The notes beneath the pieces were generated by a model, which ran no database searches, was not told the DNA's origin, and saw only the letters and a program-made list of their open reading frames with translations. Position numbers and translations under genes: made by a program. Of a stretch of 64,000 nucleotides of DNA, positions 1-64,000 are shown in pieces. How positions within the stretch are numbered: the first letter of the stretch is position 1; each line of letters opens with the position of its first letter. Origin of the DNA: Xylogone sp. PMI_703 (Eukaryota > Ascomycota > Leotiomycetes); assembly GCA_021399445.1 (NCBI GenBank), contig JAJTUQ010000008.1, forward strand, positions 1,232,433-1,296,432, read 5' to 3'.

Positions 1-2340
1 ACTTACCATAAGACGAAATCTTTGATGATTCAGATGACAAAAAGATGAAAAGAATATTAAGAAATATTAAGAGAAAAGTAATATTAGTTAATGTAAGATT
101 TATGGATATTGTGTCATAAAATTTTAACGATTTTGGCAAGAGATCTTTATTTGATTAATAAAATAAATTTATCTTAAAGAATAACGAATTTAAGATTACG
201 GAATTAATTAAATATAAGATGAAAATATATTTATATTATATAAAAGTATTGTCGGAAGATAATAATAAATAAGTAAAGATCATGAATTTCTTGTTAATTT
301 AATAAATGATTTGATAAGATTTTGTTTTATATTTAGTTTATATATATTTAAGGAGAGACAACGAATATTGATTAATATCTTGATTATATAATATTAATAT
401 ATTGTTTTCTAGAGTCAAATATAATCAGGTTAATTACTTGAGGAAAATAAGCTTTAAGGATCACAAAACAAAGTAATTAGTTTTGGATTATATAATAATG
501 AATATTGTCGATAATATTATGTTTATAATGGGGGAGAATAAGGCTAGAACTATAAAGTTGTTCGTAAAAAGTTATTAGAATATTGATATAATTGTTGATT
601 ATAGGCTAATAGAAAACTTATTTATTATTACTGAAGATATGATAAAAGAGTTAATGTTAGAAGTAAGAGAACTGAAAAACAGTTATATAAAGAAAGAGGA
701 GACTTTATTTATGAAGTATTATTTGATATTGTATAATCCCAAGAAAATGGAAATTATATGGTTTACAGTTAAGTTATAGTTCAGAATTACTGATAAATAT
801 TATTAAGATTTGGCCGATATCCCGAAAACTCGATAGAAGAAAGTCTTGGATTGTCATAAAGAATTGATAATGACAGGGTATTATTATTTTTTAATACTTA
901 AAGTAATAAGATTATTAGACTAAAGAGTATTATTTAATACGAATTTCGAAATTATAATTTTGTTGTTTTAAGCTATATTAATATAACAAAGATATGACGA
1001 TAATGATGTTCTGGCTGACTTTGAAATCGTATTCTATAAGACGAGTATAGAACAGTTAGAATATTTAAGCTCTTGGAAAAGGAAGATATAGAATATATTT
1101 TATGACAAGTAGTAGTAGAAGGTATAGTTGAAGTTGTAGTTATTTAAAAAGAATTTGTATATTCAGAAATTAGTGGATAAGGACAAAATTGATATATCAG
1201 AATAAATAAATATATAGCTTATATCTATGTTAATATTGAGAAATGTAATATATGAAGTTAAAAGCATGATATTTGGATATTGGGAAAGGATGGGACGTCT
1301 TATCTTATTTCAGATTGTGGTGATAGTTTAGCTCTTCGTTTTAGTGTTTTGCTTTTGATGATATTCGATAGATTCCTTATGTTGTTGTTAATATTAATAT
1401 TATTGTTTTATAAGCTATAATATCGAAAGGGACAGATATGGTAAGGAATCTGTGTATAGATAATAGTAATTTTACTGCTGAAATTTCTAAATCTTATATA
1501 TAGAGCAGCTTGTACAGTATTATAATAGATAGCGATTTGGACTCCTATTTTACAGATATACGAGCTCTGATTAGCTCCCTTATGATTGCTATGATTGTTA
1601 TAATATCACAATACTGGCGATTGTATTGTATAGTATTGTTGTTGTTGTTCGTTGCATACCTATATACCGGCTGCCAGAGATCACGTGCCTCCCATAGCAC
1701 TCACACCTTCTCTTTCACAGTAATAAGCTTTTTTAGCTCAAAGTTCTGGAAATAAATATACTGATAAATAGTTTTCCAGAAAGAGTTAACAAGAAGAAAG
1801 TCAAAGAACTATAACTATATTTCTACATCTATAATACTTTTAACTAATTAGCTTTTATATGTCTTAAGTTATTTAATGAACTGTTAAATGGTTTTTATCT
1901 ATATATTCTACTTTTTTTTCATAAATTGGTTCTTGATTAATAATTGATAAATTATATTTGTAGAATAGTTATATTTGGTTAATATGTCCTAGATTTTCTT
2001 TAACTTCTTTTCCCTGAGTTTAATAATGATATTATTTTATATTCCGAGGATAATAAAGTTAATTATTATCTGAATAACCTTGTTAGTCCTTAAGTCTTAT
2101 TTACAGTTTTCAACGATTTTATTAGATCTTTAATCAGTTCTTAAGACTATATTTATAGTATTTATAACTATAAGAGTTATTTCGCAAATATACTTAAACT
2201 TTGTGTAATTCTAGTCATTAAGGATTATGACATCTTTGTATTTGTTATAATAATAGCTATTAAGAGGACCTCGACCTCTGGTTATAATTAAATCAGAGTT
2301 TAAAGATACAGTCTTTATTATGAGTTATTCAGGCTCATAA
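1..2340. other. AT-rich, degenerate repeat DNA
   Basis: Very AT-rich DNA with stop codons in every frame over long distances. Stretches around 500-1000 still look like worn protein-coding sequence broken only by TAA, TAG and TGA, which fits an old transposon copy altered by C-to-T and G-to-A change. I could not assign it to a family. The short open frame at 1510-1755 has no recognisable domain and I do not support it as a gene. Confidence 0.6.
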
Positions 2341-2532
2341 CCTGTCAGAGGTTATAGTACAATGGTTAGGCTACTTTATATATAAATTGTATAATATAAA
2401 AACTTTATTCGTTGCTAGTCTTGATGATGTATAGTACATAAAAGTAAACCGGTAAAACTCTTCTCTTTTACCGACTGTTAGCTTCTACAGTTATGCTTGG
2501 CCAACGCCAATTACGTAAGCAATATCTCTGAC
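2341..2532 (+). repeat. Dispersed ~190-bp repeat, left copy
   Basis: This stretch is closely matched, in reverse complement, by 35391-35580, about 33 kb away. Shared blocks include the parts around GTTAGGCTAC, TTCGTTGCTAGTCTTGATGATG-like sequence and GGCCAACGCCAATTACGTAAGC-like sequence. Read on the plus strand here, it contains a degenerate form of the TGGCGCAGTGG segment seen better in the right-hand copies. That segment resembles a Pol III A box, so a SINE-type origin is possible. No clear B box was found. Confidence 0.7.
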
Positions 2533-3586
2533 ACTCGTGCTGGTAGATTCATATCGCTAGGTTTCTACTAACCGTTTTCTGTTACTAGAATTCTACTGGT
2601 AGAGATTCTCCCGTAGAATTCTTCCCGTTCCTGTGTACTAGTCGACCGCCGATATCTGTTACTTAGTTATCGTCTCATTCTTTACTGTTTTAACTATTAA
2701 GGCCACCGGTCGCCAGTAGAGTTCTACTGGTAGGATCCTGGTGGTTTGTAACAAACACATCTTTGACGAAGAGAGTGTCTGTTACAGGATTATACTACAC
2801 TCAACGTCACTGATGACTTTCTACATCTAGATACTATGTTTTTCTATATATAGTTATAATATCTGGGTATTATAATATAATAACATTATAAGACTTAATA
2901 TAAATAAGGCTAAAGCTAAGTAAGGCATATTCTTTAATGTCTAAAGTGTTGACTGGAAGAGAGAAGTAATCATTGAACATATAAACAAGGCTAAAGCTTG
3001 GTTGACCAGAATTTGAATTATACGACGGGTAATAATCATGTTAATCACAAAAGCTTCTCAGAAGGGAGAGGCAAGAATGCATTGTTACTACAGGGTGGTG
3101 GTTAATTGTAACAGGAATCACTCTGTTGGCTGTTGTAAAGTGGAGGGCGTGTTACTATATTTGAATTCAAATCTCAATGACAAGATCTAAGAAACGAGGA
3201 AACGTCGAGATCGGGGAGAGGTGTCTGGTTTCTCCATCAGAGGTCATTTTGTGAATATTTGTGTTGGTTATAGAAGAGAGGAAAATAGGCTTAGAATGGA
3301 GAGTAACTTCAAATTTCAGAAGTTAGTAGGATTGAACACTCATCTAAGTCACGTATTAATAAAATCTGGAAAAACATCATTTCAGCAATACTCGTCAGTA
3401 TCAGCTGGCAGGCCGTATTTGTGCTCTACGAAACGCAAGTCTGAATCAGGGAGTGCGCACGGGTCGTAAAAATTCCAAAAGCGGTAATTTACGACTTTCG
3501 ATAATTGTTTACGTAATTATGATACTTGGGGCGACGGCGTTGAATGATAGGGGGTAAAGACACACTGGAGGTGTTTATTAGACTTG
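2533..3586. other. Intergenic, no supported gene
   Basis: About 1 kb without a convincing gene. A short sequence containing TTCTACTGGTAG recurs at about 2591 and 2718. The open frame at 3221-3469 has no recognisable features. Confidence 0.5.
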
Positions 3587-6500
3587 CTAACAGTTATCTG
3601 TACATAAAAGAGAACCCGTATTAGATCCTGCTATCTTAGAGCTACATTTCCAGGATCGGTATTGAAATAAATCTAAAATTTCTTTCTTTCCACATGCAGC
3701 CGCAATATCGAGGCTCGACCTCCCTTTTTCATCCTCCGCCAGCGGGTCCAAGCCCTTCGCAACCATAAACTCAAACAATTTCCTATCAATCTCCTCACTG
3801 CCCTCAGATTTTCTGGAAATAATGTGAAGTGCCGTCTCTCCCGCATTGTTCTTTACATTCACATCCGCTCTATTAAATAGCAGTTCGTAGCTCTTTGCAA
3901 AATCAGCCGTGTTGCACTTGTATAAGTACGAGAACAATGGAGGAGAGCCGTCATTATCTAGTGCATTTACATCACCACCAAGGTGGAGAAATCTTTCCCA
4001 GAGGGACACGCATTGTGCAAAATATTGTGGATCTTGGTTTTCCCGGAGCCGGTATCTTCGCTGGTGTTTATATTGTAACAGACACTGGGCAGCGATCTGG
4101 TGCAAAGCAGTGGCACCGTGCGCATCAGGCTGAAGCAAGTCAGCGCCCATCGTCAAGAGGACTTCAACCAGTACAGGGCGCAGAAAACGGAAGGCATAAT
4201 TCAGTGGGCTAAACCCTTTCCTATCGGCCTGAAGAAGAAGTTGTTTGCACGCATCATGCCTACAATTATCAAATCAGCCAATGCCCAGAAAGATGTAATG
4301 AAAGATTAACCTGACTACTCCGAAAGCTCTGGAATCAAGAAGTCTCGTGAAGATCATAAAGGAAACGAAATAATCAGAAAATAAATACCTTAAGAACTGA
4401 AGGATCGCGTCTTCTTCCATCTGTGGATTTTCAAGAAGATGGTGCAGAGCATTCTTGCCTTCATTGTCAACTGCCAATGGATCTACATCACAATCTAATA
4501 TCAGTATAATAGGAGCTGTCCTCTTAACCCAATCTTGTCCGTGTCTATACCGTGGTAAAGGACGTGTGGAATTGCAGGCAGCTAGGAAAACAGTACGTCC
4601 AAATTGATCCCTTGAATTAAAGTCAATCCACTTTCTACACTCGAGAAAAGCATTAGTAATCTCGTACTCGGCATGCTCAAATACGTAGTGTATCAGAGTC
4701 CCCCTCTCGCTCACTGGACTGTAAGGATTAGCTCCTCGCTCAATAAGCAGCTTGGCAAGTGGTGCCGAATCTTCGATCTTCTGATTCATGATGAAGGGGA
4801 AAGAGGCGCAGAAGAGAGCCCATCTCTCTTCGTCTTTGATTTCATAGTGGATGTGAAAAGCTTTATCTCTATCCTTGATGTTGGGATCTACCCCAGCGTC
4901 AAGGATAATGCGAAGGGTTTGAAGATCTTGAGACTGAATGGCGGAGAACAGTGGAGAAATCTTACTCCCAGAGATGTCTGCACCTCGCTTAAGCAGTATC
5001 TCCATTGCTTTATGGTTGATCTGAGCCAGGTTCAGGGGTGACATTCCCTCATTATCCAGTACGTTCGGATCGGCTCCTAAGTCTAGCAAAAGACTTACAC
5101 AATCAGCGCTCCAAAAGCCTGGCCTACGGATATGCTTAAGGTCGAGTGACCCTTCATTACCACACGCAATATGGAGAGGTGTTTCTCCTCTTTCATTTCT
5201 CGAGTTAATGTCAACACCCCGTTCTACGAGGTACCTAATTGCATCAAGATACCACCATCTAGATGCTTTCGCCAGCTTGTGAAGTGCAGTTGGACCAGCA
5301 ATAGAATCAAACTCCAAGTTTCCATATTGTTTGGTGAGTACGAGAGCGCGTCCATTGACGTCAACTCCACATTTCTCGATCAATGTCTGGATCATCTGCA
5401 TATTTGGTAATTCTCTCTTGCACGCAGCGTGAAGAATTGGGGTAAAGGGCTCTAAGTAGCCTTTCGTATAACCGGTATTTAATAGACGCGATTTAACCGA
5501 GGCTGGGTCATCATAGAATTTCGCTAGACTGCCCAAACGCTCCATCATCTGTGTGAGCCCGTTCGAAGCCACAACATGCAAAAATGAGACTCCGTTGGAG
5601 CTGCGAAAAGCCTCGCCATCCTCATTAGTAAGATTTGCCTTATTTTCAATGAGCCAGTCAATATCATCAAACTTAAGTGAAGACACGTATCTAGTAGGAT
5701 GCTGGCAGATATCTTCACGAACATCCTCCGGCAGGTCTCGGCGTCCAATTCTGGTCCTTTGATTGAGTGCCACTTGGGCATAGAATCTACGATCCTCTGG
5801 TTTCAGCTCTATTCGATTTTGCACTTCGTCTACACAGAACTGCAGAGCTTGTATCATTTCAAAGCAACTATAGAATAAGGCTAGTTCAAGCGGAGATTGC
5901 CCTCGGGTGTCTATTACAAGTGGATCAGCTCCCGCAGCCAGCAATAATCTTACAATCTCTCCAACTCCGGCAGTATCATGGTCGGAAAGATCTGGCTTAT
6001 GAGCATACTGGGAAGTATACCAAAGCCCAGATTTGTAAGTGTCCTGAGGTAGGAATCTATACCGACTATTGATCTCCAGGCTGCCTATTGTGTCGTCGTA
6101 TTGGAGCACTGACCAGATCTTCTCTTCAACTCCAAACTCAGCACAAGAATGGAGAGGTGTTCGCCCTTTAACATCTTTAGCTGTAACATCAGCACCGTTT
6201 TTTAAAAGATAGTAGACAGATTCTGGTCGCCCCGAGGCACAAGCATAGTGCAATGCGGTCCTCCCTGAGAAGTCTTTGTTATCGACTGTATCTCCTTTCA
6301 TCTAGTTATAGTTAGCAAACAATCCGAAATGAGGTGAAATTGATGGTTATGTAACAAGAGAACCAAAGTATAGAAAATGTTCAGAATATCTCGGAAATGC
6401 TTGTTTGGCTATGCCTGTCCCGAGTTGCTAGATTTAGGTGAGGGAGACAAAGACCGAAGTATAGGAATAAAACTACAAAGGGACAGTAAGCTCACTTTAT

Positions 6501-9500
6501 GCAACAGGAAACTAACGACATCACTTCTCCGAGCACAACATGCAAGGTGCAGAGCAGTTTTCCCATCTTTTGTGATGAGGGTAGGATCAGCTCCGGCATC
6601 AAGTACCTGTGCAACGTGAAATTCGGAACGCATTGCAGATACATGCAGTGCGGACAATCCCTCATTATCCTGAGCGTTAACATCAAGTATATCACTAGAT
6701 TTTTGAAGGACATGCAACAGAGCTTTGCGAGGAGCTTCATTTAAGGAGAAACTTCTCGGCTGTTTTCCAGCATTCTCGGCGTTAAGGCGAAGCGGTGTTT
6801 GGCCGAGTTTGGTCTTCGCGTTAACTGAAAGGCCAAGTTTTAAAAGGTATTCAATGAGCTTAGTTTCTTGCTGTGTGCCTTCATAACTCGAAGCGGCAAT
6901 GTGTAATATAGTTCTTCCCTCGTTATCTACCGTGTGAGGATCTAGGCCAGCACCAATAAGTTCTTCGAGTTGCTCGGGCGAAGAATAACTTGTGATAAAA
7001 TGATGTAGAGCACCCCTGCCATTAGAATCTATAGCATGAAGGCTAGCGCCGCACTCAACAAGGGCCTTCCAGGTACTTCCAGATCTCATTGTCGAGAGTA
7101 GAACAGTTTCGCCTTTACTGTTTCGAGTGTCCAGGGATAAGCCGATAGCTTGAAGCTCTCGGATGAATTGAACTTGCTCTCTCCCAACCACCGAACCTAT
7201 AAGCCAAAGACATCGTCTTTTGATGGATTGGTCTGGACAAGACCTAAGTAACAACCTGAAGATCTCAACAGTGCAACTACTGCTAGTCATGCCAGCCTCT
7301 AACACAGACCTCCCTGACTTATCTTTGATGTGAGCTGGTGCCCCCTTCTCTAATAAGTATTCAACAATCTCCTGGACACTATTCTTCTGATGCCGTGCTG
7401 TGCGTGGCTGTAAAACACTGTGAAGAACAGTGCATCCTCGGTTACCGCAGGCAGTGATATCTGCACCATATTTCAGAAGCAAGTCTAACATTTCAGTGTC
7501 TCTATCCGAGGCTAAGAATTTATGAAGTATAGTATCGCCATCCCCGTAAATATGACAAACATTTGCTCCGGCATCTAATAAAGTCCTTACCGGTAATATG
7601 CTGGGAGTAGAACGATTCTGGAACAAACTAAGCAGAGGCGTTTCACCATTAGTATCCTCTTCTTCCAAATCCGCCCCCGACCGTATTAACATTTGAAATA
7701 TTTGGACACAAGCTAAATGGCTATCATCGTTCCATATACGGACGAGGCCCTGTAGTGGAGTGCGAGGACTCTCTGCACGTCGGCTACCGCCATAAATTCT
7801 AGGAAGCGAGTTCCATTCGGATCGCAAACTGACGTCTGCTCCTCTCTCCAACATCATTCGTACACAGTCAACACTCTTTGCTAGGCATGAAAGATAAAGT
7901 GCAGTTGCACCTGCAAACCTTGAGTTTACTGAGACATGGGAGTTCTCTAGCACTGCCCGAGCTGACTCAAACTTCCCGTATCTGCAGGTTTCGCATAAGA
8001 CTTCTTCCAGGGTATCCGGCCGAACGAATGGTACCATTGTTAGAATGGTGTTAGTGTGTCCCTGTTGGCAAACATACTGAACAGCAGTATTACCCTTCGT
8101 TATTGTTTGGCCTCCCATCATATAATAAGGACTCGCGCGCTCCTTTGTTTTGGGGGAAAGTGGATCTACCCCTGCTTCTAAGAGCATTTTTACAATCTCA
8201 TAAAAGTTTTTTCTTGCAGCCAGGTGTATTGGTTTTACTCCTTCGTTATCTTCTGCGTCTGGTATTGCACCCTGCTTGAGTAGAAGTGAAACTATTTCCG
8301 TGTGGCCACTGCTGGCTGCCCACAGAAGTGGTGTTTTGCCTTCAACATCACGCGAATCAACTATTTCACCTACGTTGAAAAGGTATTTTGCAAATTTAGC
8401 TAACCCGGCGAAGGCTGCAATGTGTAATAGCGAGGGAACCGGTGCTGTAGAAGTCAGGTAATTATTCGTCTTTACTAGTGAGAGCCATCTTCGAAAGCTT
8501 GAGTCTGCTTCCGTGAAGGTCTTAATTGAGGTAAAGAATGACTCATCCTCAAAGTCATACTTGCTAGCATGATAGCTCCAGTTGTGGACCGCGTAGTCAA
8601 GGAAAGGGTGCTGCAGTCGAGCTTGCTGATAATCATATTTGTTTGGCTTTATGCTGTCATTGTTTTGTGTTTCGTCACAATTAGAGACCTCTGTCCCTCT
8701 TGGAGCTTGCTCTTGCTGTTCTAGAACACCGGATTGTAAGTATTCTAAGCATGCCATTGCTAGCATTCGATGTGCACGTTGGGGTTCCAAGACAGGAAAC
8801 TGCTTGGTTGACTGTCCTAACCTCGTAGTTCGTTGCCCGTCTAGGAGGAATTCAGTGAGGGAGTGATGAATAACCTGAATGGTTTCGTCATCCATAATCT
8901 CAAGTAATGGTGCACATGCTACCCTCACGATAGCCTTTGGAGTTCCTGTGATCAAGGACGGCGGGAATTTGAATTGAAGAAAGTCCGCGAGTTCATTTAA
9001 GCGGAGATTACGAGAAGAGTGAACTACGCATTCTAGGAGAAAGACTTGTATAGCGATATCTATGTTGAGGCCTTCAGCCTGTTGAAAAAGCATGCTGTTA
9101 TACATGTCTTCAAGACCGATTGGGAGCGACATAGCCAAATCCTCAACATTGAGCAGTTTCTCTGATTGAATGGCAGGTTTAATTTGATCTAAAAAGAGGC
9201 GAGCATAAAGAAATAATCCCCGAGATCTCGTACACACCGTGGATACCAGTGTGTCAAGCAACTTTTCGCTATTTTCCGGGATCACCATCTTCAATTGATG
9301 AGAGACAAAATGTGCAATATCTTTCCCAACAAGATCATCTTCCAAGCTGATGTGGATGATAGATGCGTCTCTCAAACTACTTTGAAGATATTGTTTAGGC
9401 CGACTGGTTATTAATAATTTGACAGAGCTTGGCCGAAAGGAAGCTAGACTGTTGAGTCTGAGCAGGAAACCATCGTTATCAACAACCTCCATTTCATCTA

Positions 9501-10041
9501 AAGCATCAACGACACAGTAGACTTTTCCAATAGAAGAAAGTCCAATAAGTAGATGTTCCCAGAGACGTTCATCAGACACATCATCAAGCTCACAGACTAG
9601 CATAGGCTGAAGGGATGCTTGAAGCCTTAAGCTGTGAGGGAGAAGTTGAGCGAGCCAGTCTCGGATCAGCGAGCGTGGCCTCCTATTTGCAGCAATGATG
9701 TATCGAAAGAAGAAGAGTAGCACAGGGACATTCTCTTGCATTTGAAGATGCTCAATCATAGATGCAGCAATAACCGACTTGCCAGCTCCTGGGACCCCAT
9801 TGATCCATAAGCTGCCATGATCGGCCGAGTCATGCCACTGCCGAAATCTTTTGGTATCGGATATCCAAAGTCCTGTCCCAGGAGCCTGCGACGCCAGGTG
9901 ACGGCGGAACTCGCTAGATTCTGCTATATAATCGGTCGGCTGAAGCCATTTTTGAAGCCTTTCTAAAGCTTCTGGCCCAAGGCTGGCTTCCTGACTATCG
10001 ATAATATCGAAATCATCTGACTGGGAGCCTGCGACCGACAT
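3587..10041 (-). CDS. Giant NACHT-ankyrin NLR (STAND) protein
   Basis: Three exons rebuild one protein of about 2043 residues: 10041-6496, 6301-4389 and 4259-3587. Intron 1 (6302-6495, phase 0) has donor GTGAGC, branch GCTAAC and acceptor TAG. Intron 2 (4260-4388, phase 2) has donor GTATTT and acceptor TAG. The reading frame continues through both. The NACHT NTPase domain lies near residues 75-300, with the Walker A motif GVPGAGKS at residues 82-89 and a Walker B-like VVDALDE. A winged-helix-like region follows, then dozens of ankyrin repeats with repeated GxTALHxA and LLxxGADxxxxD signatures to the C-terminus. This is the architecture of fungal NLRs implicated in non-self recognition and heterokaryon incompatibility; the ligand is unknown. 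No internal stop was seen, so it looks intact. The start is the ATG at 10041 ahead of a short acidic N-terminus; no classical effector domain (HET, Goodbye or PNP) was recognised there. Confidence 0.88.
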
Positions 10042-10497
10042 AATTAGTGGTATTAACTACCTGACTTCCGTAGCATCAACCCGTGAGAGATGCTGTTCTA
10101 GAGGAAGAAGCTTTAGTAGATCGTGATTAGAAAATGACTGGTCCACAAAACGGCGAAACAATAGGAAATCAAGAAGATCCATTCCTTGGATGTGACGTGT
10201 AGGCAGCACAAGCGAAGCTGCCTGCTGGCTCCGCCTACAGGCGAGGGTACGTAAGTACTTCGTTGAGGTCGTGACGCTAGTGGCTAGGGCTCCGTTCGAA
10301 CCGGTTCGAATCAGATTTTCAGTCAATCCGAATCCGATCCGTTTCTACGGATTTGAGCAAGGTATATGCATGTCATCCAGGGTTTATAAGCAATTGCAGC
10401 TGGAACTTTCCCTTGATATTTCGACCTCACATCAGAAAGCAGGGATAAAGTCTAGGATTTTGCTAGGACATTATTTTAGAGGGGAGTGTACTTCATT
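10042..10497. other. Upstream region of the NACHT-ANK gene
   Basis: About 450 bp between the NLR start codon and the foldback repeats, presumably containing its promoter and 5' UTR. A minus-strand open frame at 10057-10326 has no recognisable domain. Confidence 0.4.
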
Positions 10498-10506
10498 CAG
10501 GCCCTA

Positions 10507-10601
10507 TTAAACCCCCGCCTCACATCTGTGCACTATTACCTGAAGAAGCATTTATCCATACTATTCCCACGAATGAGCACAGATAGCAAATGGGGGAATA
10601 A
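10507..10601. repeat. Foldback (inverted-repeat) element, unit 1
   Basis: Arms at about 10507-10531 and 10577-10601 are imperfect reverse complements, best at ATCTGTGC/GCACAGAT and CCCCC/GGGGG. The loop shares the sequence around TATCCATACTATTCCCACGAATG with unit 2, so the two are diverged copies of one small MITE-like foldback. Confidence 0.65.
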
Positions 10602-10638
10602 TCGGGCTTGTATGGAAAGTACTTTCGTACAAGGCGCA

Positions 10639-10732
10639 GTATACCACACTTTCCTGTCTGTGCTCTATTGTCCCAAGAGTCACTTTTCCATAGTATTCCA
10701 CGAATGTGCACAGACAAAAAAGTGTGGTATAT
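10639..10732. repeat. Foldback (inverted-repeat) element, unit 2
   Basis: Arms at about 10639-10663 and 10706-10732 pair almost perfectly over TACCACACTTT..GTCTGTGC. The RNA or single strand would form a long hairpin with a loop of about 42 bases. It sits about 130 bp downstream of unit 1 in the same orientation. Confidence 0.75.
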
Positions 10733-10894
10733 TACGGCCTGTAGTAAAGTAGTCTCTCTACGTAGCTGCATGAAGTTAAGCTAGAAGACTCCACAACCCA
10801 TAAATAATTAGCAATTTGTCTAACAAGTCGGGCTTCAACGCTTATCCTGAGAACTCATCCGCAGGGCCAGTGTTCCGAGTAGTAGCCTCTGTAG

Positions 10895-11024
10895 CAGTCC
10901 GTAGTTTTTAATTCAGTCCGTATTACGGCAGTCCGTAAGTCTTGGCAGTCCGTAGTGACATGCCTCAATTACTGAGTCAGTTCGTAGTACTGTGTATGGC
11001 TACGGCCGTAAATTCAGTCCGTAA
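10895..11024. repeat. Cluster of CAGTCCGTA direct repeats
   Basis: Six exact or one-off copies of the 9-mer CAGTCCGTA occur within 130 bp (one reads CAGTTCGTA), with GTCCGTA and GGCCGTA variants nearby. The cluster lies just upstream of a hAT-type transposase relic. hAT elements usually carry short subterminal repeats that bind their transposase, so this is probably the left end of that element. Confidence 0.7.
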
Positions 11025-11133
11025 TGCCTAATGAGGTAATTGTGAGGCTGATCCCAATAAAAATTTTAACTCCTATCCTAACACAAACGCTGTACGCTCC
11101 CAATTTCTTTAATGCCCTCAATTCTGCGATATC

Positions 11134-11456
11134 ATGCAATTCAATATGGCTTCTCACGTGGATTCTGAACCGTCTAATCTTTTTAGCGGTAATTTCGAGG
11201 ACTTCGACTCCCAATTATCGACACCCTTGTTGTCTTCGCTCGCACCACAGCTCCAAGCCGATTTTACAGCTAGTTCCCAACCTAGTTCGGAATCCAGTTC
11301 GTCACGCCTTACTCGGGGATTATCCGCGTCCAATCAAAAGTCTAAGGGACGTACATCGCAGGTCTGAGCCACTGTTCCTTTCCTCCTGATGCCATTGTTC
11401 TTAATGCAAGGGGCAAGTCAATCTGGCAATGCAAATATTGCTTTACTATCCTAACA
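11134..11456 (+). pseudogene. hAT-type transposase N-terminus relic (BED finger)
   Basis: The frame from 11134 (probable start ATG at 11146) reads a Ser-rich N-terminus ending in KSKGRTSQV, then hits a stop. The next frame continues directly as SHCSFPPDAIVLNARGKS followed by IWQCKYC. Together this is the typical hAT start: a low-complexity leader, an RTS-W motif and a BED zinc finger with a CxxC pair. A one-base deletion at about 11363 explains the break. The rest of the transposase is absent; the DNA beyond about 11460 belongs to the NLR pseudogene on the other strand. The CAGTCCGTA cluster just upstream supports this being a 5' fragment of a hAT element. Confidence 0.65.
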
Positions 11457-11466
11457 TGAAATCTTT

Positions 11467-14400
11467 TTATGCTCCGTACCAGAACCTGTCCCAAGCTCTT
11501 TTACAGACTTCATCTTGCAAATACTTCACAAATTCACTAAAATCAATCGGCCTATCCCCCTCAAGTCTCAGTTTCCTATCCTTAACGCCCCCCCAGCCTT
11601 CCACTGGCAATTTGATATATCTATGCCCCTTGTCGCAAAAGTGCATTATCTTGGGCAGACATGCCTCTTCAGGGCTGTTCCTTGCCTTATAACACTCCTC
11701 GCAGATCAATGTGTTGGAGCATTCCGTACAGTAATATGCAGTTGAACATCCCCACCAGGAAAACTCCGCCACTGGACTGCGGACCCCGCCATCCTAGGTA
11801 TATTCCATATATTCCACCTTATCAAGGTCACCTTCGTCCTCCGGTGGAGGTTTCTCGGTATCTGTATGAGAGGACTTAATGTTTCCATTTGCCTCTTCTC
11901 TGATGTTCCCGTCATCACTGTCACTATCGCTGTCACACTCACTGCCATCAGCAACTTCACTATCACTGTTGCCATCTTAGCCTTCATCATTACCGGAGTC
12001 AGGATCGATCCGCGAAAACAGTGCAGAAGTTATTATACAAGCGTATCGTAAAATATCACGTCCATCGGGCAAAGCTTTGCTCAGCAGGGTCAAGGCATGG
12101 CCAAGCTTTCCAAATTTTATGCGTCGTTCCATCGCACTGTATCACTTAAGCTTATAAAGCAATCATCGAAAATACTCTGCAACCTTGTTTGGAACTCGGT
12201 TGATTAGCCTATTTTGAGGCACATGGCCACAATGACAATGCGTAGATGTATCAGTACAAGACTGGAGGAGATTAACATGTTCAAGGAGAGCGGCCTCTTC
12301 ATTAGCTCCTTAAGAGCATCAAGTGCTTCTGCCTTGACTTTAGGGTCTCGGGAGGCACGAAAAATCTCGTACAAAGTTTTGTCATTGTATCAACCGCCCG
12401 CTGGAGGGTGTCCTGTGGCACTTCGCTCGTGATATCATACAAGTAACCATCAGAAATACTATCAAAGACCTAGTCGAGTACCTTACAAGCCATTTCAGTG
12501 TCCCTAACGACGTATAAATAAGCCCTGGCCAAATCAACGCGTAAGAGAGCACCAGCATTCAGCCTGTCAAAGAATTCAACAATACTGATATATGATTCAA
12601 CAATGAAGTCTCTCTCCTCTTCCTTGATTGAAGTGCAGCGGAAATTGAAATGTCGTTCTCTGCTGACATTAGCATAGTTCCATGCCATCCAAGTTAGTCT
12701 CTTAATCAGGCTCTAGGATTTTAGAGTACAGATATATCTTAAGTTGTCGTGTCCTTTCTCGAACAATGTTAACTCATTGACGAGGGCATCCCTCGGTGTC
12801 TGACCGGTTGGATCTACAGCTTTAGCCTTAGCATATGATTTCGCAGCAGCTGCCAGGGCCCCGAGCTTTGTTTCAATCCGTGCTTTCGTCATTACAGCCA
12901 GTCTTTTTAAGGAACCGGGTATCTCTGCATTCTCAAGGTCCTCTGTGCAGATTGATATAGCACGAAGGGCTTTACTCTTATTGTGAAGTTTTAGTAATAT
13001 CTTTGCCTTTAAGTTCATTATCTTGAATTTCTCAACACAATTCGTGCCATCGTACAGATCGAGTACCTTCTGGCAGATTGTGTCGGCACAGCTATATTGT
13101 TTATAATATAACAACAGCTTGGATATAGCACAATAAGCATAACTTGTCCATTTCAATATCGCCAAAGAGGCTAAGTATACCTAAAACAGCTTTTTCTTGA
13201 CTTAGAATCTGTCTTGTGTTAACGTCTTTCATATCTTGGCTATAGCCGTTCGTATTAACATTATTGATTTTCATTACACCTTCGACGTTAGCTTTGCTTT
13301 CTTGAGGGAATTCATGAGGGAAGTTTATCTTGGCTTATACAGCAAGTAGACTTTCAAGTCCAGCCTAGAACAGATGAACAATTCAGCCAATAGGCATCTT
13401 TGTTATGGATCAAGGTGAACGAGGGACAGTTTCATTTACAACACTTAATAATCTGTGCAGAAGTTTATATATCCTTACTACCTCATCAACAGTATCGGCT
13501 CTGTACAGAAGACAGAAGAACCTTCTTGCTATACCTAGGCAATATGTGCGAAGGTTAACTGTAACATCAGACCACCAACTCTCGGCAAAAGAGCTTATAT
13601 AAATCTTAACCTCTGTTGTCTTGAGAAGTTCAGCCTAGACTACTACCCTAATATTGACAATATTCTTAATATTTTTATTATAAATAACTTGGGTATAACT
13701 CAGTATTTCAGGAAAATGAAGATTAGTCAGTGCAGCAGCAAAAGCCTCCATAACCTCAGTATTCTCTAACACTAAGTGCTCCTCAGGCTTGATCTTACAC
13801 CAATGAGTGAAGAAGTAAAGAGCAACATAACCTTGTAAGTCTGAGTTTATTTTGCGACCTAAGCCCAGCGGGTCAGCTTCCACAAGTCTCACTAATGCGA
13901 GGAAGATTTGGCAGTACGCTTCTGATGGCTGTCACTGCCAAGCAGGGCTTTCCTTGCACGAATCTCTGAAAAAGGCCCTCATGGATCTCTCTCTGAATCC
14001 AACTAGTAATATACTGTCGTTGTAAATTTCATCGAGGTTAATAAAGGTTTTCTCAGCCCTCTCTAGGTCCTGAATCGACTTGCTTACGACGAATATGTTG
14101 CCACGGTTATCCTCGCGCATATCAGCATCAAACTCGGATCTCCTACTTAAAGGAACTTAGAAGCTACTTCAGGAATTTCCTCAAGAGTAAAGCTGTCATC
14201 CTCTGAAAGATATACCAAGAGAGATGTCACCTCATCAAGGGTAAAGACTTTATATTGAAATACCAGCCACTACAGAAGTTTACAGCTAACCTCTTGATGA
14301 GCTACTGGCATCCTGCGCTAACATTCAGCCAGCATTGTGTCGTAGAGATTGTGTAGAGTTGGGGGCATTAGCCACGAGAGAGCGTTAAGTACTGTGGCTT

Positions 14401-16301
14401 CACGACCAAGATCATTGAGTCTGACCAGAGCATGTTCAGCGTAAAGCAGATCTAGAGGGTTAACCCATTAATCCTTCTGCATTCCTTCTACAATTAGCAT
14501 AAACTTACCAGGTGATATCTCCACAACCTTCTCCACGATTCGCTGTTGGATGTATTAACTAAACTTTCGGAAGTAGTCAAGTTTGTTGATGTAGTGCTAG
14601 GTAAACGACTTGAAGTCTTGCAGCTGCTTCTCCTTTCTGACCTCGATTGAGCTGACCTCGCATTATGCACTAAAATCATCTAGAAGCCCCGGCCAGGTAG
14701 TCACCAACAGTGAGATCCTGAAACGCTCATTTTTGGCCAGTTTAATGAAGTCAAGGAAAGCCTGATGGTCGGCAATCTCGTCAAGGCCGTCAAAAACAAT
14801 GAAGAGACGGTTGGGAGATGTCGAGCTAAACACAGGGCCAAATATTTTAAGAAGCAAGTGTTTCCAGATCCAGACATTATAAGACACATCATCACGAATC
14901 ATCTCTGCACTAATCTTCTCGTATAATAATGCACTCTGCTTTGTCACCTGGTTGATGATAGTAGTTATTCTACCTAAAAAGATGTATAAGTCTTTGTGCT
15001 GTTCCCGAAAGTAAAAATGGGCAACGTAAGTACACTGTAAAGAGTCTGTTTTGGCATGCTTCTGGAGTTCATCATGGATTGCTGCTGCCAGATGGCTTTT
15101 ACCTATGCCTGGCTGTCTCACAAGGGCGAGTACTGAACGGAGATTAACATCATCCTGTTTCATCTAGGCCTCCTATTCCGGTTCCGAAAACACCTAGCAG
15201 CAGGTATCTAAGACAAGAGTCTCTTTCAAGATACGATACTTATGGCTATTGTGTTTGATGGTCTATAACGCGTTTCAGATTTGGTTCGCGGATGCTGACT
15301 TGCTTGTGTCATGAGCCAAAGGCTTGCCCTTGCATTCACGTTTGAGGTTTTGCTCACTGAAAGCCTTGAGGAACTTCGCCATATTACTACAGATGCTCTC
15401 TGTATCTTGGTGGATCTAGTCTATAACTTTTATCTGTGCCTCTAGCATCTGTGTGTATGACTCCTGATTAACATGTAGTTCTGAGTTCATTTTCTTGAGC
15501 TCTTTACTATTGCCGAGAATAACAAATTCGGTTACTTCGTGAAGACGAGCAAGATCCTTATCCATCTTCTTGCGAGCGTTACCCAGGTCAGCATCCTCGC
15601 CTGTCACGAGATTACTAATCCATTTCTCTGTTCAAAATTGAAATAAGCTAAGTGTAATATTCTGTATAAGTCTGTAGTTTTTTACTAAAACGGCCCAGCT
15701 CGATATATTTGTGTACATAACCACAAACGGCTAAAAAGGACATAAACACATCCATGAGACAATTCCGATAAGCTTTGTTTGACGGCAGACGAGTTTCTAA
15801 TATGACTACTCGTTCCAGAAAACTATTCATATTGTCGAAGAAAACAATGATTATGTCGTAATCAGTGGAGACTTATTTGCAGACCTGTACAGATCAAATA
15901 AGGTTAGCTAATAATCAAAAAACAATATACTATCGTGAAATAACCTGCATGAGCATTCTAAGGAATTTATTGATGAAACTTACCATTAGAAAATATGTTA
16001 TAGCTGTACCTATGACTGCTGCTGGGGAGAACGTGGGTGTGACAGCTGAAAGCAATTGCTGGGTGCTTTTCTCGAGGTAGTCTATCTTAGTAGCAAACAG
16101 ACTACGCAGCCTGTCTACTTTTTTGTCATTATATCGAAACTTATGGAACGTATTCATCTCGCCTGTGACAAAATCGATCATGGCTTGAGTGTTGTCGAAC
16201 TTACGCTTCAAGTCAAATCTCACAATACCCTTGTAGTTCCTGAGTGCCTGCTGCCATATATCGACCACATCGCGGTCATCGTCTCTAGAATCTCCTGCCA
16301 T
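11467..16301 (-). pseudogene. Goodbye-NACHT-TPR-ZZ-type NLR pseudogene
   Basis: Pieces in the expected order of one fungal STAND protein lie on the minus strand. The N-terminus (16301-15930) resembles the fungal Goodbye domain (DIWQQALRNY start) and ends at a GTAAGT donor. Helical continuation follows at 15830-15648 and 15607-15416. A NACHT P-loop (PGIGKSH) and Walker B (FIVFDGLDEI) lie in 15163-14663. TPR-like helices occupy 13165-12470. An acidic Asp/Ser linker near 11985-11790 leads to a cysteine-rich C-terminus (CTEC, CEEC) typical of ZZ-like tails in these proteins. Between the pieces are several stops and frame changes; the last is a TAG at about 11795 just before the zinc tail. I count it as a pseudogene. 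It lies upstream of the NACHT-ANK gene on the same strand, so two different NLR types were neighbours. Confidence 0.75.
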
Positions 16302-17117
16302 TACGTGCTACGCATCCAGCATAATTGTCATAGTCTCTGCGTGTGAAATGAAAGACTCAAAAAGTATTCCATGAATAAACGATCTAAAAATCAGACATTG
16401 ATATCGTCAAATCAATCAGAATCTCACTTCGAGGCGTGCCAATAGTTCACATTCCCACAGCTCCGCAATTTATGCAAGCAATAAGGTCTTAGCATCAAAG
16501 GATTCTCTGCTTTAGGTTTTGCCCCTTATACAGACATTTATAGCTGATATTCAGTTGTCTGCTCCTTCAAAAATAAGCTGCTCGGGCAAAAAATTAGACG
16601 CTGAGTGCTACGGCTTATACTCGTGTGCATTTTGCCGGCAGTATGTACCCGAGTGAATACCTATTTAAGTACACCTTAGAGAGATTCAATACATTCCTCC
16701 ATCTACCTACCAGAAAAGGCTGGTAGCCGTACCATAGTAGTCAGCCTTCGTTTGAAATTACCGAGTGATACGGCGTCAAAATGAAGGGGTTTGGAACAGC
16801 TCGCTTGCAGCTGATTAGTAAATGCCATCAATAGGTGGTATAAACCTCGTAAGAAAATTCGAAAAGACCAGTAATGGGCATCTCATAAGTTTACGTGGCA
16901 GATTTGCAGGGTTGACGTATAGGTGTGAGTTATTAGCTCATGATAAGCTAAGTTGGGCTGCTAATCAAGCCTTATTGCATAAGTAGCTCTTCAGGCCAGG
17001 ATAATTTGTCAAGTTTGTTAGAGTTTAGGTTCCTAATACAATGGTTCTCTCTCGTTACTCAGGTCCTTCTTCCCATTCATTAATGTTAATCCGTTTTCGC
17101 CCTCCTAAGGAAGGCAG
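16302..17117. other. Intergenic, nothing recognised
   Basis: About 800 bp between the 5' end of the NLR pseudogene and the 3' end of the SDR gene. No gene, repeat or RNA was recognised. Confidence 0.5.
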
Positions 17118-18465
17118 CTAGTCCTCCTTATCCAACGACTCATGAAATCGATTCGTGACCGGGCCGTCAAAGTTCTTGTACCACTACAGAGAGCATGCCT
17201 GTTAGTCAAGTGTAGCTAGATACGTCCACCCCAAAGCATTAAAAATGTAGCAAAACATTAATGAATGGCTGGGGGCTGGGGGATGAGGGAGAGGAAGGAC
17301 GATCTCTCTTACCTCAACCGTCTGCTCAATGCCCTCATCAATGCTACATAGCGGCTTATACCCCAAGCGAGTCTTAGCCTTCTGGATACTGAAATACCTA
17401 ACCATGGTCGTGAATCTAATCATAACTGGGTTGAGAACAGGTTTGGCTCCGATGAGAGAGCAGATGCTCGCATAGATTGTAGCAAGAAACAGCGCTAAGA
17501 ATCGAGGAATTACAATCGGTTTCTCGTCCATGTTCGCCCCCAGTAGGCGATAGATCTTGCGGGTAAAGTCGTAAAAGAGTAATGGTTCATCATTCGTGAT
17601 GACGAATGCTTCCGCGTCGACTTTGCGCTGCTCGGGAGGAAAGAGACCGGTTTGGGCTGACTGGAGGAGCTTTGATCCGGCGAGGAGATGGCCCTCTACG
17701 CAGTTGTCGACGTAAGTGAAGTCATAGAGGTTTTTGTTGTTACCGAATTGGAGGCGGGTGGCTCCTTTTTTGTAGGAGGTCACTAGGCCGGCGAAAGTTT
17801 GGCCGTCGTAAGGGCCGAAGACGCCGCAAGGGCGGATGATGGAGGTGAGCATTTTGGTGCGGTCGTTGGCTGCGAGGACCAGTTTTTCGGCGTGAATCTG
17901 TGGATTAGACGGGAGCAAAGTTAGCTGGAGTCTGAAATTAAAGTTGAAGCTCATCAGTTGATGGTGGTGGTGGTGGTGGTTGCTGTTGTGCTGCTGCTGC
18001 GCTTACCTTCGATTCTGTATAAACTGATGATTGGTGTCTCCCTTCCACATAGGGCCAGGTCTCGTCAGCACCGGCCAAGTCCGAGACATTGTCAGAAACG
18101 ACGCTGGAGCTGCTGGTGTAAATGAAGACCCTCACTCCTGTGTCCTGACAGACCTCAAGCAGGTTCTGCGTACCTCCGACATTGATCTTGAAGATGGCCG
18201 CCTTATCCTGCATCCAGATCAGGGCGGAGGCGACGTGGAAGACAATCGCAGGCTTGACTTGTTCGACCAACCGCCACACCTTGTCGAAATCAGTAATGTC
18301 GACGGTGTGGTATTCCACACCGTCATAACGCTCGTTGACCGGCTGGTGGATATCAAGGGAATAGATCAGGGAACTGGAATACCGACCCCTTAGCACGCGG
18401 ATTAAGTGTGAGCCAAGGAATCCCGTGCCGCCGGTTACGAGAATCGAGGTGGGATGTTCTGCCAT
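17118..18465 (-). CDS. Sterol dehydrogenase-like SDR (Erg26/3-beta-HSD family)
   Basis: Three exons, 18465-18007, 17897-17313 and 17183-17118, give a protein of about 369 residues, close to the usual size of the family. Both introns are phase 0. Intron 1 (17898-18006) has donor GTAAGC and acceptor CACAG. Intron 2 (17184-17312) has donor GTAAGA, branch CTAAC and acceptor TGTAG, and the last exon encodes WYKNFDGPVTNRF before TAG. The Rossmann motif VTGGTGFLGSHL is near the N-terminus, followed by YTSSSSVV and the catalytic YTESK (Tyr-x3-Lys). A hydrophobic stretch (FLALFLATIYASICSLIG) matches the membrane-associated segment of Erg26/NSDHL-like enzymes. Such enzymes oxidise and decarboxylate sterol 4-carboxylates with NAD. 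A specialised-metabolism 3-beta-HSD paralogue cannot be excluded. The first intron contains a (TGG)n/(CTG)n microsatellite. Confidence 0.85.
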
Positions 18466-19208
18466 AAGTGTCTAGGAAGGCAAAAGACTATGTATGTACT
18501 TATTATAGGGAGAAATGTTTTGAAAGTGAGCTCTGATTACTCGGTTGACGAGAGGCAGACAGCTTGTTGTCTCCTCCTATATCTTGGAAATTAGAGCTCG
18601 AAAACATGAGGTTTTAGTGCTTACTCCAAGCATGCTCTAAATAATAGGCTTATGCTATACATAATCGGGGTCAGTTGTACGCTGCTAACCGGACAGGACA
18701 AAGTGCTGGGTACGATGGATAAGATAAATACAAATAAAGTTAGCTCTCGTAATTTGAGTATGTGCTCACGGTCTGAAAAGCTCCCTGAGCACCTTTTAAC
18801 ATCTTCTTCTCTGGCAGCAATCGGTGGGGCAGTTTTAATTGTCAATAGCCTGTAGAAGCTCATATATCTACGTAGTCTACAGTCTAATATCTTCTTACGC
18901 TCTCTCATCTCTCTTCGCCTCAGATATTTCCAAGTCTCTGGGGTTTGCCGGTTATTTATGTGATGCATGCTAAGATCTACTGTTATTCAGGTTAACAACT
19001 CGCTCGGATGTGTTTCGAACATCGATAAAAATAACATAATGACTAAGCTACATAACTGCTTAGTAGCTGTAGATGCCATATTGCTAAATTTGAAGACCAA
19101 GAGTAGTGGTCACGATAGCCGAAAAAGGGAAAACGAGGTGAATGATAGGCTTCAAAGAACAATTAGAATGCTCCTCTTTGTTACCGTTAACGTACATAAA
19201 GACCGTCA
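18466..19208. other. Intergenic, nothing recognised
   Basis: About 740 bp between the promoter side of the SDR gene and the 3' end of the MDR gene. No supported gene on either strand. Confidence 0.5.
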
Positions 19209-20527
19209 TCAGAACTCTATAACCACTTTTCCGAAAAGAGTACTGCCCCGCATATAGTCCAGCGCTTCTACTGCCTGTTCAAACTGAAAGACTCGATCAA
19301 TGCAGGGCGCCAACTGGCACTGGGTCGCGCTCAAGAACTCCATAAGTTCTTCCAGGCCTCCTTTGATTCCAACCCGAATACCACTGGATATCATTCAGCT
19401 TAGATTAAGGTAAGAGGGTTGGACTGAGAGACTTACACAATGCGGCACTTCTTGATAATCACCGTGTTGACCAGATCGACCAAATCGCCTTCGCTTTTGT
19501 TTGTCAAAAACCCAACCTGTGAGACCTGACCGCCATTTCTAGTAGCTATTACGCTCTTGAGCAGAGTTCCGGCCCCGCCATTTTCAATCACGAAATGTGC
19601 GCCGAGGCCGTCAGTCAGCGACAATACCTCTTGTTCCCAGTGAGGAACCTTTGCGTAATTGATGGTGTATGTGGCACCTAACTCCTTCGCTCGTAGTAGC
19701 TTCTCGTCGGAGGAAGATGTAATAACCACTGTCGCCCCAGCCCTAACAGCTAGCAATAGTGACACGAGGCTGACACCGCCAGTACCTGTGACTCCTTAGA
19801 TGGCCTCGTAATATTGCAGGAAATACAGCTTTCAGAGCTCCTACCTTGAATGAGCACAGTTTTCCCGGTCAATCGGGAATTCATCTCCATGGCAGACCAA
19901 GCAGTGAGTCCCGCGCATGGTATCACACTTGCCTGAGATAAATAAGCAGGGATTCACTGAGAGGCTTTGAAAGCCTGCAGGTATGTTCAAACCTCGGCCC
20001 ATGTTAGGTGCTGGGGAATTTTCACAAGAGCGTTCTCTGGCACAACGATATACTGTGCTAGTGTTCCGTCAATATTGTGGCCGAAAGCTGCAGTAATGTA
20101 AGCGTGAAGGGAACGATTCCAGAAGATGAACTCTGTACTCACCTCGCATGCTCGTCTCGTTTCCAGTAATGTCATCCAAATTGACGAGGGATACCACGCG
20201 ATCGCCCTTCTGCAAATGATCAGTCGACTAAATGGCAAAAGTGGCATGGCGAAGTCCAATGACCTTAAACAGCCTGACATGATCGCCAATCCACATAATC
20301 TCTCCAGCGAATTCACTCCCTACAATCCCACCCTCTAAGACTCCCAATGGCACTCCAGACGGCAACTTACCATCGACAGCCGCGACATCCTTATAATTTA
20401 GTGAAACTGCACGCACACGGACTAAGACGTCCAGTGACCCTCGCGAAGGGATGGACTCGTCGTGAAATCGAACTGCTCCTGGAGATTCCCTCCGAAGGAC
20501 TCTGCGAGTCAAAGGTATGTTAGACAT
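19209..20527 (-). CDS. Zinc-type alcohol dehydrogenase-like MDR protein
   Basis: Six exons join in frame to about 348 residues, the usual family length: 20527-20264, 20209-20143, 20087-19993, 19932-19845, 19794-19437 and 19383-19209. The five introns are 50-60 bp with GT..AG ends (20210-20263, 20088-20142, 19933-19992, 19795-19844, 19384-19436); two donors (GTCATT and GTTTGA) are weak. The protein shows a GroES-like start (VRAVSLNYKDVAAVDG), then GDRVVSLVNLDDITG, IPCAGLTAWSAME, the dinucleotide-binding GVTGTGGVSLVSLLLA and a C-terminal GSTLFGKVVIEF. I do not see the cysteine and histidine ligands of a catalytic zinc, so it is closer to the quinone-reductase-like MDRs. It is expected to be an NAD(P)H-dependent oxidoreductase of unknown substrate. 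It looks intact despite its many small exons. Confidence 0.83.
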
Positions 20528-22607
20528 GGTTAGATCAGAGCCAACAGTAAAGAACCGTTAGTAACATGTGACTTAGGTAAAGAGAAATGGCGAGCAAGGC
20601 ATTCACTTCAGATTCGTCACCCTTCAGACCCTATATACCTGCGGCATGTTACCACTGAACCTAGCTAGATCAGCTTTGCTTTCAAAGCCAGAAGTTGGCT
20701 ACGTTTCGACGACTGAATTACTTTCATCGATCATACTCAGGTATAGGCAAGATGTCTTCCACAGAAAGTCTCAAATCGAGACTGAAGCACCCTACAAGGT
20801 CAGCCACATCTGTCAGCGCCTTGCACATGTCAATTTTTAGCGTCAATATCGAGCCAGCTAAGCCTAGTCAGGGCATGCGTCTGTCCCTAAGCTATATTAT
20901 GACCAATATTGTTACCGGTGCAGTGAAGCAGACAAAGTTTGTCGGCATATTATGGTCCCAGCCTGGTCACTTACAACGGATCAAAAAGAAAAGAGGGGAC
21001 AGCAGAGTTAACTTGCGCAGGAAGTACTCTAGACAACGCCAAAGTAGAGACCTGCCCTCGTTTTCCATGGCTCCTTAATCATAACATCTCAAGCCTTCAC
21101 CCACCAGTCATCTTCAAGATCGGCCACATTTTCCAAGGATAGCATAGCGTAATGACCAGTGTGGAACAGTGGAACTAGTAGAATATATATATCACTAAGG
21201 CTTTTAATTGCAGTTGAATACTTTCCATCTATTCGTTACAAAAACACATGGCTCTATAAAAATAAAGAGTATATATATCTTACCGATTATTAATACGTCA
21301 AAGTACATGGTTAAACTTTCTCTTACTCGCATCAGAACCGTCTGTCATAGCATGTTGATTAAGTTTTGCGGCCTACTGAACTCGTAGTCAGACTTGCCTC
21401 ATCCAATATCCTAACGGGCATCTTTACATGTCCTTAGCAACCACAAGGCGTTCACTTGGCTTTAAAGTCTAACCAGCTATCGCTCCGAGCCAAATGAAAG
21501 GTATCCTCAGTATCGGAATACTTGAGATTACTGTATAATAATATGCGTTTTTATCTTTAATAGTACACGTCACAAAAATCTCTGAATTTTACCACGTATT
21601 TGTCAAACATCAAGAAGAAAATTTTTTTTCACTTTTCACTTAAAGTTTTCCTCAAAAAAAAAAAAAATTTTCTCCACTATTAACTTTAACGGTAACCTTT
21701 GTAGTAAGCAATTACTGTAAATCAACTTACTCGTATTGTTACGAGGCTGAAGGTCATCCTATACAGTTCTAAGGATTAGATCGGCTAGTCTCTTTTCTCA
21801 ACCAATGGGAGCCCGCTCTTGATATAAGGGTGACACGGAGTTCCGTGATCTTTAACCGCTAGGAAGAGATTCTCCACCGCTCGTACTTAAAACGATAAAA
21901 TGGCTGCTTATGCATGCCGTGATTCCATGCTACTTTTCCACCATGCTTAGAGTGCGTGCTGTGGTACGGGCCAGAGGTACTGTTAAGGGTAAAATGTCTC
22001 CACTCTTTGCAAGAGACCTTGTTCAATGCTGCTTTTGAATAATTTCCGAAACTGTATATACCCTAACAACAGTTGTGTAGTCCCCGTCAGTAATCTACCA
22101 CTTGTAGGATTCTCACAAGATGTGGCCATCAGAAGTAATGCGGATACTCATATCCGTGTTTGCTAAATTCTTGGTCACAAGTTATATGATAGGATGGTAG
22201 GAGGGAAGGGTCTGTAATATTAACTTAATCTCACTATAATTGTTTTAAGCAGCCGCCTATTGTCTCATGCCATAGCGCATTTATTACTTTAATAACCTGT
22301 TCAACGAGCTATAGCACAGAAGAAAAGATTTATAATGGCTCTGACACTGCGTTGCCTCAGCTCTGGATAGCGTTTAGCAGAATGCTCATTAATAATCCAG
22401 TTGGACGTCACTATGTTCCTTGCCATTGAACTAAGTACGACGTTACGCAGGTAGCGGGAAACATCCTCTAATGTGATCGCATTGACCTAATTTAACTTGT
22501 GTACAAATAATTACATTCCCCTGCCAAGGCCGGTTTAAAACTCGCTGACAATCCATGATAACAGAGTATTCAATTATTCAGAAATGCTGAGAGTCATCCT
22601 AGTGTGA
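20528..22607. other. Intergenic ~2 kb, no supported gene
   Basis: The open frames at 20646-21142 lack domain features and I do not support them. A run of A residues lies at about 21653-21667. No repeat shared with the rest of the window was noticed. Confidence 0.45.
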
Positions 22608-24134
22608 CTATTTCAATATTTCTCTCATCCATCTCTCCAAAACAGTAGCACTCTGTGGTTTTTCCTTATATCCCAGGAATGATTCTGCAATGATGGCTTC
22701 GTGTTCTTCTCCTGGACCCATGAAGATTAAGGTGTTGGAATGAACAGACTAAACGAGTCAGCTCATCTTTTTAAGTAAAGGCCAGGAAGTTCACAAACTT
22801 TGATCTTAGAGGATATTTCTATAATTGCTCCAGCAAGAAATTCGTCGGCTCCTCCCACAATTAGCATCTTTTGTATGGGAACTGTCCTCCACCATTCCTT
22901 TGGAGCTGTGACGGGTGAGTTATAGGGATCTCGTTTTGCAGCTCCTCTATATGCAGACGCCCATCTTTCGGTTCCTTTTGGAGTTAGAGTATCCCTTGCC
23001 AATGTTGAGGGAGGGTTACATCCATCCAGAGATACCCCAGGGGATATCAAGACGCAGGCGAGTAAAGATGACTGAAGGCTTATGGCCGGAACGGTCGGGC
23101 TTGAATGAGGCTGAGAAATGTGCAGCAAGAGAGACAATGCTAGATGGCCACCTGCTGAATCGCCGCCTATGATAATCTAAAACCAGTCCATTTTATCAGC
23201 CATTTTTGCGTAAAATAGGCTACAGCTTAGCAAAATGCACGTACATCCGAAGGTGATTTGCCCTCTGACAGAAGATATTGAACTGCCCTAGCAGCTTGTG
23301 CTAGTTGACGCGGGTAGGGATGCTCGGGAGCAAGGTCTAGAGGAGAGAAACATGGTAAACCTTCAAGCTTCTCAAGCTGGCTTTAGTTTTGGTATAATTC
23401 TCACCGTAACTTAGTATCATTGCCGCTATCTTTCCACCTGCAGCTTTCACAATATCCCACGCAATTCTCAACTGTAGCTCGTTACCGCCAACGCAGTATC
23501 CGCCACCTGAAAGTGATAATTAGTGAAACCTTCCTTTTGGTTTTCACTTGGAACCTTTTAGATCCTCGCTTGTGAACTTGTGGCATACGAGGCAGTGGGT
23601 AAAGGCGAGGCTGCAATCAGAATTTGAATTACCTGGGAAATACAGAAAGACTTTATCCGACGTACTGTCACCGAGCCAATGCGCTTTTGTGCCATCACTG
23701 TCAATTGTGACGGTATACGGTGTGAAGTTCTCCTTCATAGCAATAATATTGTAAGCTTCCTCGGTGGTGGTACTCGTCATCCTATAGTATCGTTAGTTCC
23801 AGTCATTCTAGAGGAGTTACAACCTCGGAACAAACACACCGTAACTGGCGAATTGAGAGACTTGATAAAAGCCTTCGCATGAATGCATATACCACATGTC
23901 TAAAAAGCTCCGGGTGCTTCTCCGATGGGCTTGTGATAGGATAGGAAATAATCTTGGCGAGGGCGACAGTTACTTTATAAAGCTCAGTACTGCTATGGCC
24001 GTGCCTCCGCCTTGGGGGAAGGGAAATAGAGACTCACTTGCACCGGTGATCTTGACTGCCATATCTAGGGACTCTCCAAATGAGAGCTTGCCTTTCTGCG
24101 CAGCGTCTGGGAAGGTAGAATAGTCTTTCATCAT
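22608..24134 (-). CDS. Alpha/beta-hydrolase fold-3 esterase/lipase-like protein
   Basis: Seven exons give about 363 residues: 24134-24038, 23972-23840, 23781-23633, 23506-23405, 23336-23245, 23176-22799 and 22748-22608. All junctions keep frame. The exon 1/2 acceptor (AAG before 23972) is the least certain. The protein begins MMKDYSTFPDAAQKGKLSF, and later shows YFPGGGYCVGG (oxyanion HGGG-like loop, with PGGG) and ILSYDLAPEHPYP. The nucleophile elbow is GDSAGG, with GADEFL (acid) and PGEEHEA (catalytic His) near the end. These are the hormone-sensitive-lipase-type signatures. It probably hydrolyses a carboxylic ester or lactone; the substrate is unknown. Open-frame pieces look broken when read singly, but the splice sites, including CTAAC/CTGAC branch points, restore a complete gene. 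The start is one of two adjacent ATGs. Confidence 0.8.
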
Positions 24135-26283
24135 ATCTTCCTAAAACCTCAACTATGAGAATGAGTGGATAAATGGTTTGGAAATATGCCAGAGTGAAAA
24201 ATAACCAATTTTATACTGCAGCACCAGCAGGGCTAGGTGAGCGATCTCACTAAGCTGTGCCTTAAGCTCGCTTGTTACTTTTAATTGGAGCTTTATCCTG
24301 GTTCTAGGCTTTTAACTCAGACTCAGTGTACCGAATCAGGTATGGGCTAAGGGCTGCAATAGATACAGACGCACGCTGGAGGTGGTCATGATACTGCAAC
24401 TAAATTATAGCTTACTCTTACCGTTCCGAAGGCCTGCAAGACCTTAGCTGTCCCTGATATACTCTCCCCATTGGCGCTGTAATGTAATAGCATGCAGGTC
24501 CCAGCCAAAAAGGTAGTTAACACTAAGGTACAACAGACCTCTTAAAATATGGCGGACTGTGGCCGCAGCATTCCATGCTAGCAAAATCCTCTCTTCGTTT
24601 ATCAATCCGAAGGACCCTGGTCCAGCTTACACTCCAACAGGTCACAGTAATCTCTGATTCTTATCAGGTTTTATCCCCATGAACATTCCCAGCCTCATTA
24701 TTGGAACTATATCTGTTATGCGGCTATACAAACTAAGCATTGACACACGAATACTCTTTAGAGATGCTTTCTACGGAAGAGGTCATTAGACTTGATATTG
24801 TGTCAAATGCAATCAGTGCCGATTTAAACATTTTGCATTCAAGAATCCAGAATTTTACTAAATCGGCAGGAAGCAGGCGTTGACCCTCATGCGCAATAAG
24901 TTATGGAGATCGTTTGCATTCCATGGCGGACACGGTAGGCCTTGCGTTGCACCAGAACGCGTACCCAGGCTTTCATAAGAAAAGACAAGACAAATCAATA
25001 CTAAAAGGGACTGGAGACCTTGTTATATGGTTAAGGAAGTCCAACTTTGGTGTTTTAAAGAAAAAGACCGCCCTTCTTAATCGGACAAGAGACATCTTCT
25101 TTCATAGTGTCCAGAAATGTCGGCCTTCGTGTGGAAACTGATTAAGCTGGGATTGACTTTCATATAGGCATTCCTCGATATCCTCTAGGAGAGTACCGAC
25201 GGCCTTAATCGTAAGTGTGTCGCCTCTGGTATTACATTATTACGCCAACAGTATCTCATCACCATATGGAAAGCCTAAATAGCTCACGATATAGGGGGAT
25301 TAGAATCCAGGTTAACGTGATCAAAGATGAGAAGATCACCTTCATAATTTGCGTTACAGTGCACGAGCGGATTATCTTCATGAACCAGCGCGTCGTTAGT
25401 TACGGTAAAGAGGATCTACAGTGAGTAGGAGGAGCCCGCGGGCCAATAAACTTCTGGAGGCAATGATGTTGTCCAAGAGCAGCGTAATAGCAGGTGAGGG
25501 TTTAAATCTAATATTACATTAAGATGGAAAGTGGTGGCTGGTATGCGAAATGATCGAAATGATCGAAGTGCTAGACTCTCACTATAGTTGGTTAATCTCC
25601 TTTTCCTAATGATAGTACTGCAATGCCATATCTTAGGAGTAATAAGTATCCTGGCCAGGGGGCGGCCGCCCTCTAAGAGCTAGTGAGGCTAGTCGGCAGG
25701 TATAATGCGGTAATACCGCAGGGGTCTCAATATGGGAATAAATATGACTAACCTAGTACCCTAGTATGGCAAAGTCATGGTTATTAAATACTTATATAGG
25801 TCTAGGCTGAACTGAGAACTGGAATACCTCGTTCTTTACAGTATATTGCTGGTTAAATCGCACACTATAGACTAAGATCTTCCTAGTCATTTGGCCGTGT
25901 ATTTTAAAATACATTTATTGTGGGCGACGTAGGATGAATCGAAAGGCGTTACGTATGGCAGTCTGGACCGCTCTATATAATAGAAGTAACCCCTAAAGCA
26001 CCAGACTGTTACAGTAAATGCGGCTTGTAATGACTGCTTCATTGTACCAATCCAGCAATACAGAAGACCCTCTAGGGAATCTGCAGTAGATGCTTACGCA
26101 TACCGTACTTGTCCAGCTCAGACCGGCAAATCTAGACTAGCCAGCTACTTACTGCCACGGTTCATTAACACAATATCTACCGCCATATACCGCCTCCTAT
26201 TAGACATTAGCAAAGATCTCTTCTACTCCTCGAATACTTACGCAATAACATTCACGCCGTGTACGTGTAGCATAGACTGATTC
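24135..26283. other. Intergenic ~2.1 kb, mostly featureless
   Basis: No supported gene. It separates the divergent esterase and cysteine synthase-like genes, so it contains both promoters. Two strong palindromes lie at 25660-25720 (separate entry). Confidence 0.45.
25660..25720. promoter_or_regulatory. CGG-type palindromes, possible Zn2Cys6 sites
   Basis: A perfect GGGCGGCCGCCC palindrome (25660-25671) is followed by TGCGG-TAATA-CCGCA (25706-25720). Inverted CGG triplets with a fixed spacer are the usual target of fungal binuclear zinc-cluster regulators. The second site has spacing CGG-N5-CCG. The pair lies about 560-620 bp upstream of the cysteine synthase-like start codon. A regulatory role is inferred only from the motif. 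Confidence 0.4.
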
Positions 26284-27225
26284 ATGGCTCCCTCTCCCGT
26301 CCAGACAGTTTTAGACACGATAGGCAACACACCGGTTGTTCGTCTTGATCGCGTAGTAACGGAAGGCCATGGAAAAGTCTTCGTAAAACTGGAGGGCTTC
26401 AATCCAACAGGATCCTACAAGGATCGCATGGCGCGATCCATGATCGAAGGGGCGGAGAGGCGTGGTGATTTGAAACCTGGCATGACTGTGGTGGAGGCAA
26501 GTGGTGGAAGCACCGGTTCCTCGCTGGCGTTTGTGTGTGCGGTCAAGAATTACCATCTGCAAGTGGTATCTTCTAACGCTTTCGCACCCGAGAAGCTTAT
26601 GACCATGCGCGCGTTCGGCGCGATGGCGGATCTGATCGAGAGTCCTTCTGGGGAGATCACAGCCGATTTGATTCGTTCAATGATCGCTCGCGCGCAAGGA
26701 GCTGTAACGGAAGGAAGCCACTACTACTGTGATCAGTTCCGTAATCGAGATGCCCTTGCAGGTTACGAAATGATTGGCCGTGAGCTCATTGAGCAATTCC
26801 CACAAGGCATCGATGTATTCTGCGGCAGCATCGGGACCGGCGGTATGCTGATGGGTGTGGCTCGTGTTCTTAAAACCAGATGGCCCAAATGCCGTGTGGT
26901 GGTCCTCGAACCAAGTGCTTCTCCGGTGATTACAAGGGGACATGGCGGCAGTCATCACATTGAAGGAATTGGAGTGGGATTTGTTCCACCACTGCTCAAT
27001 CGCCAACTTTATGACGAGGCTCGCGCTATTCCAGAAGTTGAAGCACGGTTGATGTGCAGACGTCTAGCCAGGGAGGAAGGTATTCTGGTCGGGACATCGA
27101 GTGGGTTGAATGTTGCTGCGGCGATAACCCTTGCCGAAGAAGAAGGAGAACCAAAAACTGTCGTAACCATTGCTTGTGATACGGGTTTAAAATACTTAAA
27201 TGGAGATTTATTTGCAAAAGACTAA
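26284..27225 (+). CDS. PLP-dependent cysteine synthase-like enzyme
   Basis: A single uninterrupted frame of 313 residues, typical of bacterial O-acetylserine sulfhydrylases. NPTGSYKDRMA places the PLP-binding lysine at residue 46. VEASGGSTGSSLAFV is the substrate/PLP-phosphate loop region, and GSIGTGGMLMGVA is the glycine-rich phosphate-binding loop. IEGIGVGFVPP and GTSSGLN complete the fold-type II signature. No CBS domain or targeting peptide is visible. It likely performs beta-replacement on a serine derivative, but the altered loop (SGGSTGS rather than the common TSGNTG) suggests a different substrate from standard CysK. It has no introns, whereas most neighbouring genes have two or more, and it reads GC-richer than its flanks, so bacterial origin by transfer is possible. 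Confidence 0.85.
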   Translation: MAPSPVQTVLDTIGNTPVVRLDRVVTEGHGKVFVKLEGFNPTGSYKDRMARSMIEGAERRGDLKPGMTVVEASGGSTGSSLAFVCAVKNYHLQVVSSNAFAPEKLMTMRAFGAMADLIESPSGEITADLIRSMIARAQGAVTEGSHYYCDQFRNRDALAGYEMIGRELIEQFPQGIDVFCGSIGTGGMLMGVARVLKTRWPKCRVVVLEPSASPVITRGHGGSHHIEGIGVGFVPPLLNRQLYDEARAIPEVEARLMCRRLAREEGILVGTSSGLNVAAAITLAEEEGEPKTVVTIACDTGLKYLNGDLFAKD

Positions 27226-27833
27226 GAGTCGTCGTTATAGCTTAGCCATGAACAATCATGATATGATTCAAAGGAGATTTAGATCTAGTACTATTATTAA
27301 AGCTTTATCTTATAAAAGTCTTAGTTAAAAGCATGATCTAATAGTTAAAACAATTTCAAGTAATGATATAATTTGGCCTGAGCTCAAGGCACTCACCGTT
27401 TACCTATCCCCAGGCGCTCATCCAAGCCTCATCAGCGCTTGACTGTCCACGAGACCTTAACCTAGAACCCGCAAAAGAAATCCTCACCAATTTAAATACC
27501 AGAGCAAACAATCCATAATCCATTCTTCAAACCATTTAAATATCAACTCGTAAAAAAAGAGCCCCAAAAAAACAGTGTCGTCAATTCAAAACACTCCCCC
27601 AAAAAAGGTCTGGGACAAGCCCGTGTGATGGCTATCCAGACAATCCAGCAGTGACTCTGCGCTAGCGTCCCTGCCACTCATCTTCCTGTGCACCCCAAAA
27701 TAGCGACCCCGATTCGAGCGTCGCAGCAACAACCTCTAATCTTTCCACAACCTCCCAGAACACAACCACTCCAACCCGCGGATTCTTTCCTTCTCTCCTC
27801 CATCACTTCCAGCCTCACCTTCCAGCCGTCACA
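27226..27833. other. Intergenic with CT-rich promoter of the ML-domain gene
   Basis: About 600 bp. The last 100 bp before the ATG at 27834 is rich in pyrimidines and CAACC/CACC runs, as in many expressed fungal promoters. Confidence 0.4.
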
Positions 27834-28586
27834 ATGAAGTTCACCCCCAGCGTCGTCACGCTACTTCTCAGCTCCGTTGCCGCCTCCAGAGGCTTATCAG
27901 AGCGCAGCTTGAACTGGCCCAGCCAGAGCATCGTTGCTCAGGAAGACAAAGTCCCCGTTCCCGGCGACAACCCGCTCACCTACTGCAACGCGAGCCACGA
28001 CGATGACATCCTCGTTCTGGAGCACGTGAATTTGACTCCCAATCCTCCTGCTGCGTATGTACCAGCCCTCTCCCACTCTCTCACGGCCGGTGAGATCCGT
28101 CGAGGCAATCTAGGAGAGCACCCTTTTTAACGAATGTTTTAACTAATGACTGAACCTTTTTTTTTCTTATAGAAGCGCTAAGCTTACGATCGAGGCCGTC
28201 GGTACCGTTCTGCAACACATCGAGGAGGGCGCGTATGTCGATTTACAGGTCAAGTATGGCTTGATCAGACTTAACACCCAAGCCGACTTGTGCGAGCAAA
28301 TCACCAACGTCGACCTGTCCTGCCCGATTGAGAAGGGCAAGATCGCCATCGTGAAGGATATTGACCTGCCAAAGGAGATCCCACCCGTATGTGTTACCTT
28401 TGTATTCCCTGGAAGCGATGATAATAGGGGGAGATTGTAGTTATAGTGATACATGCGATGTCTTGATCGAATACTGACTCGGTGGCTTTGCTCTAGGGGA
28501 AATACACCGTCCTTGCCGATGCTTATACCGTTGACAGAAAGAAGATTGCGTGCTTGCAGGCAGAGGTTGTTTTCAGCCCTATGTAA
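27834..28586 (+). CDS. NPC2: NPC2-like ML-domain PG/PI transfer protein
   Basis: Three exons, 27834-28054, 28173-28386 and 28497-28586, give 174 residues, the normal length of the fungal phosphatidylglycerol/phosphatidylinositol transfer protein. Intron 1 (donor GTATGT, acceptor CTTATAG) is phase 2; intron 2 (donor GTATGT, acceptor CTCTAG) is phase 0. A cleavable signal peptide (MKFTPSVVTLLLSSVAAS) is followed by the ML-fold landmarks: PLTYCNAS, VNLTPNPP, KLTIEAVGTV, VKYGLIRL, DLCEQI, LSCPIEKG, IPPGKYTVLADAYT and IACLQAEVVF. The paired cysteines are in place. The product should be a vacuolar or secreted lipid carrier in intracellular sterol/phospholipid transport. It shows no damage. Confidence 0.93.
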
Positions 28587-29507
28587 ACGGGTGGACCGTG
28601 TTCTGTATTGTGAATGTAGGACGAGTTGGGATGTAGGCGTCACGAGACGAGGAAGCCGTAATGGATTGATTGATTGACTGATTGATCGACTGCCTGGTTC
28701 ATCTCATCTGGGTTAATTTACCGTGTTGTTATGCATCATTTTGCGAGCTGTTATTACTTTGCTTTGCCCTGATCTTGGATACCTCCTGGTTCGCTACTGG
28801 TTTGTTCATTAATTTTGGCTCTCAGTATTTCCAAAAACTCCAACTATTCCATCAAAGACCTATCGTTTTGTTGGCACAAACCAAAACTTATTGTTTGTAC
28901 TGTTACTCAAGCTATCTATAACAAACTCAAATGCCCAGCTCCTACAACGGGTCAAGGAAATATTTTTATGCAGAATGTAGTCGTGGAAAATTGCTGGGGA
29001 GCGACCTGCTGGAAGCGTACGGGGGAGGAGCTTCTCATCCATCAATATTTCTTAATTTGAATAAATTTAATGATACGACTATCTGATGTTCTACGACTTA
29101 TAGGGCTTGAATGTTAGAAGGAGAATAAAGAGACGGCCGTGGTGTTCAACAATGTTGGGAGCGGAAAATCAATTATTTAGATGCTTGGTATAGGAATAAG
29201 GTCAAGAGAAATGACCTCCATAGTGACGTAAATCTGGATAGAGGATATACTCGCTCTAGTTCTTACGAAGCTGTGCGGGAATCGTGGATGAGATTGGTTT
29301 ACTAGATACATCAGATACGACGTTCGAACGATACCCCTGAACCGATTCTGTAGTAAGAGGAGTGCAGGACCTGGATTGTCACTCTTGGACTTGAGAAATG
29401 AGTTTGAGAAAACCGTGAGTATAAAGAGTCCTTGAGACCTGCTAAGAAGAACCTTGAATCAAGGGCAGGCAGCTTTGGGTTCGGCCCAGCAAAAGAGGAT
29501 CCATATT
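28587..29507. other. Intergenic, nothing recognised
   Basis: About 900 bp between the ML-domain gene and the decayed helicase copy. Small open frames here have no recognisable domain. Confidence 0.45.
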
Positions 29508-31101
29508 CTAGCTCCAAAGGTAAGATATTTTATATAGGGCTTTCTCAAATCGTTTTTGTAACGCCTCCTGCCTGCCTTCCGGCACCATGATGATGGCCTC
29601 GCTGGGTTGCTGATCACGCCCTGCACGCCCACTCTCTTGCACATAATTCCGTATCTGAAATACCGGTCCTACGTGAATCACCACTCGCACATCTGGTCGA
29701 TCAATTCCTAATCCAAATGCGTTTGTGGCTACCACCACACGTCCGTCCGCGCTTTCCCATGCTCGCCGGATCTCTTCCTTGACGTGTATGTCACCAACAT
29801 CTCGATAATACATGTGACAATCTAATCCTGTCCCTAATCTCGTTGTGGTCGGGATGCTACTGCTGTATACGATGATTTTCGCTGGTGCTGGGTATTCTTC
29901 TATTTTCGTCCGGACTAACTGGCATGCTGCCTCGACCTGGCCTTCCTCATCTACCGGGTATTCCATCACCGAATATGCAATGTTGGGACGTGTGGTCGAT
30001 GCTCGAAATATTTGTGCCTCCTCTTTCCGGATCTTCATGATTTCCATCCATTCATCCTCTTCATGCGGTGGCAATGTTGCCGTCAAATATATCATCTACA
30101 CTCCCCGGCTCATCAAATTCCCTAGCCATCACATCCGGGGACGGAAATCGACTGTGTTATCCAACACTGAATGGGCCTCGTCAAAAACGATCCGATCTAA
30201 TTAACATATGCCTTGTAATCGATCCAAAAATGTCCTAAACGTCTTGCTGACTGCTAACTCCGGCGTCATTATGACAATTTGACCGACTTCATGGCTTTGC
30301 TTCGCATTCCATTTGATGTACGAAATTCTTATGTTCTGACACTTCTTCATTATATGATTCTGTAATGATACTAACGGTGTAACAACAATCGTCGTCTTAT
30401 GCTTCATGCATTTGGCTGGTAACTCATACATCAACGACTTGCCCATGCTGGTGGCCATGACTATGACGATAAGGCTGTAATGCTTCATGATGGCCTGCAA
30501 AACGGATTCTTGTAAACCGCGAAACCGTGCCTCACTTCCATGTATCTTTTCCAATTCAACCTGGATATCCATCCCGCGTAATCGTTTTCATCGTGCAATT
30601 TGTGTATGTTGCCTTTCTTCCTCGTCTATCTGCCGCTTGTGTTTGGCTCGCCCCTCCATCGTTACCCTTTGCTCTGCTGATGGAAAATGCAACCAACAAT
30701 GTTATACATGACTGACGCGCCGGAACCTTTCACGTCTATTAACCATAGAATCACTGGCTTCCTGTAATTCACGTGCGTATATCATGGCTCTTACGTGGCT
30801 AGTGTGGCCATACTGCAAATCCCATATCTCATCCTTCTCCGTGTCTTCATTTTGAATTTCGTCATCCTCAAACGTATCCTTCTTTTCCTTGAACGAATCG
30901 TTTTTGCAATATCGATGTGACGTTGCAATGATGAAATGACGATTGACGTTGATATTATACCCTTTTACTCTTATGTACCGAAATGCTACCTCTTTCAATA
31001 TCTTGCGTCCTCCCTCGGACGTCCACCCATTGTGTTGTGGTGATACTGACGACCTGGCTCTTCTTGGGCGCCTCATATTCCCCTGCTCCTGCTCCTGGTT
31101 A

Positions 31102-31141
<40 letters not shown>

Positions 31142-31679
31142 TCTCGTCATCACCCGGACGTATGTTTGATTTTCCTTACCCGGCGAGGGAAATCCCCTTT
31201 TGCTCACTGGCCTTATCATGACCCTTTCGCTTCCTCTTGGGCCCTGTCAATTGTTGATGCTCTCTCTTCTGGCCGTCTCCCCATATAAATGCATTTGACT
31301 TGACCTTTCCTGTCCTTTCAAATTCAATCTTCTCTTGAAATGACTCTACTAACCACGTAAAATATATCCACAATGATCCTGCTTCTCGTGGCATGAATCG
31401 ATGAATCCTCTTGATATTGCCGCTACTTCGATAACCCTTGTGATATTCGACGGTATATGACACCATGCCCTCGTCGATTCCAATATTACGCACTCCTCCA
31501 TTGGCTGTATTTCTCTTACGCAACGTCAATAATTCCCGTGCTCGTGCCGGTTGTGATAATACCATTTGGGAGCTCACGAGCAAAGCAGATATTATTAGAA
31601 AAACCCTGCTGAAGGGTATAAAAGAGGCATGTATCCAGGACTCAGGGTGCTGTAGTCGTTGGATGGATTTCGATGACAT
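29508..31679 (-). pseudogene. Tyrosine-recombinase/RecQ-helicase element, decayed copy
   Basis: One reading frame runs across the whole span and is interrupted only by in-frame stops, at about 31170, 30700, 30603, 30197, 30117 and 30099. The first part matches the recombinase domain of the 57.6-63.15 kb gene: QPARARELL against QPARGPEIG, RNIGIDEGMVS against RNIYVINGQVC, then HRFMPREAGSLWIYF. Next come an acidic/His-Asp linker, the box around NRHFIIATSHRY, and GHTSHVRAMIYAR with the likely catalytic His and Tyr. The helicase follows: MATSMGKS (motif I), VFDEAHS (DEAH box), LTATLPP (motif III), ATNAFGLGIDRPDVRVVIH and QESGRAGRDQ (motif VI). The 5' C2H2 part and the 3' cysteine-rich tail are missing or unreadable. 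The stops are of kinds C-to-T or G-to-A change would make, which fits RIP. Confidence 0.85.
31102..31140 (-). repeat. Hexanucleotide microsatellite coding (His-Asp)n
   Basis: About six and a half copies of GGTCGT on the plus strand. In the frame of the decayed helicase copy it encodes alternating His and Asp in the linker between the two halves of the recombinase domain. The intact paralogue has an acidic low-complexity insert at the matching place. Confidence 0.85.
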
Positions 31680-31742
31680 CCCCGTTAATGACTTGAAAAA
31701 AAAAACGAGTTAATAATAACCCGCGCTTTCGCCTCTGCTAGC

Positions 31743-32087
31743 TTGATCCTGCTAGAGGTAACCGTGTCTGGAGCATACCCTAGTTTGAAAGAGGTGGAGA
31801 AAGAGGTTATCAATATCATACACATACTCAAATGTCTGTGTATGCCAGCCTTGCTGCAATCTTTAGCGTGGCCTGTCTGTATAGCTGGACGCGTGGCAAA
31901 GACGGGACATTACCACTTCTTTAAAGGTACATTAGAATCAGAGGAGACGCCAAAACTTGGTATATTATCGAATGTGGCAAGGATTATCCAAAGATGTTGG
32001 TCACTTAGATATAGCGAGTGGAATGGAAACGGGGTAGACTGGAGCAGTGCAATCAACTGTCTTCAGATGGATATTTTATTATACTGA
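31743..32087 (+). pseudogene. C-terminal fragment of a fungal zinc-cluster regulator
   Basis: The frame shows the tail of the fungal-specific transcription factor domain: LAWPVCIAGRVAKTG, then a helix ending in RIIQRCWSLR and DWSSAINCLQMDILLY before the stop. These match the last ~100 residues of Zn2Cys6 regulators. No ATG opens this frame, and the DNA immediately upstream is the broken end of the helicase copy on the opposite strand. The rest of the gene, including the DNA-binding cluster, is therefore missing, probably lost or separated when that element inserted. Confidence 0.65.
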
Positions 32088-32626
32088 TATATTCGTTTTC
32101 TAGACTTACTGGGAGCTTTGGACGGTTTCAAGTGGAACATTTTATAAATTGCTAAAAGAACGAGGAATTAAGATACGGTGAGAAAACCCAAATAGTCCGT
32201 AGCAGATAAAAACCGTTGAAGAGTAAGCAAGGAGGTTTTACTTCATTATGTTAAGATTTTGATTCAACAACAAATTTTTTGATAACTTTAGATTATAACG
32301 CTCGAATTTTAGCACTTTATAGTATCACAACCTTATTTACTTCACGTTATTAGCTTTTCGAAGGGGGTTGTTGAAGCTTAGAACGCAAGTAGTAGAACTT
32401 ACAAAGCTATGTGAGCCATTGCTATTTTCAGGTGATCAAATTGAATGGGATAATGAAGAGCAGGAAGGGTCTTATTCCACCGCCGAGATACAGCATAGCC
32501 GCTAAGCCACAGAAGTACAATATCGACTGAAGTTATCGGGCTTCTACAACATTATTCTCAAACAATGGAATAACTGGATTTCTACACTTTCAATTATCTT
32601 ATATCTCGGATTTATTTGTATCTATT
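32088..32626. other. Intergenic, AT-rich, nothing recognised
   Basis: About 540 bp without a supported feature. Confidence 0.45.
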
Positions 32627-34156
32627 CTACAGCTCATTACGATTTTTTAAGCTCCTTCTGCTATTCATAGTAGCTTCTAGCGTTGTTCGGTGTAGTTTGT
32701 TATCTCGAGACTTTATCGGACCAGTAGTCATAGCAAGATCGTTTGCTTGATGATTTGTCAAATATTTAGAATTTGTATCATACCCAGAAGTGATCTCGGT
32801 GGTAACACTTCGATGAGATCCATCGGATCTATCATTCGTTTCTTTTATGAAACGTCGAATGCTAGCTTCTGAAATAGCATTATTCGGAGGAAAGAGATAC
32901 TTTTCTCTTCGTACTAAGTCATGAATTGCCAATGCAGGAACTTGATCCTTTTTGAGACCACAGCTTGCAGCTAGGCCTGGGAAGGTATTAATATCAGCAG
33001 TAGCAAAATTCAAAGTGCCTGTGTAATCCTTCGCAACCGGTTCCAGTTGCATTATGAGAGATTGGTGGTCCATAGAAGTATCCATGAATATGTATGCAAT
33101 CGGAAGGCTGGTCTATTTGGGTCATTAATAATGTGATACAGACTCCTGCCCAACACTTACAGCAACATAATACGCATAATTGCCCGCGTTCAAGTCTCCA
33201 ATCAATGGAAGTGACGCGATCCTAACAAATCTCAGAATATTCTCTGCCTTAAATTCACCAGTTAAAACCCTCTTAACTGTCCCGAAATCTTTGTATACGA
33301 TTAATGACGGTGTGATAACATTTTCTTTCCGAGATTCAATTAAGTCATTGATAGTCCCAAATATGGAGTGCCCGCGTAACTCCTCTGCTGCTTTGATAAT
33401 TTCCGCCAAGGCTGACTGGTCATTTTCAGCGAGGAATCCGATAACAGTCGTAGACTCAGCAGCTTTAAAGGCATCCATAGCAGCATTGTCCAGTTTTGAA
33501 ATCAGTGGATATGACTGTTTAACCATAAATGAGACAATCCTTGGAAATTACGTTAGCGTTCTTTGTTCTATTTTGATACTCGGCCTCAGATATTCACGAA
33601 TAGTTGAGTGGTAGCAGTCTTACTCTTCGGAAGTCCTTGCTCCCGTGTAGAGATCGGGACTTTCATCTAAACTGCGGAAAATCTTAAGAGTCGGATATAA
33701 ATCTACGTCATATCGGCGACAGAGCTGTCCCTCTTTGGCACAGTCAACTGCAGCCAGCATAATACCACGTTCTTTTAGGACTCTGGTGGCATTCTCGTAT
33801 TCTGGGTTAAATTCTTGGCAAACCCTGCTGTACGGTTTGATAACTGTTAGACAGGGATATGTTCAAGGGAATTCTACGGGTACTTCACCACCATGACTGC
33901 TCCGATCAATAAACAACTTAGCAGGATATCGATACAAGGGACAGGTAAAAAATTCCATACCGCGAAGACTGGTGAATAGTTAATTGGTGATCAAATAGAG
34001 CACAGTATATACCATGAGACTCACAGTTTACTAAACCTACATCATTCTTTTCCACATAGTTTTCGAACTCTTCAGATGTCAGGAGAGCACATCCGAAGCA
34101 TTTGCTAACACAAACGAGTGTAGATACACCAACAAAATTGAGATTAATTGTCTCAT
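32627..34156 (-). pseudogene. Protein disulfide isomerase-like gene, frameshifted
   Basis: The ATG at 34156 opens a good signal peptide (MRQLISILLVYLHSFVLANA) followed by SDVLS. A one-base deletion near 34082 breaks the frame before LTSEEFENYVEKNDVGLVN. Downstream exons then join cleanly: 34025 donor GTGAGT to 33843-33624, 33539-33161 and 33112-32627, with GT..AG introns of 181, 84 and 48 bp and a CTAAC branch. The thioredoxin a domain has FIKPYSRVCQEFNPEYE where active PDI has WCGHC, so the first catalytic cysteine is Ser. The b and b' domains follow (MVKQSYPLISKLD, FATADINTFPGLAA). The second thioredoxin domain is absent, giving about 400 residues instead of about 500. The protein ends in RNEL, resembling a damaged HDEL/RDEL retrieval signal. 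It appears to be a degenerate, inactive PDI paralogue. Confidence 0.75.
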
Positions 34157-34350
34157 CACTGTTACCATGACAATCAATGCACAGATAAACTTGAACTGAT
34201 AACAACTAATGATTATTTGGAGTTGGGTAAGCAACTTAGAGTTTTACAATATCGAACTTTCTAGCTCGCATTGATAAATAAGCTCCTTTCAAGGTCGGTT
34301 CGATTGAACTTTTTTTCAATATCAATTAGTACTCTTACAGAGGCAAACTC

Positions 34351-34446
34351 GAGACGGTAACAAGGCGAGACGGTAGCAAGGGGAGACGATAGCAAGGCTA
34401 GACGGTGGCAGGGCGAGACGGTGGCAAGGCGAGACGGTAGCAGCAA
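34351..34446. repeat. 16-bp minisatellite
   Basis: About six tandem copies of a 16-bp unit close to GAGACGGTAGCAAGGC, with single-base differences between copies. It lies between the PDI-like pseudogene and the small secreted protein relic, outside any recognised coding exon. Confidence 0.85.
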
Positions 34447-34589
34447 CCCGAGACGACGAATATCGCGCTACAGATACCCCTTGCTAGAGCTGGGTTAGAC
34501 TTTCCATGTATGGTGATAATGACATATAGAGTCTCCAGTCTTTTCGGGAACAGTTAATTATTCAAGATTTTAACAGAACAGTATTAAAC

Positions 34590-34975
34590 ATATCTCTTAA
34601 ATCTCCAACCGTTGCGAAGTTGATCTCGACTTTGGCTTTGATTACATCAACATTAGCTCTCATCAATTTCAACGTCCCGAGAGTAAATGACGTGTCAGCG
34701 CTAATATTTTTCAGGCATCCGACTGCAATAATAATATAGGAGGACATTTTGAGATTAGTGGTGGTGCTGATGGTTGTGGAACAATTTTCTTCAACGGAGA
34801 GAATTCTGCAGCAAACTCTCTAGAGCAGCTAACTTTTGAAAATGGAGACGCTATTCATGTGTATGCGGACGATAACTGTCAGATATTTCTAGCTACTTAT
34901 TGCCGTGAGAATGGTGGCTGTGTCAACTTCCCGGGATCTGCAGGTTCTTGGCTCATATGCAATGAGTGCTGCTAG
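34590..34975 (+). pseudogene. Small cysteine-rich secreted protein, start codon lost
   Basis: Exon 1 (34590-34682) encodes a hydrophobic leader (KLISTLALITSTLALINF). An intron-like gap of only 32 bp (34683-34714; donor GTAAAT, branch GCTAAT, acceptor TTTTCAG) leads in phase 0 to exon 2 (34715-34975). Exon 2 reads ASDCNNNIGGHFEISGGADG and continues to a Cys-rich end (ICNECC) before TAG. The mature part of about 86 residues has eight cysteines. This is the profile of a small secreted protein, effector-like in plant-associated fungi, but no family was recognised. The expected start codon is ATA, preceded by AAAC, and no in-frame ATG lies nearby upstream, so one G-to-A change probably destroyed the start. 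Fungal introns are rarely as short as 32 bp. Either the intron suffered a deletion or an upstream exon provides the start. Confidence 0.55.
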
Positions 34976-35390
34976 GATACGGTGAGACCTTAACAGTTTT
35001 CTTCATGAGACAATATTATTAACGTTTTTATTGAATAGAAGCCGGGAAGCAAGGTTTATCAAACAAAGTGTGTTGAAGTTAAATTGGAAACATGAAATAA
35101 AAATACTGCTTATTTTTGGAGATTGCTGAGAAGTGATGGAGAAGTTGCAGCCTTATCAATATATTGTATTGCTAACTCGACATTCTTTCAATTAAGATAT
35201 ACGCAGTTCATTTCGCTCATTTAAGAATCAAATCATTATCTTGACCTCTATTTTATTAAAGTCCTTATTTAAAGTCTTTATTTGCATTTTAATGATTTAA
35301 AAAATTTTTTGGAAGATTTAACTTGATTTGTATTATATAAAGAAAAGCCATATATTATAGTCACGTGATCATAACACAAAGAACAGCATT
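34976..35390. other. AT-rich spacer
   Basis: About 400 bp of AT-rich sequence between the secreted protein relic and the dispersed-repeat array. No feature seen. Confidence 0.5.
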
Positions 35391-35930
35391 GTCACAGATA
35401 TTGCTTACGTAATTGGCGTTGGCCAATCATAGCTGTAGAAGCTAACGGTCGGTAAAAGAGAAGAGTTTTACCGGTTTACCCCTATGTACTGTACATCATC
35501 AAGACTAGCAACGAATAGAGTCTCTGTACCATACAATTTATATGTGGAGTAGCCTAACCACTGCGCCATAACCTCTGACAAGCATTGTCAGAAATAGTGC
35601 TTATGTAATAGGCACTAAAGGGCTAGCCGAGCAGAGATTTAAGGGGTTTGCACAGAACATTGTAACTAGCAGTTCATACAGTTACTACACCATACAATTT
35701 ATATGCACTCCAGCCTAACCACTGCGCCGTAATCCTTGACAAGCATTGTCAGAATATGCTTATGTAGTTGGGAATCAGGAGGCATACACACGTGATATAA
35801 GCGTTTCATACTTGCCTGTATATATTGGGTTACCCCACTTGTAGTGGAGTTCATCAAGCATAGCAACTATCATAGGCTCTCTCCCCTAGTAATTGTATGC
35901 GTGCTTGCCTAACTCTTTGTCTCGAAACAC
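35391..35930 (-). repeat. Tandem array of three diverged dispersed-repeat units
   Basis: Units run from about 35391, 35585 and 35745. Each begins like GTCAGAnATATGCTTATGTA and the first two end with CCTAACCACTGCGCC followed by a CTTGACAAGC or CTCTGACAAGC junction. Unit 1 is the reverse complement of 2341-2532. Read on the minus strand, units 1 and 2 contain GGCGCAGTGGTTAGG, a good fit to a Pol III A box, with TATAAATTGTATGG nearby. A tRNA-derived SINE is a reasonable guess, but I found no B box or terminal A-tract. Confidence 0.65.
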
Positions 35931-36069
35931 TTGATAATTAAGCTCTAATCGGCCATCGAGGTGATGACTCTTCTACTTTGTTCTTGATCTCTATTCGTTC
36001 TTGATCTAATGAATAACATCACAATCACCAATTACTATCGTTTCAGTAAGAGTGGAACCACCATTAAAA

Positions 36070-36900
36070 ATGAAGCTTAGATATCACGCCGACCATATTG
36101 GATCCCTTCTCCGACCTCATGCTCTACTTGAAGCCCAAGATCGAAAGGCTAGCGGGACGATTACTGAGGATGAGTATAAACTCCAGGAACGTAATGCCAT
36201 TGATGAAGCTATCAAGCTTCAGCTTAATGCGGGATTTTCCTGTGTTAATGATGGAGAGTAAGTCGATGTGTTCGAGGATTAGAATAATGCTAATACTCCT
36301 AAAAGGTACTCGAGAAGCAATTTCTAGGGCAGATTTTACGCCAGTTTAAGAGGGTTTGAGTTGATGCAATCACCACCGTCTGGCCATTTCCGAACTTACC
36401 TCCCGTGGGGCAAAATGGTCTCGGAAACTGGGACGGAGCCAGGACAACCTGACGGCATGAGTATTGTTTGCAACGGCAAAATACAGCATGTAACGAGCCC
36501 TTATTTAGAGGAAGTTCACTGGCTTCAGGCCTTGCTGAGCAAGCATCCTCGAATCGATTATAAATTGACGCTAATATCCCCAACATGGCACCATATCATG
36601 TACAAACCCGGCAAGGCTTACTATCGGTTGGTTTACAACACAGATGAAGATTACTTTGCAGACATCATCTCAGCATATCGAGAGGAAATATCAATCTTGT
36701 ACGAGGCTGGTGTCCGGAACATCCAGATCGACGCACCTGAATTCTCATTCTTCATTGATATTGATATGAGGACGGCTATGATCACGGAAGGCGTCGACCC
36801 TGATAAACTGCTCGCGTTATATGTTGGCGTTCTGAACCAATGTCTCGAGGAGAGAGCATCAGACCTGTATATTAGAGTTCATATCTGTCGAGGTATATAG
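36070..36900 (+). pseudogene. MetE/UROD-like methyltransferase, 3' truncated
   Basis: Exon 1 (36070-36257; an in-frame region upstream could also be coding) reads RYHADHIGSLLRPHALLEAQ. A 75-bp intron (donor GTAAGT, acceptor GCAG) leads to exon 2 (36333-36900). The sequence matches the cobalamin-independent methionine synthase C-terminal family: NDGE, ISPTWHHIMY, GVRNIQIDAPEFSF and VHICRG, where His and Cys are zinc ligands. The next conserved part after CRG is missing: the frame meets TAG within three codons and the DNA turns abruptly AT-rich. About 250 of an expected ~380 residues remain. GGTATATAG at the end could instead be an intron donor whose partner exon was lost. Function would be methyl transfer with a zinc-bound thiol, but as it stands it is probably dead. 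Confidence 0.7.
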
Positions 36901-38342
36901 TAAGGCACATTTAGGTCTTGATTAAGGACAGTAAAGTTAAGATTTTGACCCTATGGGGTAAAGATTAAGGTAAACAAGGTAAGAAAAGGTAAAAAAAAAG
37001 GAAGTTGTCCTTAGACAGACCAACAAACCTTTTTACTCCATGGAACGAAACCCTTTCACTTGCCCTTTTGAACAATAAGGCAAGATAGATTATAAATAAT
37101 AACCTAAGATCTCTTTGTTAATAAACTGACTAACTTTCGTCTTATGGGGAAAAATGAAAATTTGAATTCTGAGTCTTATATCTTTGTCCTATAAGGTGAA
37201 ATTATAAGAAAGTTAAAGAAAAGTCACCTTGTTAGTGAATTAATAGAAAGTTTACCTTATAAAGTGAAAACAAATTTCTGAACTAAAAATGACTTTTTTT
37301 CGTTTTATAAGACAAAACTAAGACATCCAGTTTGTTTATTTCTGGATCATATTTCTTGTAATTCATTGTATAAGATTAATTATTTCTTACTTAAGAACCT
37401 GACTTGAATTAGGGTATATAGAAAATCTATAGTTAAAGATTTAAGAAAATTTTAGTTACCAAAAGTGTATTCAGTAAACAGAGTTTTAAAAAAAAGTTTA
37501 ATTATAGATATATCATTACTAATGATCAGGTATCTCTCAGAGGAGTTTGTCTATTGAAGATATACTCTGTAGACAGAGTTCAAGAGAGAGAAAGTATGTT
37601 TATGACATGTCAGTACTGAAATAGGTATTCTTCTTATTTGTTTTCATCGATTAACGTTGAATTATAAAGAGTAATTAAAAATATAAAGAGGTTCTGTTCA
37701 TTAAATATATTTTTAGTAAATAAAATTCTAGAGAAAAGGATATATGATATATTATTTATAATAATTAGGAATTATTCTTATTCTTATTTATTTATACTAA
37801 GATTTAAGACTTTTGTTGTTAAGATTATTGTTTATCTTGTATTATTATTATAAAACTATATAAGTATATTTAGTAATAATAGTACAAAGAGGTTTGTAGT
37901 TAGAATATAAATAAAGTATAATAATAAAGTTTTATTATTTTTATATTTGTTTAATCAATAAAGTTATTTAATCATTTACTTTTTAATTTCTTTATACATT
38001 AATATTTTTATCTTATAAAGCAAAGTACTACTTGAAATATTAATTATTCTTATACTTTTATACTTTTGTAATTTTTACTTCTCTTTAATCAGTTTCAGAA
38101 TTATCAATAATTTACTTTGTTTTTAGTTAAAAGATATTAGTATATATAATAATAAATGATTTATAAACAAATTATTAAAACTAAATATAATAAATATTTA
38201 ATAAATGAACATTAACAGAGTTTGTAGCTTAATTATTATAAGTTGAACATAATAAGATTTATAAAAAATATTTTATAATTAATATAAATATTTAGATCAA
38301 AGAAAAAGATAATAATAATTTCTTTAATCTTAAACTTGTTAA
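36901..38342. other. AT-rich compartment, no gene
   Basis: About 1.4 kb with stop codons in every frame. It ends with the 5-bp GTTAA target site of the first LTR element at 38338-38342. No family was recognised. Confidence 0.6.
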
Positions 38343-38948
38343 TGTCACGACTTCGCAAAGTTATAACAAACGACTTAAGTATAAAACCTTTATAATCATC
38401 GCCTTAGTTAAATAAGTATAAGTTAAAATAGCTATTAGAGACTTGGTTATAGTATCGCTAATACTATTGTATTATTAGTATTAGCAAAAGGATAATATAA
38501 GTTCAACATTAATATTATAAAAAGAATTATACAAGTTAAAGAATAGTATTATCGAAATTATAGTACTAACCCTTTGATTGTACTAGTTAGGTAATAGTAC
38601 TATTGAAGAAATAATATTATTTTTCTACTTGTGTTAACGATTTGTTCGTATGTGTAAAAAGCTAATACTAACAGTTAAGCGAATACTTAGATTAGATAAA
38701 CAGATCCCATAGATCTCATGAATCTTCAAGAGGATTGATGGGATCCATGGGACTCAAAGGAAATTCACTCTTTATATAAATAAATAAACTTATAATAAAT
38801 AGAAGCTTCGTACTCAATTCAATTAATTTACAGTATACCTGCATTTTATAGTAACTATCCTAAAGTCTTATGAAGATATTCTTTTACTTTTTACCTTTAT
38901 TTATCATTTGAGTGATAAATAACCCTTTACCTTTGTAGGAACGTTACA
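38343..38948 (+). repeat. 5' LTR of copy 1
   Basis: Begins TGTCACGAC and ends GAACGTTACA (TG..CA). Its partner lies at 45098-45703 with the same length but many transition differences, including loss of the TG..CA ends (TA..TA). Confidence 0.9.
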
Positions 38949-41900
38949 CTTTGAGTACTTAAAACTCGAAAGTACTATAGCTAAAGACTCGTCTTTATAA
39001 CAAAATCCTCAAGCCTCCAAGGCCAATCCCAATTCGACAATCAATTTCATTGAAAAAAAGTTGAACTTAGGAAAAATCAAAAGCTTCAGAAAAGACAGGT
39101 TTAAGCTGAAACTTTTCAAGTTCCGAACTCATCTATATTTGAATTTGTATAAAGATAAGTTTCAAAATGACTTTCAACGGATCATATGACTACTTACTTA
39201 CTTAGAAGAAGAAACGTTACAATAAGCTTTGCTATATGTAGAGAACTTCGAGAATTTCACCGAAAAAGATAAAAGAAGATAACAAGACATCATTAACTTG
39301 TTTGTATCCTTCAAAAGCTTTGAAAAAGAAATAAAAAGAATCTTCGGAGATCTTCATGAAACAAACTGAGTAGAACAACAATTATATACCTTAAAACAGA
39401 TTAACTCTATTTCTGCCTATAACACCAAGTTCCGACAACTAAGTAATATGATTAACTGGAAAAACAAAGTATTGATGTTCTAATATCACCAAGGGTTAAA
39501 GGAATCCGTTAAAGACGAATTGGCTTATATTAGACTTTGCCTTGATATACTTATTAAATAGATGAAAAAGACCGAGGAGATTAACAATTTTTAATACAAA
39601 CAGTGTATAAAAAAGAAAGGAAGAATTCTTTATTCTTTACAGACAAATAAACGAAAAGGCTATGTCAATGATCAAGGAGACCTGATAAACCTCGATAGAA
39701 TTACAGGAGAAAGAAGACAAAATCTAAAGAATTGTAGTAAAAGATTATCAAAAAGAAAAAACAAATATAACTTAACTCTTGAATAATACAAAGAAAAAAG
39801 AGAAAAAAAACTCTGTTACAAGTGTGAACAAGTCAGATATACTGTTCGGGAATACAGTAACAAGGACAAAGAAAAGCCAAAAGAGGCTAAGACTATGTCT
39901 ATGGTATCTTCAGCCAAAAATAACGAATTTTACAGTTCAAAAAACATTTCATTAATAAAATAGAGCAACTCTGATGAGTTATCAGAAGATGTTAAAGATT
40001 AATCTGTGGACTAAATTCTGCGAATTTTTCTTATAAAAGATCTTACGACAGAAGTTTATCATGATGCCAAAAGTATGATATTTTCAGGAGTCTTTTCTTT
40101 TATTATCAGTGAACTAAACATATTAATGTCTGCCGTAGAAGAAGTGAAACAATAAGGCTTAGAAATTGTTAACTCCAACAACTTCTTTCCAGAAAAATAT
40201 TAAGATATTACTGATCTGCCGGATCTTTTCCTCCTAAGACAAATTAAAGAAGAACTAATGATCCGTGAAGAATTTCAAGATAAATTTCATCAAGTCAGAA
40301 TTGAAACAGACACCAGTGAATCAGTGTTTAACGTTATATTATAAGACTTTTCGAAAAAAAAAGAACATACTAAGATTTCACTAGTATATTCCTTATACAC
40401 AACACTTAAGACATTAGAACCTAACCAAAGAATAATAGAAAAATCTTTTCGGAAAATCTTCTGGAGTTCTAAGCTCTTTAACTACGTAAAGCAAAAAGAT
40501 TTTATCACTTAATCTTATCAAACAAATAAGTTACAAATAAGTAAAAAAATGATATTAGTTAGAACAGTTCTTTACTTTGACAAAAGTTATATAAAAACCT
40601 AAAGATTAGTCAAAAGAAATATCTTTTAGGATATATTACTCCAACGAAATAAACTTTTTTAGTACAAAATATAGAAATTAAGAATAATAATTAAAGTTGT
40701 ATAATCTAACTTCGAAAAAATCATTATCAGCAGATTATATCACAATAACTTAGTACTTTATTCTCTGGGAGAAAACATAAGATTACTCCGACAAAACTTT
40801 TATACTTAAGTTATATATTATGAAAACTAAGAAAAAATATACTAGGCCAAGAAAAAAATATATCAAGAAATTACTTTTTATACAGAGTATCGAAAACAAT
40901 GTTATAGTTATAAAATAAATTATTATTATAAGTTTAACGATAAATGGATATTCTCTAAAAGACATATCAATAACCTGTTTAATCTGAGAAAGTCTAGAAT
41001 AAGGAAAGTACTACCTTAGATAACTCGAGAAGAAGAATTTAATACAGAATTTATCTCTGATGTGTTTATGGCTAACAAAGAAAAAGTTATCTAATTAAAT
41101 ATTAAGTTTAGTAATGGAAATCTTAAAGCTTTAGTAAATTCGGAAAGCCAAATTAACCTAATCTCGTCATAAGCTGCTAAAACAATAAACATACAGACTA
41201 AAGTCTATAATCAGCTTTTACGAATAGCCAATAACTCATTAATAAAAAAAAGAATATTCGCTAGAACTAAACCTCTTATCATAAAGATTAAGAATTACCA
41301 AGAACAAATCCAGTTTGAAGTTTCCTTCCTTGGAAAAGAAAATATTATCCTAGAACAGTCTTGGTTAAAGTTCTATAACCTAAACATTAACTAGAAAACA
41401 AAGAAATTAATATTTAAATATTACTACAACACTGAACCAAAAGAATAGCTTATACAAGATGTTTTTGCTGTTGAACTTACTCAGGATAACCTCCAGAATA
41501 AACTAAATACTTTTCCGGAAGAATACTAAGACTATCGTAAGTTATTTACTCTATGACCGAAGGACATAACTTTACTTTTACATAAAGAATAAAACCACGA
41601 AATCATTCTCCAAGAAGGTATAACCCTTTCATATAGACTTATTTATAGAATAAATCCCGCCAAGAATAAGATCCTAAGAGAGTAACTAGATAAATAGACT
41701 ACAAAGAACTTCTACCGAGAGTCAAGCTTTTCGTGAAGAGTATCATTAATATAAGTACTAAAGCTAAACAACCTCCAGGGAAGACTATATAAAGATTACA
41801 GAAATTTAAACAGCAAAACTATAAAAAACAAATATTCATTATTTCGTATTGACGGAATACGAGATATACTTATTAGAGCCAGATATTTTACGAAATTAGA

Positions 41901-44900
41901 CTTTACTGCAAGGTTTAACTTAATAAAGATCAAAAAAGGACATAAACAGTATACTACTATTCGAATCAAGTATAGACTTTATAAGTCTTTAGTCATGCCT
42001 TTTAGTCTAACAAATACATTAGTGATTATACAGAAAATAAATAATATAATCTTGAGACCATATTTGAATCATTTTGTAATAATGTATTTGGATAATATTT
42101 TGATTTATTCTAAGACATTAGAAGAATACAAACAGTATATTTATATTATACTTAAAATATTAATTAATAACGACATAAAGTATAAACTAGTTAAATGCTA
42201 ATTTAATATAATAGAAATAAAATTCTTAAGTAAAATAGTTTCGGACAAAGAATTCCGAATAAACTCAAAGAAAGTAAAAGTTATCAAAGAATAGTCTACT
42301 CTAAAGATAGTCAAAAAAGTTTAACAGTTTAACGGATTTACTAATTACTATAGATATTATATAACAGCTTACTCAAAGATAACTGGCCCGTTGACGGAAT
42401 TAACGAAGAAAGATATATCTTTTGTTTGAGAAAAGAGACAAGAGAGAGCTTTCCAAAAGGTTAAAGATCAATTCGACGAAGACCGAATATTAGCTTATGT
42501 CAATCCCGAAAAACTATATTTACTGAAAACAGATACCTTAGGTAAGACGTTAAATAAAGTCTTGTCACAAAGAGATAACAAAGAACGTTAGAAGCCAATA
42601 GCCTTTCATTCTCGAAAGTTTATTCTAACAAAGTTAAATTATAATATTTACGAGAAAGAACTTTTGGCTATTATAAATTATTACAAGCATTGAAAAGTTT
42701 ACTTATATAATACTAAACATTTATTCGAGATTCTATCGGATTACAAAAATTTAACAATCTTCATAATTACTAAAAATCTCAACAATAAACAAATGTATTA
42801 GTACAAAACATTAGTATAATACGATTTCAGGATTCGCTATATCCAAGGATCAGAGAATACTAAAGTTAATATTCTAAGTAAGTAACCAGACTACATAAAA
42901 GAAAGTTTTAAGCAAGAATTCATCATATTTAAAAAAGAAAGCAACACTTTACATTTTAACTATATACAAGTATTAGTGGTTACACAGGTTATTGATGAAA
43001 AATGGTTAAAAAAGATTAAGTTAATTATTATAAAAAAGAAAGAAATATCTAAAGATCCCAAAACTAGTTAGCTCGAAGATCAAGAATTTCTAGATATTTG
43101 GCTAAAGAACAAAAGAATATTTATCCCATCATTAATCGCCCAGAAGTTTATGAAAGAATAACACGAATTATTCATGCATAATCATCAAGGAATTACAAAA
43201 ACCAAGAATAAACTATAGTAAGAATTCTTTATCTTCAAACTCCAGTAAAAAGTCATTAAAGTCGTCAATAACTATAATGTTTGTCATAAGGCTAGAATAT
43301 CAAGAAAGAAGTCTGTAAGACAATTAATGTTTCTTCAGATATTAGAAAAGTTTTAGACTTTTATTTCATAAGATTTTATCACAAGATTATCCTCATCAAG
43401 AAGTATCAACGGACCGGATGAAGACTACTATAACTTAATCCTTACTATAGTTAATAAATTTACAAAGTACTTTATCATGTTGTTATAGAAGAAAACATAA
43501 ACAGCTAAAGATTTAGCAGAAATCATAATTTCCAGGGTTATAATAGACTATGGCATCTTAGCAGAAATTATTTCGGACAGAGATAAGCTCTTTACGTCGA
43601 AATTCTGAGAAACAATCTATAAGAGATTAAGCATTAAAAAGAAAATCGCCATGAAGGAATAGGCTCAGACAGACAATCAAACCGAGCGAGTAAACCAGAT
43701 TATAAAAGTTTATCTTCACTATTATATAGATTACAAATAGTCAAATTAGAAAAATCTCTTACTAATAACATAATTAGCATATAATAATACAAAGAGTAAA
43801 ACTACTAAAATTATGTCTTTCTTTGTGAATTATAGTTATAAAGCTTAAACCTACTTCATAAAAGCAGAGATAAAAAACATTTCTAAGACGGCTAAATAAC
43901 GAACAGATAAATTAGAAAAAATTCACAATCACTTAAAGTATGACATTAAATTTGTACAAAAACATATAAAGAAATATTATAATCAAAAATATAATATAAA
44001 ACTTAAACTTAAAGAAGAGGATAAAGTTTATATTATCCATAAATTTATTAAAACAACAAGACCGAGCAATAAATTAAACTAAAAAAAGATTAACTTATAC
44101 AAAATCAAAAAGAAACTAAAAAATCTGACATATAAACTAGAATTTCTTAATATCATACAAATATATTTAGTATTTTATACAGTTATACTAGAAAAAGTAT
44201 TATCTAGATTATTGTCAGTTCCAGACTTAAAGTTAAAATAGGACTTAAATATGGAATAAGAAGTCAAAGAAATCTTAGACAACAAGTTAGTAAAGAACAA
44301 AAAACAATACTTGGTTAGATAGAAGGAATGGAAAAAGTATAAATGGTTAAATACTTGGGAACCAGAGGAACATTTTATTAACTTTAGTAAACTCCTAAAG
44401 AAATATGAACAGATAAAGTAAGCTAGGACAGATCGAACGGAATATTAGTATAAGCAAAGAAATTAACGTCGAAAAGAAAGACCTCAAAAAGCCTTACTTC
44501 CGCTAGCTGAATAGTTTCTGATTATTATAACGTTTCCTTTTCTTTCTCGAGTCTCTCTTTCTCCTCAATAACATTCAATTCGTCCAGTGATTTCAGACCC
44601 CGATGAAGTATTTTAGCTATATATGTCTTAAACATTTTACGTTATTTGTTAAAACGAAAAATCTTTGCCTAAACTTCGATGACCTTCTGTTAAGTTTCTA
44701 ACTACAAGGAGTTAATTTTCTCTCAATTTTCCGAAAATTTTTGCTCCTCGTGATTAAGCATCTCCTAATCAGTAACTGAAAAGCCATGAATATTATATTT
44801 CGTATTATTGTCTGCCTTGATATACTCCGAATATCTCAACGAATCTGGAGTGACTTAATATATTAGTTTTTTCTTTTCGTATTTATTACAAAAAGACATT

Positions 44901-45097
44901 TTGATCTTAGTATCTTTAACATAAGTCAATAATTTTGGCAAAACTTCTTTTTTTCGTTTTTGTACAACTTTACTATAATTTTGTTCAAGTCTACGCTTAA
45001 GGGACATGATAGAAAGGAAGAAAGGTTTGGATTGTTATAAGATCTCCTATGTCCTAATTATAAGTTCTGGGACAAAGTTAAGCTAGGAAAAGGATAG

Positions 45098-45703
45098 TAT
45101 TATGACTTTACAGAGTTATGACAAACGACCTAAGTATAAAGTCTTTATAACCGTCGTTTTAATTAAATAAGTATAAGTTAAGATAATTATCAGAGACTTG
45201 GTTATAATATCGTTAGTACTATTATATTACTAGTATTAACGAAAGGATAATACAAGTTCAACATTAATACTATAAAAAGGATTATATAAGCTAAAGGATA
45301 ATATTATCGAAATTATAGTATTAACCTTTTGGTTGTACTAGTTAAGTAATAATACTATCGGAGAAATAGTATTACTTTTCTGCTTGTACTAACGATTTGC
45401 TCGTATATGTAAAAAGCTAATACTAACAGTTAAGCGAGTACCTGGATTAGATAAGCGGATCCTATGGATTCCATGAATCCCCAGGAGGATCGATAAGATC
45501 CATGGAACTCAAAGGAAATTCATTCTTTATATAAGTAGATAAACTTACAGTAAATAAGAGCTTTGTGCTTAATTCAATTGATTTACAGTATACTTACATT
45601 TTATAGTAACTACCCTAAAGCCTTGTGAAGATATTCTCTTGTCTTTTACCTTCATCTATTATTTGAATGATAGATAACTCCTTACCCTTGTAAGAACGTT
45701 ATA
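45098..45703 (+). repeat. 3' LTR of copy 1
   Basis: 606 bp, colinear with 38343-38948. Differences between the two are overwhelmingly C/T and G/A, as expected from RIP rather than simple ageing. Confidence 0.9.
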
Positions 45704-45708
45704 GTTAA

Positions 45709-46508
45709 TAAAGTTCTACTTTGACAAGAATATTATGTTAGAGATAATATAGTTAATAAACAAATTATGGAAAAGACTTATAAAGTTTATTATACATAAA
45801 ATTTGTTTATCGTAAAGTTTTATTAATTATATAAGTTTTTTATTAATATTTTTGTGAATAAGAAGTTATTTCTAGTCAAGTCTTTAATTTGTCAGATCAT
45901 AGTTATAATAGATATTCGACATATTAACAATAGTTTGGTATTAATAGTAAAACTATTAAGTAAAAAATCCTAAAAGAAGGTAAAGTTACTAATAATGTAT
46001 GATTTATGATATTTTCTCAAACTCGAGAATGTTGAATAAATTAGGATTAACGTACGAGGCCACAGAATAGTAGACAGGAATGATTTATAAATACAAATAA
46101 AAATACGAAAGATTATGGAGATTGTGAAGGAGTTCACAAAAACATTTCCTTATCTAAAGTTGATTATTCGAAAGGTATAGCTAGAGCTTGACAGAAATAG
46201 AAGTTATGATATCAAGGAGTAGTAAGAACTAATGACGGCCAAGATGGACTAAAAACTACATACTGGGAAACAGAGCTTTGATGATCTGATACAAATCCAG
46301 ATTATTGAATAGATTATTAAGAGTAACAAAATTGTTATAACTGAAGAAATGTGTTATAAACTTATAGTAAATTAATTTAAATATAATACAGTAGTCTACA
46401 GGCTTAATTATAAAGTCTTATTTACTAAGAAAATTTCTACGAAATTTCGTAGGCCAAGTTAAACATCAGTAAAATATATAAGTTAAAGAACTTTAATAAG
46501 CTTAACTT
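45709..46508. other. AT-rich spacer between the two LTR elements
   Basis: About 800 bp separating the 3' ends of the two inverted retrotransposons. Degenerate coding-like stretches are present around 46000-46400 but no family could be named. Confidence 0.5.
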
Positions 46509-46513
46509 ATTAT

Positions 46514-47120
46514 TGTAACGTTCCTACAAGGGTATGGGGTTATCTATTACTCAAATGATAGATGAAGGTAAAAGGCAAGAGAATATCTTCACAAAGCTTT
46601 AGGGTAGTTATTATGAAATGCAGGTATACTGTAAATCAATTGAGTTGAGCATAAAGCTTTTATTTACTGTAAGTACTATCTACTTATATAAAGAGTAAAT
46701 TTCCTTCGAGTCTTATTGATCTTATTGATCTTCCTGGAGATCTATAGGATTTATGGGATCTGCTTACTTAATCTAAGTACTTGTTTAATCGCTAGTACTA
46801 GCTTTTTGCATATACAAGTAAATCGCTAGTACAAGCAGAAAGGTAATACTATTTCTCTGATAATACTATCACTTAGTTAGTATAATCAAAGGGTTAGTAT
46901 TATAATTCTGATAATACTATCCTTTAACTTGTACAACCCTTTTTATAGTACTAGTATTGAACTTGTACTATCTTTTCGCTAATACTAATAATACGATAAT
47001 ATTAATAATATTATAACTAAGACTTTGATAATTGTCTTATCTTATACTTATTTAACTAAGGCGATAGTTATAGAGGCTCTGTACTTAAGTCACTTGTCAT
47101 AACCTTGCAGGATCATGACA
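46514..47120 (-). repeat. 3' LTR of copy 2
   Basis: On the plus strand it starts TGTAACGTTC and ends GATCATGACA, so it is the reverse of the copy 1 LTR. 607 bp, matching 53247-53853. Confidence 0.9.
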
Positions 47121-50100
47121 CTATCTCTTTCCTAGTTTAGCTTCGTCCTAGAGCTTATAACTAGGACATAGAAGATTTTATAATAATCTAAACCTTCTTT
47201 CTTTTCCATTATGTCCTTTAAGCATGGACTTGAACAAAATTATAGTAAAGTTATACGAAAACGAAAAAAAGAAGTCTTGTCAAAATTATTAGTTTATATT
47301 GAAAATACTAAGATCAAAATGTTTCTTTGTAATAAATACAAAAAGAAAAAATTAATGTGTTAAGTCATTCTAGATTCGTTGAAATACTCAGAGTACATCA
47401 AGGCAAGTAATAGTACAAAATGTGATATTTATAACTTTTTAGCTGTTGATTAGGAGGTATTTAGTCATAAGGAGCGAAAACTTTCGGAAGATTGAGAGAA
47501 GGTTAATTTTTTGTGGTTAGAAACTTAACAAAAGGCTATTAAGACTTAGGCAAAAGTTTTTTGCTTTAATAAATAACATAAAATGTTTAGGACATATATA
47601 GTTAAGATACTTTATCAGGATCTGAAATCATTAGATGAACTAGATATTATTGAGGAGAAAGAGAAGTTCAAGAAAGAAAAAGAAATATTATAATAATTGA
47701 AAACTACTTAGTTAACGGAGGTTAAGTCTTTCGAGGCCTTCTCCTTTGACACTGATTTCTTTGCTTATGTTAATGTTTTATTTGATCTGTCCTAGCTTAC
47801 TTCATCTGTTCATATTCCTCTAGGAGTTTACTAGAGTTGGTAAGATGTTTTTCTAGTTCCTAAGTATTTAATTATTCATATTCTTCTTATTCTTTCTATC
47901 TGACTAAGTATTGTTTCTTATTTTTTACTAATTTGTTGTTTAGGATTTCTTCGACTTTTTATTTTATATTTAAGTCTTATTCTAATTCTAAGTCTAGAGC
48001 TGACAGCAATCTAGGTAATACTTTTTCTAGTATAGCTGTATGAAATACTGGATATATTCGTATAATATTAAGGAGTTTTAGTTTATATGTCAGATTTCCT
48101 AGTTTCTTTTTGATTTTGTATAGTCTAATCTTTTTCTAGTCTAATTTATCGTTCGATCTTGTTGTTTTAATAAATCTGTAGATAATATAAACTTTATCTT
48201 CTTCTTTAAGCTTAAGTTTTATATTATACTTTTGATTATAGTATTTCTTTATGTATTCTTGTACGAATTTGATGTTATACTTTAAGCGATTATGGATTTT
48301 TTCTAATTTGTTTACTTGTTGTTCAACTATCTTAAAAATGTTTTTTACCTCTGTTTTTATAAAGTGGGTTTGGGCTTTGTAACCATAATTCACAAAGAAA
48401 GGTGTAACTTTAATAATTTCACTTTTTATGTTATTATATATTAATTATACCATTAATAAGAAGTTTCTCTAATTTGACTGTTTATAATCCACATAATAAC
48501 GAAGATAAGCTTTTATGATCTAGTTTATTCACTTAATCTGACTATTTGTCTAAGTTTATCCCTTTGTAACGATTTTTCTTTTAATACCTAATCTTTTATA
48601 GATTGCTTCCCAGAATTTCAACGTAAAAAGCTTATCTCTGTCCGAAATAATTTTTACTAAAATATTATAATCTGTTATAACCCTGGAAATCATAATTTTT
48701 GTTAAATCCTTAATTGTCTATGTTTCCTTCTATAATAATATGATAGAGTATTTCGTAAGTTTATCTATTATAGTGAAGATGGAGTCATAGTAATCTTTAT
48801 TTAATCTGTTGACACTTCTTGATAAGGGTAATCTTGTAATAAAATCTCATGAAATAAAAGTCTAAGATTTCTTTAGTATCTGAAAAGGTATTAATTGTCT
48901 TACAAACTTCTTTCTTGATATTTTAGCTTTATAACAAACATTATAATTATTGACAACTTTAGTGACTTCCTGCTGGAGTTTGAAAATAAAGAATTTCTGC
49001 TATAGTCTGTTCTTGGTTTTTGTAATTCTTTGATGACTATATATAGACAATTCATATTATTCTTTTATAAACTCTTAAATAATTATTAGTAAGATGAATA
49101 CTCTCTCGTTCTTTAGCCAAATACTTAGAAACTCCTGATCCTTGAGCTAATCAGCTTCAAGATCTTTAAAGATTTCTTTCTCTTCTATAGTGACTAACTT
49201 GATTTTTTCTAATTATTCCTCATTAATAATTTATATGATTATTAATATCTGTATGTAGTTAAAGTATAGAGTATTACCTTTTTTTTTAAATATAGTAAAT
49301 TCTTGCTTAAAACTTCTTTTTATATAGTCTGGTTATTTGTTTAAAATATTGACTTTAGTGTTCTTTGATCCTTAAACATGACGAATCCTGAAATCATATT
49401 ATGTTAATGTTTTGTATCAATGTACTTGTTTACTGTTAAGATCTTTAGTGATCATAAAAGTTATTAAATTCTTGTAATCCGATAAAATCTCGAATAGATA
49501 TTTAGTATTACATAAGTAAACTTTCCAATATTTACAGTAATTTACAATAGCTAAAAGTTCTTTTTCATAAATATTATAGTTTAACTCTACTGAAATAAAC
49601 TTTCGAGAATAAAAGATTATTAGCCTCTAACGTCCTTTATCATCTTTTTGTAATAAGACTTTACTCAATGCTTTACTTAAGGCATCTGTTTTCAGTAAGT
49701 ATAATTTCTCGGGATCGGCATAAGTTAGTATTTGGTTTTCGTCAAACTGATTTTTAACTTCTTGGAAAACTTTCTTTTGCCTCTCTTCTCAAACGAAGGG
49801 TATATCTTTCTTCGTTAATTCCGTCAACAAGTTGACTATCTTCGAGTAAGTTATCATATAACATCTATAATAATTAGTAAGTCTGTTAAACTGTTAAACT
49901 TTCTTGACCATCTTTAGAGTAAGCTATTCTCTGATGACTTTTACTTTCTCTGAGTCTATTCGGAATCTTTTGTCCGAAATTATTTTACCTAAGAATTTCA
50001 TTTCTGTCATATTAAACTGACATTTAGCTAACTTATACTTCATATCATTATTAATTAATACTTTAAGTACAGTACAAATATACTATTTGTATTCTTTTAA

Positions 50101-53100
50101 TATCTTGGAATAAATTAAGATGTTATCCAAATATACTACTACAAAGTAATCCAAATATAGTCTCAAAATCGTATTATTCATTTTCTGCATAATTACCAAT
50201 ATATTTGTTAAACCAAAAGATATGATTAATAGTTCATAAAGTTTATATTTAGTTCGAATAATAATGTATTACTTGTGTTTTTCCTTGATTCTTATCAAGT
50301 TGAATCCTGCAGTAAAGTCTAATTTCGTAAAATATCTAACTCCAATGAGTATATCTTGTATATTATCAATACAAGGTAATGGGTATTTGTTTTTTATAGT
50401 TTTGCTGTTTAAATTTCTGTAATCTCCATATAGTCTTCCCCGGGGGTCGTCTAGCTTTGGCGTCCATATCAATGACATTCTTCACGAAGAGTTCAACTTC
50501 CTGTAGAAGCTCTTTGTGGTCTGTTCATTCAGTCACTTCTTCAGGATCTCATCCCTAGTGGGATTCGTTCTATAAATAGATCCGTAAGAAAGGGTTATAC
50601 TTTCCTGGAGAATGATTTTGTGATCCCATTCTTTATATAAGAGTAAAGCTGTATCCTTTGGTCACAGAGTGAATAATTTACGACAGTTTTAGTATTTTTC
50701 CGGAAAAATATCCAGTTTATTCTGGAGGTCATCCTGAGTAAGTTCAACAACAAAGACATTTTGTACGGGCTATTCCTTTGGTCCAGTGCCATAGTAATAT
50801 TTAAATGTTAATTTTTTTGTTTTCCAGTTAATGTTTAAGTCATAGAATTCTAACTAAGGTTATCCTAGGATAATATCTTCTTTTCCAAGAAAAGAAACCT
50901 CAAACCAGATTTGTTCTTAATGATTTCTAATCTTTATGATAAGAAGTTTAGTTCTGGCGAACATTTCTTCTTTTACTAATGAGTCATCAATTATTCGTAA
51001 GGGTTAATTATAGACCTCAGTCTGTACGTTTATTATTTTAGTAACTTATGGCGAAATTAGATTGATCTGGTTTCCCGAATCCATCAAAGCCCTAAGGTTT
51101 CCGTTGCTAAACTTAATATCCAACCAGATAGTTTCTCCTTCGTCAGTCATAAACACATCAAAAGTGAATTCTGTATTAAATTCCTCTTCTCGAGTTATCT
51201 GAGGCGATGTCCTCTTTGTTCTAGGCTTTCTCAGGTTGAACAGGTTGTTGATATGCTTTTTAAGGAGTATTTATTCGTCATTAAACTTATAATAATGACC
51301 TATCTCATAGCTATAACATTGTTCTTGATGTTCTATATAAAAAATTGTTTCTCGATATGCCTCCTTCCTGGCTTAATACATCCTTTCTTAGTCTTTATGA
51401 TATATAACCCAGGTATAAGAGTCTTGTCGGGGTAATTATATGTTTTCTCCGAGAGAGTAAAGTACTAGGTCATCGTGGTATAATCTGCTGATAGTGATTT
51501 TTTCGAAGTTGGACCATGTAACCTTAACTACAGTTCTTAATTTCTATATTTTGTATTAAAGAAGTTTTTCTTGCTAAAGTAATATATTCTAAAGGATATT
51601 TCTTTTGATTAGTCTCTAGGTTTTTATATAACTTCTGTCAGGGTAAAGAGTTATTCTAACTAATATCATTCTTTCGTTTACTTATGGCTTGTTTGTTTGG
51701 TAAGATTAGGCAATAAAATTCTTTTGTTCTATATAATTAAAGAGTTTAGAGCCTTAGAAGACTTTCCGAAAAGATTCCTTTACTATTCTTTGGTTAAGTT
51801 CTAATACCTTAAGTATTATATATAAAGAATACACTGGCGAAATTTTAATATATTCCTTTTCTTTCGGAGAGTTTTATGATATAATGTTGAACACTGATTT
51901 ACTGGTATTTATTTCGATTCTGACTTAGTAGAATCTGTCTTAAAATTCTTCACGGATCATTGGTTCTTCTCTAATTTGTCTTAAGAGGAAAAGATCCGGT
52001 AGGTCAGTAGTATTTTAATATTCTTCTGGAGAGAAGTTGTCAGGATTAACAATTTCTAAGCCCCGTCATTTCACTTCTTTTACGGTAGACATTAATATAT
52101 TTAACTCATTTACGGTAAGAGAGAAAACTCCTGAGGATGTTAAGCTTCTGGTGTTATAATAAATTTCTGTAGTAAGATCTTTTGTCAGAAAAGCTCGAAG
52201 GATCTAGTCTACTGACCAATCTTTAATATTTTCAGGAATATAATCTGAGTCGTCAGGGTCTAGGAACAGATTCTCCGTTGAACTGTCTGAGTATATTATC
52301 AACATAATTTTAACTTCTTTAGATTTTCCTTTGTCCTTGTCATTATACTCTGAGGCTCTGTGTCTTGTTTAGCTATACCTGAAACAAAGGTTTTTCTCTT
52401 TTCGTTCTTTATATTATTCAGGAATAAGATTGAACTTCTTCTTTCTTTTTCTTTTAGTGTTTGATTTTCTGTTCCTCTTGCTTTCCGTGAATGTCTTCAT
52501 ATCCACTGTTTCTTTCTTCTTATAGAATCTTTTGTACTCTTTTTTGTCAGAAAAAGCCCTTTTTTCTAACTTATGTTTATAATGTTGGTTATTAAACTGA
52601 ACAGCTTTATAGATCATATTACTTAGGGTCTTAGGCCTTTCGTCGAGTTGGGCAATGTTGTCCTTTACTTCTTCTTTGAAGTTGTTATAAAAAGCATCTT
52701 TCAAGTCTTCATTACTATAGGTCGTAAGAATAGTATATCTTCTGAATTCTACTGCATAGTGAGAGGCTAAGCCTTTTTGTCGAATATTATGTACTTTTCT
52801 TTTAGCATTAGTCATTTCATCGATATTACTAAAGATAGGTATGACTTCTTTCCAAAAATCTTTAACGGACTTAAACAATTATTTTGTGGAGGCCTAATAA
52901 TAAGTCTTGTCTGTCGTAGATAAATAGTTTTCAAAATAAAGTCTTATCTAATCAAAAGTAGTTTTTTCTAGGTAAGAGGTGATCTAAAGGATCCGGTTGA
53001 TGTTGTTAACAAACCGATCCTTATTAAAGAACAAGTACAGAGTAACTTGTATCTTGAAGACTTTGAACTTACTTCGTTCATCCTTGAACCTCATGGACAA

Positions 53101-53246
53101 GCTCACTTTTGGGGTTCTTTCTACTTCCTGTTCTCGTATTAGAGTGTCTTGTTCCTCTGGGTTAGGGTTATTCTGTTCCTCTGGCTTAGGAACTAAGTCT
53201 GAAGATTCTCTGGCCATAGTACTCTCGAGTTTTAAGGTACTCAAAG

Positions 53247-53853
53247 TATAATATTCTTACAAGGGTATAGGGTTATTTATCACTCAAATGATAAATAAAG
53301 ATAAAGGGCAAGAGAATATCTTCACAAAGCTTTAAAATGGTTACTATAAAATGTAAGTATGCTATAAATCAATTAAGTTAAGCATAAAGCTCTTATCTAC
53401 TGTAAGTATTATTTACTTATATAAAGAGTAAATTTCCTTCGAGTCTCATTAATCTTATTGATCCTCTTAGGGATTCATGGGATCTATAGGATTTGTTTAC
53501 TTAATCCAGGTACTTACTTAATCATTAGTACTAACTTTTTGCACATATAAACAAATCGCTAGTATAAGCGGAAAAATAATACTATTTCTTTGATAGTATT
53601 ATTACTTAGTTAATATAATCAAAGGGTTAGTATTATAATTCTGATAGTACTATCCTTTAACTTGTACAACCCTTTTTATAGTACTAGTGTTGAACTTGTA
53701 TTATCCTTTCGTTAGTACTAGTAATGTGATAGTACTAGTAATACTATAACCAGGACCCTGATAGCCGTCTTATCTTATACTTATTTAACTAAGGTGATGG
53801 CTATAGAGGCTTTGTACTTAAGTTGCTTGTTATAACTCTGTGGGGTCGTGACA
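53247..53853 (-). repeat. 5' LTR of copy 2
   Basis: 607 bp. The outer end on the minus strand is TGTCACGACC. The inner end at 53247 has lost its TG to TA, and gag starts about 30 bp further in. Confidence 0.9.
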
Positions 53854-53858
53854 ATTAT

Positions 53859-55120
53859 AATAATTATTAATTTACAATAAAGGCTTTGAAATTTAACTTA
53901 AATCTATAATATCATTTCTTAATAATCTTTTATAAATAAATATATTATATTATGTCTTATAAAATAGATAAGATTTTCATATTCATTTAATAAAAAAATT
54001 AATAGAAATATATTAAAAAAATATAACCGAAAAAAAAAAAATTAATTTATAGTTTTAAAATTCTTACATTTATTTTATAAGATTTGTATAATATATATAT
54101 ATTTAAGAATAATTTAATTATAAGAATAAAAAAAGTATTATAGGTTATAAATTATGAAATAAGTTTTGTATAACTTTTTTTATTTTATAAAGTAAAAACT
54201 ACTTTTTGATAGTTATAAGGAACAGACTTAAGAGTAGTTTGGATTTGGTCTTATAGAATAAAATCTGAGAATTACATAAAGTAAGCAAGTTAGCTTGACG
54301 AAGCTTTTTAGTGAATTATGATATAATATAAGCTTTGTAGATAATTCTTTAGGTAATATAACCTATTTATTTAAAACAAACTATGCCGAAATTATATGTT
54401 TAACAGAGCTTCTTCTAGTTCCTTATAACTTTATATTTTCATCTAGTTTTTATATATATTCTAACTTTTGTTCTTTTCGTTTTCTTTTCTTGTTTTCTTT
54501 TCTTAGTTATAGTATTTTTTAATATACTTAAACAGAAGATGATTATTTCTTTATAAAGTTGATTAACTAAGTAATCTAAGTCTTCACGAGCCTAACTGCT
54601 AGAGAATGTACTATATAATATATTTATTCATGAATAAACTAAACTATATTAAGTTACTATAATGATATTCTCCTTAAGTACTTTTATTCTTGATTAAAGT
54701 ATAAGTAATAATTATCTTCTAGACTTAGAACATATCAAAGTACTCTGTCATATCTTTGAAAAAGAGTAACTATAACAAGAACTAAAAAGGAACTAACTTT
54801 ATATTATATATTCTCAAGCAGAAGTACAATGTATAATGACGTACTTGGAAGAAGTTTTATAAAGAGTCCTACTATCATATGGATTTGTTCTAGAGTCTGG
54901 TCTGTTATAGGCCCATACCCTAGTATCTGACCTTCCTTAACATCTTATCATTCTCTTATCCTCTCATCTTTCATCTTTTTAACTTTCTGACCTATTTATA
55001 ATCAATATCGGATCATATACAAGAAGTCTCCGAATCGTTCACTATTTGTCACTTGTTTATACTTTACTTACATGTCAAGATATATACTATTCGACCTTTT
55101 CCTGTCCTTACGTCTTAATA
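53859..55120. other. AT-rich compartment, no gene
   Basis: About 1.26 kb, very AT-rich up to roughly 54900, becoming less so towards 55120. No gene recognised. Confidence 0.55.
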
Positions 55121-55126
55121 TTCTAT

Positions 55127-55169
55127 CCACAATCGAGGTAGTAGCGCCAAGCTTGACGCCGGATTGTGG
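55127..55169. repeat. Hairpin at the left end of the helicase-element repeat
   Basis: CCACAATC (55127-55134) and GATTGTGG (55162-55169) are perfect inverted repeats around an inner GCGCCAAGCTTGACGCC. The same block recurs, with changes, at 56984-57040. It marks the start of a ~430-bp segment duplicated upstream of both the decayed and the intact C2H2/recombinase genes. Confidence 0.7.
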
Positions 55170-55560
55170 ACTAATCAATACCCCGGTATTTTAGCACGTC
55201 GAAGAAACTAGGACATCCTGCCAGGTTCTACCTGCCAGGTTTTTATATCACAGTATTTTGACGCGAAAATGATATATATAAGGCAAGTTGATATCGTGAT
55301 TTCAGATTTCACATCAGATTTCCATTTAACCCAGTGATTATGTCGTTATAGTCAAATTAAAGTTAACCTGAAAGTTTAGATGGGGTCGATTAGTCAGCTA
55401 ACCTAGTTACCCTGGATTGTACCAGGAGACTAATGTAAAAACGTTAATAATATATAAGTAAGTTAAACTATATATAGAACAAGTTAACATTAGTAAAGTT
55501 AATGTAAAGTTTAAATCATATAAAAGTTATATGATTAAGTAAAGTCAAATTATATAAAAT
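55127..55560 (+). repeat. Direct repeat, upstream copy of element 5' region
   Basis: Colinear with 56984-57460. Shared landmarks include GCGCCAAGCTTGACGC, TCAATACCCCGGTATTTTAG, CAGATTT..TTTAACCCAGTGATTATGT, GATTAGTCAGC, AAGAACGTTGGTAATATA-like sequence and TATATGATTA. This copy has lost more C and G. It probably contains the promoter and 5' UTR of the element. Confidence 0.8.
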
Positions 55561-55584
55561 TTAAACGATTATATAATAAATTAA

Positions 55585-55604
55585 TTAAATCATATAGGAT
55601 TTAA
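55585..55604 (+). repeat. Palindrome TTAAATC-N6-GATTTAA
   Basis: A perfect copy of the 20-bp motif that recurs in the introns and 3' flank of the intact gene. A related palindrome (AATCATATAA..TTATATGATT) lies about 70 bp upstream. Confidence 0.85.
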
Positions 55605-55829
55605 GGAGTTTATAGCCAGGATTCGTGTCATATACCATATAACACAGAATAAGAAACGATCAGGAGATGGAAATTAAACCGTCATTAAAGAAGCAACGTT
55701 CATTTAAAGAAGTTACTAGTTATTTAAATACATATCATCCAAGTTAATCACAAGAATAGACAAAAGTTAACTATTAATCAGTTTTTGAATCATACATATC
55801 ATTGAACTTTATTTACAAAAACAGGCAAG

Positions 55830-56980
55830 ATGAAGAAATACGTCCATTTGCCTGAGTTCCTGGCCATCATTTGCATAATATATAAGTATAAAGTTTTACG
55901 TGATTATATCGATACCTATTTTACGGGAAAACCCCATAAGAAGTTAACTAAAGCAAAACGAGCAGAGTTAGTACAAGAGATTATTCAGATTAAAGGGTTA
56001 ATCGTAAATGAATCTGAATTAGAGTAATATAAGTTTTCGTTTCCCTTATTTACAACCCCCCTTGTCATAGTATTAGAGAAAGTTTAGGATGATAATATAT
56101 GATGTACATTTAAAGTGAATAGTATAGAATATAGATATGTATATCACTTGTTATAATATATACAAAAGTATAAGTTAGAGGAGTATAGATAAAAGAGCAA
56201 ACGAAGAGGGGGTTAACCCAAGAGAGATAATATAACTGAAGTAGCCAAGGTACTATGGAAGACTAATGTCCATTGTCAGTAGTTTTTCAATCATAGACTT
56301 AAGTTATAATATTTCGAAGTTATATTAGCTGTGGAAGTATGCCGGGAGCTTAGGTTAACGTCCTGAACTGACTAGTTCGAGACCAAGAAATAAGCATTAT
56401 TGGAGGTAATCTACAAGGCCGAGGAGGAGGAGAGTCGCAAGATCGTAAAGCCAGACAAGGCTAAAAAGCTTAACCTGTGATTATGACGTATAAGGTAGGT
56501 TAATTATACAGAAAGGTTAGACCGGAAGAAGTTATAAACATTGATTATCTCAGTTAGTGACGAAGAGCCCAAATTGTAAATATTATGTAAAACATTTAAT
56601 TAATTGATCTAGGATATTTAATATTATATTATCCATGAGGTGATCGGATTAGAAATGTTATTCGAAACTAACAAGAAAGAATTCAACAAAGAGACATAGA
56701 TGTTGTTTAACAGTTAGATGGATAGTACTACGGTTAAATGATATACCAAGATATATAAGTAAATGTTGTATTTTATATTCTGGGCCAAGAAACAGGAACT
56801 TGACCAATGGCTTCCGTACGAGTTAACAGGAAGACAGCAGATTATGATCGAGAGTGTACAAACAAGCATTGAGAAGTTGATACGATGGAAAGCAGACCAT
56901 CAATCGGAGAACGAGGATAGTGAAGACGAGGATGAAGATGCGAACAGGGACAAAAATGAAGACGATGATGACATCGAGTT
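55830..56980 (+). pseudogene. Decayed, truncated copy of the C2H2/OrsD-like gene
   Basis: The ATG at 55830 starts a frame (YKYKVLRDYIDTYF then RAELVQEIIQIKGLIVNES) that resembles the first zinc-finger unit of DUF3505/OrsD proteins with its cysteines lost. After unreadable sequence, 56763-56980 gives YELTGRQQIMIESVQTSIEK and an acidic tract. This corresponds to TFTSGQWKCINRIREW plus acidic residues at the start of exon 2 in the intact gene. The frame then runs straight into the duplicated hairpin/promoter block at 56984. The copy is thus cut off before the recombinase core by the next copy, in the same orientation. Confidence 0.65.
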
Positions 56981-56983
56981 TAT

Positions 56984-57460
56984 CTACAATCGGGGTGGTG
57001 GCGCCAAGCTTGACGCTGGGTTATGGACTATCCACAATCGTTGAAATAAATCAGGTCTATTATGGTTTTTTCAGTCAATCAATACCCCGGTATTTTAGTA
57101 CGCCAAAGAAACGGGGGCCTGTTATAAATAGATTGAGGTACCCAGATATGAATTTTCAGTTTGAGCCAACAGTTGAATATTTGACCCAGAAAAAGAGTAT
57201 AAAACATAAGTAAATATCGCGATTTCATATTTTGCATCAGATTTACGTTTAACCCAGTGATTATGTTGTTATCGTCAAGTTAAGGTTAATCCAAAAATTT
57301 TGATGAGAATGATTAGTCAGCCAGCCCAGTTACCCCAGATTCCCGACCGAGGGTCCAATGCAAGAACGTTGGTAATATACAAGCCAACCCACATATGGAA
57401 CAGATTAACGTTAGCCAGGCCTATTCCGAGTTCAACCTATATAAAGATTATATGATAATA
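56984..57460 (+). repeat. Direct repeat, downstream copy (probable promoter region)
   Basis: Second, better preserved copy of the 55127-55560 block, lying 160-640 bp upstream of the start codon at 57624. A CCACAATC half-site is at about 57032-57039. It is likely the 5' regulatory region of the intact gene. Confidence 0.75.
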
Positions 57461-57623
57461 TAAAGAAAAGCTCGGATTAAACGTCGTGTTATGTGCACAC
57501 ACAACAAGTTGTATGTAAACGGGGATTGGTCAGATTAAGGTTTTGAGGCCCGTGCAGCGAGAAGACGTTTTGTGAACACACAACAAGATTAGGGTTATAC
57601 AATAATCCACGAAATTTAATGAT

Positions 57624-60600
57624 TTGACATCGAAAATGAATTCAGCATATGAAGTTAGACCCATCCCCGAAGTTTGGAGCGATATAGTCCATTTGAACGT
57701 GAAGTATAAGGTGTTGTTGTGTTTGAGCGACCGGTGCAACAAAGCGGTCAGCGCCCGTGGGTTAGTAGAGCACATCCGCAGGTATCACGACGTCAAGCCA
57801 GCAATCCGGCGTCAAATCGAGCGATATACGAAAGAATTCAAGCATGATTACAATTACGCGACGATTCCCATTCCCGAGAATGGTTTGGCACCACAGCCCA
57901 TCATCCCCATCGTAGATGGATACCAATGTAGAGAGTGTTCGTATATCACCCAAAGCGACCAATATATACGACGGCATGCAAATAAGGACCACGAGAAAAA
58001 GCGAACAACCATCGACGAGATATGTACCAGAGTACGGTTGCAAACATGGTTTCGGGATGGCAAAGAGCGATATTGGGTGGTGGACGAGAGCAAGCAGGCC
58101 GACGAGGAGTATCAACGTCGCCAGATCACCGTCCCCGACGTGGGAGAAGTCGACAACAACCCGGTTGACGGAGAAGGGCCAGATGAGGAAGTCCCAGCGT
58201 GGGTTTCGGCCAGTGATCCAATTGCCCAAGAGATCCGGGCATGGGAGATAGCCAAGCAGGAGCATCGTGCAACATTGTTAGCCACGGTGCCGGCCGACGA
58301 GTGGGATCCATGGTTGCGGTTTACCGGATGGAATACAGTATTGCAGCAGTCCAAGCATGATTTGGTCAAGACACATGCGTTCAGTGAAGTAGCCAAGCCA
58401 GAGGAGCCACAGTTGTGTCGATTGATGGCGGCATGGGGCCGGATTTTGGAGCGGTGTTTGGATACGTTGGCCAGCGTGGACCACAAAGATGCATTAAAGT
58501 GGTGGAAGTCGCCGAAAAATGAGGTGGCCCACCAGCACCCATTTGAATTACACCAGAATTCAAAGTCAGTGGACCGGTGCAGCGAGGATTGGCAGCGGTT
58601 TATATGTTACGCCATGCGCACGGCGCCAGAGGAGGAGGGAGGTGAGACGGGTAAGTAATGAGTTTTATTCGTACCATTGGAGAGTATGATTATGCAAAGG
58701 AGCCCATTCGGAAAGGCATATCAAAAGTTGGACGTGCAGAAGGGGTTTTCAAGAAGGGATTAACCCAGCGGCAAAGGCGGTATTTAAATCATTTAGGAGT
58801 TAAGAAAATGGTCAAGTGATCAATTCAGAGCCGAGAGGTTAAATCATATAGGATTTAAGGGCCAGCGCCAGTAACCGAAAGGGAGGCCAACCCAGCCAAT
58901 GTGTAAAGTACGTTAAATCATGTAGGATTTAAGGGCCGGCACCAAGCCGGATTTTTTTTTGCATGACGTATACGCCGGAGAAAAAGGATAGATGTTAACG
59001 GTGTACAGAGACAGGAGTCACGTTCACCAGCGGCCAGTGGAAGTGTATCAACCGCATACGTGAGTGGATGGAGGAGAACGAGGATCCCGACGAGCCCACG
59101 GCCGAAGACGACCCATTGGCCGATATGTTGATGTGTTTGTGCATGTTGGTGTTAAAGCAGGACACCAGCCGGATGCCGTTGTACGAGTCGCCGTTGATGC
59201 ATTATATGGCGGTCCGAGGAATCGACGTCAGCGGCCCACGGTTACGGTCATCCATGCAGTCGACGCCCACGATGGGACGCATATTGTGGATCGGGCGATT
59301 GATCATGTTAGAGGTGGCGGTCCCATTGGTGGGGTGGCCAGCATTAGGGTTGCAGGCCAGGCACGAGTTGCGGTCCGTCCCGCAGCGGATCCAGGAGATT
59401 CGACGACACCATTTGTGCGAGGGGTCGTATTCACCAATATCCAGCATTTTGTCGCAGTTAGCCAAGGGCAAAAAGTCCAACGATGAACATCAGGAACCGT
59501 CGAATATCCATTGGTCCCACGACGAAGAAACGATTTATTATCAGGGACCAGGAATCCGGATGGATAGTTTACGCAGGATGTGTCGGAATTTAATTAGCGA
59601 ATTAAGAATATTAATTCGAGAATTGATGTTTGACCAGCCACCACCCACGATTGATTTGACGACAATCGAGGATTCGATGGCGTGGAATACGCATTTTCGA
59701 CGAGTTGAATATAATTTTATTGAGAACGTCAAAAATCAGAAGCAGTGCAAAGTTGGGTGGGAATATTTGTACCGGCGGGCACGGCAGAAGGGCGGACCAT
59801 GGTCATTAATCAAGCGGGCAGCAGATGGGACGGAGACGTGGAACGAGTCACAGAAGAGAGGGTATTTAAACCGGGAAAGGGAGTTTTTGCGGAAGTTGAT
59901 GGTGACGATGCATATCACAGGAGGACAGCCGGCGCGGGGGCCGGAGATCGGGTCGATCAAGGTCAGCAACAGCGTATATTCGGCACGCAACATATACGTG
60001 ATCAACGGGCAGGTATGTTTTTTGACGATGTACGACAAGTCACGCAAACGGCGAGGCAACACGGATTACATCGTGCGATTTTTACCAACGGCGGTCAGCC
60101 AGATGGTGGTACAGTATTTGGTGTACGTGCGGCCATTCGCGCGGGCATTAGACCGTCGCGAGTCGGAGTATTTGTTCGCGGACGAGGGCAAGCCGTGGGC
60201 AGGGGAGGAGTTGAGCAATCAGTTGGCCAAAGACAGCCAGAGGTATTTAGGAGTGCGGTTGACGACGCGGGGATATCGACAGGTGGCGATCGGGATAGCG
60301 GTGCGCAAGTTGGGACGGGCCAGCCGGACGTGGGAGAAGGAGGAGGGAATGAAGGGGGAGGAGGAGGACGAGGACGAGGGTGAAGAGGAGGAAGCAGAGG
60401 GAGATGGAGAAGAGACAGGAGGATTAGCATTGGATACGTTTCGACATGCGTTGATTCGGTGAGTGATTTTTATTTTTTTATATTTTTTATATTTTTATAT
60501 TTTTATTTAATATTTTTAATTTTTAATTTGGTTATTTTATCATACAAAAAGATAAAAGGAGAAAGTTGGTAATAGATGAGGTTAGCAAGTAGGGAGAGGG

Positions 60601-63150
60601 TGAGAGTTGGCAAGGGCCACAGTGAAAGCAGAGTTTAAATCATACAGGAGTTAAAGGAGTAGAACAGTCAAGTGATTGAACAGCGAGAGGTTAAATCATA
60701 CAGGAGTTAAGGGATAAGCACAGCAGCCAATCAGAAAGCAAGGCATTAAATCATAAAGGATTTAAGGGCCACGTTCGTACAGTGGTTACGTATTTGAACA
60801 CATCAATGTCACATATTCAGGAGGTTTAGCAGATTGAGTAAAGATTTGGGTTGACAAGTTATACAGGCAAGCCGGGCATCAACGACGCGTCGCACAACAG
60901 CATTACGCCATCGACGGGAATTTTTTGCATCGATTGGGGCCAGAGTTGATCAGCGTGTTCGAGCAGGCATCAGTCAAGTGGCATGAGTTTTTGGAGTTGG
61001 AGACGATGAGCACATGGTATTATGCCACCGGCAGCAAAGGTGAAGTAAAACGTCGGACCAAGCACGAGCGAGGCATCAGCGAGGAGTTGATGAGGTATAG
61101 CATCCCACGACGTATCAAGAGAGAGCATCAAGTTAAGGCCGACGCGGACCAGGCCAGAGGCGTCCATCACAAGAAAGCCGCGCAAGCAACGAGCAAGGCA
61201 GTCCAAGGGATCCGGGCGATATACGGACCACAAGGACGATTCAAGTCGGTGGAGCAGCAAGAAGCGATGGAGTTTATGCATCACGGCCATACAACATCGA
61301 TCATCGTGTTACCGACCAGCAGCGGCAAGTCAGTGTTGTTTTTTTCGATGGCAGCAACGGTGGTACAGCAAACGGTAGTAGTGGTGGTTCCATTTGCAGC
61401 ATTAGTGGATGATATTATGGAGCGTGGACGAGAGGCCGGATTGAATTGCGAAGAATGGCGAGATGAGCACAGTGGTAAGGAGTTACAACAGTTGATAGTG
61501 GTCAGCGCAGACCGAGCCGTCAACGGGCCGTTTTTGCAGTATGCGCAAGGGATGCAGATCCGGGGACAGTTGGCGCATATGTTTTTCGACGAGTGCCACG
61601 TTGCAATCACAGACATATCATACCGAGCACGATTGCGAACATTGTGGCAGTTACGGTATATTGGGTGTCGATTTACGGGGTTGACAGCGACGTTGATAGT
61701 AGATTTGGAGTGGATATTACGAGAGCAATTGTCGATTGAGGGAGCGGTATTATTTCGACGACATACAGCACGGCGGACGATTCGATATCGGGTGATTGAC
61801 AGCAAGAATGAGCCGCCATTCGAGGTTGGGATTCGAGTTGTGCAGCAATTAGGAGAGTTTTCGGGCAACCAGGGTGGGATTATATACGTACGTAGTTATG
61901 CGGTGGGCGAGAAAGTTCAGGAAATATTGGGATGTCCGTTTTACAAGGCCACAGCGGAGGATAAAGGGGAGATGTTACAACAGTGGATACGGGGAGAGTG
62001 GAGGGAAAGGAAGGAGAGAAGTGAGACAGAGGAGACCGAGGAGGGAGAGGAGAAGCAGGAGAGAGGGATCGAGGAAAGAAGGACAAGGGGACAGGGGAAG
62101 GGTTGGATCGTAGCCACAGGAGCGTTGGGGACGGGGATCAACATCGAAGGCATCCGATACGTCATTCACATTGACCGGCCATACGGATTGACGAGTTTCG
62201 TACAGCAGAGCGGACGTGGAGGACGAAGTGGTGAGGTGAGCGAGTCGATAATCGTAGTTAATGTCAAGCACACGCGGCCATTCAAGGGGGAGGAGGAAAT
62301 TACGGCGTACAGCGTGGAGGAGGTAGACGAGCAGGCAATGACAGAGTATATCCAAAGTCGACCATGTCGACGGATAGTGTTAGGACGGTATATGGATGGC
62401 GTGGTGCGAGTGGATTGCGGACGGGTTGACGGGGTGTTGTGTGACGTATGCCACAAGAGAGCAGCACAAGAGCAGTACATCCGGGAAGAGGAGGGAAGTA
62501 AGGCAGAAGAAGACGGAGGAGGAGAGGGAAGAGAGGTGAGGTTTGAAGGAGAAACAAGTGAGTCAGGGATTGAACGGGAAGAAGAAGAAGGGCCACGGGT
62601 GGAAATTCGACAACGGTTGGGGATGGAGGAGATGACGGATGGGGAGATGTTTTGGGTGATGGGGGAGTTGCAGAAGAGATGTATATATTGCGAATTGACG
62701 CAGGAAGGCGAAGCAAAGGCGGAGATTCACGAGTACACGGATTGTGAATTGGCGTCACGGGCAGGATGTGGAATGGTAGCATACGAGCAATGGCGAGAGG
62801 AGGTGCGGTTAGACGTAGGGCAACAGTGTTGGGAGTGTGGATTGACGCAAGAGTTGTGTCGGCGCGTTGAACGAGGGTTGGCGGAGTGTGAATATTCGAT
62901 GGTGATGTTGGTGGGAATATTCATCATGATGCAGCAGGAGGCGGGATGGAGGAGGATTGGATGGGACATTGGATTTCGAGGGCAAAGTCGGAAGGAGATA
63001 GTTCAATGGATGGGACAGTGGGAGGCGAATTGGTGGGTGGGAGGGCGATGGGAGAACAATTGGATGCGAGTGTGGCGATGGATATGTCGATTATACGTGT
63101 ACGAGCAGGCGGGGAGCGTTACGGGTGATGAAAGGAGATTAAGAGTGTGA
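57624..63150 (+). CDS. C2H2 + tyrosine recombinase-like + RecQ helicase protein
   Basis: Three exons: 57624-58650, 59009-60458 and about 60868-63150. Intron 1 (donor GTAAGT, acceptor TACAG, phase 1) restores frame. Intron 2 starts with GTGAGT and ends at about 60867; my acceptor and the exon 3 frame differ by one base, so that junction needs checking. Exon 1 has two C2H2 fingers (CLSDRC..H..H and CRECSY..H..H) as in OrsD/DUF3505 proteins. Exon 2 resembles a tyrosine recombinase: GGQPARGPEIGSI (box I Arg) and TTRGYRQVAIGI (box II Arg). QAGH and HYAID (likely His and nucleophile Tyr) lie near the exon 3 start. Exon 3, counted from 60925, has LPTSSGKS (129-136), FDECH (222-225), TATL, GALGTGINIEGIRYVIH, QQSGRGGR and a Cys-rich tail. 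It resembles telomere-linked RecQ helicases. Nuclear DNA rearrangement or mobility is inferred. Confidence 0.78.
58839..58932 (+). repeat. Two TTAAATC-N6-GATTTAA palindromes in intron 1
   Basis: Copies at 58839-58858 (perfect arms, spacer ATATAG) and 58913-58932 (spacer ATGTAG), both followed by GGGCC. Just after the second is a CCGGC-ACCAA-GCCGG hairpin followed by a T-run, within the same intron. Confidence 0.9.
60635..60765 (+). repeat. Three palindromic repeats in intron 2, ~56-bp period
   Basis: Copies at 60635-60654, 60691-60710 and 60746-60765, 55-56 bp apart. The first two have right arm GAGTTAA, the third a perfect GATTTAA. The DNA between them is also related (CAATCAGAAAGCAAGG and GATTGAACAGCGAGAGG types), so the repeating unit is about 56 bp, not just the palindrome. 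Confidence 0.9.
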
Positions 63151-63290
63151 GATCGGGACAGTCAGGAGAGAGGGAATGATTAGAGATTAGGATTGGGTAG
63201 TCAAATCGGAAGGAAAAGGAAACGGGAGAAGCAAAGGAAGAAGCAAAAGGAAGGGTAAAAGGAAAGATGTGAATGATAACCAAGGAGATT
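63151..63290. other. 3' flank of the helicase gene
   Basis: Purine-rich sequence (GGAAAGG, GAAGAAGC types) continuing the strand bias of the coding sequence. No terminator motif identified. Confidence 0.4.
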
Positions 63291-63402
63291 GCGAAGCAAT
63301 CAAGCCAATAGCATCGGCGCGAAGCGCACAAGGGGAGAAAGGTGAAAAAGATATGGATTTAACAATAGTATCAAGGTAAGGGAAAATAAATTAAATAATA
63401 TA

Positions 63403-63404
<2 letters not shown>

Positions 63405-63441
<37 letters not shown>

Positions 63442-63450
63442 GAAGAAAGA
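63405..63450. repeat. (GAAA)n microsatellite
   Basis: About nine to ten tandem GAAA units ending in GGAAG. It lies in the first unit of the 431-bp duplication and is not evident at the same place in the second unit. Confidence 0.9.
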
Positions 63451-63509
63451 AGATGTTAGATTAGCAGTTTACAGGAAAGGGAGATAATAAACAATTAGAA
63501 AGCAAGAAG

Positions 63510-63585
63510 TTAAATCATATAGGAGGTAAGAAAGTAAGTATAGTAATCAATTAAAGAGCAGAAAGTTAAATCATAAAGGATTTAA
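63510..63585 (+). repeat. Two more palindromic repeats in the 3' flank
   Basis: Copies at 63510-63529 (right arm GAGGTAA) and 63566-63585 (perfect arms, spacer ATAAAG), 56 bp apart. The linking sequence CAATTAAAGAGCAGAAAG matches that in intron 2. Fainter copies follow near 63890 and 63945. Confidence 0.85.
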
Positions 63586-64000
63586 GGACAGTAATTATAA
63601 ACAGTTAAGAGAAGAATAATAATAATACAAAATTAGATGTATAAAAGGAAATTTGAGAAAGAAAAGTTGGGAGATAAGCAAAAGGATTAATTAATAAATC
63701 AGGATTAGATATTCAAGGATTGCGAAGCAATTAACCCATAGCAATCGGCGCGAGCGCACAGAAGCAAAAGAGGGGTAAAGATATAGATTTGGCAATAGTA
63801 CCAAGTAAAGCGTAAAAGGTATAAGTAAAGGGGAACAAGTTAGATTAGTAATTTAAGTAAATTAATAATTGAATATAAGTCAACAATAAGTTGAATCAGA
63901 TAAGAATTAAGAAAACAAATAATTAAGTAATCAAAAAGCAAGAAATAAATATAGAGAATTTAAATAAGTATAATATTATTAAAAGTAAAAAATATTAAGA

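Follow-up and report, generated by a model that had tools for sequence, protein, structure and literature searches.

Fungal subtelomeres have long been known to carry RecQ helicase genes, for which there is no agreed job. The gene at one end of contig JAJTUQ010000008.1 of Xylogone sp. PMI_703 raises the question of whether such a gene could move the repeat in which it lies. We analyzed a 64,000-nt stretch of this contig (the window), and all coordinates below are positions in that window. Three exons on the plus strand (57636-58650, 59009-60458 and 60867-63150) form a single gene that starts at 57636 and encodes a protein of 1582 residues, with splice signals GTAAGT..TACAG and GTGAGT..ATACAG at introns 1 (58651-59008) and 2 (60459-60866). 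Both splice sites are also kept in a diverged copy of the gene, and comparison with that copy indicated purifying selection (dN/dS 0.107 over 955 codons, with a minimum of 0.055 at residues 591-770). The protein consists of OrsD zinc fingers, a middle region and a RecQ-like helicase, in that order. Pfam places OrsD (PF12013) in exon 1 at residues 18-119 (E 2.4e-13; 50.9 bits, cut-off 26.6) and ResIII (E 3.9e-9), DEAD (E 4.8e-8) and Helicase_C (E 5.8e-10) in exon 3, where the helicase spans ~61252-62457. The nearest helicase models and structures are those of RecQ (TIGR01389, E 7.1e-28; PDB RecQ, E 5.5e-15), at scores below the curated RecQ cut-offs. A preliminary description of this DNA had joined three open frames into one gene with OrsD fingers and a RecQ helicase and had singled out the motifs PARGPEI, GYRQVA and QAGH..HYAID; our analysis bears out the gene and the domain combination, and all of the motifs were found.

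The same description had proposed that the region between the fingers and the helicase is a tyrosine recombinase. A Pfam scan of exon 2 returned no matches. In an alignment of six paralogues, 11 of the 190 columns of the middle region are invariant, and five of these, each present in all six sequences, are R648 (59935-59937), K682 (60037-60039) and R762 (60277-60279) in exon 2 and H826 (60877-60879) and Y835 (60904-60906) in exon 3 (codon positions derived from the translation). They follow the order of the catalytic residues of tyrosine recombinases, H and Y being 9 apart as is usual there, and the pattern scored 1 of 200,000 against a crude null. The agreement with a second copy at 29.5-31.7 kb, to which the recombinase proposal had appealed, is real: a decayed paralogue on the minus strand (29511-31709), in a single frame broken by stops, shares these recombinase-like residues and has a helicase after them. 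As for the proposed R..K..HxxR..Y geometry, the R, K, R, H and Y occur in order, but the HxxR box begins with R, Q or N, and never His, in all six aligned paralogues. The first position of this box is also variable in known tyrosine recombinases.

Comparisons of profile and fold did not confirm the recombinase call. No recombinase link was obtained with exon 2 by phmmer against the PDB, and Pfam, run on the six paralogues, linked the middle region to no family. A PDB profile search with the six paralogues returned a single chance match, to a heat-shock protein (E 0.29), and hhalign against XerD, lambda Int, FimB, FimE, Cre and HP1 Int aligned only 15 columns, at the GH..Y box, with a probability of 0.2%. 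AlphaFold gave a mean pLDDT of ~40 both for the in-window paralogue alone and for a 186-residue piece of exon 2 together with a piece of one paralogue. The model of the in-window paralogue has a helix, three strands and a helix, which is a recombinase-like order, at a confidence too low to count. A pattern search for relatives among viral contigs gave 39 pattern matches, none of them a relative. The recombinase proposal is supported in its residues, by the invariant R-K-R-H-Y set, but no match to a recombinase fold or profile was found. At the level of sequence, we consider the middle region to be tyrosine-recombinase-like, and the protein may pair strand exchange with unwinding.

The gene starts 165 bp inside a repeated unit of ~7 kilobases, at the unit's inner edge. 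The first base of the unit is exactly 57471 (CTCGGATTA[AG]ACGTCGTG), and on the plus strand it extends from there to 64000, the last base of both the window and the contig. Searching the genome for the left end gave 19 matches, from which four with mismatches were excluded (C21:920426, C12:8166424, C1:3094239 and C20:1600705). The other 15 are exact matches to the pattern CTCGGATTARACGTCGTG of the left-terminal sequence (CTCGGATTAAACGTCGTG in the window, 57471-57488, plus strand); they share the same first base and adjoin 14 different flanks. At one of them, C12i, only ~25 bp of the element are recognizable. Judged by eye, C21:920426 is followed by no element sequence, and C12:8166424 resembles a relic, again by eye only. 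The 14 flanks showed no target consensus, and none of the 15 joints was marked by an A/T tail or by telomere repeats. Two 20-bp dyads lie near the fixed end, one at 57487-57506 (8 of 10 pairs in the window, 10 of 10 in copy C5tr) and one at 57566-57585 (7 of 10 pairs in the window, 8 of 10 in C5tr and C5old); the dyads were clearly better than shuffles in only two of six copies.

A separate 20-bp motif, with 7-bp arms and a 6-bp spacer, occurs three times in intron 1 (58784, 58839 and 58913), three times in intron 2 (60635, 60691 and 60746) and twice more distal to the gene (63510-63585, plus strand). Outside the unit, it is found at 55585-55604 (plus strand), beside a duplicate of the flanking sequence (55257-55544). 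The arms and spacer would fit a recombination core site, but we did not adopt this reading: the motif is found within introns and distal to the gene, as well as upstream of paralogues, and a regulatory role is equally likely.

How the unit spreads was addressed by comparing its copies within this one genome. Whole units are 99.5-99.97% identical, differing mainly by gaps, and six copies are 100% identical over a 1001-bp core. Eight of the 15 left ends are contig-terminal (within 7.1 kb of the contig end), all eight with the gene side inward. The copies are also stacked, three on C5 and two on C14, such that a newer copy begins at the truncation point of an older one whose distal part is lost; one relic, on C25 (L025), is without a left end. 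The suggestion in the preliminary description of a mobile element or subtelomere enzyme is supported by these near-identical terminal copies, their one precise inner end and the nested truncations. The reading we lean towards, as somewhat probable, is a one-ended, telomere-borne mobile element that has this gene as its one large gene and is joined to broken chromosome ends. The joint would be made by the recombinase-like domain. This reading is also favored by the two dyads, the purifying selection, the invariant R-K-R-H-Y set and element-free relatives of two target sites, in which other sequence continues past the joint, with overlaps of 0 and 2 bases. Against it stand the unconfirmed recombinase fold, telomere-like repeats in only one of the eight terminal copies, the lack of a target consensus, dyads that clearly outdo shuffles in just two of six copies, and the relic without a left end.

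Alternatively, the unit could be an ordinary subtelomeric repeat that carries a telomere-linked helicase gene and owes its spread to the host, through homologous recombination, break-induced replication or end joining; the recombinase-like domain would then be irrelevant to this spread. The overlap is 0-2 bases across three comparable joints, as in end joining. Break-induced replication is documented at fungal telomeres in the portion of the literature available to us (PMC7367193). Further support comes from C5tr, a mosaic that shares its joint with C14: its last ~210 bp match the window without a difference, and the remainder is more diverged. In view of this, the truncations at 58225 in C14a and C5tr, which resembled two events at one site, were counted as one event, spread by recombination. 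This mosaic and a joint that C14new and C5new have in common show that these ends are moved by ordinary homologous recombination as well. However, random strand invasion or end joining predicts scattered starts, whereas 14 different flanks share one base, and we consider it rather unlikely that host recombination alone accounts for the unit.

Long identical repeats break assemblies, and no telomere-like repeats are reached by seven of the eight terminal copies, as expected if contigs merely stop in long near-identical repeats and the units are internal insertions of a two-ended element, terminal in appearance only. Such an assembly effect predicts contigs opening with the right part of the unit and continuing into native flank, but the seven close matches to the helicase exon include no case of this kind; in all seven (76-100%) the left end is on the inner side, and therefore no right-hand flank was seen. 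Moreover, C8 does reach telomere-like repeats, running into CGGGTT repeats that read TTCGGG and not TTAGGG, and the C14 and C17 copies reach the same degenerate GTGAGGGTTAG-like repeats, so that we find this explanation improbable. A two-ended recombinase transposon, Starship- or Crypton-like, whose right end is yet to be seen, would account for a gene 165 bp inside one end and reading inward, as in the accessible descriptions of Starship captains (PMC12134995). It is decidedly improbable given that no second end was seen, all terminal copies running off the contig, that no target repeat was seen either, that in nested copies the older one has lost its distal part, and that DUF3435, with 15 matches in the genome, has none on contig C24 and none in the three exons. 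That the unit is retrotransposed onto chromosome ends as MoTeR, FoTeR or HeT-A are, by an enzyme acting in trans, is scarcely credible: a precise inner end and distal truncation are also typical of such elements (for FoTeR, in the excerpts available), but the introns are retained, a Pfam scan of the three exons found no reverse transcriptase, and the 15 joints have neither an A/T tail nor telomere repeats.

A one-ended element could work as follows. The trigger would be loss of a chromosome end. The fixed end (the terminal sequence and the two dyads) on another telomere would be recognized by the OrsD fingers or by the recombinase-like domain, and the tyrosine enzyme would cut there and attach the cut strand to the broken end. 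Unwinding by the helicase toward the telomere would then allow the remainder of the unit, along with the telomere, to be copied or moved; a second transposon end would not be needed, because copying would run off the end of the chromosome. Homologous recombination may afterwards spread and homogenize the copies.

Several known systems share parts of this arrangement. In Helitrons, a tyrosine enzyme that cuts strands is fused with a helicase (RepHel), a likeness in function only, as both the nuclease and helicase classes differ and a Pfam scan of the three exons found no HUH Rep domain. In Cryptons, a tyrosine recombinase is the only mobility enzyme, a likeness that would here lie in the middle region, which has no Pfam match; Cryptons are not known to have a helicase or a telomere link. 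HeT-A is a telomeric retroelement that is added at chromosome ends in fixed orientation and forms truncated stacks, and the same is described for MoTeR and FoTeR in the excerpts available. Those elements use reverse transcriptase and have the 5' end toward the terminus, whereas here the 3' end of the gene faces the terminus; a one-ended element would, if real, be their DNA-based counterpart. Starships, in the accessible part of their description, have a recombinase gene, the DUF3435 captain, first inside one end and reading inward (PMC12134995), a position like that of the gene here. In contrast, the unit described here has no DUF3435 match, no cargo and no right end, and a helicase is fused on. 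Another parallel is with fungal telomere-linked helicases (Fusarium tlh regions, Ustilago UTASa/UTASb and Metarhizium recQ), where the available excerpts describe a RecQ-like helicase gene near chromosome ends, in full and truncated units, as appears to hold here too, and note OrsD in Ustilago UTASb and the Metarhizium recQ gene. While these helicases are already known, we found no description of the recombinase-like domain or the fixed end in the literature searched, and its available portions do not mention recombinase residues, an inner end precise to a single base or stacked joints, all three of which are present here. We tentatively suggest that the unit may represent a new class, a one-ended telomere-borne DNA transposon in which a recombinase/RecQ protein links the one fixed end of the unit to chromosome ends that have broken and carries the unit outward as far as the telomere, with the fungal OrsD-bearing telomere-linked helicases as its transposases. 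Subtelomeric RecQ helicases would become end-capping transposases, provided that the middle domain is indeed a recombinase.

A repeated unit of the Xylogone sp. PMI_703 genome (50.1 Mb in 25 contigs) combines a single gene, a single fixed end, placement at contig ends, stacked copies, joints sharing no more than two bases and a conserved pentad of residues. On contig C24, of which the window covers 1232433-1296432, the unit runs from window position 57471 to the final base of the window, which is also the final base of the contig, and the spliced product of its three exons (57636-58650, 59009-60458 and 60867-63150) has 1582 residues. Exon 1 matches OrsD and exon 3 matches ResIII, DEAD and Helicase_C in Pfam, where exon 2 has no match. 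The helicase is closest to RecQ in NCBIfam and PDB, with scores below the curated RecQ cut-offs (97.4 versus 640.2 bits and 84.1 versus 219.8 bits).

C5old, a diverged copy at the C5 contig end, has the same splice positions as the window copy, with short introns and one additional 65-bp intron. Identity between the two is 93% in exon 1, 80% in exon 2 and 77% in the part of exon 3 compared, and in C5old intron 1 lacks 268 of the 358 bases and intron 2 lacks 331 of the 408, the alignable portion being 60-64% identical. Over 955 ungapped codons dN/dS was 0.107, a value that reaches only a small part of the helicase because C5old stops near window 61290. By residue range it was 0.12 (1-130), 0.068 (131-338), 0.084 (339-590), 0.055 (591-770), 0.23 (771-820, acidic) and 0.10 (821-962). 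Six-frame matches of C5old reported three stops and one stop, which we take to be intronic since the codon-wise comparison contains none.

To the middle region (59300-60950) the preliminary description had assigned a tyrosine-recombinase-like domain. We aligned six paralogues from this one genome (the protein spliced from the window, the intronless C9 frame, pieces from C24, C3 and C25, and the other copy in the window), whose identity to the C9 member is 18-32%. Among the 190 columns containing all six, 11 are invariant: Q645, R648, N659, R665, K682, R695, W735, R762, Q823, H826 and Y835. These include an R-K-R-H-Y pentad that corresponds, in order and with an H-Y spacing of nine, to the five catalytic positions of tyrosine recombinases. 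With 11 random invariant residues, an ordered R-K-R-H followed by Y nine positions on arose in 1 of 200,000 draws, a crude null that leaves alignment bias outside. By eye, all six paralogues have RxxE or RxxD after the first Arg, as do the six known recombinases compared. Of the R..K..HxxR..Y geometry, the pentad and its spacing are present and the His of HxxR is absent from the paralogue alignment; the fold was confirmed neither by profile searches (Pfam, PDB, hhalign) nor by AlphaFold with inputs of one and two sequences. Given the ordered invariant residues, we regard it as quite likely that the middle domain is a tyrosine recombinase, in which the pentad would be catalytic. DUF3435, the Starship captain family, has 15 matches genome-wide, several with stops, and none on C24.

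The recombinase-like/helicase fusion recurs in the genome. Agreement with a second copy at 29.5-31.7 kb had been cited for the recombinase call, and this copy (29511-31709, minus strand) indeed spans the first Arg through the end of the helicase in a single frame, decayed and interrupted, by our reading, by six stops. Two C9 frames (3854-4678 and 4679-6274) encode a tail with YRQL and H-9-Y (by eye), and after it a helicase. Elsewhere on C9, an intronless 1343-residue open frame (11338-15367, L043) has OrsD and recombinase-like residues, and no helicase among the matches listed. Elsewhere in the window, open frames at 32627-34205 (minus strand) resemble by eye a candidate thioredoxin or protein disulfide isomerase gene.

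The segment 59100-60100 is present in six copies at 100% identity (C24, C20, C17, C14, C9 and C8), all oriented toward the nearby contig end, with less similar copies on C5 and C25; over the whole unit the five other copies are 99.5-99.97% similar to the window, differing mostly by gaps. A genome search with CTCGGATTARACGTCGTG at up to two mismatches gave 19 matches (reversed control, 2), 15 of them exact. All 15 exact left ends have an identical first base, preceded by 14 distinct 40-base flanks; C14new and C5new share one flank, which lies within an older copy. Eight are contig-terminal, 308-7081 bp from the end (C5new, C12end, C9, C20, C24, C14new, C8 and C17), and seven are not (C14a, C5old, C5tr, C25a, C3i, C12i and C14i). 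A comparison of six upstream flanks, each 2.2-3 kb long, showed no homology at the joint; the flanks of C24 and C20 have 243 bp in common at 79% identity, about 2 kb from it. The main alternative is that host recombination or end joining placed the copies, with the gene as passenger; the common first base speaks against this, though it does not identify the enzyme. We favor a model in which the pentad enzyme would cut at 57471 and the helicase would drive copying to the chromosome end.

Copies are also stacked. C5 carries a row of three, C5old (91%, first 1.2 kb), C5tr (93%, which stops at 58225) and a copy identical over the 309 bases available, each beginning at CTCGG at its predecessor's end, and C14 carries a stack of two. 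C5tr is a mosaic whose final ~210 bp are exactly as in the window, so this joint was spread by homologous recombination. A relic on C25 (L025) matches interior parts only and has no left end. Unit-free relatives of the target sites lie on C3 near 93768 (for C24) and C9 near 18559 (for C20), with 80% and 87% identity, respectively, up to the joint and divergence thereafter. Overlap with the first bases of the unit is 0 at C24, 2 (CT) at C20 and 1 at the joint within the older unit. No target consensus is visible at the joints; in a single case, the C3 relative, the joint falls at a palindrome's edge (TTAAATC..GGTTTAA). Separately, two left-end-like sequences 84 bp apart (C12, 8166424-8166530), 44 kb from the contig end, look like an old stack.

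Two 20-bp dyads lie near the left end, at unit positions 17 and 95 in the relics and 17 and 96 in the window. Dyad 1 is perfect in C5tr (TGTTATGTGCGCACATAACA), and C5old is of the TGTATTG..CAGTAC type at both, so that both sites differ alike. Shuffles matching both dyad scores numbered, per 2000, 46 for the window, 0 for C5tr, 3 for C5old, 46 for C25a, 227 for C14i and 273 for C3i; two of the six copies carry a strong signal. The dyads may be bound by OrsD or the recombinase. A 20-bp motif, TTAAATCATNNAGGATTTAA, whose 7-bp inverted arms flank a 6-bp spacer, has 27 exact genome matches (reversed control, 0), 23 of them within six long terminal copies. Two copies on C3 precede OrsD matches by 240 and 254 bp, one on C14 is 105 bp before a helicase match, and one at window 55585 adjoins a second copy of flank sequence; in all, 26 of 27 fall inside these units or close to an OrsD or helicase match. 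Including variants, the window unit has eight (58784, 58839, 58913, 60635, 60691, 60746, 63510 and 63566), some within introns and others distal to the gene, spaced 55-74 bp.

C8 ends in CGGGTT repeats; three exact TTAGGG units occur nowhere in the assembly and three TTCGGG units only at this end. The C8 TTCGGG is probably a sequencing error of TTAGGG, since the C8 tail and neighbouring repeats (L023, 9850-10000) show many A-to-C changes relative to C14 and C17. C14 and C17 enter the same degenerate GTGAGGGTTAG-like repeats, and C24, C20, C9, C12 and C5 end before them. For the seven of eight terminal copies without C8-type telomere-like repeats, the assembly may have broken within a repeat. 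Such a break predicts contigs that open with the right-hand part of the unit and continue into native flank, but none of the seven close helicase-exon matches has this arrangement.

Open-licence literature yielded no telomere-linked helicase combined with a tyrosine recombinase and nothing related that ties OrsD to a transposition recombinase; in one paper that touches on fungal transposition, RecQ helicase and tyrosine recombinase are named only among the references. Published accounts do mention OrsD for Ustilago UTASb and for the Metarhizium recQ gene, full and truncated forms of Fusarium tlh regions (PMC12857005), and a subtelomeric RecQ gene in 13 copies in Mycosphaerella graminicola (PMC4522978). 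A fixed inner end like that of the unit may already have been described for tlh (Curr Genet 2024).
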